Shown here: positions 1 through 64,000 of the stretch, in pieces
Numbering within the stretch: the stretch's first letter is position 1
Layout of the letters: each line of letters opens with the position of its first letter
Assembly (NCBI GenBank): GCA_006386115.1
Contig: VFIW01000015.1
Coordinates: 551,001 to 615,000, forward strand
Length of the DNA stretch: 64,000 nucleotides
Source of the DNA: Globisporangium splendens
Lineage: Eukaryota; Oomycota; Peronosporomycetes; Pythiales; Pythiaceae
Direction: 5' to 3'
Translations under genes and position numbers: made by a program
Notes under the pieces: generated by a model
The model's database searches: none
What the model was told of the DNA's origin: nothing
Seen by the model: the letters and a program-made list of their open reading frames with translations, nothing else

Positions 1-2
1 AG

Positions 3-179
3 AAGCGCGCCAAGCTGATCTTGCAGGAGAACGAGGAGATCAGGAAGCGCGCCGACAGTCTGCAGCAGATGGAGGAGCGCAAGGCTTCGTTCCACGAAGA
101 CCGGCTGCGGAAACGTGCCGAGCAGCGCGAGTCGCTGCGCGCCAAGTACAGTCTCTCGTCCAGCACGTCGGCTGTGTAG
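3..179 (+). CDS. C-terminal end of a coiled-coil protein (5' end outside window)
   Basis: Frame 3 is open from the window edge to a TAG at 177-179 and gives 58 residues. They are almost all charged or amide (runs such as LQENEEIRKRADSLQQ) and then a short Ser/Thr tail ending SSSTSAV. The heptad-like spacing of Leu, Ile and Ala among Glu, Lys and Arg suggests a coiled-coil C-terminus. The start and any upstream domains lie outside the window, so no function can be given. Confidence 0.6.
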   Translation, partial: KRAKLILQENEEIRKRADSLQQMEERKASFHEDRLRKRAEQRESLRAKYSLSSSTSAV

Positions 180-1561
180 TCCGACAACGTTCGTACCCCT
201 GCGTTCGTATGATTTATGGCTCTTTTTTGTGTTATTGAGCTAGGCAAGAGAGATCTTTTTGGGTACTTGAGGAATCTTCGCAGCTATTCATCCGCTGGAT
301 GCTGCTCTCGATGAGGCTCATTGATAAAGTCTTATCCAGAGCAGCTTCCAGTAAATGTATAGCTGCGGGGTTTCTCTCGTGCTCATAGTTTTTGGTCGAT
401 GGTATCTAATGTCCACGTACGTTTGGTGGTCGATGCGATTGTTTCTGTCGTTGTACTTTCTTTACTTTTCGATGATGATTAGTGCGATTTGTTGAAGTCT
501 CAGGTACGTTGACGTCACAAAAGTCACCAGCATTTTCTCCATTGCTAGGATTGCATGAATGCGCACTGATGGCCCAATGAGAAGCCTTCTCATGCGCTTC
601 ATAATATGAAGTCCATATTATGAACTTGAGGGTCCTTCATATCTTTCAGCTCTTGCTTGTATGACGTTGTCACCGCGTCTTGCAGCAACTGGTGGATTTT
701 CGTCTTGCTTCACAAAGATTCCAGAGCCTTTGCATATCAAAGCAAGAGTCACACAACTGGTATTGTGTGTACTTGAGGGCCGCACTTTGCCCAAAAGTGA
801 CGAGCCCTGTCTCGAGTAAGTTGACTTCACCTTATGGAGGCAATTTTGCAAGTGAAGGGCATAAGACTCATGCAGTTCGGAAGCATTACGATATGGATGG
901 CACTGGTGGGCACTCCACCGAATATGCGTGGACAGAAAGAAGAAGGGAGTCAGTGTGAATGCTTTCTTGCTATCTGCGTTTCCATTTCAAAATACCGGTG
1001 AAAGAAATGTTTCTTGGCACACTCCATTTTCTATCTTTCTCTTTACTGTATAGTGTTACCGCACATTTTCATAGAAAGGGCATGTAATTTACGGATGATT
1101 GTTGGCTGCTCTTGGTCTGGGATCGCATTGTGCTGGTAATCGGCGTGCTTTCGACGATTGGATTGCCCACACTGGTGCAGATCCCATGTTCTTTTGTACA
1201 GACACTGTGCCTGAGGCTACTTGATTGAAAGCATGCTGCGTAAATAGGCGTTTTGCAGCACGACGTCGTGCCACGTCTACGCGACGCTCTGTTTTTGCCT
1301 GCTTGGGATCCTCGTCAATGCACGCAACCATGCTTGTTTATTTATCTCAAGCCGCAGCAAACCAAGCAATTCTAGTTGATCAATTTAATAATGTCTGTGC
1401 AATATTGCTATCTACCATCTTACTTCCGTGAATAAACACCTTCCTCCATTCTGAAGTACGGGATAAACCATATTTACATCATTATAGCAACTCTCTCGCT
1501 CTAATAGTGATTATACGAAATATAGGATAATAGCAATAATCTACACACCTCTTGCTTTGCA
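180..1561. other. Intergenic stretch with no supported gene
   Basis: Only short overlapping frames with no protein-like composition or family motif occur. It holds the 3' flank of the upstream gene and the 3' flank of the minus-strand TVP38 gene, which ends at 1562. No structured RNA or repeat was recognised. Confidence 0.6.
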
Positions 1562-2788
1562 TTATGCTTCCTCAATACTCGTGCCATACACATGGGCAGC
1601 ACTTTCGGCGCTCGAAGCCGCCACGGTCTCCTCCTCTGCGAGCGCTAAGATGTGCTTCCGCGTGTACACGCCGATGAACACGAGCAGCGAGAGTGCGCTG
1701 GCGGCGCCGATAATCAGCACGATGATCTCCGTCTGCTTGGACGCGCTGTCGTGGCTCGAGAGCAGCATCGTGAGATGCTGCGCGGCGTGGCCAGAGTACA
1801 CCCAGATGATCGAGAACGGCAGCCCCGTGAGCAGCGCAGCGGCGCAGTACACGGCGAACTTGACCTCGAGCACGCTGAGCCCGTAGTTCTTGATCGCGAT
1901 CGGGAAAAACGCGATCCGCGTCAAAAACACGATGAGCACCTGCCGCTTCCGCAGCAGCGACTGGAACGCCTTGAACACTGGATGCCCGCGCTCCATGTAC
2001 GCACGCACGCGCTTCCGACACAGGTATCGGCCGATCAGGAACGACAGCACCGACCCGAGCAGCTTGCCGATCGTCGCGAGCAGTAGACCGAGCCAAAAGC
2101 CGAAAATGTACCCTGCGAGAAGCTCAAATGCCGTCGATGGGAAGCTGTACATGAAGCAAAAAGCAATTAGACGTTCGTTAGAGATAGTTCAGTAGCGCTT
2201 TTCCATTTCGCATGCGCTCAAGGCTCACCAGAGGATGATAAACGTCGTGAACGCCAGCACGTAAACAAAAGATCCGACTGCCTCATGCGTCTGTGTAAAT
2301 ACAAAATAAAACCAAAAGAGCATGCGAGCAACGTCAGATAAACAACAATCTTCATGCAGCATCAATAGCAAACATGCTAAACGCACCTGGATCCATTCGA
2401 TGACGCTGTTGAACTCATCCGTGCGGATAAACCGGAAGATCATAAATGACGCGAGCAAGCCGACGCCAATGACACCCAGCAGAAATAGACCCTTTTGGCA
2501 CATCTTCCAGTTGCGGCTGCGCGCCATGTCGGAGAATCTTGTCTTCAAACGCTTGCGCTGCTGCATCATGCGCGACTTCTCCTTACACCGCGACATGCTC
2601 GCCGACGCGGTCGACGCCGCCGTCACCGTCGACATGCGCGAATTGCTGCTCTTGTCGTCCAAGTGGTGAATGTTGATCGTCGTGAGCGACGACACGGCGG
2701 CGAACGGCGGCGCGGGCTCGGTCTGCAGCGTCGACGGCGCTCCGTCCGGGGACCCCATCGTCTCGACCGCTTCGTACGCCGGCAGCAT
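1562..2788 (-). CDS. TVP38/TMEM64 (VTT/SNARE-associated Golgi) family membrane protein
   Basis: Three exons on the minus strand: 2788-2387, 2290-2229 and 2144-1562 (348 aa). The 96- and 84-nt GT-AG introns keep frame. The join of exons 2 and 3 recreates the family signature FPSTAFELLAGYIFG followed by a Gly-rich membrane helix, GKLLGSVLSFLIGR and a later LTGLPFSIIWVYSG helix. The N-terminus (about 100 aa) is polar and Ser/Thr-rich with a basic stretch before the first membrane segment (LFLLGVIGVGLLASFMIF). Family members are multi-pass proteins of the Golgi or ER linked to lipid scrambling and trafficking. The exact substrate here is unknown. The ATG at 2788 is the first in an open exon. The C-terminus ends in a short acidic tail. 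Confidence 0.88.
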
Positions 2789-3605
2789 TACTTGCTCTTG
2801 TCGTGCTATTTAGATTTTGTGCTGGCGCAGTGGCCACGTTGGAAGAACCGAGTGGGACGTGGCGTCAAGAGACACTTGGAGACCAGAAGGATATACTTAG
2901 CGGCCACCTAGAACCTGAGACGCTGCCATGTATCCCTGTGATTGGACACAGTGCGCGCGTATATAGAGGAAGGGCGTCTTGAGCGCTTGTGGACGATGGC
3001 GGCGATCGCGAAATGAATGCTTGTGTGTGGGGTGCCGCATTCCCAGCTGGGCGGTGCCGTGCGAGCGCCACTCCCCATACAAAGTCGCTGGTAAACTGTA
3101 CATATAAGGGACTGAGCAGACAGACGACAGCATAAATTTGAGACGGATTCAGTTTGGCTCTTGTGTTATGTTGTGGGTGCGAGTGTGGAGGGGAGGGACA
3201 GGACTAATCGAAACTCAGAAGTCGGTCAAATTGATTTACTAGCTAAATTTGTGGCATAATATATGAGGAATCAGATTGAAAGCGTACGATGTTCCACTGA
3301 AAGCATGAGCCGCCTCCTGTTTTATTTGATACCCTTGCTAAGAAGGTAGACAAAATGTGTTGCAGCATGATGCTTCAGCCGTCGCTTAGGATATCGGTCC
3401 ATGTGAAAAGACGGGTCAGGAGAACCGATCATCACTCAATGATACAAAGTGATATAGGTGTGGGCCACATCACTCGCTCATACTGAACATTGTCGAGAAC
3501 AATGGGGTCCACACACTTAATTGAGTTAAAGTGGCCCACACCATTTTATCGACCAACATTCGCGCCGCCTTCAGTCCCAACAAAGCAACAGTCACAGAAC
3601 AGCAA
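2789..3605. promoter_or_regulatory. Divergent promoter region between TVP38-like and MED30-like genes
   Basis: About 800 nt between two genes transcribed away from each other. The short frames are not protein-like. I assign it as shared upstream DNA by position only; no specific element was identified with confidence. Confidence 0.4.
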
Positions 3606-4506
3606 ATGGAGGACCACGAAGAGCTCCACGCCGGCGCCGCGAATGCGACTGCCAACCACAGCAGCAACCACACACCTAGTGCTACTGCGCTGTCCAACGC
3701 GAAGGGAGGCGTGCAGCTGCTGCATGAGCTGCTCGCGATCGTGTACCACGTGCTGGAAGAGGCCAAGTACATGAACCTCAAGCCGCCGCTCCAGCCGAGC
3801 TCCAAGCTGTTCGTCGTGGACGCCATCTCGAATGCACCGGGCTCGCCGCCTCGATCTCCTGGCGCTCCAGACTCCCCCACGGACGAGCACATTGAGATGA
3901 ACGGGATCGGGTTTGGTGCCGCCCACGGCCATGGCGCCGGCGGCCACCAGCCGGTCATCCCGTACACGCCCGAGGAGATCCAGGACTCGTTTACGAAGAT
4001 CGCGCACCTGAAGAACCAGTACATCAAGATCAGCACGGAGCTCATGGAGGCTGTCAAGAAGGTCCCGACGCAAAGCGAGGGGCAGCAGGAGACTAATAAG
4101 GTATGTGCTTATGCATGTGCGGGCTGTAATTCAGCAGCGATCACCATATCACGAGCACCACAACTTTGCTTTGTTTAGGACAGCATGTTTAATTGATATT
4201 GCTGTGGCTAATTGTGCGATAGGAGTCCATGGAGAAGCTTATCCAGCGACGGAATCAGCTCCGACGAGTACGTACTCAAGTCAAAAGCATATTCTCTTGA
4301 TGGGTTCGTTTTTTAACGCGCGTCTGTGTGTGGATGGCGTATATGTCGCCATGCTTGCAATTACACAAATTATTCTGCAGGAAGTGTACGAGCGCAACCT
4401 CGTGATGAAAGGGCTGATCGACCGCCTGCGCCACCTGCAGCACTCGATCCGCCTCATGAAGGGTGGCAGTGCGTACCCGCCCAACGTCGTCATGGAGAGC
4501 GTCTAA
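3606..4506 (+). CDS. Candidate Mediator subunit 30 (MED30-like)
   Basis: Three exons, 3606-4100, 4223-4267 and 4381-4506, all joined in phase 0 (221 aa). Donors are gtatgt and gtacgt; acceptors end in atag and gcag. The middle exon encodes only 15 residues (ESMEKLIQRRNQLRR). The N-terminal third has two helices (LLHELLAIVYHVLEEAKYM), then a Pro/Ser/Gly-rich linker. The C-terminal half is a long coiled coil ending NLVMKGLIDRLRHLQHSIR, which resembles the C-terminal helix of MED30 (a family pattern of alternating Leu/Ile with Asp-Gln/Arg-Leu-Arg). Mediator bridges activators and RNA polymerase II in the nucleus. Other small coiled-coil nuclear or trafficking subunits are possible. The upstream in-frame GTG at 3531 was rejected in favour of the first ATG. 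Confidence 0.5.
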
Positions 4507-4801
4507 ACCCTCCACTTTCCTCTCTAACTGCATCTCATAAAGACCCTTACTAACCACAAAACCAGGCACTCATTACATGTTCTCATCCGCCCCTTTAATT
4601 TCCATGCATTGTGGACACGCCTGCTAAAAGCAGCCATCATGGACAAACTTTTTATACTGGTTTTTTGTGCACATGTCCCACGCGCATTCATTCCCGCGTC
4701 CTGAGTTGATGTTGAGCCATGAAGAATCTTCCTTTCTCTCTTTCCCCCTATTGCCATTCCGCAATTTGCCAAGTCCAAGCCATCAAGTCCCCAGTTCCAA
4801 G

Positions 4802-5170
4802 ATGATCCCTCCGCGCTACGTCAAGGCCGTGTCGCTCACCAACACGACGAGCCACGTCGTCAGGGTGACGGCAGTCTTCGGCTCGGACGAGCAGGCAGCT
4901 GAGGGCCACGCCAAGATCACCAAGAGCGTGGACGTCGCGCCGCACGCGCAGGTGGCGCTCGACGAGCAGGAGTACGACATGGGCAGCTGGACCGCGGTCG
5001 CGGCCCTCGAGTCGCTCAAGGTGGAGCCTGCAGATGCCGGTCTGCAAGGCGCACTGGACCACGCGCTGTTCACGCCGATGGTCGACACCATCGTCGGTGT
5101 GCTGCACGTGGAGATCCAGGCGCCAAGTGACGCCAGCAAGTACCATGTCGCTGTCGTCAGGCAAGATTAA
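4802..5170 (+). CDS. Small conserved-looking beta-rich protein of unknown function
   Basis: A single-exon frame of 122 aa starting at ATG 4802 (MIPPRYVKAVSL). Alternating hydrophobic/polar strands (SHVVRVTAVFGS, HAQVALDEQEYDMG, TIVGVLHVEIQAP) suggest a compact beta-sandwich. There is no signal peptide or membrane segment. It follows the MED30-like gene on the same strand after about 300 nt. I do not recognise the family. The codon usage and strong third-position G/C bias match the neighbouring genes, which supports it being real. Confidence 0.7.
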   Translation: MIPPRYVKAVSLTNTTSHVVRVTAVFGSDEQAAEGHAKITKSVDVAPHAQVALDEQEYDMGSWTAVAALESLKVEPADAGLQGALDHALFTPMVDTIVGVLHVEIQAPSDASKYHVAVVRQD

Positions 5171-5334
5171 ATAAGGGAGGTATGTGCTGTGTGCTGCCGA
5201 TAGCAGTGCATATAATGACCCTTCACTGCGCGTTTTGATTAGTGAGATCGCGCTTAGTTGGATACGAATATGAGTGTGAAAAAAGAGAAAATGTTGCATG
5301 CAACCACGAAATGCACTTCGCTTGTTTATCATTC

Positions 5335-5352
5335 GTGTGTGTGTGTGTGTGT
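5335..5352. repeat. (GT)n microsatellite
   Basis: An uninterrupted GT run in the 3' intergenic DNA between two convergent genes. The rest of 5171-5458 shows nothing recognisable. Confidence 0.9.
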
Positions 5353-5458
5353 ATTTGGTGTGTGACTGACTGACCATCCGACATCATTTCTGTTGTGGTT
5401 AATATAGATATCGCTAGACACGACGGCATTTTTCCCTATCCATTTGTGTTGTCTACGT

Positions 5459-7361
5459 TCAAACGATATGGTGTGCGGCCGCCGAATTCGCGGGCGGGCG
5501 ACCGTACATGACCACGGACGAGTTGTTCGACACGGGGATCGCTGATTGCGGTCGGTTGTCGCCAGACTCGGAGTCCTCTGAGTGGTACGCGCTCTCGACG
5601 TCGGACCGTGGCGACCGCGGCGTGTGCGGCGCTGGCACGTAGTTCGTCTCGGGGTTGCCCGTCGTCGGCGTGTACACACTGGAGCTCATCTCGCGCATGT
5701 TACTGCCTGTCGACGACGACGAAGTCGAGTTGTCTGCTCCTGCTGTGGACGACGGCGTGGTGACGGCCGCGAGGTTGACGTGCAGCCCAAAGCCCCGCGT
5801 CGGCGCAAACGAGCCTCGTCCCTTGCTCAGTCGCGGTCCGTTGTCGCTGCTCACGCTGCTGCTGCGCACATAGCTACCGCCAGGCTCACCGATATCCCCA
5901 CTGCGCGCACTGAGCACCTCCAGGTCTTCGTCCACTTCTGCCTCGATCACCGCGAGTTCGTCTTCTTCGCTCGGACGACTGGCCGAGACATCCGATGCGT
6001 CCTGGTCGTTCTTGTCGGCATTGTTGCTGCGCAGATCTGGACGGCGGCAGCACAGACGCGCGAGCAAAACCTGCCAGAAGCTTGGACGCGCCTAGTATTT
6101 ATAGACAAAGAAAGGATACGACGCAGCACAGATCACCAGGTTAATAATCTTTAGGCATGCAGCTTGGCAATAAATAGTTTGCTTCAAATCGGATGCACAC
6201 GTACGGAAATGTCTCCTCGTTCGCGGTTCATTTGACGCTTGCGCTTTTGCACAATGTAGTCGTACGTCGTCAGGTTCTCGATGCCTGCAATGAGAAAAGG
6301 AAGACACAAAGTGAGTATCCTGCCACATGATCATCGCCTAATGACCACAAACTTACATAAGTGGAAGTGGAAAAACGTCAATTGCGCGATGAGAAAGCAC
6401 CACGGCACCAGGAACGCGAGCATCAGCGAGTGGATGAGCTTGATGGCGAGCAACGACACCGCATTGTCATTGTTGACGCAGAGCCCCGTGCTCTCGTCTT
6501 TCGACGACGAGCATCCAAACGCGCTAGCAGCTACAAATACACACGCGCAAAATATTAGTACGACCAATGCAAGTTTACTGGCAACACTAGAGCCATTTAC
6601 GTACATCGTCTTCGGATCGCATCTGGATGGTTGACGGAGTCCGTGAGCACGTAGATGCCCAACGCGATCTGCAGCGCCAAGAGCGTCGTGGCGCCGATGA
6701 CCGAGCCCAGAAAGTGCCGGTAGTTCTTCTTCCCGACGCAGTTGTTGAGCCACTTGCAGTGGTGATCGAACACGGCCACACACTTATCGCACAGCCGGCA
6801 GTGGCGGCTGTCCTTGTGTCTATATCGAAAGAATAAACAATAAGGAGAAAATTAGCTTGCGATTGAGCATGTGCGCCAGTGTGAGGGACCAATATCATCA
6901 CGTACACGTATTGCATGCACACGTTGCAGTAGACTTGATCGTCGGCCGCACGCGCATCGCGCGGAATCTATAGAGGATAACAACACGAGAGGCAGAACAA
7001 ATTGACATCCCATTTGTTCCTGCTTCGCCATAAATGATAGGGAGCTGTGGACGTACCGACGGGCGAAGAATGCAGTCGTCCGACGGATCTGTCCCCGTAC
7101 ACACGACCACGGAGTAGACTGTAAATATACACACCGCGCCATACGCCTACCATAAAGAAACCCATATTCACACACACGTTGGCAACCGCCGCATTTTCAG
7201 CACAGATAGCATATACGTACAATGCTGCCGATGTACGCGGCGGTGACTTGCAGCAGCGGCGTGTAGAACACGAAGAAGAGCGCCATGATCGACGGAAACA
7301 CGATCCACGTCAGCACCTGCAGCAGGTGGAACGGCGGCTCCCATCCGTTCTTCCGCGCCAT
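5459..7361 (-). CDS. DHHC-type protein S-acyltransferase (palmitoyltransferase)
   Basis: Seven exons on the minus strand: 7361-7221, 7146-7057, 6967-6906, 6819-6605, 6530-6357, 6284-6205 and 6091-5459 (464 aa). All introns are GT-AG, 65-113 nt, and the frame is kept. Two membrane helices (from residue about 14, and [14 protein letters not shown]) precede a cysteine-rich domain at about 91-141 with [12 protein letters not shown] and the catalytic [13 protein letters not shown] (DHHC at 116-119). A third helix follows, then a fourth ([19 protein letters not shown]) and a TTYDYI motif matching the family TTxE element. The last exon adds a roughly 200-aa Ser/Pro-rich cytoplasmic tail. These enzymes attach palmitate to cysteines of membrane proteins at the Golgi or plasma membrane. 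Confidence 0.93.
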
Positions 7362-8383
7362 CCTTTCTGCGCTTTTCCTTCTTCTTTACTCGGTACACAA
7401 AGCAGCACTGCTTTGTCTCCTCTTTTCTTGCAGCTCCGCCGTTTAAATAGTAGTCGCTCTCCCCGTGGTTTATGGACTCGCGAATATAAGTATATGGAAG
7501 GAAACGCGTACCGCTTCAAGCGTTTCCGGACGTTGAGGCGCGCGTTGATGTTCAACCGGGACAGCCGCTCTTATTTAGCGACACAGAGCGCTGAGCTTCG
7601 CTTTATGTGGAGAGTGTGTGGATGTGTGCGCGGTAGAGACACACGTGCAGAGAGACTGACTTGGAATTTGCCTTCGCTCCTTCTTTCTTCTTCCTTCTTC
7701 TTTCTTGGTGTCGTCGCGCTTCCCTATTATTATAATGCAGGCTTTGTGGCGATAGCTGGCTAGCACCCGTAATAGTACTGAAAATACCTGGTTTGAATAA
7801 AACCTCGGGCACACGACTGAAATCCTTGAGGTGTTTTTCAAAACGTTCTGCGACGGCACAACCTGTCAAAGAGAATAATGGTGACGACTCGAAAAAGGTG
7901 CTGCTTTGGCTTTGACTGGCGTTCTGTTGGGTTCAGATGACGACCCGACGCATGTGTGGACTTTCTTTCGATTTTTGTTGAGTGTGCAGGCAGTTCGTGG
8001 GCTTGTGAAAGAGAAAACATGTGACGGTGTCTGCAAGGAAGCAACAAAACCCATCAAGCAGCATGACGCCACATTCCCGCTCCCTCGAGTTCAGTAAACG
8101 CAAAACGACTGCTCGCAATGGTACACGGTACCATGACGTTTTTCAACATGGGTGCACTTGTGGCACAACACTCTTGCGTTACGCAAGCAAGCACTGTCAA
8201 ATGGAAAATGAAACGGTCGCGCTCTGTTCAGGCGAACACTGCTGATTGCTATAAACGACAGTCGTTACTCCCACGTGCGCTCTCTCGCTGCTCGGTTGGC
8301 ATCATCGTCTCTCTCACTCTGCCCCCTCAATCGTGCTCCATCTCCGTTTGAATCGATCGAGCCCCAGATAGTCGCCAATCATC
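7362..8383. promoter_or_regulatory. Divergent intergenic region between DHHC and ARL2BP genes
   Basis: About 1 kb between two genes pointing away from each other. A CT-rich run just before the ARL2BP start (about 8275-8345) resembles a pyrimidine-rich oomycete initiator region. That is a positional inference only. No coding frame here looks real. Confidence 0.4.
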
Positions 8384-9395
8384 ATGTCGGCAACAGGTAA
8401 TGAGCCCTTGTTATGCAATTGAATTCAGTCTATGTCTGCTTGTGCTTGAGATTGACGAATGACTCTTGAATGACGGAGCAGCAGCGGATGAGCCAGAGAT
8501 CACAGATGCGTTGAAGTTCGAGGAAGAAGAGATCTTCAGCACCGACACTGGCGACAATACTGAGGCAAGTTGAAAGGAGCAAGTCGATTCCATATGAACT
8601 GAGAACAACGTGATAACCAACCACACGTTTGGCTGTGTGCAGGAGAACCAGTTTGATGAGATGATCGGCGCCTTGCAGGATATTCTGATTGACCCCGAGT
8701 TTGTGGCCCTGCAAAGCGATTTCTGCTTCCGAAATTGTGGTACGCATGCTACTGTCATTCACGTTTGCAAGAGCTAATGCCATCTTGACATTTGGCTTAA
8801 ACTGCGTGTGCATTTGTAACCGAGTAGAGGTGTTTGAAAATGTGACGGAGAATAAACTGGTCTACACGAGCATCTTCAACGAGTACGCGAATCTCATCGG
8901 TACGTTAGCAGCCTCCATTCCTTTATCCCCTCTGCACGCACTTCAGAAATAACTGTTTTACCGCCTGTCATCCCAATGGGCTCCATTAGAATCATTCTTG
9001 GAGTAGCGTTTACTGGAAAAGCTTGAGGTTCGTCGACCACACGAAAAGCACAATTCAGGAAACGTGACTTCACGTGATTTCACGCCTCGTTTCAATTTCC
9101 AATGTCTATCTGCATTGTAGTACTTCTCGATGGATGAACTCGTCCGCCAAATGCAAGAACACGAAGGTATGCTACACTCTCTCTCCAAACACTTGCTTTG
9201 TCGAGGATACCTGAGCGTAAACACGCTGATACTGTGTTCTATGATGTAGATGAGATCCCATTGGACGTGATCGATGTGCTCCAGAGCTGCTTTGACTTTG
9301 AAGAATTCAAGTCGCTCATGCTCTCGTTCAAACAAAATGAGACCCCGAGCATTGAGATCACGGGCGACGCGCTCGTCGTGTGTGGCAGCGAATAA
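8384..9395 (+). CDS. ARL2BP: ARL2-binding protein (BART domain) with an in-frame TAG
   Basis: Seven exons: 8384-8396, 8482-8564, 8643-8739, 8828-8899, 8990-9027, 9121-9166 and 9250-9395. The BART-domain pattern is clear: FDEMIGALQDILIDPEF, ENKLVYTSIFNEYANLI, RLLEKLEYFSMDELVRQ, DEIPLDVIDVLQSCFDFEEF. The family binds GTP-loaded ARL2/ARL3 and acts at cilia, mitochondria and in STAT3 retention. Two oddities. Intron 2 has a GC donor (GAG|GCAAGT), and no GT donor keeps frame. Exon 5 is required by alignment and phase but carries TAG at 9004-9006 (codon 94), where human ARL2BP has a Glu/Gln-rich helix. So the gene is a nonsense allele, has a sequencing error, or is read through. With readthrough the product would be 163 residues plus the stop position. 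Confidence 0.85.
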
Positions 9396-9587
9396 GTTTA
9401 CACCACTGCACACATTTCATCTCCATTTATTTGCATCTTGCAATGTCGACCAGATGTAAGGAAATTGGAAATCGTCAAAGCAACACCTTGTGCGATCCAT
9501 TTGCTTGCTGAGTGATACTTTGTAAAAGCGAAAAAGGATGGATAGAGTTTTTTCATGAAAGCGTAGTGTATATTGAGCTACTGAAGA

Positions 9588-11442
9588 TTACGTGATGGCG
9601 CATTTGTTGCCGCAGGTGCACCGAGACATGGCCTCGGCATCCAGTTGCTCGTCTGAGATCTCGCGGTTTTTCTACAAAACAATCCATACGTCAGAACGAC
9701 TGAGAAGTTGGCATGCCACTCACAATTTTGATACATTTGTGCAGGTTACCTTCTTCTTCTTGGCAGCTTTGGCTTTCTCTTTGTCCTTCTTCGAAACGTT
9801 TGTCGCTTTGACCTCTGTGTCTTCGCTGATCTCGTGATTCTGGCTGGAGTACAGTGCGATCGTGCTGTCGAGGACTCTCGTTTCGGACTTGCCTGCGTCC
9901 ATCAACTCGGTCTTTGCCTCGGATTCAAGACGATGCACAGAGGAGACGTCGATCGCAAGCTCCGTCTCACAAATTTCTGAGACCTGGGTCTCTGGCAGAC
10001 GCTCGTGCCTCGCCTCTTCCAGCAGCTCTTGCAAGTGCGTTTCGTCCTCACCTGGACTACTCAAGTCGTGCTCCGAACAGCTCTGTGCTATCGCGAGTGT
10101 TGTGATATGATACGCTTCGACTGCGTCTGGAAGCCGTTCGAGCACATCCACGATCTCATCTCGATCAATATCTGCTTCAACTCATCGACACTCGAAGATT
10201 CATCATCGTTGCCATCGAGCTCTTGGCTCAAGTTCTTCTTCTTCAACCTCATGTGGTGCTGGTGTGGGGTCGTTCTCTGGTTGCAACTCTCGCTGCCGTC
10301 GAGTCCACGGAGTTCGTGCTCAAGCTCTTCCAAAGTATTCTCGTTGTTCTCTACTTGCAAGTCAGCAGAAGAGTCCTTTTCCGTCTCGCTGGCAGTCTCT
10401 GCGTCCGAATCGTCGAGATGCCCCGCTTTCTTAGGAGGTGATCCAGATCCAGCCACCAAGTCCTTGAGCATGCCAGCATCCACTCCGGTCTTTTCGACCT
10501 TCGATAGCGCCATTTCAACCTACACGGCATAACACCACCGCGAAATAAAGATTTGAGTGCTTTTGCCAAATGCATTGAGTGCTAATGACGCCTGTCTTGC
10601 TACCCACTTCTTGATTCGAGAACGTCATGTGCTCGTCGTAGACCGGATGGAAGAAATGCGGCGAATACTCCTGCGAGAACTGCATAAAGTGCTGCACACA
10701 ACACATCACCTAGACACCGAAATCAAATGTCGCAGCCATACTTTTGTGAGAAGTTTCATACTTTTTCCAATTGGTGTCAAAATGAAAGCAAACACATACC
10801 TGAACCATGTTGTTCCCATCGTACAGATCACCGGTGCAAAACAGCGACAAATCGTTCATGCCGAGACTGCGGTTCGCATACGGTGAGTGAGAAGCGAGGC
10901 AACATTCCGTGCCGTCGATATGAATACGTACGCCTTGCACTGCTTCAAGAAGACTGGGATGTTCTCTCGTTCTTTCCATGGCGCCATGCGAGATGAGTAG
11001 TTTCGACTGATTGGTGAAAAGCGTCGCGCAGTGTCTGGAAACAGCTTCTCTTGCTATGAACGTTAACCGTTTGAAGTTAATAAAATCACTCGGCCAATAC
11101 TGCCGATGAATGCAAACCTACCAGCTCGCGTAGCACAATACCCGATCGAAGGGCTTCGTGCAAGTCTGTCGCGGGCAGTTTGTCGCCGAGAATCTGCTCC
11201 ATCCACAGGATCAATTCCTACAGAAGCAAAACTAAAGTTTTAGTCCATAGCGTCAGGTGTGAGAGCACCTGTGATCACATTACTACCCGCTGCCTCTTGA
11301 GGTATTCCAACGCTAAGGACTTGTTGCTCGCCCATTTCGCAGACAAGGACAGTTTGCGCTGGTGTTTGCTCATCGGCGACGCGAGTGCTGCGTCCGTCGG
11401 AGTACATTCACCCTCTGGCGATATGGTGATACTCAACTCCAT
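9588..11442 (-). CDS. Calponin-homology (CH) domain protein with acidic coiled C-terminus
   Basis: Minus-strand exons: 11442-11287, 11217-11122, 11053-10932, 10866-10800, 10709-10608, 10519 to about 10160, then to 9750, and 9671-9588. The single CH domain runs from about residue 45 to 160: LALEYLKRQR, ELILWMEQILGDKLP, LHEALRSGIVLREL, WKERENIPVFLKQCKALGM, DLSLFCTGDLYDGNNMVQ. Such domains bind actin or act as signalling scaffolds. After it come VYDEHMTFSNQE and a long Glu/Ser/Asp-rich tail ending in a Lys-rich stretch and a final exon with SRCTCGNKC. Between about 10100 and 10310 the frame changes. A 134-nt intron with a weak gtggac donor and an acceptor at gaag would restore it, but a 1-nt indel is equally possible. 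That part of the model is uncertain. Confidence 0.8.
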
Positions 11443-11923
11443 GCTGTATTATCTGTGGCGTTGTTCCTTTTCTTGAAGTTCGCTTCGCTGCTTGGCGAGT
11501 TGCACACTGCTGCAGTTGCTCTTTTTCCAATCTCTCTCTCTCGTTCTTAAATTAAGCCCATCACAACGCGAAGCTCACAAATGACAACGCCATACACGCT
11601 CGCATACCCAAGCAGCTCCATATTGCAGTCGCTGTGATAAACGCGCACTGCATTCGTTTCGCGCACCATCGCACGTTCCAATTGTACTTTGCTGCACTTC
11701 TCTCTTGCTCACACGTCACATGTTGCCGTCAATCAGAGTGATGGTTCCAATCAAACTGCTGCTCTTTGTCACAATCTGAGGCTAGTTTGTGTCACCGAAT
11801 CGCACTTTGAAGGATCTCCACAGTACCAATTGCCTCTCGTTTGCCAACCAATTGCATTGGTCAAAGTGGCGCTGTAGGGCTAACTGACAGCATTCGGACG
11901 AAGAGATCGACCAGCAAGGCAAC
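11443..11923. promoter_or_regulatory. Divergent promoter region between CH-domain and MAK11 genes
   Basis: 480 nt between oppositely oriented genes. It includes a TC-rich run at about 11528-11545. No coding potential was seen. Confidence 0.4.
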
Positions 11924-13438
11924 ATGCTCCGCATCGTGGCAGGAACGTACGAAGGGCTACTCTACGGGTGGGAGTTCCCCACGAAGGCGTCGCTCAAGGC
12001 GCCCAACCCAAAGCTCAAGCTCATCTTCGGCTACTCGGCGCACACCGAATGCATCAAGAGCGTGGCGCTCATGGCCGCCAAGCACGGCAAGACGCTGCTC
12101 TCGGGTGGCAACGACGAAATGATCAAGTACGCTGACTGTAGATGCATTATGCGGGATTGCTTGCATATATAGTGTATGGTTTGATGAAATGTGTGTGTAT
12201 GCTGCTCACAGGATCTACAATGTGGACAAGCGCGTCGAAGTCGGCAGTCTGATGGAGCAGCACGGCGCAATCACGAGTCTCGAGTTCTTTGGACAGAGTC
12301 ACTTGCTCAGTGGTAGTGCTGACAACTCGATTTGTATCTGGAGAACGTCGGACTGGAACTGTCTGCACATCCTCGGTGGTCACAAGTACGTTGAGTCCTC
12401 CACCAAGCTGCGAAATGCGTTCTTGTTGGCTCACGATTGTAATTGCAATGCTTGCTTTTAGGGGTGAGATCAACTCGATTGCCGTTCATCCAAGTGGCAA
12501 ATTGTGTTTCTCGGTTGCTCGCGATCGCACGTTGCGCATGTGGAACTTGGTGAAGGGCCGTATTGCATACATTCGCCGTCTGGAGCGGGAAGCAAACCTC
12601 GTCATGCTCTCGCAAAAGGGAACGCGCTACGCGCTGTGCTTTGGCACAGACCTCTCCGTTTTCAGCAGCGCCAACGCAGAGGTAAGTGAAAAGAGACGTG
12701 TAAGCAGTATAGCAACTTGATTATCTAAACTGTGCTGCTATCTGTGCAGTTGGTCGGTACACTGGAGCACAAGCAGCGCATTCAGTGCGCTGTGTTCGCC
12801 ACGGATGACTACGTCGTCTGCGGCGGTGACGACAAGTATATTTATGTGTGGAAGACGTCGGGAGAGTAAGTCATTTTTAGTTCTTGTTTGCCGCCTGATG
12901 CACCAATGATAATACCTAACGTTATTTTGCCATGTGTTGCAGTCTTGTGGCGAAGGTGACGCATCCAGAGATCACGGCTCGCATTCGTTGCATGCAAGTG
13001 CTGTACGTGAACGGCGAGGACCAGCTCCCATGGGTCGTGATCGCGACCTCGAACGGTGCCGTGCAGATCTGGGACTTGGCGACTTTCAAGTTCGATGCGC
13101 TCGCGCCAGAAGAGTCCAATGAATCCGTGGCTCCAGTGACGTCGACGCTGCTGCTGAGCAAGCCTCGTCTGACGTGCCTCACTGCGTGTCTCGCGGACGA
13201 AAGTATCGTCATGCCTGCGCCAAAGAAGGAAAAGAAGATTGCGAAGAAGGCTGCGGCCAAGCCAGCGACCAAGAAAGCCGAGAAGGCGACTGCGCCGCGT
13301 GTCGTTGTCGAGCTGGACGACGAGAAACCAGACGCCAAGCAGCAGAAGAAGACGCCAGATACCAAGCAGCAGAAGCGCAAGGCGAATGACAATAAGCAGA
13401 AGCAAGGCAAGAAGAAAGCCAAGAAGCAGCAACACTAA
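11924..13438 (+). CDS. MAK11: WD40 ribosome-assembly factor MAK11 / PAK1IP1 homologue
   Basis: Five exons: 11924-12126, 12212-12385, 12462-12681, 12750-12865 and 12943-13438 (402 aa). All introns are GT-AG of 68-85 nt. WD repeats carry the MAK11/PAK1IP1 signature: LRIVAGTYEGLLYGWEF, SAHTECIKSVALM, TLLSGGNDEMIKIYNV, HLLSGSADNSICIWRT, GEINSIAVHPSGKLCFSV, DRTLRMWNLVKGRIAYI, DDYVVCGGDDKYIYVWKT. The last about 70 residues are Lys/Gln/Ala-rich, as is common in nucleolar 60S assembly factors. In yeast, Mak11 works with Rlp24 and Nog1 in 60S biogenesis; the animal homologue also modulates PAK1. The start ATG opens directly into the first blade. Confidence 0.93.
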
Positions 13439-13708
13439 GCAAAGTGTCCTTCATTGGCAGACAATGCAACCAAACCTCTTTAACATAATAGACTCTCATA
13501 CTGTGTTGTTTTGATTGCCTGTCCACTCAAGCAACCTTCGTGCCACCAATTGCAACATGATACAAACTCTTTAACGTGATAGACCCTTAAAACTTGTCAA
13601 TGTGTTCGAGCAACCTTCGTGTCATCTTCGTGTCACCTCATGCGTTCTTCAGTTCAGGGTGGTGCTGCATTGCAGTAGTTGAAGCGGCGCCACGTGCTCC
13701 CTCCCAAT

Positions 13709-16700
13709 ATGCAGCGACTGTCGCGGCACCAGAGCGCGCCTGCGCTCGCGTCCGCCACGGGAAACGACGCGCTAAGCGTCTCTACATGTGGGTACTCCTT
13801 TACTCCATACCCCTCCCCTCTTTGCGTCTCTTCGCGTTGATTGCGTCTGCGGTGTTGACGAAGAAGATCTTTGAATCATGTTTATGCGTAGCTGCGGATG
13901 ATGACGGTGAGTGCGAGAAGGATGATGAGATCAAGAAGCTCCAGGCGCGCCTGCGGGCGTTCTGCTGGGCTCACGACCCGCGACAGGTCGACAAGGTCGA
14001 CGAGATTCTCGAGCGACACAAGGTAGCCAAGGGGGATAGAGATATTTCTATTGGAGAAAGGTGCATTGGATAATACGGATATGGTGTGTGTGTGTGTGTA
14101 TGCATTGTAGGGAAAGGAAGAAGCGTTTATCCAATGCATGCACATGCAGTTTGGCGTGCGCGATTTCAGTGGGGAGATCGCGATCGACGACATCTACGAG
14201 CATGAGCGCTATTCGTACTTTTCGTTTTCCTATGGGAGTTCTTTTCCAGGCCATTTGCTGCCGACGGACCGGCGTCGATGGAGCGGATTGCATGGCACCC
14301 CGTCGAGCCAAACGCGAGAGAAAGTGGAGCCGCAATTACCCGTCAACTGGGTCTGGACGTCGTCCTGGGAGATCGACACGGAATCGGGCAATTGTGACAG
14401 CGATGGCTGGACTTACGCGTTCGACTTTACCATGTACGAAGCCATACGCTGGTTTTAGTAGGTGATACAGAAGACGCTGACTGTGTGCACTATCATGCTA
14501 CTTCATGTGTGCAGGATGAATCACGCGCTGAAGCGCAATGGAGGTCGGAAAGAGCCGCGTTCGACCGATTATGTGCGCCGCCGTCGCTGGATTCGAAGGC
14601 GTCAACGTGTGGTTCGTACCAGCGCACTGCCCTCGACTGCGAGACCACTACTCCGTGCTCATACTGCACCCCCTCAAGAGTCGGAGGTTGACGGTTCGGA
14701 CGACGATGCTGGTGATACGGGCGCTCCATCACAGCAAATTGAAGCTGCGGCTACGGATTTGAACATTGACGACGATGGCGGCGATGGGAGGAATGGAGAC
14801 GGCGGCTACGATGAAAATGACGAAGAAGACGGACTGCGAGACAACAATCAAGAAGATGCACTGAGCTCTCCTCCTCTGTCAATGAACAACTCTGGTCCAA
14901 ACAATCTCCCATCTCTCAGCCCGTCGCTGCAATCCGCATTGCGTCCACCGACCCAGACAGATCAAAAGTCGGGAGGAGCAGCAACCCCAGCTCAACCATT
15001 GCAGATATTCCATATAGACATGGAAAAATCGGCGATTGATGCCGCATGGAACTTGGCCGTCAAGGAACTAGAGACCATGTACACGAGGGCGAAGAACCAC
15101 GAGACAGCGAAAAAGAAACAGTGGCGCGTGAAGCGAGAAAAGATACTGCGACAGATTCACTTGCTCGAGAAAACGATCGCGTCCATGCAGGCTGTCGCTC
15201 AGGAGGAAGAACGGAAACGCCGTGCGAGCTCCAGTGCCAACAGTAGTCCAAGGGGAAAGACATCGTTTTCGTTGCAAGCGCCAAATGGTGGTGGCAATCC
15301 TCGATCCCCAGAGACGAGCAATTTCAAATCGCCGAGAGCAGCGCAGCATGCAGCAGCTAACAATGCCGTTAATGTCATTAACCTAGCGGCAAAAATGAAG
15401 TGCGCGCAATCAAAACTGGATGCGTTGAAGCGCTTGTTTTGGCATCCGCGCGAGAAAAAGTACACGCTGCGGTTCAGCATCGACGGCATCTTCTATGGAT
15501 TGCGCGATTTCTTTGTCGAGACGTTCAAGAGCAGTTTTCATATCTCTATGAATCACCAAACGAATGGCGCACAGGGAATTGCACCGACCTGCAAAATTGT
15601 GATGAAAGGTCACACCGTGTGCTGTGGGAAGCATGTTAAGGTCACGGGCGATAAAGGCACGCGTGTACCGAAATCTATCTGGGAACGCATGTATTTGGAT
15701 ACCGATTTCGAGGCGTCGATTTACTTGATTTACGTCGAAGACATCAATGACGGTGCGAGTACGAAATTGCGGTCTGGGAACTGGGAGTTCCTCTTCAATC
15801 CAGAGTCTACGCGCGTCGAATTAATCAACTTCACCCGTCGTGTGAATGGCGGACTGGATTTACCCGAGCCCGTCGTGCGTAAGCTCTGCTCGGACGTACT
15901 GAGCTCGCTCGTTCGAGACTTGGCGCTGATTTACTTCCCACAGGAGCTTGCGGTTGCATTTGATGCGCCGCCAGCAAAGTTGGATTTGGAGGGCGAACTT
16001 GAGATCACGGGACTCCCCATCGACGATGTCATGGAGCGCGAAATCGAGTACATTGATGACGCAACTTCCGAGTCGCCAACGTCACCGGCTTCTTCCGTAC
16101 AAGAGGGAAACTCATCCAAGTCGAATCTCGTTGTTGCTGCGGCAGCGCAACTGCTTTCGTCGTTCTCGCACACTGATGTGTACATGAAGCGAATTGCTGA
16201 AGCATTGCGTCTCTCACCTGCACAGTTCAACTTGCTCGTGGCGCTGAAAGAGTGTGGACTGTACCCGACGCCATACAGCTTCAAGACAATTGCGACGATG
16301 TGTGAATACTACTCGGCATTCTTCATCGAGGAGAAGGTGATAAGTGGCGAAGACGACCACATCGAGAAGCTTCGTATGGTGTGGAAGCAAGTGCTCGAGT
16401 TGCTGTACATTCGCAAAACGAAAGCTGCAGCTGCGGGTCGTGGGATCCCATTCATCGGCACGGCTCAAGCAAACAGCAAGGGGAATGGCAACAGTAGTTC
16501 GCCGTTTGCGCTTTTCAATATGGACGATTTATTCGATACAATCGCGCGGCTAACAAAGAAACCGGTCGCGCTGCAGATGACTGTGAAACGTCTGCATTGC
16601 TCAGTGAACGCGTTGAGCGTGGTCGAAGCCGTCTCAAAGCTGTACGAGCGACTGGTCCTCGGCGTGGACTTCAGCAAACCACGCACTGGGTACGAAAGCT

Positions 16701-17920
16701 TCATGTACGGATTCCGGTTCGGTCGCAAGACAACAGTGTCCACTGCAGTCGCCAATGCCGTTGCCGAAGCCACGACACCGAAAAACGGCGCGTCCACGAT
16801 GCTACCACTGGATCCGAGGCTGCACGTGCAAATGGACGCAGTGTTTCGTGCGCGCCTGAAGGCGTTCAGTCAGTTTTTCCGCACACTGAAAGCACTCTTG
16901 GAGTTTGTCAAGCACAACATGGACCACGTGAACGCTGAGATGGTCGGGAGCTTGAAAGGGTCGGGCACGGATTGTGACGTGAATGGATCGTTCAAGGATG
17001 TCGAGTACGTTGGTCCTGTTGATGCTGCACTCGGGGTTCCTGCGTGCTTTCTGGGGCTTTTTAAGATCGAGACCGTTGCACTGGATGACGAGAGAGTGGG
17101 GCTTCAGGTGGAGCTCATGCTGCCGAAGGCTGAGGCCGCGCACCAAAAGCGTATGCGGGGCAAGAGCGCGACGACGTCGGCGCTAGAGTCGGTGTGTAAG
17201 CTTGTGGTGTCGGATCTCTCGACACAAGTGATGATCGATGTGGACGCGTTGCTGGAAGATCACCGCGCGAGAAGCGCGTCGAATGCGGCCGAGATGACCG
17301 CACCATGGTCGCCGACAAAGTCGTTTGCGCGGAAGGTGGAGACGCAGAAAACGAGTCAGCAGCACCAAGCGCTTTCCTTTTCTTTCGAGTCGAATGCAAA
17401 TGCGAATGAGCTGCTCTCCTCAGCGGACGACAGCAGCAGCTCCATCCCGGTGACCAAAGTGAACAGTGCCACGAATTTGAGCGCTGGTGGCAGGGGTCCG
17501 TTCGGCAAAGTGAAGGTCGCAGCGAGCGCATTTACTAAGCTGCACACTAACGTCAAGTCGGGGTCCTTCTCGACACGCGTCGTCCCGATTCTCAACTGGT
17601 TCATCGCCAAGCAACTACGGCCGCTCGTGCTCAAGTCGTTTCCGGAGCATATCGTGCTGTTCGACTCGATCGTCGCGAGTCTCCTCCAGTGGATCAGCTC
17701 GGCGCAAATGGAGTTGGACTTTGACGTGCTCGCGAAAGTGTTTCTTCACAATCGCGACAACGATCTGATGTTCACCTTCTGCGGCTCGCCACTGCACCCG
17801 ACGCCCATCGTGTACAAGGACGAACTGTTTTTGCTGCCGCTGATCCTGCACGTCGACGACCTGGCGAACCTCTGGATCGACGATCGGTACCCACCATACG
17901 CGAATCCGCTGTACTTTTAA
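13709..17920 (+). CDS. Large dysferlin-domain (DysF) protein
   Basis: Four exons: 13709-13787, 13892-14022, 14111-14451 and 14515-17920 (1318 aa). The third donor is read as gttttag, because the nearer gtaggt donor would create a TAG on joining. Residues about 60-240 form a DysF module. The N-part has EHERYSYFSFSYG and LLPTDRRRWSG; the C-part has GWTYAFDF and the hallmark DYVRRRRWIRR. DysF domains occur in dysferlin, peroxins (Pex23/Pex24/Pex30-32) and TECPR1, usually on membrane-shaping or membrane-contact proteins. A disordered Ser/Pro/Asp-rich linker with a coiled coil follows, then about 850 residues I cannot assign. That part has beta-rich stretches (LRFSIDGIFYGLRDFF, GNWEFLFNPESTRVEL) and a helical C-terminus. 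No transmembrane helix was evident. Confidence 0.82.
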
Positions 17921-18242
17921 ACAAGAACGAGAAAGCAAAATGGCGAAGGACGAGCAGAGGTTTGTTTAAATAGTGTATGAATTACTGGGTTTTGATATGC
18001 GTGTGTGCGTCGCAGGATGCAGCACGTCGCCATTCTCGCCAGACCACACGCTACTCAATAAATACACGGCCGTCGCCCAAAGCATTGGCTGCGCCTCGTG
18101 AAAAGCAAGCTAACAAATCGACCTCATGCCACCCACATCACTAGCACTCTGTGGCTTCACCTAGGGGACAGAAAAGAAACACACTAGACGCATCCCACGA
18201 CACATGTTTACCTCACCTTGCACCTCTTGAATCTCGAAATCC
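17921..18242. other. Convergent 3' intergenic region, nothing recognised
   Basis: 322 nt between the ends of two genes that point toward each other. Only short shadow frames. Confidence 0.6.
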
Positions 18243-21200
18243 TCAGCTCGACGCTATCGACGCCGGCGGCTCCAAGGCGGCGATCTGGTCGCGAAGCTTT
18301 GCGATCGCATCGTCCAGTGTCGCCACCTGGCGCGTTGCGGCTTCGTAGTCGGTAGCACACCTTTCGTACTGCGTGCGGTACTCCTCAAGCGTTGGTTTGT
18401 CCTTTGCGATCGCTGGCACAGGTTCCTCGGCACTGGAAGGGCCATTAGCTGCACCATTTGGCTCTGTAGATGCTGCAGGTGGTGCAGGAGAAGCATCGTT
18501 CTCATTGGCAACGTTGCTATCTAAACGTGTCGCTTCCTATAAAAACAAAAACAGCAGACAACACACACAATATTAGTCCCGTCAAGAGTTGCTATGGCCC
18601 ACCGCTTCACGAAGCCGCAGAGCATTTCAATGCAAGTAAGTCCAGTTTTTCTCCCAAATATTGTCAGTTGAAGGTACGTGTGAGCGCGGTGAAGTAGTCC
18701 AAAATAGTACTAACCCCATCTTTCAGCCGATCGCGTGGTGAACTCGATGAGTTGGACGACGAACTGGAAGCGCTCGACGACGGCGTTGTTGTCGAAGCGC
18801 TATTGCTATTGACGGTGTTGCTGTTGGCGCTGTGGCTCTTTTTCTCTCGTTCTTTCGCCGCGATGCGCTTCTTCATTTCGTCAATCTTGGCCTGGAGACT
18901 CGATCTCGTTGCTGCATTCTTTATAGTCGGAGTCGTCGCTTTTTGCTGCTGAGACGAAGTAGGAGGTTGAGATAATGAGTCAGGGGTAGACACTCCGTCG
19001 ACGCCACTCGCCACTGTTCCGTTGGTCGAAACTAATGGCACTGCACTCGCTTCTAGCGACCCGACAGACGACACCACTGCTACCTCTGGCCGACTTGCCC
19101 GACGCAATTTCTCCTTCTCAGCGATTTGCTTCCGCATTTCCTCGATCGCTGACTGAATCATCAATGCACCGTCATTCGCTGCATTTGCTCCTTCGCTACT
19201 CCCATTTCCAATCACGTCGCTGGCTTTGCTGCTTTTCATGTAGTCTTCTGGTGACAAACGAATCACAATCGACTGGGAAGACGCCGTCAATGGACGGAAC
19301 TTCGGCGTCGCGATGGCGTCGATAGTAGTGGTGATAGGGACAGCGGGGGTCACCGGTAGAGACGAGAATAGAGAACATGTCGACGCTGCTACACTGTCCT
19401 TCTCTGCGACGTTTTCGTGCTCCACGACCTTTTCCTGTTCTGCGACAACTGATTCTGCTGATTTCGCACTTGCGGCTTCCGGTGTCATATCCTTGGCCAT
19501 GTGGTCATCCGCTTCGCTTGGAGCCACAGCGTCATCGATAACTGCTAAAGCACCACCAGCTACTTCTGCAGAAACATCGGGTTCCGCGTTGTTAGATGGC
19601 GCACTGGACTCTGTTGCCACCAACACCGCAGCAGATGCACTCGTCGTCGCTTTCTTCTTTTTCATCATCGAGCGCAAAATCTCGACTCGAAGCGCCTCGA
19701 TATCCGGTGGCGCTTCCTCCAAACTTGTAGCTTCCTGTGGTGCCTTCGCATCTTCACGCACTTCAGTTTCTGGAAATGAAACAACTTCATCACCACTCTT
19801 CTTCGCAGCGTCTGCTTCCTGCTGGTTCTCTTGTTGTCTCAACATGCGTTTGGTGCGCAACGCAGCAGCACGGAGACTATCTAAATCCACGTCACTTTGT
19901 TTCCGGCTTCGCCCACCTAGATCCCCTTGCTCTTTCGTAGATGCCGCATTACCTTGAAAGCTTTCGGGACTTTGATTGCTGCTGCTTGCCGTGCTACTCG
20001 TTGTCTCGGCGTTCCATAGTCGATCACCGATGTTGCGGTATTTGAATCCACCAGCAAACATGGACTGGGGTGCTTGTGGTGGTGGCATCGACGACATACC
20101 AGGACGTGAGTACTCGACGCCATTGGGGTTGAACATGGCGACGTTGCCATGACGGTTTACGCGGAGAATTTGGTCGTCGGCAAACGGCCCAAACGGCGAT
20201 CCGCGACGCTGCGGAGGTGGTGGCGGACGCGGCAGTGCAGACGGCGGTGGAGCATGCAGGTGGTCTCCAAAGCCAGGAGGAGGACCTCCATACATCATCA
20301 TCCGGTGGTCGATATCGGCCATGCTGTGAGGATGCTCTCCAAGCGGTCGTGGTGGCGCATCCGGAGGAAGAGGAAACGGATGGTGGCGCGTGTTGCGATC
20401 AAACTCAGGCACACCACCAGACATCATCAACATCGCGTCGAGCTTCCGTTTTGACTTTTTCTTGCCGCGTTTCTTTTGCTTCTTTTGCCGCAGTGGTTGC
20501 TGGGGACTCCCGCCGGATGCGTCCGAGTCACCAGCACGTGCAAGCCGTTCGGCTGCAATCGCCTGTTTCACCTGCGTTGGCGACGTGATCACAGCGCCTT
20601 CCTCGAATATTTCTCCGTCTTCTAGATTCTCTTCGTCGTCGACATCTTTGTCACGTCGTGGTGTGGCGACCGCCAACGGGGCACTCGGCGTGGGTTCTTG
20701 CTGCTGTGAGAGGTCTGCCGCGTCATCGGGATCAAGTGTCGAACCTTCTTCGACACTCTCTTGCTGCAGTTCACTCGTGGCGTCGCTTGCTTCCACCGTT
20801 TCCACGTTCATTGTAAGGGTCCCGTCCGTACTCTCTATCTGTGCTTCACTCGATGTGGTGTCACTCGCTTCCGCCATTTCCACATCCATGGCAACAGTGG
20901 TTTCAGGAGCGCTAGTGGCATGCGCGGTTGCTGCTGGCGCTGAGGTTTCCACATTAGGAGCACCATTGCCGCTTATGTCAGTTGGTTGCGCTACTGCCGG
21001 AGCTTTTGTGTCAGCTGCCTGCGTCGCGGACGCGACCACAGCTCGCTTCGGCAGCTCTTCGTCTTCTTCTGACTCGTGCTCTTCATCGATACCGGCACTC
21101 GCATTGAAAGCCACTGGAATCTGAGCTGTCGGCGCTTGGGACTCAACCTTCGTCTCGTGCTCCACAGTCGCTGCCACACGCTCGTTTGGCGTCTTGTCTT

Positions 21201-21561
21201 GCGCCTGCGGCCATTCTTCGTCCACGTCCGACTCCACAGTTTCGAGCACTTCTGGAAGTGACTGAGTTGCAGTCTTTTGTTCAGTCAATGGCGGCTGCTG
21301 TGAGGGAACTGATGCCGCTACAGCGTTCGCGGCAGCTGACCCTAATGGCTCATCGTCTTCATCCGAGTCATCGTCAAACGTCAGGTCGATACAGTTTACC
21401 GAGGATGGCGAGATCTCTGTCCGGACGACCGGCGGCGCAACCATCTCTACAGCAACCGGTGCAGGTAGTGCCGCTGCCACTTCTTCAAGCGCTTTCTGCG
21501 CCATCGACGCTTGCAGCTTATGGCGCATCTGCGCTTTCCACTCCTGCTTCACTCGCGCCAT
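18243..21561 (-). CDS. Long disordered nuclear-type protein with a SUMO-interaction-like motif
   Basis: Two exons on the minus strand, 21561-18715 and 18536-18243, joined in phase 0 (1046 aa). The start is taken as the first ATG after a repetitive CA/poly-A leader (MARVKQEWKAQMRHK). Near residue 65 there is VNCIDLTFDDDSDEDDEP, a hydrophobic core followed by acids, typical of SUMO-interaction motifs. Most of the rest is low-complexity Ala/Ser/Thr/Glu with a Lys-rich patch (KKQKKRGKKKSKRK), a Pro/Gly/Met/His-rich central part and FKYRNIGDRLWNAE. The C-terminus holds coiled coils, ending with a helix in the second exon (EEYRTQYERCATDYEAA). I do not recognise a family. The composition suggests a nuclear scaffold or RNA-related protein, which is inference. 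Confidence 0.78.
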
Positions 21562-22212
21562 CTTTTGCCCAAATCGCTTATCGCAGACAGAAAAAAAAAA
21601 CACACACACACACACGCACACACAACGAGGACGGGGACAAGAGGAGGAAGAGAGAGTTCGACGCGTGGCTTCGTTCAGTGCGCTTGAAGAGCAGCGGGAT
21701 CTCCGCCAACGGCTGTCAATAACGAGCGTTTAGCACGCGCGAAGCTTCTGCCTGTCGCTTTACCAGCAGCGAAAGCGCCTATATTGCTCAAAAGAAGGCA
21801 ATGATCATTTATTTTAGGCTCCTACCACACCATTTAAGGTGTACCCTGTTTTAGAATAAAATCGTAAGATCAATTCGACTCCCAAATATGATATTCATTT
21901 CGAGGAGCTTCAGAATTAAATAGCACAAAGCAGTATCTACCAATAAATCCGGACCTGGTCAGAGCGCACGGACATGAAATACCTGATAGATGCACTGGTG
22001 CCTTGAGCGAAATACGGGCGTATTTCACTGCTGGATCATCCTCCATAATTAAATATCCGCCTTAAATAACAAAAATGTGAAAATTTTATCGCCGCGCTTC
22101 ACGAATAGGTTTTTCCTTTGGCTCCTCCACAACCCCCCCACTCACCTCCTTCCTCTCCCACCAGCATCTCGAAAGCACGGATCAACACAAAAGATCAAGC
22201 AGAGGGGAACCG
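21562..22212. other. Intergenic region with a CA-rich tract, upstream of the Crypton
   Basis: Contains a poly-A/CA simple repeat at about 21590-21626 in the 5' leader of the upstream minus-strand gene. Then AT-richer DNA, possibly including the left end of the Crypton. No terminal repeat could be defined by eye; Cryptons typically lack long ones. Confidence 0.5.
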
Positions 22213-24170
22213 ATGGCAGACATCGTCTCGGTAAACGTGGCCAACGCGCAATCGCTTCATAATGCTGTGGTGAACGTCCTCGCTCGCCAGGCCACTGAGC
22301 GACCGGCAAACACACAAAGGCAGTACATGAACAAGCAAAAGGAATTCCGCGAGTGGTGCGCGTCCAAGGGCTTTTGTGATGGCGAGCTGGTGTATGAAGC
22401 GAAGCTCGTTGACTTTCTGGACAACTTTGTCATCCCGCGAGGAACAAGCGGTCTAAGCAGGCCGACGGATCTCCGCAAGCGCTGGGATTCGAGTCCATTG
22501 ACGCGTATGTGAAGGCCATTGTTGACATGTACCAGCAGCAGAAGTCTCTCGGCATGAACAAAGAATTGCATCCTCGTGGAGTCGCACTCCGTGCTCTCGT
22601 GGACCTATTGAAACGCAGTGAAGTGACGCGGAAGCGTGAGGCGTACGCCGATCGCGGTTTAGGAACAGTGCTCAATGGGTACAACGTTGAAGACATGAAG
22701 GCATTGAGCTCGTTTTGGTTAAGTCAACAATCTGGAGTAGCACTGAGAGATCGAGTTGATTTTCTTCTCGGACACGCTCTTCTTGCTCAAGGAGAGTCCA
22801 GAAGGTTTATCCAGTTTCCTGATTTGCTGACTCTGTCGTTGAGTGACGAAGGCCCACAGCACTGTACCCCGCTAGTCGTAATCATGACGAAAGGAAAAAC
22901 TAACCAACACGAGAGAGTAGAGTACGGGGCTGCAATGCGATGCAAAAAAGTCCTACTTTGCCCCATGAACGCCGTCTCAATGTACCTCTTTTGGAGGTGG
23001 CACGTAGATTTGGAGCCCTTTCCGGTTCTGACAAACCGTAAAGCTTGGTACGGCATCCATCTTTTGAAAGGCAAAGATTCCAAAGTCCAGCTCTCGTACA
23101 ATGCTCAGCTCGACGGAATTAAGCGTGCTTTTGAGTCGTGTGGGATTGACTCGTCTGTGTGGACGCACTCCAATCGCGTATCAGCAGCTAAAATAGCGGA
23201 GTCAAATGGCGCCGATGAAGCCCAAATCAGGCGAGCTGGTCGGTGGAATAGTGAACGTATGGAAGGCTGCTATTTGACTACAATACCCCGAAAAGCGATG
23301 CGTTCACTCGCCGGTTTTCCTACAAAAGGTGGCTCGTATTGGCTGGCCCGAGGTTGTGTCACACCATGTGACGAGCTGCAGAGGATGGTGTATCGTGATC
23401 TCGAGAAAGCAGAGGCTGATTTTGAAAAAAGAGAAACCAGGGAAATTGCAGCAGGAGGTTTTATCGGCATGCTCCACGACCTGCGGGTGATTTTTTTACA
23501 AGACTCGGTGCTTCTCCGTCGCCAGTTTAGAGATCATCCTATTTGGCAAGATCCACTCTTTTTATCACCAGAGTATCGCGCTTTCGAAAATGAAGTGATA
23601 GCCAAAGTCCCCTCAGCAGAAGCACTACAAGACAAAACCCTCGAGTCCGCTATTCCTCTCGTAGCTACTGCTCTGAAAGCAGGATTTGAGTCTGTACATG
23701 GAAAACTGGACAGCCTCACATCTGAGGTCAGCAACTTGAAAAAACTAGTACCGCTGCTGGGCAGCAAAAAGCTCGTTTTGACCATCGTTGACGAAGTCGA
23801 ACAGAAACCGCATGAACAGCCACCTGCACCTCGGCAGCACGTTGACAAATACGCTAGCGCGGCAAAGGGAAAACTACGATTAAGCAGATCGTTGCGCACT
23901 ATTCCCGAGGTTTGGTGCGAATACGCGATTGGGCTGGGTGGTCAAATTTCAGTCCGAGAAGCAGAAAAACGATTTGGGCCGAAGTGGCGTGCTGACTCGA
24001 CCGAGAACAGATTTTTTTCGCGGCGGAAAGTTTACTACGATGCTATCAAGCTTTGTGCCTCGGAAAACAATATGTCGTATGAAGAAGCAGCCGAAGCAAT
24101 GGAGAGCAAAAGAGTTCTGAGTGGAAAGTCATTGAACGCATTTTCGAAGATGGTAAAGAGTTTGGTGTAA
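22213..24170 (+). mobile_element. Crypton DNA transposon, tyrosine recombinase gene with one frame break
   Basis: The protein starts at ATG 22213 (MADIVSVNVANAQSLHNAV) with a core-binding-like helical N-terminus (NTQRQYMNKQKEFREWC). At about 22430-22440 the frame must shift; downstream the open frame reads RNKRSKQADGSPQALGFES and continues to 24170. Tyrosine-recombinase hallmarks follow: WTHSNRVSAAKIAES (the HxxR box, His codon at 23166), RRAGRWNSERMEGCYLTT with the likely nucleophile Tyr at 23271-23273. The C-terminus has VWCEYAIGLGG, WRADSTENRFFSRRKVYY, a GCR1_C-like DNA-binding domain typical of fungal and oomycete Cryptons. These elements move by recombinase-mediated excision and integration of circles. 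One frame break implies this copy is probably inactive, or the break is a sequence error. Confidence 0.85.
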
Positions 24171-25552
24171 CAAGCCCCACAGTATCAGTTCTATCCTGAA
24201 CCGGTGAAGTACTTGTTCAGACCCACACCTATCTGATGTATGCAAACGAATGTTGTCAAAGTGCCCAACATCGCCGATATGTGTTAAGAAAGCGACCAGT
24301 TTCAACGAGGCGTATTGCAAGTTGGTAGGCTTCTATCGAATGCGCGTAATTTTTTGAGCATCCCAGAGCCTTACATTTTGCTGACGTGTGTTAGGTGCTT
24401 GCGTTCTGATCAGAACTTCAGTAAAGTTAAGGTTATCTATACGAGCATTTTGCATTAAGCCCGTCAGCAAACCGAAATACTCTTTTGTCTAGATTGAGTT
24501 GCGTTGCTATAAGTTCGACACTACTCGGCCATTGACATGACCAAAGACGAAGCAGCTCCGAGGAAGCGGGTTCATGGGCGACGAAGCTGGCTCTGCGGTA
24601 GTTGTGAGTTTAAGGGTTGAGTCTGTGGTGACTGATGCTGGTCTTGCAGTCATTCTGAGTTCACTCTCTACTTCCGACTCTGTACTTACTCATTAACCTT
24701 TTTCACGCAACAGACTAAGTGCATTGTTCGTCTCCGGATACTGTAAGCATTACGAAGGCATCACAGCAATCATCTCGCCAGTCCGACAGATATTCGTGAA
24801 ATATCTGCCATTTCCATGACTCAGCTGGTCCTTGCGCTTCCGTGACCGAAGGGTATTATATCCGCCGCCCTTGATGTGATGCCCGAACTTTTTGCGCATT
24901 GCGGCGGTGGGGATGCCCTCGAACCGGAAAGCTACGAATTCTAAATATGGTGCCGGTGCCGCTAGTTCTGCTTCTGATGGTTGCAGCGCTACTCGTGTTG
25001 GTGATGGTTCTACTAGTGGCGGTGGTCGTTGTTCCGGCCAACATCGGAGTATATATCGTTATCTTCACATTGACTTTGGAAGCACATGTCTGTCTGACAG
25101 CACGGCTGCGGCCACACTCGCCATAGACGAATTGAATCGAGCTGAAAGCCCCGCCGAAGAAAGCGTCAATTTGCAGGATTTTTGTTTTGCTGGACGCATC
25201 GATCAGCTGCTCTCGAAGCTTCTCCCTCATCAACCTTACTGTAACATTCATGAAAAAAACTCAGAAGCGAGACCTCCAATTTCGTATTTCAGTTGGGTCG
25301 GCCTGGTCCGAACTAGACTTGTTTTTTGTATGTGGACCTGGTCCAAATCCCCACATGATACTACCACATTAGCTGGTAACGGCTTCAACGTTGTTTCGCC
25401 AGTCTAAATGGAGGAAATGGGAAAGCGCTTGAGCATCGCGCTGCAGACGTCACTGCCGACACGGAGGAAGCAGATCCGTGTCTAAGCGCACAGCCACGCA
25501 TTCCGCGCGCTCTCAGCATCGCACCACCCACTCCAGAACCTCAGCGCTTGCA
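24171..25552. other. Long gene-poor stretch between Crypton and DRC1
   Basis: 1.4 kb with several overlapping frames on both strands (for example 24892-25407 plus, 24856-25251 minus). They contradict each other and show no family motif, so I do not call a gene. The right end of the Crypton should lie in its first part. A short inverted sequence (tattcgtgaaatatctgcc) near 24790 is the only structure noted. Confidence 0.5.
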
Positions 25553-27840
25553 ATGATGGAGGGGAAAAGTCACGAGCCGTCGGTGGACGCCAACGACCGC
25601 GAGTCGCGCATCCAGGCGCGGCGCAACCGCATCGAGACGCGCAATGCGTCCAAGGACGACGAGGCACGCAAGAAGGAGCAGCTCGTAGGCGAGTCCAAGC
25701 ACATGAGTCGCGGGCAGCAGCAGATCGCCGACAGTCTCAACCAGCTGGACCGGCGTAAGCTCGCGGGTATCCAGAATGTGACGAGCGTGCGCGTACATGC
25801 CGATGACACGGAGAACAAGCGGCGCATCGAAGAAGAAGAGCGGCGCCACAAGCGCGTTGAGAAGCTGCAGCAGGAGGCGATCGCGAGCGGTGCGAAGAAT
25901 GCCGCGGTTGAGATGCGTTGGTCGGACCTCTTCGAGTTCAGTATGCCACAGGAGCTCCATCGCGAGCTCGAGGCGCAAAATCGATCCTGTGCTGAGATCC
26001 TGGCATCGAAAGACGGACTGATCCGCGAATTCCAGAACCAGTTGAAGGCCAAGGACGAAGAGTACGTGACGGCGCTCAAGGTGCAGGCCGACGAGGTCGA
26101 AAAGCTCATTGGTCGCATGAGCCAGCAGTACCGCGAGATGCAGGACGAGTACGAGATGGAGCTCGAGCAGATGGAGGACGCGTTCCTGAAGGAGCGCGAC
26201 GAGCTCATCGCGAACAACAAACTGGAGATCGACTCGCTCTTCGAGAAGCGCCGTGAGATGGAGATGGTGTACATGGAGGCCAAGCAGGCGCGCGACGAGC
26301 AGTACCTGAAGGAGATCGAGAACCTGCACGTGAAGGACGCCGAGGACTACAGCGAGCTCAAGATCAAGCTCGAGACCAACATCCAGACGCTCGAGCAGCA
26401 ACTCGAGGAGATGCGCGCGACATACCAGCTCAACACGGAGAAGCTCGAGTACAACTACCGCGTGCTCACAGAGCGCGACATGGAGAACTCAGCGACGCTG
26501 AGCCAGCAGAAGCGCAAGCTCGCGCGGCTCAAGGATGCGCTCAGCACGCTGATCTCGAAATACAACCAGACCGATGCGCGCGACCGCAACCAGAACCAGG
26601 AGCTGACCGAAGAGTATCGTCGACTCACGAAGCAGTACAAAGACCTGCAAAAGAAGTATGCGCACTTTGAGACCAGCGACCGCAACAAGTACGACGAAGT
26701 GTGGGTGATGCACGAAGAGGAAGCATTGGAGAAGATCGAGAAGCTCCTGAACGCCGACAAGATCATTCACGAACAGCAACTCGGTCTCGTGTGGAAGCGG
26801 CCCGCGCAGTCCATCCGCGACTGGAGTCAGATTGGTACCATGAAGAAAAAGAAACAGGAGCAGCTCTCTGGCGCTGGTGCCAGGACGAGCGACGATCGCG
26901 GAGACGGAGATTCCGACAGCAACCACGACGAACGCAATGGCGACGCCTTTGGCGAGATCGACGTCCCGGTCGTGCGCAAGATCTCGAGCTCCAAGCTCAA
27001 GTATATGCTTAAGCTTCTCGCGACCGAGGCGGGTTTCCTCGTGAATGGCAACTTCCAACAAGCGCTTGAGAACTTACCTGACGATGAAGCTGAGCTCGTG
27101 AAAGCCGACATGATCATGCGCGCGCTTGGCGTCGACAACGAGGACGACATGGAGCGTCTCATGGGATTCTTCTTCCAGGATCCGCGCGCCGAAGTGCCCA
27201 TGGAGTACGGCAGCAACTCGGGCTCGTCGAACAACCTCAATGGCACACCGCAGCAAGTGCCGACTTCCAAATGGGGGCTCATGATCGGTCCCGAGGATGC
27301 CATCCGCGTCATCAAGCAATTTGTCGAGGTACAATCTGTCGAACAGGCCACGCACTATGCACATTTTGCCTCATTATTTTCTCTAATGCTGCTCCTCTTG
27401 CCATACTCTCAATATAGGAAATGAATGAGCAGAAACAGGTGGTACCGCTCACACGCATGCTGCGGCGCGCGAGCAACTCGCACGGCGACGACGACAAGCA
27501 CAAGGCGTATGGAGGAAGTAAAGAAAATGGCAGCTCTTCCTCGAGCGGAAGCAGCAGCGCAGGCACTAATGCGGCGACGCTCAAGGCGCGCGCGCAGCGG
27601 GAGGAGCGCGAGTACTGGGACGCCATGGTGAACGTGATCCCGCTGCGCACGCGGCGCGTGATGGACGCGCTGGAGAAGGGGCTCACGATGTACCACCACG
27701 CACTGCTGCGCCGCAAGGAGCTCGTCGACGGCGTCGCGGCGCTCAAGCAGCAGAACGCGGAGCTCAAGACGCTGTACTTGGGTGCCGCCATCAACGAGGA
27801 CCTCATCGTGCCCCCCACGCAGATGCAACTGTATCAATGA
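25553..27840 (+). CDS. DRC1: Dynein regulatory complex protein 1 (nexin-DRC)
   Basis: Two exons, 25553-27328 and 27418-27840, joined in phase 0 by an 89-nt GT-AG intron (732 aa). The protein is a long coiled coil (Glu/Lys/Arg/Gln-rich heptads over about 400 residues). It contains the DRC1 landmarks LVWKRPAQSIRDWSQ, an EF-hand-like degenerate region (GVDNEDDMERLMGFFF) and the C-terminal block EYWDAMVNVIPLRTRRVMD with LKQQNAELKTLY and the end VPPTQMQ. DRC1 anchors the nexin-dynein regulatory complex on axonemal doublets and is needed for flagellar beating. Its presence shows the organism builds motile 9+2 flagella. The upstream GTG extension was rejected; the first ATG of the frame is at 25553. 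Confidence 0.93.
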
Positions 27841-28203
27841 ACACTCCTTGTCGGACACAGTGAGGTCACTTCTGTGCGCCAGTCGCAAATGTCAATTGTG
27901 AGCATGCATTCATTTATAAAGTCAGTAGTGTTTACCTATTGCTAACATTACATTAACCACACAATCGTTTATTGTCTAGTTCTTCAAATATAAGGAGCGA
28001 AAGGGTAGGTGTATTGGCAGGATATTACTTTCGATTGCGGGACTATTCAGTGAATCTCCCTCTATAGGAGCATGCACCCGATTAGAAGCCCCTTCAGTTG
28101 ATGCTCGATACTCGCGGTACTCAATCAGCAGCACTCGTGAAAAAGCGCTCCCTCCCCCACACGCCAAGAGCTCCTCCATCGCGCAGTTCTCCCTTGGACG
28201 ACA
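27841..28203. other. Intergenic spacer, nothing recognised
   Basis: 363 nt between two co-oriented genes; AT-richer than the flanks. No coding frame or structured RNA was seen. Confidence 0.6.
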
Positions 28204-29103
28204 ATGGCGCCCAACATGAAGATGATGGGCGTGACCATGGGCCTCGCGCTCTTCTGCAACACCTTCCTCAACAACGACAACTACAGTACGTCGTCTTGCC
28301 TGAAAATGCCTGCGTCCCCCCTCTTGATCATCTGGCTGACGAATGCTTGTTGTTTATATGGTGTGTGCTCTTGATGACTTCTGTGTAATGTGCAGCACAT
28401 GTGCTGATTGTGCGTGGACTGTACGCGCTCTCGCAGATCTTTGTGTACAGCACGTTGCTGCTGATCTACACGCGCGCCAAGGTAATGAACGTTAAAAGCG
28501 ATGCTTCAGCTTTTCGAGGCGTGATGCAATCAGTGCATGGAGGGACTCACATATGTGCGGCGTGTTTGAATGCATGCGAATGGGTGTAGAAAAACACGGA
28601 GCCGGGTGTGATCACCGTGAAGGAAGATATTGGCTTCGGACAAGAAGGCGAAAAGGATGAGAAGATCACGGTCTCCGAGTACGACATGCGTCAGACCATG
28701 AACGAAGTGCAAAAGGTGAGCAAGCGATGATGGCAAATGGACATGAACGCAATTCACGCGACATGCCATATGCTAATGCTGTTGTTGTCCAATGCCATTT
28801 TAGATCGCGATTGGTACGGCCATTACGATCTTCATCCACTGGAAGTGGGGCTTCTTCCCTCCACTTTTCATCCAGACTGTGACGCAGCCGTACAACCTCT
28901 TCCAATCGCCGTTGGCCAAGGTCACGTTGCTCGGCCAGAAGGCCTGGGGCGAGTTGCGTCGTCCATGGCAGAACCCGATGGCCATGGGCACGCAATGGAA
29001 CAAGTGGAACGACACGATCCAGTCGGCGCTCGGCGGCGAACCGGTTGTGCGTCAGAGCAAGAAGGCCGCCAAGAAGGCTGCGGGCAAGCGCAAGTCCAAA
29101 TAA
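28204..29103 (+). CDS. SND3: PHO88/SND3-family ER membrane protein
   Basis: Four exons: 28204-28285, 28396-28481, 28590-28715 and 28804-29103 (197 aa). N-terminal membrane segments span exons 1-2 (ALFCNTFLNNDNYTHVLIV, LYALSQIFVYSTLLLIYTR). A cytosolic stretch with ITVSEYDMRQTMNEVQK precedes a third helix (IAIGTAITIFIHWKWGFFPP). The family core QPYNLFQSPLAKVTLLGQ with GELRRPW follows. The C-terminus is strongly basic (KKAAKKAAGKRKSK). In yeast, Pho88/Snd3 is an ER receptor in the SRP-independent targeting route. The length is close to the yeast protein. Confidence 0.9.
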
Positions 29104-29202
29104 GTGCGCGTGGGTAATCCTCATGGATTGCAAACTATGAGCAATATCGCCTTTAGATGTAGAGGAAAACAAAAAGCTGGATCGCGTGGAGAAAGGGTGC
29201 GC

Positions 29203-30667
29203 TTAGGGATCGTAGGAACGTGGACGTAGCTCTTCGTAGGGAATTTTCGGCACGATCCGTCCCGTGCGTAGCTGAATATCAAACCGATTCAACGACCGCG
29301 GCCGCACGATGCGCGCCTTGTACGTCTGTCTCGTATGCGTCGGGTCCTGCCACAGCACGCGATCGTCTCGTTGGAAGTTGTAGTGCTCAGGAACCTCTTC
29401 GTCTCTCTCATCTTCTTCAGGCAGCAACCGGATGCGCATGGCCGAGATCGTGAGGAGCATGGTGCCGTTCGCAGCTTTGATGCCGTAAAAGTTGGATTTC
29501 CGAATGTGGCGCGCAATCGTGCCCTTGAAGCGCCGTTGTCGTGCTCGAAACAGCACGCGGTCGCCGCGATGGAAGACTGGAAGCGTCTCATCTTCTGAAA
29601 AAGATGACGATGATGAAAGCTGCTGCTCCTCTGAGGATGACGATGAAGACGGCGATGTTAAAGGCGTGAACGCGCACCCAACATTGACCTCGCGCTCGCG
29701 AAAGCCGTCGGGATGCGGACGAATGCGCATCAGTTGCTGGAGCTCCACGACATTTTGGAGCATGAGATCTTCCTCTTTGTAAGGTGGTGAGTTTGATGTG
29801 GTATCATCCTGATTGTGCTTGCTTCCAGTGTCGATGTATGAGGCTGTATGGTCATTGCCGACCACGACTTTGACGCGAATCGGATCGCCATTCCACTGGA
29901 TCTCATGCGCATGTGGTGGCGCGTGCATGTTGTCAGGAAACACGTCATGAAAACCCGTTACATTCGCATTCGCTCGCGCGAAATGGTCGGCATAATTGCG
30001 AATGCGCGCTTTCTTGGGTGTCGGCGTCGCCGTTTTTCGTTGCTGTTGCTTGGACGTGGACTTTTCTGCTTTTGATGGCATAGAGAGATTTTCGCTGACG
30101 TGGGAGTTTTGCGTGAGTGACGACAAGTCCAACTGAGGAAGACAACCTGCGAGAGGCTGCTGGCTGTCCTCTCGAGGTGGCTCCGATGGAACGGATGCTT
30201 CGGTCTTGAGGACAGCATCATTCACCAGAGGCGTCGAGGCAACCTAAGCCTGAGCACTCTGGTCACTAGGAGGTAATGGCTCTGTGACCACAGTCGTTGA
30301 TACCTCAGCCGTATGATGGATTGACGTGGTGATCGATGCCCATCTCGACTGCTTCTCCTTGGACGCGGACTTGGGAGGAAGCACCCATTGCGACCATGGA
30401 ATGCCGCTTTGAACCGATCCGGAGACAACACCTCCAGTCTGCTCTTGTTGTGGTTTACCACCGCCTGGTGGCTGCTGCGGATGCAGAGCGTCGTCCTGGG
30501 GAAAGAAACGATCGCAGTTCGGATCGTAGACGACGTGGAACAACTGGCTGCCACTCCCGGACACTGTCTCCTGTTTCATGCAAACACTGCGAGTGAGAAA
30601 ACTTGCCATAAAGGCAAGCGCGTTTGACGATCAAACATACCTCGCTCTGGCCATCCATGCCTTGCAT
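29203..30667 (-). CDS. Protein with two Tudor/SH3-like repeats
   Basis: Three exons on the minus strand, 30667-30641, 30570-30304 and 30243-29203, all phase 0 (444 aa). The in-frame TAG at 30246-30244 is the last triplet of a 60-nt intron (donor GAG|GTATCA, acceptor CTTAG|G), so the reading frame continues. Two C-terminal beta-barrel-like repeats share the Tudor/DUF4537-type pattern: GDRVLFRARQRRFKGTIAR...SAMRIRLL and DDRVLWQDPTHTRQTYKAR...YEELRPR. Such modules often bind methylated histone tails or DNA. The N-terminal two-thirds are disordered (Ser/Gln/Pro-rich) apart from VYDPNCDRFFPQDD. Chromatin binding is inference. The first exon is only nine codons and is the least certain part. Confidence 0.75.
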
Positions 30668-30883
30668 TATGATCACGTCTTGAGCGCGACTTCGGCAGTG
30701 ACTAGAAAGGTCACAGATCTCAAATTGTAATAGAAAATGGAGAAAACTTCATCAAGCATAGAGCCAATTCTTATATTAAACTCCATGCAAACGCCACCAT
30801 GTTGAGTATGTCGCTCCTCTTGTTTCCTTTCTGGCTAGCATACCGAACATGGCGGGTAAAGTCCCCCCATTTTCCTTCTTCAT

Positions 30884-32668
30884 TTACACAAGCAGGGGGC
30901 TGCTGACGACCGAGAAGCCCGTGGCGACGCCGCCTTCGTCCGTGCCCGAGAGCTTGGTGCGCAGCAGGTGGCCCGCGTGCTGGTTCACGATCTCGCGGCC
31001 GTCGTCGAAGAGACTCGTGATGTACATGCCGAGCTCGCTGATGGTGCCGCCGGCGGCCGTGACGCTGTTGCGCACGAGCACCGCTGGGTTCTCCGTTGGG
31101 AAGATGCGCTCCATCAGAATGTACGACTCGAGCTCCGTTGGCGAGAACGTGCGCATGGCGTCGGCGACGTCCGCTCCGTACAGATTGTTGCCGCCACCCT
31201 CGCGCTGCGGCTTGAGCACGTACGCGTTCGGGTTGGTGATCGCCATTTGCTTGATACCTTCGGTCTCCGACGACTCCTTCTCTAAGCCGTAGAGCCCCGC
31301 AAAGGACGACTCCAGCACCGCCGCCTCATCCTCGGTCATGAAGCGACGAAGCACCGCGGGCGCCGCGAGCGCTTGCTGTACCTTTTTGGTCCCCGCCAAG
31401 TGGTACGCGATCGACGGACACTTGATCGCGTACGAGCGCTCGATCAGCGTGCGCGCGCTCCATTCGCGCTCCGACGGGTAGTCCACAGGTGTGTACGCCG
31501 AGCGGAAGTACGCGACGGCGACTTCGTGCCCGTCGATAATCAACACACGCTTCTTGCCCTCGTTTTGGTCATTGAGCGTGGCCTGCGCGTAGACTTGCGC
31601 GAGCGTCTTGCGCAGCACCTTGATTCCGTGGTGTTCCCAGAGATTGTACTCGAGCCAGCGCTGGTCAATGGCGTTGGCTTCGTTTGGCTGCACCACGAAG
31701 AGAACGATCGCACTGAGAGGTAAAACATACGTAACGAGGTTAGACACCGCGGAAATGACAGCAAGAGCGGATGCAAAACGATAAAACTACGTACTCCTTC
31801 TTGCCGTAGTGTTTGTGCGCGGCAGCGAGGGCGTTCGGGAGCTCCAAGATCGCATCGTTCTTTGGCAAACAAGCGCTCAATTCCTTCGCGTTCAGCGAAT
31901 AGTACGACTCCAACGCCGGGATGTCCGATCCAAGGCGATTGATCAGGAAACTGTGGAGATCGGACATCAGCGAGCTGATGCACGCAAACGACGACGATAT
32001 CGTGTTCAACTCGACTTGCAACAATCGCTGACGGTCGTTAGGGATATCGGGCTGAGGCTCGTGCAGCATGTAGTCCGATCGGTGGATCCCCAAGTACGCC
32101 TTCTGCTGCACGCCCTCCGCCTGCACCAACTTGGAAAGCTCCAAGAGGCGACCGGTGAACTTGTCTTCAGCAACGACACTGCCCAGTAGACAATGGCAAA
32201 TACAATATTAGCTGCTGCGTCGTAATGTATAACGTCAAACATGGAAGTACACCATACGTTTCGACAGTCTTGTGCAGCCATTCGATGTCGCGACTCACGC
32301 GGTCCACCATGCGGCCATACAGTGGCGATAGAGCAATGCCATGTTCGAATTGCGCTTTCGGGAGCTACAGGAAACAACCACAACAATAATCAGTACCCCC
32401 ACATAAAGACAACAGATAGTAGACGCACCTGCACAGGCAGCAGGCAGAACGGAATGTGTGTGAACGTCGCGCTTGGTGTCGTGCCCGCTGCTTTGCTCGG
32501 ATCTCTCCAGCCGACGAGGAGACCGTGAGCTGCCGCCCAGGAGATCGCGTGCTCCTTCACGGTCGCGAGCTGGTCCGGCGTGAGTCCGATCACGGCGCCG
32601 TTCTCGTCCTTCCCATCGACAGTGTGGGCAGCCTGCGTAGAGGCAACGGCGGCAAGGAGATCGGCCAT
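30884..32668 (-). CDS. GSS: Glutathione synthetase
   Basis: Four exons on the minus strand: 32668-32429, 32364-32258, 32178-31795 and 31712-30884 (519 aa). Introns are 64-82 nt, GT-AG. Family blocks: HGLLVGWRDP, AQFEHGIALSPLYGRMVDR, LGIHRSDYMLHEPQ, LLQVELNTISSSFACI, RVLIIDGHEVAVAYFRSAY, SYAIKCPSIAYHLAGTKKV, the Gly-rich ATP-grasp loop YVLKPQREGGGNNLYG, and YILMERIFP. The enzyme joins gamma-glutamylcysteine and glycine with ATP in the cytosol. The C-terminal SGTDEGGVATGFSVVSSPL matches the Ala/Gly-rich substrate loop. The length agrees with other eukaryotic synthetases (about 470-540 aa). Confidence 0.96.
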
Positions 32669-32917
32669 GGCTTCAAACTAACGAGGGAGCTGCGCTTGGC
32701 TGGATGCTTGCGATCTCGGGAATGAGCTCTTCGCCTCACACACACACACACTGCTGGCATCAAATGGCTTACAGAGTGATGGTCGGTTGCTATTCTTGTG
32801 ATCGATGGCTACGTAATCATTTGCTCACAGAAACTGATCCAATCACGGAGCATGATGTTGTCGATATGCGTTATTTACGGACCAATCAATCGGACACCAC
32901 AGCAGTGAGCACCATAA

Positions 32918-32956
<39 letters not shown>

Positions 32957-33156
32957 AATACCGTCAGAGAGTGCATAAATGATACAGTGTCTATCGTAAC
33001 AACGCTTTCATTTTATTGCAAAGTACTTTGTTGACAACTCGTTGCTTTTTTCGCGCCTCTGATTCTAGATGCAGGTCATTGCATTCGTTGTTTTGGCGCG
33101 CAAGAACCACGCAGACTGGAAAGACACACACACACACACCAGCAACAGGAAGGACC
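32669..33156. promoter_or_regulatory. Divergent intergenic region (glutathione synthetase / RING1)
   Basis: 488 nt between genes pointing away from each other. It contains simple repeats: CA at about 32738-32751, CT at 32921-32950 and CA at about 33125-33138. No gene was seen. Confidence 0.5.
32921..32950. repeat. (CT)n microsatellite
   Basis: Uninterrupted CT dinucleotide run of about 30 nt followed by a degenerate tail. It sits upstream of the RING1 start and may form a pyrimidine-rich promoter element. Confidence 0.9.
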
Positions 33157-34468
33157 ATGGCGTCGAGTGTGCCGCTGCAGAACCCGTACGAGTTCACGCG
33201 CGAGGAGTACAACCTGCTGGTGTCCAAGACGCCGAACCCGCAGATCAGCAAGCACAGCGAGTACGAGGAGGTGGAGCTGGTCGAGGACTGCACGCTCTAC
33301 GACATCTACCGCCAGCCGCGCGCGCCGATCACGGACCCGAGCGCGACCAAGACGCTGCCCGTGCGCGTGCTCAACGCCGAGCTCACGTGTCCGATCTGCC
33401 TGGGCATTATCCGCAACACGATGGTCGTGATGGAGTGTCTGCACCGCTTCTGCGGCGAGTGCATCCAGAAATGCCTGCGGCTCGGCAACAAGGAGTGCCC
33501 GTCGTGCCGCATCCACATCCCGTCGAAGCGCTCGCTGCGCCGCGACGAAAACTTCGACGCGCTCATCAAGACGATTTACCCAGATCTGGCCGAGTTTGAG
33601 CGCAACGAGGACAAGCTGATCGAGGAGATCAACCGCTCGCGTCATTTCAACAACGCGTTCACGGAAAGCGCCAAGGTCGGCGTCCAAAACCAGGAGAAAC
33701 TGCGACGACAGGTATGTCAGCATGGCGCTTCGTATGTGCGTATAATTCGTATTTGATAGCAATTACTATTGTTTGCAGGGCGGTAAAAAGAAGCTTTCGA
33801 GTGCGTCGAATGGCACATCCTCGTCTTCTTCTAATGGCGCTGCTACGACCAATGGTGGTGGCAGTGGCGAGAAGCGGTCGGCGCCAGGATCCACGTCGTC
33901 GTCACCATCTGATGGATCGAGTGCGAACGGTTCGACGTCGCACTCGGATGGCGACGAACCCGCGCGGAAGCAGTCACGCACGACACCACCCAAGACTTCG
34001 ACTGCCGCGCCTTCTTCCTCGTCTAGTGCGTCAAGCAACAGTAGCAGCACTCCCACTCCAGCAGCGAGCCGCACGACCACTACCTACGCTACGGTGAACA
34101 TCCGATTGCTCCTCCACCCAGACGAAGTGCCGAGCGCGCCGAAGCTCCAGAACAACGTGTTCCGCACGCAGAGCAACCTGAAGGTTGTCAGTCTGAAGAA
34201 GCAGATCGCGCGGTTCCTGTCACTGCCGTCGACCGAGAACCTGCACATCCTGCTCTCGCGCAAGAACTGCGCCTTGAGTGGACTGGAGCGCAGCGGCGCC
34301 GTGATCCGCAAGGACTTGCTCTTCGACCAGGAGCTGGAAGAGTACATGACAATAGAAGACGTCTATCAGCAGTACCGCATGGGCACGTCGTGGGAGTTGC
34401 TGCTGCTCTACCATTTCTCCGACACGATCATCAACGGCGTCGCACAGTTCATCTCGTCCGGCAAATAA
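33157..34468 (+). CDS. RING1-type Polycomb E3 ubiquitin ligase (RING + RAWUL)
   Basis: Two exons, 33157-33711 and 33779-34468, phase 0 (414 aa). A C3HC4 RING finger lies at about residues 78-118: CPICLGIIRNTMVVMECLHR, FCGECIQKCL, CPSCR. It is followed by SLRRDENFDALIKTIYPD, characteristic of RING1/RNF2. A Ser/Thr/Gly-rich linker of about 100 residues leads to a C-terminal RAWUL-like ubiquitin fold (VNIRLLLHPDE, HILLSRKNCALSG, TIEDVYQQYRMG, LLLLYHFSD). In animals and plants this protein is the catalytic subunit of PRC1 that ubiquitylates histone H2A. Its presence suggests a PRC1-like activity here. The partner PCGF protein is not in the window. Confidence 0.92.
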
Positions 34469-34723
34469 GCCAAAGGAAGAAAAGAATAGCGTGCTGTTGG
34501 CGTATGGAGAGGAGAAGACCAAGGGAGAAGAAGACAAAAGTTAACGACGAAAAGGAAGAGCAAACTGGAGTCAAGTGTGCAAAGAGGAGTGACCAAGAAA
34601 CAGAGTCAAAGAGAAGAGCGAATAGGAGAGGTGGACAGACATCCGTACAATATGTTATAACAGTGTGTTTATGAGTGTGTTTAGTTGATTTGTTTGTGCG
34701 TTCTTCCACACGGATGCTTCTCT

Positions 34724-36207
34724 CTAATGGCTGTGCTGACTCGGACTCGTCCACAGATCCCCGAGAAGCGAGTCGTCTGTGCACAACTGCTCGCGAAACG
34801 TATCCCCAAGAGATTCGAGCGCCTCAGTCAAAGAAGACTGTGAACTACCCGACGCCTTTGATACGAGACGAAGGCGTTCCAGACACCAGAGCGCAAAGCG
34901 TCTCGCAAAGCGGTTCCCACAGGACCATGCGAGCTCCATTTCGTGCACCATCGCCAGCACTAGCGACTCACTGGACTCTGTGGCAATGGATTCGCCATTG
35001 CGACGCCATCCAATTCCCAGCGACTCGCCTGTAGTTTCACTAATGGGGACACTTAAAGCTCCAGAATTCTTGACTTTTGTGTCCCATTCACGCACAGCTT
35101 GCGTCAATGCAAGGATATCCAGCTTGTCACTGGATAATACTTCTTTCACTACGAGCTGAAACACAAACCGACGATGGCACCACAGTGCTTCGTGGGTCAG
35201 ATACAGCGCCATGATCTTCGAGAGCAGCTCGTACTCGGCGACCACCAGCTTTCTCACCTCCGTCACTGAATTGTGTTTGTCCTTGTACACACCAATCAGG
35301 AGCTTCGCGACGTGCTGGCGGTGGTTCCAACCGGAATGGTCCGTGATATGCGACTCGCACCAAACTCGCATGCGCTCGAGCTCTTGCGTAAGTCGCGCTT
35401 CATCGTCATGCGCGCATTGCGATATGATCCAGTGGCGGTAGCTCCACGCATGGTAATTGCGCGCCTTCTGCTCCGCGAGCCGCTCACACACCTCAATTTG
35501 CTGCGCATAGAACGCGTCGAATGCCTCCAGATCTCTTGAATTTCCATCTTGTAGCTGCCGGAATGAGGCGATAACTCGCACCGCGAGCCACCGACGGTAC
35601 GCCCACGTGTCGATGCTCTTCGGGTGCAGCGTGAACACCAGGTCGCAGAACCGCAGCTCGTCAAGCGCATCGAGCCATCCACGACGCACAAACTCCTTCC
35701 TGTTAGAGCGCATAAGTGCATGTGTGAATACTCACAAAGATACATACACCATCATATGGTCTCCTCTTGGTCCCTACCGAGTGTTCCATGCGGTGTAAAA
35801 GTCGGCATTGATGAGCAAAATGGCGCGCGTGCTGTCGAGCAATTGTGGCCTCCAGACCTCGATACCATCGCTCTGAGTCTCGTGCTTCGCAAGCGCAATA
35901 AGAAGTGGGTTTAGCGCGTAAAAGTGCTTTGTCGCTTGCTTGAACAGCGTGGGACCCGCGGCGAACGCAACGCCGAGCTTGTGCGCCTCGAGCACGAACG
36001 CGTTGTCGACAGTCACATCCGCGACGTCGATGCCAAACACCAGCCCGATTTCGTCACTACATACAGCACAACCGCGATCGTCAGTAAGACACGTAAGCGC
36101 AGTATAGGAGTGCGTTCATGTGCGCACGCGTACATGAGCGGATCGGCGGCAAAGAGCTCGCGCAGCCGCGCATATAACGTGGTGTCGTCGCCATCAGGAT
36201 CCGCCAT
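34724..36207 (-). CDS. PTAR1: Protein prenyltransferase alpha-subunit-repeat protein (PTAR1 homologue)
   Basis: Three exons on the minus strand: 36207-36134, 36056-35778 and 35699-34724 (442 aa). The joins produce DEIGLVF and NADFYTAWNTRKEFVRRG, closely matching human PTAR1 (HIDEIGLIP, TTAWNVRKEL). Alpha-subunit repeats follow: HPKSIDTWAYRRWLAV, NYHAWSYRHWIISQ, HITDHSGWNHRQHVAKLL, THEALWCHRRFVFQL. PTAR1 is the alpha-like subunit of GGTase-III, which geranylgeranylates the SNARE Ykt6 together with RabGGTase beta. The gene lies head-to-head with the U5 snRNA gene; only about 125 nt separate the start codon from U5. Confidence 0.93.
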
Positions 36208-36330
36208 TGTGATTGTCTGCATTTTTCAACAGTGGTTAAGAGTGGGAATGATGGTCAGTGTCCCAAATACCGTATATGTCCGTATGGATGAACTTGGTCT
36301 ATAGTGTGGAGTCAAAGATGGGCACAGAAG
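36208..36330. promoter_or_regulatory. Bidirectional promoter region between PTAR1 and U5 snRNA
   Basis: About 123 nt must hold both the PTAR1 5' leader/promoter and the snRNA promoter. No TATA box or known PSE could be named. The sequence cccaaataccgtatatgtcc at 36259-36278 sits about 55-75 nt upstream of U5, where a proximal sequence element would be expected. This is positional inference. Confidence 0.4.
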
Positions 36331-36454
36331 AGCATCCCACAGAGTTGATTTCATCTCGCACTAATCTTTCGCCTTTTACTAAAGATTACCGTGGAATCGA
36401 CTCAACTGAATGTGGCTTCAACCAATTTCTGGATCCTCCCTTTGGGAGGGAACA
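36331..36454 (+). ncRNA. U5 spliceosomal snRNA gene (complete)
   Basis: The invariant loop I is exact: aatctttCGCCTTTTACTaaagatt (given in parts: cgccttttac at 36370-36379), flanked by the 7-bp stem AAUCUUU/AAAGAUU. A lower stem pairs gagttgatttc (36341-36351) with ggaatcgactc (36392-36402), and a basal stem pairs ccaca with tgtgg. The Sm site AATTTCTGG is at 36424-36432. The 3' hairpin is cctccc-ttt-gggagg at 36435-36449. Together these match the U5 consensus structure over its whole length. U5 aligns the exons in the spliceosome via loop I. The 5' end is estimated to within a few nucleotides. The gene is transcribed divergently from PTAR1. Confidence 0.95.
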
Positions 36455-36477
36455 ATCTTTTCACAGCCTTCATTTTA

Positions 36478-39400
36478 TAATATTCGCTTCTTCAACGGCC
36501 ACGCGCGACCTCCTCTTCCCCTTCCCACCCAAATCGAGCTAATCAGCACGCCGCGTGTGTGAGCTCCCCAAACCCGCCGCCGCAAGACAGCCCCGCGCGG
36601 CATGGCGATCTTCTCGTGGCTGCGGCGACCAGCGGAACCGGAGCCCGAGCCGGGACCGCCGCCGCTGCCGTCAACGATGGACGCCTCCCCCGCCCAGCCG
36701 CTCCTCTCGACGTTCGCGCACAACGCCAAGGAGTTCCAGTGCGCGCTCTGCGACGTCGCCACGCGGGACCATGCGTCCCTGCGGCGCCACAGACAGCGCG
36801 AGCACCGCCTGTGGACCTTCTCCGACGTCTTCTACTGCGACTGCGACTGCGCGCGAGCGTTCACGGCCCGCTTGGCCGCCACCAACCACGCGCGCACCTG
36901 CCCGACTGCGTCCCTCTACCAGCCGACCCTCTCGCAAGCGACATCGACCAACGACGGCGCCGACGGTGCGGCCGACAGTGATGACGACGCAGCGTCAGAT
37001 CTCATGCCCAGCCACGGACGGAGCGAGGGGAGCAACAGTATCGACGACGGACCCCGCAACGAAGCAAGCAGCAGAACCATCGACAACGGACCAAGCGACA
37101 GGAAAAATAGCGAGCGTATCGACGAAGGAGCAATCATCATCAGCGGGATAATCGAGAGTATTGATGAAGGAGAAAGCGAGAACGGAAGAAGCGAGAGCAT
37201 CGACGACAGACACGCCAGGAGCGATAGAGCGAATAGCATCGAGAACGGCGCCAACGCCCACCCCAGCAGTGACAGCAACAAGCGGGGGGAACCGCTAATC
37301 CCCAGCACAGGGATCCGACGAGGGACCCGTAGCAACGCCGCCACCCGCCTGGTCGCGATAGCGCGACAGCGCGCCGCCCTTCCGACGGCGACAGCGCTCG
37401 GGATCCTGGGAGAGACAGACCAATGGATGACGATCGCCGACCCTGCCAGTGAACCATACGAAATCGAGAGAACAGGCGCAAAGAAGCGACGCGTAGGCGA
37501 CAGCGCGCCAACCCCGCGTACGGAACGTCTCATCAATCTGCTCAACGAAGAGAGCACGACGGACCCCAGTGACGACAGCGACGGGAACCAGAACCCATGG
37601 CTCTCCGATATCGAAGACAGCAATACGTGGGCTCCTGACACGGAGATAGCGGCGTCGCCGACGCCCCCGCGGGAGACATTCCTTCAGCGACAAGAACACG
37701 AACGAACACCGACCGATGGTACAGGCTCCCAGCTACCTCCAGCCAGAATCCTCCAGTTTGCGGGATTCCAACGCCGCAACTCCAAGCGGACAGGCAATGC
37801 CGCTGTCATCCTGGACCAAGATGACAAAATCATATGGCAACATAGCGCTACGCATTCCTCCTCCCGCTACACGCGTACCACGGCCGCCTTCTCGGCTCTG
37901 CAGTCGGGTCTCCTCGCCGCGCTGCACCATGGCTGCAACGTGATTGAACTGGAGAGCACCGATGCGCTCATCCTCGAGCAACTCGCAGGATCCGCCGTAG
38001 CCCACAACCACCGCGTGAAGATCCAGCTCCAACTAACGCGTGACATTTTGAACAGGTTTGCTCACTGGAAAATACGCCATATTGACAACAGGACCAATCG
38101 GCACGCGACACGACTAGCGAGGCAGGCAGCGATTGACCGCAAGGTCGACCACGCATGTGCGCAACACGCCACGAACAAATCCGAATGCTACCCAACTATC
38201 GCTCATGACAAGAACAGCGAAAGCGACCCCGCATCTGCCTCAGCTGATGAAGAAATGAAGGAAGGGGAGATACCCTCCGACGCCGACTCCCAGGATGAAC
38301 ACCGAGCTGAAACAACGCGCCGCGACGCAGGTCGAGTATACCCAGCCACGCGCTATGGAACCGCTACCGAGAGCACTCCAACGCGCCTGCCGCGCTTGGT
38401 GCTACGCCAACTCTCCGCGGAAGACCTAGAAGCTGCTGCCGAGGCAGTCGACAAGTTCGCAACCGACCTCGCAATGAAGATAAAAGACGCACAGACGTGG
38501 GAGATCGGGGAAGGATACATCAGTGCCCTCGCCCCGGAGCTCCGTCGAGTACTGGCCCCTTACAGTCGCCAGCAGTCGCCAGAAACGAGGGCCGACCCTC
38601 AACCACATCGTACCGATCACCTACAGACCCGCCTCGAAGAAGCCATCGCCGACATGAAGTCCATCCAGCGCGTGTCTCCCCCGGAGAGGAAAGCCATCGA
38701 GAAGTCTCGCCGTCGTGTCGGCCGCCTGCGCGCTGCGATGAAACGCCGTGCGCTCCGTCGCAAGTTCCGGTACCGTGAAAAAGAGTGCGTACACTCCATT
38801 CTCCGTCCAAGTCCCCAAACCCCCGGATCCCAGTCAGACGATCCAGTTGGCACCTCTGCGACTCGCTGTCCAATCAAGGCGGCTGAGCTAAAAGGATATT
38901 TCGCCGACATCAACAGTGAAGCGATGCCGTTCAACTTCCACGACCCAGCTGGGGAGCCATTCCGGCAGGCGCTGGAAGCGCTCCCGCAGGCAGAGCACCT
39001 AGACATCATCACTGATACCATCAACTACGACGAGGTCTACAATCAGTTGAAACGAGCCTCCGCCTCTGCCAGTCCCGGTCTCGACGGACTACCACACTCA
39101 ATCATGAAGAAGTTCCAAGACCAGCTCATCCCAGTTCTCCAGGAGTGTTTTAATTTTTGCTGGTCGCACCGACGCATCCCTAGCGCCTGGAAGATGGCAG
39201 CAGTGCGCCTCATTCACAAGAAGGGGGACGCACTCAAGCCAGACAACTGGCGCCCCATCTGTCTCCAAGCATGTATCTACAAACTGTACTCTGGGATATT
39301 GGCGTGCAGGTTCTCAGCGTGGATGGATAAAAACAAGAGATTCACTCTCGCCCAGAAAGGTTTCCGCCACTTCAACGGCTGCCACGAGCACAACTTTATC

Positions 39401-41838
39401 AGTTCTAGCCTAATCGACCAAACTCGCCGGCACCAACGAACACTCTACGCTGTCTGGTATGACCTGCGTAATGCCTTTGGCTCCATCCCGCAGCAAATGC
39501 TCTGGGATGTCCTCGAGGCGTTCGGAGTACCAGCGGAATTTATCAACTGCGCAAAGGATATCTACACCGACTCGTCATTCGTGATCCTCGACCCAGCCGA
39601 TGCGACGACGACGGAGCCCATCAAGCAGGAGCGAGGAGTATACCAAGGATGCCCCCTCAGTCCGTATTTGTTCCTGGCCGCGATCTCGCCGCTTCTCCAC
39701 GTGCTCCAAGCGGAATCATCCTCAGGGATCACCCTCGGCGCAGGCGCGACCCTTAACTCGACAGCGTACGCAGACGACATCAAGACGTTCAGCTCCAGCG
39801 CGGCAGGAATCAGGAAAATCCATGCGCTGGTAATGCGCTTCCTCAAATGGACCTCCCTCCGAGCTAACCCCCAAAAATGTGCATTCCTCCCAGTAACCAC
39901 AGGCAAGCGAGCAGAAGCGAGAAAAGACAGCATCAAACTGGAGATCGATGGCACGCCCATCCCGACAATCGACCTCTCTGAGGGATACACATACCTTGGT
40001 GTGAACGACAGCTACGATCCGGCCAGCAAGACACGCAGACTCAACGACGACCTTCGACAACTAAAAATCGACCTCTCGAAGCTATGTAGATCGACGCTCG
40101 CCCCCTCTCAGGTGATCAAAGGTATTAAAACCTACCTTTACCCCCGAATTGAATTCTCTCTCAGGCACCTCCGACCCCCAAGCGCGCAACTCCAAGGCTT
40201 TGATACAGCGGTCAACAAGCAGCTCCGGCATTTGCTACGACTACCCAAGACGGCGACAACGTCACTCTTCTATGCTCCCACCTCTCATGGTGGTCTAGGT
40301 CTGCTACCACTCACAGACACCCATACGGCACTACAGATTGCTCACGGGTGGCAAATGCTTCACTCGAAAGATACCAACATCTGCGCCGTCGCGAAAAGCC
40401 AGATCATGCAAACGATTCGAAAACGTTACCATATCGACGAACAACACTGGAAGGACAAGGAGGACCTCGCGATCCAAGCTTTTTTGAACAGCAACCTCTC
40501 GGACTCGCCTTTTGCCTCCAAGAGGAAGACCTACACTGACATCGCCTCGATCTGGGTGGACATCCAACGCCATCTCCGGAATCTCAAACTCAAGCTAACG
40601 ACCACGGAAGAAAGTGAAGGTACATCGGAACATTTCCAACTACATGTCCCCCACGAGACCAAGCCACTCTCCTACAAGACGATTCTCCGGCACCTCAAGC
40701 TACGCATCAAGCTACAGTATGCCGAGAAGTGGAAGGCGGCAACGGATCAAGGACAAACGGTACGCATTCACGGTGGAAACGGTAGCTCATTTATCACCTC
40801 AGGCAGACACATGTTCGACGATGAATACCGCTTCGCGCTCAAAGGACGGCTTAACCAAGTCAACACCCGAGCTACTCTCAAGCGAATGCACCAGCGGTCC
40901 AACGCGACCTGTCGCCACCCCCCATGCACGTACCCAGAAACTCTCGCTCGTGTACTCGACCACTGTCCGGGGAACTCGGACGGCATCAGGAAGCGCCATG
41001 ACAACGGACTCGAGAAGATCCACCAAGTACTTCTGAAGAACATCGAACGCTCCAAGCGCCAGTGCACTATCCGAATCAACCAAACTGTTCCTGGCTTCAC
41101 AGGTCCAGTGCTGCGACCAGATATCCAGATCTACGACGAAACAAAAAAAACGGCCATCATCTCGGATCTCGCAGTCAGCTTCGAGAAACAATCAAAGGAC
41201 GACAGCAATAGCTCGACGCTGCAATGCGCCAAGGACATCAAGATACTCAAATACGAAGCCATCAGAAAGCACCTCGAGAGTCAAGGCTGGTCAGTGAAAC
41301 TGTCGGCACTAACATACGGATCGCTGGGATCGACGACAAAGGGGAACTTCATCGTGCTCTGGAAAGACTTTCAAATTCGAAAACAAGACGCCATCTACCT
41401 AGACAAGGACCTCTCCACACACAACATCAAAGCAAGCAACAGGATCTGGAAATTCCACCAAACGACCACCAACCGACGCCATGAGGCACCACAACAAACA
41501 AGCACCCGCCAACCCAACTAAAACTACATATTGCACATTGCATATGAGGAAAAAAAAAACAAACAAAAAAAAAAATCGAGAAAAAGAAACAGCAGAACAA
41601 ACCAAAAAACGCCAACAAGCAGCAGCAAAACCAAAGGATCCGTTGACGGCAGCGGGGTACATCCGCACCCGACACGCGCATCCCCTCCACGGTCTCGCGA
41701 CCAAATGGGCACCATCCTCGTTGGAAACCGCTCACCAAACCCAGCATGCCACGATATACAGCCTCACACGCCTACTGCCTATGAACCGCAACGCCGAAGA
41801 GATAGAGAGCTATATTGCTGGTAATATACCCCCCCTTT
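36478..41838 (+). mobile_element. LINE copy 1 (RLE-type non-LTR retrotransposon) ending exactly in a U5 gene
   Basis: The left limit is where copies 1 and 2 begin to align (ATAA before cgcttctt, about 36478 and 42004). The right limit is the point where both switch to U5 sequence (tatacccccccttt, then accgtgg). It has a 5' UTR of about 120 nt, one 1639-aa ORF, and a 3' UTR of about 315 nt with an A-rich tract near 41549-41576 and a small terminal hairpin (tatatt-gctggt-aatata). The upstream neighbour is the 3' flank of the intact U5 gene. The downstream neighbour is the 3' half of another U5 gene. No LTRs and no poly-A end are present. Confidence 0.88.
36602..41521 (+). CDS. LINE ORF: C2H2 finger, RNase H-like domain, reverse transcriptase, CCHC, restriction-like endonuclease
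   Basis: 1639 aa, uninterrupted. Order: C2H2 zinc finger at about 40-62 (FQCALCDVATRDHASLRRH) plus a Cys-rich second finger; an acidic/Ser-rich linker; an RNase H-like fold at about 384-514; reverse transcriptase at about 800-1100 with WRPICLQACIYKLYSGI, WYDLRNAFGSIP, GVYQGCPLSPYLF and the catalytic YADD at 1056-1059; a thumb; a C-terminal zinc knuckle at about 1437 (CRHPPCTYPETLARVLDHC); then a PD-(D/E)XK-like endonuclease starting RPDIQIYDE...AIISDLAVSFE at about 1505. This is the R2/NeSL/Utopia type of LINE, which commonly targets one RNA gene. The knuckle has Arg where copy 2 has the expected His, so this copy may be impaired. Confidence 0.9.
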   Translation: MAIFSWLRRPAEPEPEPGPPPLPSTMDASPAQPLLSTFAHNAKEFQCALCDVATRDHASLRRHRQREHRLWTFSDVFYCDCDCARAFTARLAATNHARTCPTASLYQPTLSQATSTNDGADGAADSDDDAASDLMPSHGRSEGSNSIDDGPRNEASSRTIDNGPSDRKNSERIDEGAIIISGIIESIDEGESENGRSESIDDRHARSDRANSIENGANAHPSSDSNKRGEPLIPSTGIRRGTRSNAATRLVAIARQRAALPTATALGILGETDQWMTIADPASEPYEIERTGAKKRRVGDSAPTPRTERLINLLNEESTTDPSDDSDGNQNPWLSDIEDSNTWAPDTEIAASPTPPRETFLQRQEHERTPTDGTGSQLPPARILQFAGFQRRNSKRTGNAAVILDQDDKIIWQHSATHSSSRYTRTTAAFSALQSGLLAALHHGCNVIELESTDALILEQLAGSAVAHNHRVKIQLQLTRDILNRFAHWKIRHIDNRTNRHATRLARQAAIDRKVDHACAQHATNKSECYPTIAHDKNSESDPASASADEEMKEGEIPSDADSQDEHRAETTRRDAGRVYPATRYGTATESTPTRLPRLVLRQLSAEDLEAAAEAVDKFATDLAMKIKDAQTWEIGEGYISALAPELRRVLAPYSRQQSPETRADPQPHRTDHLQTRLEEAIADMKSIQRVSPPERKAIEKSRRRVGRLRAAMKRRALRRKFRYREKECVHSILRPSPQTPGSQSDDPVGTSATRCPIKAAELKGYFADINSEAMPFNFHDPAGEPFRQALEALPQAEHLDIITDTINYDEVYNQLKRASASASPGLDGLPHSIMKKFQDQLIPVLQECFNFCWSHRRIPSAWKMAAVRLIHKKGDALKPDNWRPICLQACIYKLYSGILACRFSAWMDKNKRFTLAQKGFRHFNGCHEHNFISSSLIDQTRRHQRTLYAVWYDLRNAFGSIPQQMLWDVLEAFGVPAEFINCAKDIYTDSSFVILDPADATTTEPIKQERGVYQGCPLSPYLFLAAISPLLHVLQAESSSGITLGAGATLNSTAYADDIKTFSSSAAGIRKIHALVMRFLKWTSLRANPQKCAFLPVTTGKRAEARKDSIKLEIDGTPIPTIDLSEGYTYLGVNDSYDPASKTRRLNDDLRQLKIDLSKLCRSTLAPSQVIKGIKTYLYPRIEFSLRHLRPPSAQLQGFDTAVNKQLRHLLRLPKTATTSLFYAPTSHGGLGLLPLTDTHTALQIAHGWQMLHSKDTNICAVAKSQIMQTIRKRYHIDEQHWKDKEDLAIQAFLNSNLSDSPFASKRKTYTDIASIWVDIQRHLRNLKLKLTTTEESEGTSEHFQLHVPHETKPLSYKTILRHLKLRIKLQYAEKWKAATDQGQTVRIHGGNGSSFITSGRHMFDDEYRFALKGRLNQVNTRATLKRMHQRSNATCRHPPCTYPETLARVLDHCPGNSDGIRKRHDNGLEKIHQVLLKNIERSKRQCTIRINQTVPGFTGPVLRPDIQIYDETKKTAIISDLAVSFEKQSKDDSNSSTLQCAKDIKILKYEAIRKHLESQGWSVKLSALTYGSLGSTTKGNFIVLWKDFQIRKQDAIYLDKDLSTHNIKASNRIWKFHQTTTNRRHEAPQQTSTRQPN

Positions 41839-41904
41839 ACCGTGGAGTTGACTCAACTGAATGCGGCTTCAACCAATTTCTGGATCCTCCCTTTGGGAGG
41901 GAAC
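41837..41904 (+). ncRNA. 3' half of a U5 snRNA gene, truncated by LINE copy 1
   Basis: Begins at ttaccgtggag, that is U5 just after the loop-I stem, and runs through the Sm site (AATTTCTGG) and the 3' hairpin (cctccc-ttt-gggagg). The 5' half, including loop I, is absent; LINE copy 1 takes its place. It differs from the intact U5 at a few bases (gtggagttgac for gtggaatcgac; gcgg for gtgg), so it derives from another U5 variant. It is not expected to be a functional snRNA. Confidence 0.9.
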
Positions 41905-41998
41905 AATCTTTTCACAGCCTCCGTTTAATGATCTGACTACACAACTTCTTTTCACTCGAGAGATTCCCGTAGGATCTCGAATGCCAGATTGCACACTC
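41905..41998. repeat. U5 3' flank, identical to 54534-54627
   Basis: The 162 bases from 41837 to 41998 (U5 half plus flank, ending gattgcacactc) reappear without a visible difference at 54466-54627. After that the two diverge: here into LINE copy 2 (aggatataag), there into ggattatttt. Confidence 0.9.
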
Positions 41999-42129
41999 AG
42001 GATATAAGATCTGCTTCTTTTACGGCCACGCGCGAACTTCTCTTCACCTTCGTACCCCCAAATCGAGCTAACCAGCACACCGCGTGTGTGACCCCCCAAA
42101 CCCGCCGACGCAAGACAGCCCCGCGCGGC

Positions 42130-45100
42130 ATGGCGATCTTCTCGTGGCTGCGGCGGCCAGCGGAGCCGGAGCCCGAACCGGGACCGCCGCCGGCAACGAT
42201 GGACGCCTCCCCCGCCCAGCCACTCCTCTCGACGTTCGCGCACAACGCCAAGGAGTTCCAGTGCGCGCTCTGCGACGTCGCCACGCGGGACCATGCGTCC
42301 CTGCGGCGCCACAGACAGCGCGAGCACCGCCTGTGGACCTTCTCCGACGTCTTCTACTGCGACTGCGACTGCGACTGCGCGCGCGCGTTCACGGCCCGCC
42401 TGGCCGCCACCAACCACGCGCGCACCTGTCCGACTGCGTCCCTCTACCAGCCAATCATCTCGCAAGCGACGTCGGCCAACGGCGCCGACGGTACGGCCGA
42501 CAGTGATGACGACGCAGCGACAGATCTCATGCCCAGCCACGGACGGAGCGAGAGGAGCAACAGTATCGACGACGGACCCCACAACGAAGCAAGCAGCAGC
42601 AGAACCATCGACAACGGACCAAGTGACAGGGAAAGAGAAAAAAGGAAAAGTAGCGAGCGTATCGACGAGGGAGCAATCAACATCAGCGGGATAATTGAGT
42701 GTATGGATGAAGGAGAAAGCGAGAACGGAAGAAGCGAGAGCATCGACGACGACACAGTCAACAGCACAGAAAGCAGCGGGAACTACAACGACCAACTCGA
42801 CGACAGACACGCCAGGAGCGCTAGAGTGAATAGCATCGAGAACGGCGCCAACGCCCACCCCAGCAGTGACAGCAACAAGTGGGGGGGACCGCTAACCCCC
42901 AGCACAGGGATCCGACGAGGGACCCGCAGCAACGCCGCCACCCGCCTGGTCGCGACGGCGCGACGTCGTGCCGCCCTCCCGACGGCGACAGCGCTCGGGA
43001 TCCTGGGAGAGACAGACCAATGGATGACGATTGCCGACCCTGCTAGTGAACCATACGAAATCGAGATAACAGGTGCGAAAAAGCGACGCGTAGGCGACAG
43101 CGCGCCAACCCCGCGTACCGAACGTCTCATCAATCTGCTCAACGAAGAGAGCACGACGGACCCCAGTGACGACAGCGACGGGGGCCAGAACCCATGGTTC
43201 TCCGGTATCGAAGACAGCAATACGTGGGCTCCTGACACGGAGATAGCGGCGTCACCGACGCCCCCGCGGGAGACATCCCCTCAGCGACAAGAACACGAAC
43301 GAACGCCGACCGATGGTACAGGTCCTCAGCTACCTCCTGCCAGAACCCTCCAGTTTGCGGGATTCCAACGCCGCAACTCCAAGCGGACAGGCAATGCCGC
43401 TGTCATCCTGGACCAAGATGACAAAATCATATGGCAACATAGCGCTACGCATTCCTCCGTCCGCTACACGCGTACCACGGCCGCCTTCTCGGCTCTGCAA
43501 TCGGGTCTCCTCGCCGCGCTGCACCATGGCTGCAACGTGGTCGAACTGGAGAGCACTGATGCGCTCATCCTAGAGCAACTCGCAGGATCCGCCATAGCCC
43601 ACAACCACCGCGTGAAGATCCAGCTCCAACTAACGCGTGACGTTTTGAACAGGTTTGCTCACTGGAAAATACGCCACATTGACAACAGGACCAATCGACA
43701 CGCGACACGACTAGCGAGGCAGGCAGCGATTGACCGCAAGGTCGACCACGCATGTGCGCAACACACCACGAACAAATCCGAATGCTACCCAACTATTGCT
43801 CATGGCAAGAACAGCGAAAGCGAAAGCGACCCCGCATCTGCCTCAGCTGACGAAGAAATGAAGGAAGGAGAGATACCCTCCGACGCCGACTCCCAGGACG
43901 AACACCGAGCTGAAACGACGCGCCGCGACGCACGTCGGGTATACCCAGCCACGCGCTATGGAATCACTACCGAGAGCACTCCAACACGTCTGCCGCGCTT
44001 GGTGCTACGCCAACTCTCCGCGGAAGACCTAGAAGCTGCTACCGAGGCAGTCGACAAGTTCGCGACCGACCTCGCAATGAAGATAAAAGACGCACAGACG
44101 TGGGAGATCGGGGAAGGATACATCAGTGCCCTCGCCCCGGAGCTCCGTCGAGTACTGACCCCCTACAGCCGCCAGCAGTCGTCAGAGACGAGGGCCGACC
44201 CTCAACCACATCGTACCGATCACCTGCAGACCCGCCTCGACGAAGCTATCGCCGACATGAAGTCCATCCAGCGCGTGTCTCCCCCGGAGAGGAAAGCCAT
44301 CGAGAAGTCTCGCCGTCGTGTCGGCCGCCTGCGCGCCGCGATGAAGCGCCGCGCGCTCCGTCGCAAGTTCCGGTACCGTGAAAAAGAGTGCGTACACTCC
44401 ATCCTCCGACCAAGCCCTCAAACCCCCGGATTCCAGTCAGATGATCCAGTTGACACCTCGGCGGCTCGCTGTCCAATCAAGGCGGCTGAGCTAAAGGGAT
44501 ATTTCGCCGAAATCAATAGTGAAGCGATGCCGTTCAACTTCCACAGCCCAGCTGGAGAGCCGTTCCGGCAGGCGCTGGAAGCGCTCCCGCAGGCAGAGCA
44601 CCTAGACATCATCACTGATGCCATCAACTACGACGAGGTCTACAATCAGTTGAAACGAGCCTCCGCCTCTGCCAGCCCCGGTCTCGACGGACTACCACAC
44701 TCAATCATGAAAAAGTTCCAAGACCAGCTCATCCCAGTTCTCCAGGAATGTTTTAATTTCTGCTGGTCGCACCGACGCATCCCTAGCGCCTGGAAGATGG
44801 CGGCAGTGCGCCTCATTCACAAGAAGGGTGACGCACTCAAGCCAGACAACTGGCGTCCCATCTGTCTCCAAGCATGCATCTACAAACTGTACTCTGGGAT
44901 ATTGGCGTGCAGGTTCTCAGCGTGGATGGATAAAAACAAGAGATTCACTCCCGCCCAGAAAGGTTTCCGCCACTTCAACGGCTGCCACGAGCACAACTTT
45001 ATCAGTTCCAGCCTAATCGACCAAACTCGCCGACACCAACGAACGCTCTACGCTGTCTGGTATGACCTGCGTAATGCCTTTGGCTCCATCCCGCAGCAAA

Positions 45101-47027
45101 TGCTCTGGGATGTCCTCGAGGCGTTCGGAGTACCAGCGGAATTTATCGACTGCGCAAAGGATATCTACACCGATTCGTCATTCGTGATCCTCGACCCAGC
45201 CGATGCTACGACGACGGAGCCCATCAAGCAGGAACGAGGAGTGTACCAAGGATGCCCCCTCAGTCCGTATTTGTTCCTGGCCGCGATCTCACCGCTTCTC
45301 CACGTGCTCCAAGCGGAATCATCCTCAGGGATCACCCTCGGCGCAGGCGTGACCCTTAACTCGACAGCGTACGCAGACGATATCAAGACGTTCAGCTCCA
45401 GCGCGGCAGGAATCAGGAAAACCCATGCGCTAGTAATGCGCTTCCTCAAATGGACCTCCCTCCGAGCTAACCCTCAAAAATGTGCATTCCTCCCAGTAAC
45501 TACAGGCAAGCGAGCGGAAGCGAGAAAGGACAGCATCAAACTGGAGATCGATGGCACGCCCATCCCGACAATCGACCTCTCGGAGGGATACACATACCTT
45601 GGTGTGAACGACAGCTACGATCCAGCCAGCAAGACACGCAGACTCAACGACGACCTCCGGCAACTAAAAATCGACCTCTCGAAGCTATGTAGATCGACGC
45701 TCGCCCCCTCTCAGGTGATCAAAGGTATTAAAACCTACCTCTACCCCCGAATTGAATTCTCTCTCAGGCACCTCCGACCCCCAAGCGCGCAACTCCAAGG
45801 ATTTGATACAGCGGTCAACAAGCAGCTCCGGCATTTGCTACGGCTACCCAAGACGGCGACAACGTCACTCTTCTATGCCCCCACCTCTCATGGTGGTCTA
45901 GGTCTGCTACCACTCACAGACACCCATACGGCACTACAGATTGCCCACGGGTGGCAAATGCTTCACTCGAAAGATGCCAACATCTGCGCCGTTGCGAAAA
46001 GCCAGATCATGCAAACGATCCGAAAGCGTTACCATATCGATGAACAACACTGGAAGGACAAGGAGGACCTCGCGATCCAAGCCTTCTTGAACAGCAACCT
46101 CTCGGATTCACCTTTCGCCTCCAAGAGGAAGACCTACACGGACATCTCTTCGATCTGGGTGGACATCCAACGCCATCTCCGGAATCTCAAGCTCAAGCTA
46201 ACGACCACGGAAGAAAATGAAGGTACATCGGAACATTTCCAACTCCATGTCCCCCACGAGACCAAGCCACTCTCCTACAAGACGATTCTCCGGCACCTCA
46301 AGCTACACATCAAGCTACAGTATGCTGAGAAGTGGAAGGCGGCAACGGATCAAGGACAAACGGTACGCATTCATGGTGGAAACGGTAGCTCATTTATCAC
46401 CTCAGGCAGACACATGCTCGACGATGAATATCGCTTCGCGCTCAAAGGACGGCTTAACTAAATTAACACCCGAGCTACTCTCAAGCGAATGCGCCAGCGG
46501 TCCAACGCGACCTGTCGCCACCCCCCATGCACGAACCCGGAAACTCTCGCCCATGTACTCAACCACTGCCCGGGGAACTCGGACAGTATCAGGAAGCGCC
46601 ATGACGACGGACTCGAGAAGATCCACCAAGTACTCCTGAAGAACATCGAACGTTCCAAGCGCCAGTGCACTATCCGAATCAACCAATCTGTTCCTGGCTT
46701 CACAGGTCCAGCGCTGCGACCAGATATCCAGATCTACGACGAAACCGAAAAAACGGCCATCATCTCGGATCTCGCAGTCAGCTTCGAGAAACAGTCAAAG
46801 GACGACAGCAATAGCTCGACGCTGCAATGCGCCAAGGACATCAAGATACTCAAGTACGAAGCCATCAGAAAGCACCTCGAGAGCCAAGGCTGGTCAGTGA
46901 AACTGTCGGCACTAACATACGGCTCGCTGGGATCGACGACAAAGGGGAACTTCATCGTGCTCTGGAAAGACTTTCAAATTCGAAAACGAGACGCCATCTA
47001 CCTAGACAAGGACCTCTCCACGCACCA
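42130..47027 (+). pseudogene. LINE copy 2 ORF, broken by a nonsense codon and by the Ty3 insertion
   Basis: The ORF from ATG 42130 matches copy 1 domain by domain (finger, RNase H-like, RT with YADD, start of the C-terminus). A C-to-T change turns a Gln codon into TAA at 46459-46461, cutting the protein before the zinc knuckle and endonuclease. The remaining frame (46462 to 47027) is open and keeps the full CCHC knuckle (CRHPPCTNPETLAHVLNHC) and RPDIQIYDE. It then runs into the Ty3 LTR. Distal codons resume at 54071 but carry a 2-nt loss near 54160 compared with copy 1. Confidence 0.9.
47023..47027. repeat. Left target-site duplication of the Ty3 element
   Basis: CACCA here versus CACAA at 54071-54075. 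Copy 1 has CACAA at the matching place, so the left copy has one substitution. Confidence 0.7.
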
Positions 47028-48121
47028 TGTCACGTGTGCCTGACCTCGCACGCCAGGCACGCGCGTAGGATCGGCATGTGCCTGACTTCGCACGTGCCAA
47101 GCGTGCGGAGCGTCGTGGCATGTGTAACGTGTGCCTGACCTCGAGTCCGTGTAAGAGGGCGCTGTTCCAAACAGTCCCTCAAACACGGCACACACGCTTG
47201 TGCCAGAGGAAGCGATCTCCCGACTTGGAGAGAGGAAGAAGACTTGAGGGCTTGAAGGAAAATTTGCAACTGAATTAAAAATGGTTATGGTTCCTGTCGC
47301 TACTTACAAATGAACCCCAAGGGCTCCTAGAGGTTTTATAACTAAACCTAAACATACACAATAAAACCTATGAATCTGATATATAAAACCTTGGGTACAC
47401 TGAGGTTGAACCTACGGGATCTTCTAGAAGCTTGAACTTCAAGTCTTGTATAAAATCCCTGCAAAGTGATTGACTCGCGCCACTCACTTCAGGTGGCAGA
47501 CACACGTCGGTCTCGTCGCCAGTGTAGTTTCCCAAGCAGGAACCATCACTCAGTACTTGATTAGTACATGGATGTCATTGCTCAGTACTGATTAGTACAT
47601 GAGAACAACATTCTGCACTGATCAGCACAGAGAACACTCGTGAAGTCATCGAATGACGTCACACGTGCATGTGGGGACTGTATTACCGTAATCCCTTTGT
47701 TATTTGTGTCTCCACAATGCACGCTGAAGGTGGTGTGTGACACACTAGATCTGGGAACAGATCCACCTTCATGTAATGGCTGGTTATGGCCCATTACAGT
47801 CCGAGGTCAGGCTCTCATTCATATGTAACACTGATATATACAGTTATATGGAACTAGTCAGATAAAAATACAGGTGCAGGCAGGACACCTGGATAGGAAG
47901 AAAAATCGTAATCAGTTGAAGAAAAGGATAGGCATGCATGCAGGGAGGCTTAGACGTAGCGCTAGCGAACTAAGTCCTCCATTCAATTCACTTTCCAATT
48001 TGCCATCAAGTTGCCACCTCCTCCTCCGAGTCCAAGCCATCGTCCCCGACTTTCAGCCAATCAAGTTCCGACTTTCCGACTTTCGACCAATCAGATCTCA
48101 AGAAGACCCCAAACCGTTACA
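47028..48121 (+). repeat. 5' LTR of the Ty3 element (enlarged by a nested insertion)
   Basis: 1094 nt, against 383 nt for the 3' LTR. 654 nt of the difference is the nested solo LTR with its duplicated target. Another stretch of about 53 nt between two copies of gtgcctgac is missing from the 3' LTR. The shared part runs from aggtcaggctctcattc to the end. Confidence 0.9.
47150..47798. mobile_element. Solo LTR of a second element, nested in the Ty3 5' LTR
   Basis: A 649-nt block absent from the 3' LTR. It starts TGTAAGAGGG and ends CCCATTACA, so the ends are TGTAA...TTACA. It is flanked on both sides by GTCCG (47145-47149 and 47799-47803), a perfect 5-bp target duplication; the empty site in the 3' LTR has a single GTCCG. 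It contains two copies of a ctcagtact-gattagtacatg motif (near 47550 and 47581) but no coding region. Orientation is not known. Confidence 0.88.
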
Positions 48122-48123
48122 TC

Positions 48124-48131
48124 TGGTAGCA
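48124..48131 (+). other. Possible primer-binding site
   Basis: TGGTAGCA two nucleotides after the 5' LTR equals the complement of the 3' end of eukaryotic initiator tRNA-Met (first 8 nt only). Complementarity does not continue, so this is tentative. Confidence 0.3.
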
Positions 48132-48526
48132 CTTTGCGTCCGGGGGGGAGTGTGGCCGTTTCCAAGCGTTCAAGTCGCCGTCGTCGTCCAAGCCAGGCAC
48201 CTCCGAGGTTGTTATTCGAGCCGCTTTCTGAACGGGTGTTGCTTTAGTGACATAAATCCGGAATCATTGTCGGTGCGTTGACCCTTTGGTGTTCTGTGGC
48301 AGTAACTCCTGTAGTGTTGAGCCAGTCGTGCTTTTGTGCGTAATTTTGTGTTCTGGTCTACCTCGGTTTCTCTAATAGTGGCACGGTGTCTCGGGTTCGC
48401 CCTAACTGTCTGTGTTCTTTAGGGTGTTATTCCGTGGTGTCATCGTCAGGCGTGCCTAGGTGAAGCCCTCATTGAGGATCAAGACTGTGATTGTGAACTC
48501 CCAGAGTTGGTAACCTCCCCAACTCG

Positions 48527-48878
48527 ATGCCCAAGAAGCCGCGCGTCAAGCAGGTCCCGATTCAAGGCAGCCTTACGTACTTAGGCGTGCCGAAACCTGC
48601 AGAAGCTGATAAAGCCCGTCAAGACCTCGCGAACTGTCTGACGAAGGGCTTTCCGGATCTGTGAAGTGCTAGAGAAGCACGTGGACAAGTGTCCAGACAA
48701 GCTGAAGAAGAAACGCGCAAAGAAGGCTCTAATCCGGATCGCTCAAGGAATCATCGACGCATCCGACGGTATTGGCGAGTGTTTTCGCCGCGCGCTACGA
48801 GACCCGCCGGCATCGAGTACAGCTACTAGGAAGGCCAAGCTGCGTCCAGGTCAAGTTCCTCCGCCTAAGTTCGACTAA
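48527..48878 (+). pseudogene. Extra ORF in the Ty3 leader, broken by a frame shift
   Basis: From ATG 48527 (MPKKPRVKQVPIQGSLTYLG) a frame runs to TGA at 48662. The next frame carries on at the same place with RICEVLEKHVDKCPDKLKKK and runs to TAA at 48876-48878. Joined, about 116 residues would contain a C-x8-H-x3-C group and a basic helix. It lies between the 5' LTR and gag, where Ty3 elements usually have only an untranslated leader. I do not recognise the protein. Confidence 0.5.
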
Positions 48879-49051
48879 AAATACACAATTAAAAAATAAA
48901 AATAAATAAAAAATAAAAGTATAGCTTCGTATTATACTGGTTTTTAAGATCCCATAAGATAGAATCTCGACTCCCGTCCCTGCCTGCCAAGTCAAGTGAA
49001 ACCGGTTACGTAAAATACCGAGTGTGAAGTCAAGTCAAGAAAAGTACAAAG

Positions 49052-50680
49052 ATGAACGAACCAACGAATGCCCAGTTGTTGCAGAGTATGCTGGCAGTGC
49101 TAAACCAGCAAGCAGAGATGATCAAAGAATTCCAGCAAGTAAAACGGGAGTCAGAGATAAAATTAGAGGGATGTAAATTACCGGTGTATAGTGGAGCATT
49201 ACAAGAGTCGTTTCAGTTATATAAAGAGCAAGTCGGAGACTATTTAAAGGCGAGGAGCATTGACAGACAGGATGCTAGCCTACAGCCACGCCTTTTGACG
49301 ATGTTGGGAGGAACCCTGCGGCAGGGAGCTGCCCAGTGGTTCATTGTGAAGAAGACAGAGATTGAGACGGTTGACCAATTCTTCCTAGAACTAGGAAACG
49401 AATTTATTCCCGCCGATCTACAAGAGCGTTTGCGTGACCAGTTGGGTGAGCTATCCCAGGGTCAGAGTCGAGGCCTTGGCGACTACGTCAGTCGTTTTAG
49501 GCATGTTATCACACAAGTACAAGAGATGAGTGAGCTCGACAAGATCATGTATTTTGTACGAGGATTAGCTCCAGCGATCCGAACAGAGGTGCGCTATCGC
49601 CGATGTGCTACGTTGTCGGAAGCCATCACTCTAGCGTTGGACTATGACCGTTCGCATCGTCGCTCTGCGGATGGAGGTCGGTCCCACTCAGAACCTAGGT
49701 ACAGGCGTTTCGACAATCGCCAATACCGACTGAATGGTGCAAGTCCGATGGAAGTGGACAATGTCCGAGTCTTGGGTCGTGAAGAGTGTTTGCGTCAGCG
49801 CCTTTGCTTCAATTGCAATCGACCTGGACATCGAGCGTCAGAGTGTCGTGCGCCGCGCCAGCAGAGACAAGCGAGCACGCCGCAGACGACGCGCAATTCA
49901 AGATATCAGCGTCCGACACAGCGAGCTCGTCGATCAAGTCCGATGGTTGAGCACAACCTGGCGACAGTGGATGAAGTAGATTATCCCATTGTGTTTGACA
50001 ATGCGGAGCTAAACGCAGTGGGCATTGCGCGTAAGAGCAACCTGTTCGTGGTGAACGGCCGTGTTGATGGTAATGATGTGCGCATTTTGATTGACAGCGG
50101 CGCCTCGACCAACCTGATCCAGCGCGGGTTGGTGAAGAAAGTGCTGAATACAGCAGTGATCGAAGCGCAAGGATTCGACGGCAGAAGGACCAAGAAACAA
50201 GTGAACGAGGTGGAAGCATCGTGCCAAGTACAAGACAAGAAGTTTGAGGCAATGCAGTTTACGGAATGGGATCTACCCAACAGCCACGATGTCATCTTCG
50301 GTCAGCCATGGTTCGTCAAGCACAACCCGATCATTGATTGGAGAAAGCAGACGTTTGCATTGCCGGAAGACACCTCTGTGCACGAGCGCAGCGGTAGTGA
50401 AATCTGCTCCAAGATCAAGAATGCAGAGTATGAAGAGTTGTTCGTCGTAAAGGTGTCCGCAGTTAACGACATTTCTCCAGTCGTCCCGCCAGAGTTGAAA
50501 CCTGTCATTGATCGGTTCGCTGACTGTTTCCCGGAGTCACTTCCGGATGGCTTACCGCCAGAGCGTGCTGTGAACTTTGAGCTCCAGCCGAAGCCAGACG
50601 CAGTGCCAAGCTCGCGTCCGCCGTTTCGTCTGTCTTGGACAGACGAAACGCGTTGGAAGAGTTCGTTCGCGACAACGTGA
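49052..50680 (+). CDS. Ty3 gag and aspartic protease
   Basis: 542 aa from ATG 49052. The capsid-like region includes VYSGALQESFQLYKEQVGDY and LRQGAAQWFI. The nucleocapsid knuckle CFNCNRPGHRASEC is at 252-265. A retropepsin-like protease follows with LIDSGASTNLI (Asp at about 348) and DVIFGQPWF. The frame then enters the conserved start of the reverse transcriptase (ERAVNFELQPK, SSRPPFRLS) and is lost at a perfect hairpin at 50622-50650, ending at a TGA shortly after. Confidence 0.9.
   Translation: MNEPTNAQLLQSMLAVLNQQAEMIKEFQQVKRESEIKLEGCKLPVYSGALQESFQLYKEQVGDYLKARSIDRQDASLQPRLLTMLGGTLRQGAAQWFIVKKTEIETVDQFFLELGNEFIPADLQERLRDQLGELSQGQSRGLGDYVSRFRHVITQVQEMSELDKIMYFVRGLAPAIRTEVRYRRCATLSEAITLALDYDRSHRRSADGGRSHSEPRYRRFDNRQYRLNGASPMEVDNVRVLGREECLRQRLCFNCNRPGHRASECRAPRQQRQASTPQTTRNSRYQRPTQRARRSSPMVEHNLATVDEVDYPIVFDNAELNAVGIARKSNLFVVNGRVDGNDVRILIDSGASTNLIQRGLVKKVLNTAVIEAQGFDGRRTKKQVNEVEASCQVQDKKFEAMQFTEWDLPNSHDVIFGQPWFVKHNPIIDWRKQTFALPEDTSVHERSGSEICSKIKNAEYEELFVVKVSAVNDISPVVPPELKPVIDRFADCFPESLPDGLPPERAVNFELQPKPDAVPSSRPPFRLSWTDETRWKSSFATT
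50622..50650. repeat. Perfect 13-bp inverted repeat at the gag/pol frame break
   Basis: CGTTTCGTCTGTC (50622-50634), loop TTG, GACAGACGAAACG (50638-50650). The reading frame changes exactly within this hairpin. Confidence 0.9.
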
Positions 50681-53665
50681 AGAAGGGATGGATTGAAGTA
50701 TCGAACTCCCCATGGATCTCCAATATCTTCGGTGTTCCGAAAAAGGATCCTGCGACGGGTATGGCTGTGAAGCGCGCTGAATGGCTGCGCAGTGGCAACA
50801 CAAAGGTGCCGATACGTTGGGTCATCGACTATCGGTATGTCAACAGCCAGACGAAGATCCCCAAGATTCCTCTACCACACATAGAGGAACTCTTTGATCA
50901 GATGCTCGGTGCGACGGTATTCACGGTGATCGACCTCGCGCAAGGTTATCCACCAGATGCGCGTGAAGCCTGACAGTCGTCCTTACACGGCTTTTAGGTC
51001 GCAAAAGGAAACGTACCAATGGTGTGTCGCTCCGATGGGATTAGCGGGTATGCCGGGAGTATGGTCTCGTCTTATGCGAGTACTCTTTGGTAAATTCAAG
51101 TTTGTTGTCGTGTATCTCGACGACATCTGTGTCTTCTCCCGCTCGATGAAAGATCATGCGCAACATCTGGCGATGGTCTGTGAAGTCCTCCGTCATGAGA
51201 AGTTGTACGCTCGCCTGTCCAAGTGCGAGTTCGGCAAGTCCAGTGTCCATTTCCTCGGTCACACAGTCACGGCTGAAGGGATCCAAGTCGACGCAAAGAA
51301 GACAACCGCGATCGAGAAGTATCCTACTCCGACGACGCAGAAGACATTGTTGAGTTTTCTCGGTCTCGCCGGATACTATCGTCGGTTTATTTGCGACTTT
51401 GCGTGGATTGCGTTGCCGCTGCATAGGCTGATCAAGAGGGATGCAAAGTGGACATGGTCATCCGAACATGATCACGCCTTTCGTGCCTTGAAGTTAGCAC
51501 TGCGACAGGCTCCGACGTTGCGTTTACCTGACTTTGACCGTCAGTTCACGGTAACAACGGATGCCTCGGGCTACTGCATGGGCGGTGTCTTGTCTCAAAA
51601 GATCGGCGGGTTTGACGCTCCCATTGCCTTCTATTCAAAGAAGTTTGGGCAGTATGAGGAAAAGTGGCCTGCTCATGAGAAAGAGCTGCTCGCAATCAAG
51701 TTTGCGTTGTCAAAGTGGCGACACTACCTTCACGGTCGTCAGTTCGATGTGTTTACGGACAATTCGGCTTGTCGGTGGATGCTACATCATCCGAAGGTGA
51801 CTCCCAAGCTTGCGCGGATGCTGACGTTCTTCTCCCAGTTTGATTTTGTCCTGCACCACGTGAAAGGCAGTACCAATGTGGTGGCTGATGCCTTGTCTCG
51901 ACCAGGACCGGAAGAAGTCAAGCAATCCGATGAGTTGCCCGTAGTTTCGACTCCCGAAGTGCACGCTTGCGATGATGCGTGTCACGCTCGGTCGCAGTCT
52001 ATTTCTCGTCATGTGGTGTCCGCGGCATTTCTACGTCACTTGCCAGATTCGGATTGCTCCGTCTTTCTCTCTGCTGTGGACTTTCGGGGGAAGAGACGCG
52101 CCGTGGCAGTGCGGCAAGAGCAAGTCCACACTGTCGACACGCAGTGGGCAAGTGTTCACTTGTCCGAAGCGACGAAGAAAGCCTTTCAAGCTGGCTATTC
52201 CCGCGACCCAAGTTTTGCCGAAGTGTGGCAGAGTCGCGAAGGGAACGAGAAGTTCGAGAAGCGCAACGGTCTTCTGTTCTTGCGAACGAAGCACCCGGTG
52301 TTGCGATTGTGTGTACCAAACTCGAGCAAGTTGGTCACAGATGTTATTCAAGAGTTTCACGATGCTCCTGTGGCTGCTCATCCAGGAGTTCGTCGAACAC
52401 AGCTAAAGGCGGCTCAATGGTATTACTGGCCCGCCTTGGAAAAAGACATTCACGAGTATGTTGGCAGTTGCCAGACTTGTGCACGATGGAAGTCGAACAA
52501 TCGGAAGAAGATCGGCTTGATGATGCCAATTCCGACGCCCCAAGAATGCTGGGATGTTGTGTCGATGGATTTCATCATTGGATTTCCAATGTCCGAAGGT
52601 TTTGATGCAATCTTTGTCACGGTGGACAAGTTGTCGAAGCGTCCGAAGTACCATCCAACACACTCGACAGCAGATGCCGAAGGTACCGCCAAGGTATTCT
52701 TCGAGGCAGTGGTTCGTCACCACGGTTTGCCGAAGGTCATCATCAGTGACCGTGATCCCAAGTTCACGTCGGACTTTTGGAAGTCGCTGACCAAGCTCAT
52801 GGGTATCAAGCTGAGCATGACAACGTCTCATCGCGCGCAAGCAGACGGACAAACCGAGCGTCAGAACCTCGTGTTGGAAGATGCGCTGCGATGCATGGTG
52901 TCATACCATGGAGACGATTGGGTGAGCCACCTTGGAACGATCGAGTTTGCTCATGCAACTCTCGTTAATGAGTCGACCAAGTTCACACCGTTTGAAGTCG
53001 ACACTGGAAGAAAGGTGCGCAACCTAATTGCCCAAGAGTTCGGCGTCGACGAAGGAAACTTCGAACCAGTAAATATAGCTGAGTTTGCCAAGAACTTTGC
53101 GGAGAAGCGCCAACAAGTCGTCAAGCTAGCCCAAGAGAACCTCAAGCAAGCTCAAGAGCGCCAGAAGAAATACTACGACAGGAAGCGTCGCGAAGTGGAA
53201 TTTAACGCTGGCGATCTCGTTATGTTAGATACGAAGAATCTACCCTTGAAGACGGTCGCTCAAAGCACCTCTCTCCAAAAGGCGAAGTTGGCAGCGAAGA
53301 AGGTTGGACCGTTTAAGATCGACTCAATGGTGAACAAGAATGCGGCTCGATTGGTGTTGCCTCCAAACATGAAGCGCTTGCATCCAGCGTTCAATGTGGA
53401 GTTGCTTAGCCACTACGTTGAGAATCCAACCAAGTTCCATTCAAGACCAATTCCGAAGGCAGCCCCCGTGATCCTCGACGACGAGACTGGTGAGGCTCTG
53501 CACGTTGTGGAAGCATTACTTCGCAGTAAAACCCACAACCGCCAACGAATGTGGTTGGTCAAGTGGCTCGGGTATCCTGCGCACGAGAGTACGTGGGAAT
53601 ACGAGAAGAACATCCGCCATGTTTCGCATTGGAATCGACTCCTTCAAGAGTTTCAAGACTCCTAA
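50635..53665 (+). pseudogene. Ty3 pol: RT, RNase H, integrase, chromodomain, with a second frame break
   Basis: The first segment (50635-50973) carries EEFVRDNVKKGWIEVSNSPW, RWVIDYRYVNSQT and TVIDLAQGY. One extra C at 50950-50951 then breaks the GYHQM motif. The second segment (50957-53665, 902 aa) resumes with MRVKPDSRPYTAFR, the RT catalytic YLDD at its residues 53-56, RNase H (VTTDASGYCMGGVLSQ, TDNSACRWM), an integrase zinc finger (HPGVRRTQLKAAQWYYW, CQTCARWK), integrase DDE residues (VVSMDFIIG, IISDRDPKFTSDFW, GQTERQN) and a C-terminal chromodomain (MWLVKWLGYPAHESTWEY). Chromodomains steer such elements toward modified histones. Confidence 0.92.
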
Positions 53666-53677
53666 CGCGAAGTCAAG

Positions 53678-53687
53678 TCTGGGGGGA
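53678..53687 (+). other. Polypurine tract of the Ty3 element
   Basis: TCTGGGGGGA immediately before the TGTCAC start of the 3' LTR, as expected for plus-strand priming. Confidence 0.75.
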
Positions 53688-54070
53688 TGTCACGTGTGCC
53701 TGACCTCGCACACCAGGCACACGAGTAGGATCGGCATGTGCCTGACCTCGAGTCCGAGGTCAGGCTCTCATTCATATGTAACACTGATATATACAGTTAT
53801 ATGGAACTAGTCAGATAAAAATACAGGTGCAGGCAGGACACCTGGATAGGAAGAAAAGTCGAATCAGTTGAAGAAAAGGATAGGCATGCATGCAGGGAGG
53901 CTTAGACGTAGCGCTAGCGAACTAAGTCCTCCATTCAATTCACTTTCCAATTTGCCATCAAGTTGCCACCTCCTCCGAGTCCAAGCCATCGTCCCCGACT
54001 TTCAGCCAATCAAGTTCCGATTTTCCGACTTTCGACCAATCAGATCTCAAGAAGACCCCAAACCGTTGCA
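53688..54070 (+). repeat. 3' LTR of the Ty3 element
   Basis: 383 nt, TGTCACGTG...GTTGCA. It lacks the solo LTR found in the 5' LTR and about 53 nt of a duplicated segment. At 53740-53765 it contains gcctgacctcg-agtc-cgaggtcaggc, an 11-bp inverted repeat that is split by the insertion in the 5' LTR. Confidence 0.92.
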
Positions 54071-54467
54071 CACAACATCAAAGCAAGCAACAGGATCTGG
54101 AAATTCCACCAAACGACCACCAACCGACGCCATGAGGCGCCACAACAAACAAGCACCGCAACCCAACTAAAACTACATATTGCACATTGCATATGAGGAA
54201 AAAAAAAAAAAAAATCGAGAAAAAGAAACAGCAGACAACCAGCCAACAAGCAGCAGCAACCAAAGGATCCGTTGACGGCAGCGGGGTACATCCGCACCCG
54301 ACACGCGCATCCCCTCCACGGTCTCGCGACCAAATGGGCACCATCCTCGTTGGAAACCGCTCACCAAACCCAGCATGCCACGATATACAGCCTCACACGC
54401 CTACTGCCTATGAACCGCAACGCCGAAGAGATAGAGAGCTATATTGCTGGTAATATACCCCCCCTTT
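54071..54467 (+). mobile_element. 3' remainder of LINE copy 2
   Basis: Starts with the right target duplication CACAA, continues the last about 25 codons (IKASNRIWKFHQTTTNRRHE), and has the same 3' UTR as copy 1 with a slightly shorter A tract. It ends tataccccccctttaccgtgg at the U5 junction. Confidence 0.92.
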
Positions 54468-54533
54468 ACCGTGGAGTTGACTCAACTGAATGCGGCTTCA
54501 ACCAATTTCTGGATCCTCCCTTTGGGAGGGAAC
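54466..54533 (+). ncRNA. 3' half of a U5 snRNA gene, truncated by LINE copy 2
   Basis: Identical to 41837-41904: starts at the same U5 nucleotide, keeps the Sm site and 3' hairpin, lacks loop I and the 5' half. The downstream flank to 54627 is also identical; beyond it lies unique DNA leading to SERINC. Confidence 0.9.
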
Positions 54534-54627
54534 AATCTTTTCACAGCCTCCGTTTAATGATCTGACTACACAACTTCTTTTCACTCGAGAGATTCCCGTA
54601 GGATCTCGAATGCCAGATTGCACACTC

Positions 54628-55043
54628 GGATTATTTTGAACATAGTCGCTCAGACCGCAGCCAAACCCACGCTGGCTCGTTTAAAACTTCAAATGCACTA
54701 ACATTCGCTCATCAAAATATCGGAAGGGTCGGCTGCCACCAACGGAGTGTCAAAAATCACATTGAAGCAGCTCAGGTCTGCAGACTGAAGGGGATATGGT
54801 TGGATGCGCCTGTGATGGATAATATCACTAAACTCAGTGAGCCCACTGTTGTCTCTTCGCCTCACTGTCACGAGGTCCAACCGCTTTGAGAAGGGTGCTG
54901 TGTCACAGTGGTGGCACTAAATGGATGACGGACTGCAGCGCAAATGACCTGGCAGATGAATGAACACGTACTTCAACAGCTTCATCAACCAGCCTTGATG
55001 CCGAAACTGCGCTTTGATCCTATATGCCATACGCTGCGTCACA
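54628..55043. other. Unique flank after the U5/LINE nest; no gene supported
   Basis: Short minus-strand frames (54698-54880, 54917-55108) look like broken coding remnants, perhaps of an old transposon, but no family motif is clear. Confidence 0.4.
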
Positions 55044-56930
55044 CTACACTCCAAAGTCCCTGTCAGGAAGCACGGATGGTGCGATAAGCGTCCATAGAAA
55101 CAGCGCAATCGCGACCCATTGGGAGCCGATTTTCACCCACATCGTCACAAATTCATCACCTTCTGACGCCAGTCTGCAGCACAAAAGCGTAGCGTCAGTA
55201 AAGGCGAGGTACCCCTGTGCTGTACAGCAAATAGAAATAGAAAGTGCATACCCATTGGAAGATCCCCAGTTCGTGATCACCATGGCCATGTAGAATGACG
55301 CAAGGAACATCAGCGCGTGGAACTGGTACTCGGGCACGACGACCTGTTTTTTCTTGTCGCCTTTGCTTCCAGCAGCACCTCCAGTCTCTTCATTCTCGAG
55401 ATCGTTCGAAAGCGATGAGGATAAGGACGACAGTGAAAACAAGTTGGTCTTGGTCATTGAGATGCGCCAGCTGGTCCACGTGATCGTAAACGCCGCGAGC
55501 GCAGCATTCAACGCGACGCTCTTCGTCTGGTGCTGCATCGTCGATGGATCTGCGGAGCTGCACGCTGGATCCGGATTCGAATGAACCGCTTGGTAGCAGA
55601 GAAATACCGCGTACCCCGTGAACACCGATGCTGGCAGGAGACCTGCATTCACCCACGGTGTTACTGCAACAACGTCAAAAAGGGAAAAAAGGGAAAGGTG
55701 ATGAGCGCGTTAGTATCTATTAGTGCAATGGATAGACGGTATGGATACTCACCGCTCATGAATGTCAATACGATGCACGAGAGCACCGTGATGGTGATGA
55801 ACGCTGTATTCAAGTCACACCCGGCGTACTTTTTGTACATGATGACGATCGCGACCGTCGCTGCTGCCGTGGTGCCAACCACAACGGCCAAGTACGCGGT
55901 CTCCCTATAAACAAACACAGAGCAAGCAAACCATATCCACTAGCAAGATTAGCCACCTTCAGAGTTGATCGAGAGCCTCGCAGTACTCAAAAAAGTATAC
56001 ACCAACCACATTGTCTTCGCGTACGACTGATCGGGAACCGTTTCGTAACTGGTGTCGAGCAGTGCTTGGCGCGCATCGTCATCCCTCTCCGCTTCATCCA
56101 TTTTGTCCAAAATGAAGTCGCGTGCATTGTCTAGCAGTGAAGCACAAAGCAGTTGGTATTGACACACACACACACACACACCAGAGATCAATGGCCAAGT
56201 CAATAGGAGGCACCAAATAATCTTTAGGCGTACATGCATAGTCGAGGATGATGATGATCTGGATGATCATAAATGCAGCCGACGCAATGCGGGCAACACC
56301 AGCATAATCATCGAAGAACGCTAGCCGCACGCAAACAAAACAGCGAGCTTACATAACGCAGCACCAATCGAAGAGCCGCTACCAGCATTGTGAGAACGTA
56401 CAGTTGGGGATAAACAGCGAGCAAAACAGCATCCCGAAGTAAAATGGAATCTGAAACAGCGTCAAGCAGCATACGTTCTCGCAGCCGCGCGCAACCGCAC
56501 AGCTCAGCAGACCGGTCGTGAGGAAGAAACAGCCCATACTGAAACTCATTCTACTCAGTAGCATGATTAAACGCACACGCAAGTAAGCAATGAGTCAGCA
56601 TCAGCGGGTCTCCACCAACACATTCCGGCAGAGCAGATTTACCTGTACACCAACTGGTTTCCGACACAGTACTCTCCGGCGTGTTCCTCCTCGCACTCCT
56701 TGAAAAACCCAAGCACGTAGCTAAAGCGCGTCAAGAACGCTGTACATCAGACACAGCAGTTGATAGGCAAGTAAACGATTTGTTGGCTGTTGACCGTGAC
56801 AAGCCTAGCGCTTCTCGCGTCACCGCATGCGCCTCACAAGCAGCAGCGACATACTCTTCCCGAACTCGCGCAGCAACGCAGCGACGATCGCGTTCACGAA
56901 GAACAGCGTCACGTACGCCGGACGCGCCAT
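55044..56930 (-). CDS. SERINC: Serine incorporator (SERINC/TMS1) family membrane protein
   Basis: Eight exons on the minus strand: 56930-56824, 56720-56643, 56550-56402, 56320-56234, 56130-56001, 55904-55753, 55663-55252 and 55173-55044 (414 aa). All introns are GT-AG and in frame; one holds a (CA)n run near 56161-56181. Family features: Cys-rich N-terminal helices with CVGNQLVYRMSFSMGCFFL, IPFYFGMLF, FFDDYAGVARIASAAFMIIQ, IIIILDYAYNARDFILDKM, PWVNAGLLPASVFTGYAVFL, FHALMFLASFYMAMVITNWG, and the end WVKIGSQWVAIALFLWTLIA with DRDF. There are about ten membrane helices. SERINC proteins act in membrane lipid handling; animal members also restrict retroviruses. Its role here is not shown by the sequence. 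Confidence 0.94.
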
Positions 56931-57493
56931 TGTGCCTCGCTCTTTCTCGCTTCCTCTTCAAGTCGCCAAATGGGGTGTAGTATGTGGATGGTAGTTCTCT
57001 GGAATGATGGTAAAGAGTGATGCTGTCATGTTGTGGAATGCTCCACATTTCAGAACGATGGTCGCTTGATGTTGTCTCGATTACCTTCAACAGCACAATT
57101 CAGAGATATTATGTGGGTCACTCTTTGATGTTCACCACACCACATACGTGGGCCACACAACTTTTGTGTATCACTAATTCATGTGTGCAACACTGTGTTT
57201 CAAGGCACAAATGAAGGAAGGTAGTGAAAAGTAACCAATAGTCAGTGATATTAGGTAATATTTACTCTTCTTGCTCATCAGCTAAGAGTAGGAGTTGGAT
57301 CAAGAGTAGCTGTGCTGGCTGGCAAAAAGAGCACGATTATTTACTGCTGACAAAATCCAGTTATTCTTAACTCCTACAACTACCACGAATTTGGAGCGAT
57401 CCAGATACATTTGTGGCGCGCCCCACACAGTTAATCATTCTGCAGAATGCGCATGTTCCCTAGACAACAAAGCCATCATCATTGCTGCTGCTC
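56931..57493. promoter_or_regulatory. Divergent intergenic region (SERINC / PUB protein)
   Basis: 563 nt of mostly AT-rich DNA between oppositely oriented genes. No gene was recognised. Confidence 0.4.
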
Positions 57494-58776
57494 ATGGACT
57501 GGCTGAAGAAGAAGAAGGACGAGGCGAAGCACGCGGCGAGCCAGGCCGCCGCCAAGATCCAGAACAAGCGCACGCCCGCCTTCAAGGGCGAGGGCAACGT
57601 GCTCGGCGGTGGCAGCGGCGACGCACCAGTCCCAGCAGCAGCAGCGCCAGCAGCAACGTCGCGATCGTTCAAGGTGCGCGCTTTACCATGTTAAACTTCC
57701 ATGCTCTCCATGGGATGGACGCATTGGAAGCGTTTACGGTGGCTGAGCATTTGATTGCGGTTGCGCTGCTAATTGTTGTGGTATATATTAGATCCCAACG
57801 TTTGGGAAGCCTGCTGCGCCGCCACCGCTGACGGAAGAAGAGCAGAAAGCGCGACGAGAAGCTCAGGTGTGCGAAGAAAACATCGGATGAGGTTGTACGA
57901 TATGCGCGTAGGACTGACGACTGCACGGTATGTTTGTCTGTATGTGTGCATAGTTGAAAGCGCTGGAATCGCGTACGAATGCGTGGGACAAACGCGTGAA
58001 CAATGCGCGGAAAGCGCGGATGCAGCAAGAAGCAGAGCTCGAGGCGAAGTACGAGCTACCGCCGCCGCCACCACCTACAACGTCGTCTTCGTCGTCACCG
58101 CTGCGCTCGGGTCCTTCCCCTCGAGTGTTGTCCGCAGAGGAGATGAAGGCTTTTGAGATCCAGAATGCGCAGGCGCAGGTCGGCTTCAACCCGTACGCTG
58201 CGACGTTTTCCTCATCGACGGAAGCGAGCACGGTCATGAACTCCATATCGTCAGGAACAGCGCCACCGGCTGCGCCTAGTAGAGATTCCCCAGCACCATT
58301 AGCAGTAGCATCCTCGTTTCCAGCTATTCCTCCTGCTGGGTCTCCCTCAATGGACATAGAACCGAATGGAAGAGGCGCAGTGTACGTCTTGCTGCGGCAG
58401 GACCCGTCGAGAGCGATCGCGGCGGCTGAGACGATCATCAAGATGCTCAACAATATTCAGAATAACCCCACGGTACGTCACAACCTCTGGATAATTTAGA
58501 GTTTACTGTATGGACTAACCTGAGTATTGTGCATGTTTGCAGGAAGAGAAATACCGCAAGGTTCGCTTGTCGAATGCATCGATTCAGTCCAAGCTCGTGG
58601 CTGTGAACGGCGCGGTCGAGATCCTAGAAGAAGCAGGTTTCTCGAAAATTGCCGTTGATGGTGAGGAGTATTTAATGCTGACCGACGAAGCGTATCTCGT
58701 GGATCGCGTGCAATCGGCCATTGATCGCACGGAAGTCGCGCTGATCCAACTGCAGATTGACTCGTCGTCGGCGTAA
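57494..58776 (+). CDS. UBXN6-like PUB-domain protein (p97/CDC48 cofactor)
   Basis: Four exons: 57494-57673, 57792-57866, 57954-58472 and 58543-58776 (335 aa). The N-terminus is basic and helical (WLKKKKDEAKHAASQ) with FKGEGNVLGG. A coiled segment (LTEEEQKARREAQLKALE, NAWDKRVNNARK) follows, then a Pro/Ser-rich linker. The C-terminal PUB domain matches UBXN6: AAAETIIKMLNNIQNNPTEE, KYRKVRLSNASIQSKL, EILEEAGFSKI, EEYLMLTDEA. PUB domains bind the C-terminal tail of the AAA ATPase p97/CDC48, linking it to substrates in ER-associated degradation and endolysosomal sorting. There is no UBX domain, so the architecture is shorter than animal UBXN6. Confidence 0.88.
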
Positions 58777-59233
58777 TCAGCTGCTGTTTCTCCCATGGCA
58801 GCGCCATCGTCCGTGATAGAGATCTATCTTGGCGTACGTGCTCAAGCGTGTAGCAAGATGTGTTTTCTTTTTTACCAATGTGCCAATCAGTTTGATGTCA
58901 TTCCCCAGCGCAAACGCAAATCGAAGAGCATGTCGCGAGATCCTCTGAGTCGGTTTTTCACACCACGTTTTTAACAATTATCTTATACATTTCACGGAAA
59001 CGTCGAAAAATCGACTTCCAAGTGGTTTTTTTTAGCAAAAATCGATTCATTAATATGACAATTCTATTCTTGATATGTGAAATTCCATTTCTTGATACCA
59101 TTTGGGTCTTCCCTTGCCAACTGCAACCTTTTTCTTGAACCCAGCCCACCCGCTCACATGACACAAGACACCGTCGCGATGTAATGCAGAGGTGTTCGCT
59201 CAGTCGTGCAACTTCCCTCGAGAGCGCAGGACG
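58777..59233. other. Intergenic spacer, nothing recognised
   Basis: AT-rich spacer of 457 nt between two co-oriented genes. No coding frame of note. Confidence 0.6.
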
Positions 59234-61963
59234 ATGGCCGACGACGCGCACCCGACCAGCGACAGTAGCAATAGCAACAGCAGCATGGAGCCACCACCGC
59301 CCCCAACGCCTGCGGCTTCCCCCGACAAGACCAGCAGCACCAGCGCCACGGCGACGCGCAAGAAGCTTGCGCTGCTCGAGAAAATCGCCGAGTTCGAGCG
59401 GCGCGGCGCGATTCTCTACGCCGACGCACGCACGCTGCGCAACCAGGTCCACGACAGCACGAGCGGCCAGTGGCGCGCCGTGGAGACGCGGCTGAAGCAG
59501 CTCGCGATGAGCTGGAACCCGTACCAGGACGTGAGCGCCGACGACCGCAAACGGCAGGAGCGAGCGAACATGAGGCGCGCAAAGGAGGATGGTGGGACTG
59601 ATAGAGATAAGGACGAAGCGATGGGTGGTGAGGATGCGACTAGTAAAGCATCGCGCTCATCGTCGAGCGTGGATATGAGGCAGAAGAAGAAGAAACAGGA
59701 TTTCTATGCGCTGTTGCAGATTGCGGATCCGGGGCAAGCGACACAGGACGACATCAAGCGGCAATTCCGCAAGTTGGCGCTGCGGTTGCACCCGGACAAG
59801 CAGCAGCAGATTCAGGCTTCTAGCGCTGCCACAGATACTATTATCGACGACAGCGACACACAAGATGGACAAGCAAAGCCCAAGAAGATGCATGAGGAGG
59901 ACTCGACGGAGTTTGCGCGTCTGCGCTTGGCGTACGAGACGCTGAGTGACCCTGTGCAGCGCGTGGCGTACGATGCCAAGTTGGCCGCCATAGACGATCC
60001 CGGTGCTGCTGTGGACGACAGTATCCACGTCAAGAACCAGATCCAACTGGAAGCGACGACGGACTTTGCGTCGCTCGAGTGGATGGCGCGCGTCAAGCAC
60101 AAGATGGACGTCATGGACCGGATCGCCGAATGGGCCAAGATCCTCGGCATCAATGCGACGCAAATTCGCTTCGAGACGGGTGAGCCGTGCAACGGCAAGC
60201 GCTGCGGCAAGATCGTGACGATGGACCGCGATCTCGAGTGCTACGGATCGCCTCGCCGGCGCGTGTACGTGTGTCTATTGCACAAGTACATCCACGCATG
60301 CGACGAGCTCTGTACGAGTCGGTACGGAGACGCTGAGCTCGACAAGAAAGTGTGTCCCATGCGCGCGTACTGGTTGGTCCAGAATTGGCTCTTTGACCAA
60401 TTACAATCGGCTAATGCCACTGAAGAAGGAGAAGGACGCGCGCACGGCATGGTTCAGCGCGAAGAAGAGGAAGAAATCAAGATGAGTGACAATGTGGAAC
60501 GAGGGAGCCCAGCCGCGTCACCGAGCGATGTACCCACCGGCAATGATTGTACATTTGAGGCTTCGAACATTCACTTGGGTGACGCATTGACAGCGTTTGC
60601 GATCGCGAATGCCCAAGAGTGTCAGCACGGATCGTGCTCGCGTCGTTTTCAGTTTCTAGATGATGGCATCTACGCGTGCAAGAACCACGGCAGTCCACAC
60701 ATTTGCACCTTTGAGCAGTGCGACGAGAAGGTTTTGCGCGAAGGTCGGTACGTGTGTTGGATCAGTGGGTACACGTATGGCGGGTACCGCGAAGAAGCCG
60801 GCACGGGCACACGCACACGACAACTCGTGTACACTGACGCGCATGGCGACACGGCCGAGATCGAGATGGAGGTGCCAGTGCTGCTCCCACTGGGCAAGAC
60901 GACGTCGTATCTGCTCGAAGGCAACGGGAAGTCCACGCATTACGACGATTTGTCGTCGTTTTCGCCGCCTCCACCGAGTGAGAAAGCGTGGCACACGCCC
61001 AGGAAGTTTGCCAGAAGCAGGAGCGCGTCCTGTGATGACGAGCGTTCGCCGCGCCCGATGGTGAAGAAGCGTCGCCAGCATTCAGATCGCGAGACGTCTC
61101 CTGTGCGCGCGCGGATCCGAAGGCGGTTGGCGGAGAAAGTGCAGCAGGCCGAGGTATCGTCGTTCTACGTGCACCTGAAGCTGCCCGCGGCCGTGGCGAA
61201 CCTTCCGCGTGTGGCGCTGGAGCTCCAGGACCCCGGAGACGACGCCGATGGTGATGATGAGAACGGTAACGAGAACAACAAGGCAGTCAAAGCGCCTGTG
61301 GAAAAGCTGCTGCCGATCCGCGTGCGTGCAATTGATACGGTCAACTATATCAAGTTCTGGATGGAGGAGCTCACGGACCAGCAGATTTCCATATGGGACC
61401 AGCAGATCTTGTGGGGCGACACGATCATCGGTGATGAGACGAATGTGATGGTGCTCGAACAGCACGGTATTGCCGACGGGTGTGTGCTCGAGTTGCGGCT
61501 GCACGACGATTGTCCGCTGCTCGTGTCCACGTGGAACGGGCAATCGGCGGCCGCAGGCAACGTGCACAGCGCTGCTGCTGAGTACAACACGGTGCTCATC
61601 TCGAAAGAAGCCGAAGAAGACCTCGAGGATCTCCAGGACGAGTGGGAGAACGTGATCGCCGTGGAGGAAGACGCGTTCGCGCGCAGCCGCTTGTCGCGCA
61701 AGCGAGAGAAACTCGAGCAGGCAGGAGCGCTGCACCACAAGGAGCTGCTGCAGTATGACGGCAGTGACAAGGCTCCGCGGCTGCTGGGCGTCATCCCCAT
61801 GAACCAGAGCAACCGTCAGAGTCAGCAGCTCATCACGCACCATGGCACAGATGCATTCAACAGCATGGCGACATCTGGACCACGTCTGTCAGCGGATGAC
61901 GTCGCCAGCCGACAGGTAAAGGCTCTGAAGGCGCTGGCAAGCGACGCCAAGCCTTTAAAGTGA
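59234..61963 (+). CDS. DnaJ-domain protein with Cys/His-rich modules and a ubiquitin-like domain
   Basis: Single exon, 909 aa, from ATG 59234. A J domain at about 156-258 has QDFYALLQI, IKRQFRKLALRLHPDK (HPD at about 186) and FARLRLAYETLSDPVQRVAY. An acidic insert of about 35 residues sits between helix II/HPD and helix III. Then two Cys/His-rich stretches follow (CNGKRCGK...CYG...CLLHKYIHACDELC, and CQHGSCSRR...CKNHGSPHICTFEQC). A basic SR-like patch comes next, then a ubiquitin-like fold at about 642-758 (DTVNYIKFWMEELTD, QQILWGDTIIGDE, GIADGCVLELRL) and a coiled C-terminus. Combining a J domain with a Ubl suggests a co-chaperone coupled to ubiquitin or splicing pathways (inference). I know no animal homologue with this order. 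Confidence 0.85.
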   Translation: MADDAHPTSDSSNSNSSMEPPPPPTPAASPDKTSSTSATATRKKLALLEKIAEFERRGAILYADARTLRNQVHDSTSGQWRAVETRLKQLAMSWNPYQDVSADDRKRQERANMRRAKEDGGTDRDKDEAMGGEDATSKASRSSSSVDMRQKKKKQDFYALLQIADPGQATQDDIKRQFRKLALRLHPDKQQQIQASSAATDTIIDDSDTQDGQAKPKKMHEEDSTEFARLRLAYETLSDPVQRVAYDAKLAAIDDPGAAVDDSIHVKNQIQLEATTDFASLEWMARVKHKMDVMDRIAEWAKILGINATQIRFETGEPCNGKRCGKIVTMDRDLECYGSPRRRVYVCLLHKYIHACDELCTSRYGDAELDKKVCPMRAYWLVQNWLFDQLQSANATEEGEGRAHGMVQREEEEEIKMSDNVERGSPAASPSDVPTGNDCTFEASNIHLGDALTAFAIANAQECQHGSCSRRFQFLDDGIYACKNHGSPHICTFEQCDEKVLREGRYVCWISGYTYGGYREEAGTGTRTRQLVYTDAHGDTAEIEMEVPVLLPLGKTTSYLLEGNGKSTHYDDLSSFSPPPPSEKAWHTPRKFARSRSASCDDERSPRPMVKKRRQHSDRETSPVRARIRRRLAEKVQQAEVSSFYVHLKLPAAVANLPRVALELQDPGDDADGDDENGNENNKAVKAPVEKLLPIRVRAIDTVNYIKFWMEELTDQQISIWDQQILWGDTIIGDETNVMVLEQHGIADGCVLELRLHDDCPLLVSTWNGQSAAAGNVHSAAAEYNTVLISKEAEEDLEDLQDEWENVIAVEEDAFARSRLSRKREKLEQAGALHHKELLQYDGSDKAPRLLGVIPMNQSNRQSQQLITHHGTDAFNSMATSGPRLSADDVASRQVKALKALASDAKPLK

Positions 61964-62317
61964 GTGTGTGGATGGCTGGACGCAAGGAGGGATCGCACGC
62001 AATGATGGGCACGCAGCAGCAGCAGCAGGAAATGGAAGCAGCACGCGGGAAAGACATGGCCATGGGAAGAATGCACATCTTTGTCCATGGTAGCCAGCGC
62101 TGTAATTGCAAATGTGCGGCCAATAGTCGCAGACCAGAATAAAAGGGTCAGTAGTCTATTTTATAGGTTATCGCAGGCAGTGTTTGTATGAAACCGACTC
62201 GTTTTTACATCGCTTGCGATTATACATATGCTGCATCTTAGGTTGCTTTCTTGCCTCTTTGATGTTCACAACGCAACCAAGAGACACACTCACAATCGCA
62301 CTCACTGACTGCACAAG
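61964..62317. other. Intergenic spacer, nothing recognised
   Basis: 354 nt, including a short CAG run (about 62011-62028). No gene. Confidence 0.6.
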
Positions 62318-62683
62318 ATGCCGCGCTTGCTCCTGCTGCTCGCGCTCGCGACGACGGCCGCCGCTGCGCTCTCGGGAACCGCGGCCGCGTGCACGGAAGA
62401 CGGGCTCATTTGCCCCGACGGCAGAGTGCTCTCGCGCGATCCGCAGCTCGACTGCGACTTCCCCGCGTGTCCTGCGGCTGCCGCGCGTGAGAATGAGCGC
62501 GTCGAAGAGGACAAGAGCGTCGAGGAAAGCGTCCAAGACGGTGGAGAAGGTGAAAGTGAAGACGATGGAGATGAGGAAGAAGACGAGAGTGCGAGTGAAG
62601 ACGCCACGAATGCCTCGAATGCAGCTGAAGTCGCTGTGAACGTGTCCCAGACGCTCTCGTTCGCGAACCTGCGATTCAGATAA
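62318..62683 (+). CDS. Small secreted Cys-containing acidic protein
   Basis: 121 aa from ATG 62318. A clear signal peptide (MPRLLLLLALATTAAAAL) is followed by a short four-Cys module (ACTEDGLICPDGRVLSRDPQ, then DCDFPAC) with the pattern CPDG-x-V-x-RDP-x2-DC-x2-P-x-C. The rest is a strongly acidic Glu/Asp/Ser tail with Asn-x-Ser/Thr sites. There is no RXLR or LxLFLAK motif, so it is not a standard oomycete effector. It could be a cell-surface or apoplastic protein; the function is unknown. No intron is evident. Confidence 0.75.
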   Translation: MPRLLLLLALATTAAAALSGTAAACTEDGLICPDGRVLSRDPQLDCDFPACPAAAARENERVEEDKSVEESVQDGGEGESEDDGDEEEDESASEDATNASNAAEVAVNVSQTLSFANLRFR

Positions 62684-62856
62684 TGAGAGGAATTGGGACC
62701 TGACATCGCGTAATGGAAGCGATGTATCGAATGGAATGATGAGCACTGAGTCATTACTGTGAGTAGCAGCAGTGTATTTTTCTTCTTAAACATGTAATCA
62801 AACTCCAAACCACACAACTCAGTCAATAAACGCGACACTGCTCTCCCTTTGCCAGC

Positions 62857-64000
62857 TTACTCTTGTTGCGCTTGAAGACGCAACTTGGAGTCCTGGCGCA
62901 CGAGGTCGCCGATGTTGTCGCTGATGACGCCGTCGATCGCGTGCTGCTTCTGGAGCTGCACGCACGCGTGGCTCGTGTTCTGGTCGCCCCAGGTCAGCAA
63001 CACGGCGTGCTTGGTTGCGCGCTTGACGACCTGCACGAGCTCGGGCGTCGCGATGAAGTCGTCCGAGTTGGACACCATGCCACCCAGCTGCTCCATCTTG
63101 ACGAAGTTGACGGCAAACTGCAGCGTCAGGCGCGCGTCGAACGCGTTCGGCTTGATCGAGCCGTACGTGAGGAAGAACACAGGGTACGTGGCTTGCTTGG
63201 TGCGCAAGAGCACGCACAGGTTCGGGTCGAAGCACGAGAAGAAGATGCGGCGGTCGCCCGCATGGTCGAACACGCAGCGCAGGATCGCGTCGACGTACTC
63301 GTTCATCGCAAACGGTACCGAGTGACGCATCGCCGTGCGCCACACGTTGTCCGGGTACTTGATCTCGACATTGAGCCCCACTTCGGCAGGCACGTGCTTG
63401 AGCAGCTCTTCAAGCTTGGGGAAAAACTCGACCAAGTGGTCTTCGTCGACCTCAAGGACAGCAGCAGCCTCGGAGGTAGCAGGCACGGCCGCGCTCGTCT
63501 TGGAGACCTTCTTCTTCTCCCCGAGCACTTGCGTCCAGTGCTTGCGGACGCGCTTCTGCAAAATCTGGAGTTTGTCGCCGCTCTTGCGCGTCTTGGCCGG
63601 CGTCGAGTGCGATCGCTGGAGCTGGCGCAGCGTCATCTCGTGGATGCCGATCTCGAATTCCTCGGCCCGCGAGCCGTGGGTCCACGCGTTCTTATCCTCC
63701 AGTCCAACGTTGAGCACGAAGTCGTGGTACAAAACGGGAACCTTGTCCTTCGTGAGCTGAACATCAAACTCGACAAAGTCGGCGCCGTTGCGGCCCGCAA
63801 GGATGAACGACGCGAGCGTGTTTTCGCGGGTCAGCGCGTGGCGGAAGCCCTCAACCTGGTGGTACGAGCGCCCCATGCCGCGGTGACCACCATTCAGCGG
63901 CTTACGGGGTCGCCAGTACGAGCGCCAGACATGCGAGAGGTTGTTTCGCGCGTGCACGAATGGCTTGATGACCAGGTACGTGAGCGTGAGTTGGCCGATG
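62857..64000 (-). CDS. Glycerophosphodiester phosphodiesterase (GPCPD1/GDE1-like), 5' end outside window
   Basis: The minus-strand frame is open from the window edge (IGQLTLTYLVIKPFVHARNN) to the stop at 62857; about 380 residues are visible. GDPD catalytic motifs: GHRGMGRSY (catalytic His), TRENTLASFILAGRNGADFV, EFDVQLTKDKVPVLYHDF (metal-binding Glu/Asp and His), LNVEIKYPD (Glu/Lys), FSCFDPNLCVLL, and the C-terminal AIDGVISDNIGDL. The stretch before the catalytic domain matches GPCPD1, which has an N-terminal starch-binding (CBM20) domain; that part would lie beyond 64000. These enzymes hydrolyse glycerophosphocholine to choline and glycerol-3-phosphate. A Lys/Ala-rich insert of about 60 residues (near 63420-63600) interrupts the barrel. 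Confidence 0.93.
   Translation of the reverse strand, partial: IGQLTLTYLVIKPFVHARNNLSHVWRSYWRPRKPLNGGHRGMGRSYHQVEGFRHALTRENTLASFILAGRNGADFVEFDVQLTKDKVPVLYHDFVLNVGLEDKNAWTHGSRAEEFEIGIHEMTLRQLQRSHSTPAKTRKSGDKLQILQKRVRKHWTQVLGEKKKVSKTSAAVPATSEAAAVLEVDEDHLVEFFPKLEELLKHVPAEVGLNVEIKYPDNVWRTAMRHSVPFAMNEYVDAILRCVFDHAGDRRIFFSCFDPNLCVLLRTKQATYPVFFLTYGSIKPNAFDARLTLQFAVNFVKMEQLGGMVSNSDDFIATPELVQVVKRATKHAVLLTWGDQNTSHACVQLQKQHAIDGVISDNIGDLVRQDSKLRLQAQQE

Follow-up and report, generated by a model that had tools for sequence, protein, structure and literature searches.

The window is a 64,000-nt stretch of the genome of Globisporangium splendens, apparently a water mould pathogenic to plants (contig C67, 551001-615000), in which an intact U5 snRNA gene is followed by two LINE copies in the same orientation (Table 1), as the original prediction had described. 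The upstream gene spans the entire Rfam RF00020 model (91.6 bits, E 1.1e-14), with standard pairs at 29 of the 30 model pairs. LINE1 is complete and its reading frame is open, while LINE2 (41999-54465) carries one in-frame stop and is interrupted by a Gypsy-type LTR element with direct repeats at 47027-47090/53687-53750 and 47798-48118/53751-54067. The interval that we examined, 36331-54627, stops exactly where the second 162-bp repeat stops.

Table 1. Features of the U5 locus, in window coordinates
Feature	Position	Strand	Basis
Intact U5 snRNA gene, nt 1-116, 5' of both LINE copies	36335..36450	+	Rfam RF00020
Left LINE1 repeat, about 89 nt: U5 nt 52-116 and 24 nt past the gene	36386..36474	+	Differs from 41837-41925 at 5 of 89 nt
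LINE1, complete; 5' limit known to within a few bases	36475..41836	+	LINE1/LINE2 5'-end alignment; 3' junction
LINE1 ORF, 1639 aa, open: C2H2-like finger, RNase H-like domain, RT, C-terminal R2-type endonuclease region	36602..41521	+	ORF list, Pfam, R2 alignment
RNase H-like domain of LINE1	37760..38128	+	Pfam position
LINE1 3' UTR, terminating in GGTAATATACCCCCCCT; final 208 nt the same in LINE2	41522..41836	+	LINE1/LINE2 alignment
Right LINE1 repeat, also the left LINE2 repeat: 65 nt of U5 3' half and 97 nt of locus flank	41837..41998	+	Identical to 54466-54627 over 162 nt
LINE2 5' part, with in-frame stop at 46459	41999..47026	+	ORF list; LINE1 alignment
Gypsy-type LTR element within LINE2, limits approximate	47027..54070	+	Direct repeats; gag/pol-like ORFs
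LINE2 3' part	54071..54465	+	Alignment to LINE1
Right LINE2 repeat, 162 bp: U5 3' half and 97 nt of flank; different sequence beyond	54466..54627	+	Alignment

Both LINE copies join U5 at the same nucleotide

The 3' ends of LINE1 (41836) and LINE2 (54465) each continue directly into U5 nt 52-116. Because TT is common to both sides, the junction can be placed after U5 nt 51, 52 or 53, and within this two-base ambiguity both copies end at one U5 nucleotide, in agreement with what had been claimed. In both 65-nt U5 parts the Sm-like stretch and the 3' hairpin are preserved and loop I is missing, also as predicted. The LINE1 and LINE2 junctions are identical across 208 nt on the LINE side and 162 nt on the flank side, and chance is not a serious explanation for the pair of them.

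The U5 gene upstream of the LINEs differs from the empty-site U5 gene on contig C162 at 6 positions, five of which fall within three base pairs. Two of these pairs (nt 5-79 and 13-64), which link the 5' and 3' halves of U5, are altered on both sides; the same 29 pairs are standard in the C162 gene, and the single non-standard pair is identical between the two. Given these paired changes and shared standard pairs, the upstream U5 looks like a maintained gene. The U5 half at 41837 equals the C162 gene throughout its 65 nt, and a third U5 copy, on contig C123, has by our reading two of the three 3'-half states of the window gene.

The U5 elements fall within the oomycete Utopia clade

Pfam places a reverse transcriptase (RVT_1) at aa 871-1133 of the LINE1 ORF and an RNase H domain (RVT_3, PF13456) upstream of it at aa 387-509. 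The N-terminal C2H2-like finger scores 12.9 bits, against a Pfam cut-off of 25.2. R2 proteins of solved structure align across the RT at aa 806-1278 (best E 2.3e-45). A fainter alignment spans aa 1398-1586, where the endonuclease match reaches 9.3 bits in its own stretch and PD..D..K-type residues can be read by eye in the C-terminal region. These alignments agree with the prediction that the LINE at the U5 site encodes a protein of R2 type. In both LINE1 and LINE2, the RNase H catalytic residues D, E, D, R and D are replaced by A, A, T, N and T, as located by eye with the motif given in PMC4640811. All five residues are kept in the four relatives that we aligned: the U1-array proteins U1a and U1b, a U2-array protein and a metagenome protein.

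Among the matches listed, relatives beyond the U5 lineage are at most 51% identical, and the close ones are oomycete or metagenome proteins. A 49-row RT tree sets the U5 pair apart as a deep branch (100/100) inside a 39-row oomycete Utopia branch (99/97) of Phytophthora, Peronospora, Globisporangium and metagenome proteins. Beyond the Aphanomyces branch the rows are long and their placement uncertain, and the tree does not fix how its main branches are ordered. U1a shares a branch with three further proteins (96/99). A single origin of the U1 elements, also considered, was recovered in 0% of bootstrap trees; because U1b is a long branch, we do not claim two U1 origins. By their RT grouping and the RNase H domain upstream of the RT, the U5 elements belong to the oomycete Utopia clade.

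Utopia inserts at U2 nt 38/39, according to Kojima and Jurka 2015 (PMC4640811). Since the junctions in the window lie at U5 nt 51-53, these elements represent a U5-targeting relative and not Utopia by target. The same text places every Phytophthora ramorum Utopia with an intact 3' end at U2 (PMC4640811), and P. ramorum proteins occur in two branches of the RT tree, so U2 looks like the ancestral target of the clade.

Every scored copy of the clade lies in an snRNA array

We searched 53.3 Mb of genome in 195 contigs (here labeled C7, C34, C131 and so on). The 208-bp LINE 3' end has two matches genome-wide, both at the window U5 and neither beside unrelated DNA. The U5 lineage therefore has at least 2 copies in this genome, both at one U5 locus; no copy away from U5 was found by DNA search with the 208-bp 3' end or by protein search among the scored matches. 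For the wider clade, we scored 29 RT-core matches out of 521 first-look candidates, a lower bound (at least 29): 2 in the window, 16 on C131, 4 on C7, 2 each on C97, C34 and C123, and 1 on C125. All 29 lie within snRNA arrays (U2, 22; U1, 5; U5, 2), where the U2 assignments (C131, C7, C97) rest on coordinates between U2 matches and those to U1 on the U1 3' flank. The U1 and U2 sister elements of this genome lie outside the window. The additional U1-array family U1b was read from C123 as a 2011-aa open frame. We had considered tRNA genes at the flanks of the copies outside U2 and U5; none was found there, and U1 was present instead.

Viewed from the side of the genes, all 41 truncated snRNA genes inspected sit directly behind a LINE tail. 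Among the lower-scoring matches, the inspection covered 31 of 33 at U2 and 8 of 13 at U1, and it took in both U5 halves. By eye, a GGTAA(T)ATA or GGTAATAGA tail stands a few bases 5' of the junction in four of the five families compared (U5, U2A, U2B and U1b), and no tail of this form was seen near the U1a junction. Rfam searches of the LINE 5' ends, lax thresholds included, found no HDV-like ribozyme, and a fold z-score of -0.12 leaves a structured LINE 3' UTR unsupported. Among relatives sought in IMG/VR, 7 pattern matches yielded 0 confirmed.

Target genes are few and remain intact upstream of the LINEs

The genome holds three full-length U5 matches, one of which, on C123, has an altered loop I as judged by eye. 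Besides these there are the two halves behind the LINEs and a piece on C135, which we rejected as an insertion since its 3' part is degenerate and the LINE tail is absent at the site. Counted as proposed, the intact and truncated U5 genes give no support to a multi-copy family that tolerates loss of members. U1 has 2 full-score and 13 lower matches, and U2 has 3 and 33; the full-score U2 on C97, with 99.3% identity to C131 across 1.5 kb upstream, is probably allelic to the U2 there or a duplicate of it. U4 has 1 match and U6 has 2, all full-length, and no truncated U4 or U6 copy was found with these models, which could miss short halves. The single-digit counts for U1, U2 and U5 are too few for free gene loss.

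LINE sequence lies directly behind both intact U1 genes, all 3 intact U2 genes and 1 of the 2 canonical U5 genes found, and the layout at U1 and U2 is that at U5, with an intact gene upstream and a 3' half downstream. Downstream of the intact U2 genes, 1.65 kb matches the LINE-A unit at 94-99%; behind the intact U1 genes, matches to LINE units extend for 273 and 561 bp, the extent of the sequence aligned. Behind the intact U2 at C131:361942, none of the 29 scored RTs occurs before the next half, and the LINE there is represented by the 1.65-kb match. Because the A units have common sequence from the gene onward, which gives zero offset by construction, the boundary between U2 gene flank and LINE is not fixable. 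At U1, the 5' ends of U1a (C125) and U1b (C123) fall at the same point, 13 nt past the U1 3' motif. By eye, the terminal U1 half on C123, which is without the last hairpin, weakly resembles the unit flank up to about this point.

At the U5 locus, the repeats that flank the LINEs are unequal in length: those of LINE2 form a perfect 162-bp pair, and those of LINE1 run to about 89 bp (65 + 24 nt) with 5 differences. Sequences after the right and left 162-bp copies diverge. The 97-nt and 24-nt flanks are own to this locus, as the other two full U5 copies have different 3' sequence. Both repeats extend beyond the 3' end of U5, and the U5 upstream of LINE1 is therefore whole. No U5 gene has been lost here, since a complete U5 stands upstream and the 3' half alone downstream, the arrangement known from Phytophthora Utopias (intact gene 5', 3' part of the gene 3'). 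The original prediction had reasoned that a U5 target implies a multi-copy U5 family tolerating loss of members; as the upstream gene is complete, such a family is unnecessary.

A model for insertion that preserves the gene

We propose, with a probability of roughly two in three, that these elements are a U5-specific LINE lineage of the oomycete Utopia clade that inserts by target-primed reverse transcription, with the top strand opened past the end of the gene and the gene restored upstream. The endonuclease would nick the bottom strand of U5 at nt 51-53, just past the stem strand that lies 3' of loop I. From this nick, where the element RNA tail GGTAATATA...CCCT would be joined, reverse transcription would start, and the uniform 3' junction suggests that a bottom-strand nick primes the cDNA in this way. 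The top strand would be opened far downstream, beyond the U5 3' end, such that fill-in would duplicate the entire 3' part of U5 and leave a complete U5 upstream and a promoterless 3' half behind the LINE. The LINE would thereby come to lie directly behind an snRNA gene and could be transcribed from it. Several observations count against this proposal: a single U5 locus is occupied, the two repeat pairs are unequal in length, the endonuclease match to R2 proteins is weak when taken by itself, and the finger scores under the Pfam cut-off.

The U2 arrays raise an alternative in the order and source of these steps. On C131, the 3'-domain type of a U2 half agrees with the family of the LINE behind it in all 21 adjacent pairs; for the LINE in front, the figure is only 14 of 22. 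The terminal U2 half on C7 is of a third type, differs from the half upstream of the same LINE and has other DNA behind it. Both patterns suit recombination, or a transcript shared by gene and element, better than plain target-site duplication. In such a scheme, an snRNA promoter would drive an snRNA-LINE co-transcript, and the end of its cDNA would pair with the first part of the target and restore the gene; the half downstream would then be the old target, with the 3' part upstream contributed by the donor. The common start of the two U1 families, 13 nt past the 3' motif, is what a processed transcript would give. At the U5 locus, however, the 97-nt flank is identical on both sides of LINE2 and specific to this locus, so that only another allele of it could serve as the donor. 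Recombination within arrays is also able to yield the U2 pattern, and we consider a co-transcript a tentative and less probable account. The gene is preserved under both the long stagger and the co-transcript; the U5 locus favors a long repeat, and the U2 arrays favor co-transcription or recombination.

It is improbable that specificity here rests on one event, with a single U5 insertion followed by tandem duplication of LINE, U5 half and 97-nt flank. The order of the parts agrees with this, as does the identity of the last 208 nt of the LINEs and the 162-nt repeat, but the duplication would need a break precisely at the LINE 5' end, and relatives are just as site-specific at U1 and U2. Over 1590 codons, LINE1 and LINE2 differ by dS 0.115 and dN 0.019, a dN/dS of 0.169 (0.056 for the RT alone), which points to selection on mobile elements and not to a decaying duplicate. 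It had been raised in advance that all U5-joined copies might be one segmental duplication; the two copies thus diverged as working elements, not as such a duplication in neutral decay. As the last 208 nt are identical too despite a dS of 0.115, the perfect 162-bp repeat is no clean clock. Gene conversion may have touched the repeats and the LINE 3' ends, and the identity of the 3' ends and of the 162-bp repeat could have come from selection on the 3' end or from local gene conversion.

That a non-specific LINE landed in U5 by chance is hardly credible, for although no more than one U5 locus is involved, two separately diverged copies end at one nucleotide, no U5-lineage copy was found elsewhere in the genome searches, and the scored relatives also reside in snRNA genes.

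Comparison with known elements

As described by Kojima and Jurka 2015 (PMC4640811), the oomycete Utopia encodes one protein with an N-terminal finger, an RNase H before the RT and a restriction-like endonuclease. The U5 lineage shares with it the RNase H upstream of the RT, a low copy number within a single type of snRNA gene, the intact gene upstream with a 3' part of the gene downstream, the arrays and the RT cluster, and its protein has a candidate finger and a candidate endonuclease in the corresponding places. It departs from Utopia in its target (U5, and U1 in sister lineages, instead of U2), in the loss of the RNase H catalytic residues and in a long flanking repeat that can be read. 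For the Phytophthora Utopias, the intact U2 upstream was read in that source as deletion of a 5' fragment, with duplication left possible (PMC4640811).

R2 elements (R2Tg and the others of solved structure) resemble the U5 lineage in an alignable RT, a faintly alignable endonuclease and a presumed target-primed mechanism, and differ in their 28S rDNA target and in belonging to a different clade. R2 is not known to carry an RNase H. R9 of rotifers, reportedly the subject of a 2009 account by Gladyshev and Arkhipova, is said to target 28S rDNA, and in this it is unlike the U5 lineage. A 28S rDNA target is not found here, as both copies are in U5. Keno is a member of the Tx1 clade. The original prediction had listed it among restriction-like-endonuclease LINEs; according to PMC4640811, it has an APE-like endonuclease, occurs in animals and inserts only into U2, at the Utopia site. 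Keno is thus like the U5 lineage in inserting into an snRNA gene and unlike it in endonuclease, hosts and target. Dada-U1 and Dada-U6 of animals also target snRNA genes, and PMC4640811 and PMC8869645 describe them as DNA transposons, which sets them apart from retrotransposons such as the U5 lineage.

According to PMC4640811, the snRNA-targeting LINEs reported as of 2015 were at U2 only. Relative to that record, U5 and U1 would be new as LINE targets. No LINE at U5 or U1 is among the open PMC full-text matches listed, and Repbase or subscription papers may hold one.

Implications for the clade

U1 pairs with the 5' splice site and U2 with the branch site, and U5 acts through loop I. We give even odds to the broader reading that one clade has radiated over the spliceosome, with lineages tied to U1, U2 and U5 that each join immediately downstream of the stretch with which the snRNA reads intron or exon and that insert in a manner preserving the gene. 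Under this reading, the duplication would reach or pass the 3' end of the gene and keep the few essential snRNA genes complete, and the restored genes would double as LINE promoters. If true, this would account for the persistence of such elements where a genome offers two or three target genes. The 2015 paper found it 'hard to consider' that five families are kept with around 10 intact genes (PMC4640811); a gene-restoring repeat would solve this puzzle of strict specificity despite few essential target genes. One clade switching among three snRNAs in one genome would be a natural series on target change by R2-type endonucleases, which is relevant to targeted insertion tools.

Related LINEs at U1 and U2

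U1 snRNA carries insertions of two LINE families of the Utopia clade, U1a and U1b, which lie immediately 3' of the sequence that pairs with the 5' splice site; U1b carries an open frame of 2011 aa. U2 loci hold two Utopia families in tandem arrays with a unit of ~6-10 kb. On contig C131, the sequence type of the U2 3' domain agrees with the family of the downstream LINE in 21/21 cases, and with that of the upstream LINE in just 14/22. Upstream of U2, contig C97 matches C131 at 99.3% over 1.5 kb and, in a further 3.5-kb match, at 96%; it probably represents a second allele of this part of C131, or else an assembly duplicate.

U5 copies and U5 LINEs

A U5 variant lies ~1.5 kb past the final U1 half, the 3' gene part left behind a LINE tail, of the C123 array. 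Another copy, on C135, is well preserved over its first 43 nt and decayed in its 3' part; no LINE tail was found at this site.

Coordinates of LINE features and snRNA loci
Feature	Position	Strand	Remark
Gypsy-type LTR element	window 47027-54070		interrupts LINE2
Identical 208-nt LINE ends	window 41629-41836 (LINE1), 54258-54465 (LINE2)
RNase H-like domain	window 37760-38128 (LINE1)		and corresponding LINE2 stretch
U5 variant	C123:67018-67135	(-)	L005; loop I altered
Degenerate U5 copy	C135:228536-228578	(+)	L012
U1/LINE locus	C123:68610-132582	(-)	within L054-L064
U1/LINE locus	C125:411830-417899	(+)	within L054-L064
U1/LINE locus	C34:1050406-1062367	(-)	within L054-L064
U2/LINE array	C131:361942-548073		within L013-L053
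U2/LINE array	C7:105472-146339		within L013-L053
U2/LINE array	C97:197-15546		within L013-L053

The Gypsy-type element has a coding region divided between two frames, terminal repeats apparently unequal in length and an ORF whose terminal stretch we take to be chromodomain-like. The final 208 nt of LINE1 and LINE2, the U5-inserted LINEs, are identical, against a synonymous divergence of 0.115 elsewhere, and constraint or gene conversion may be the cause. In both, all five catalytic residues of the RNase H-like domain, assigned by eye, are replaced. Since dN/dS for this domain, compared between the two copies, is ~0.3, from only 12 changes, it is perhaps still under some constraint without its catalytic residues.
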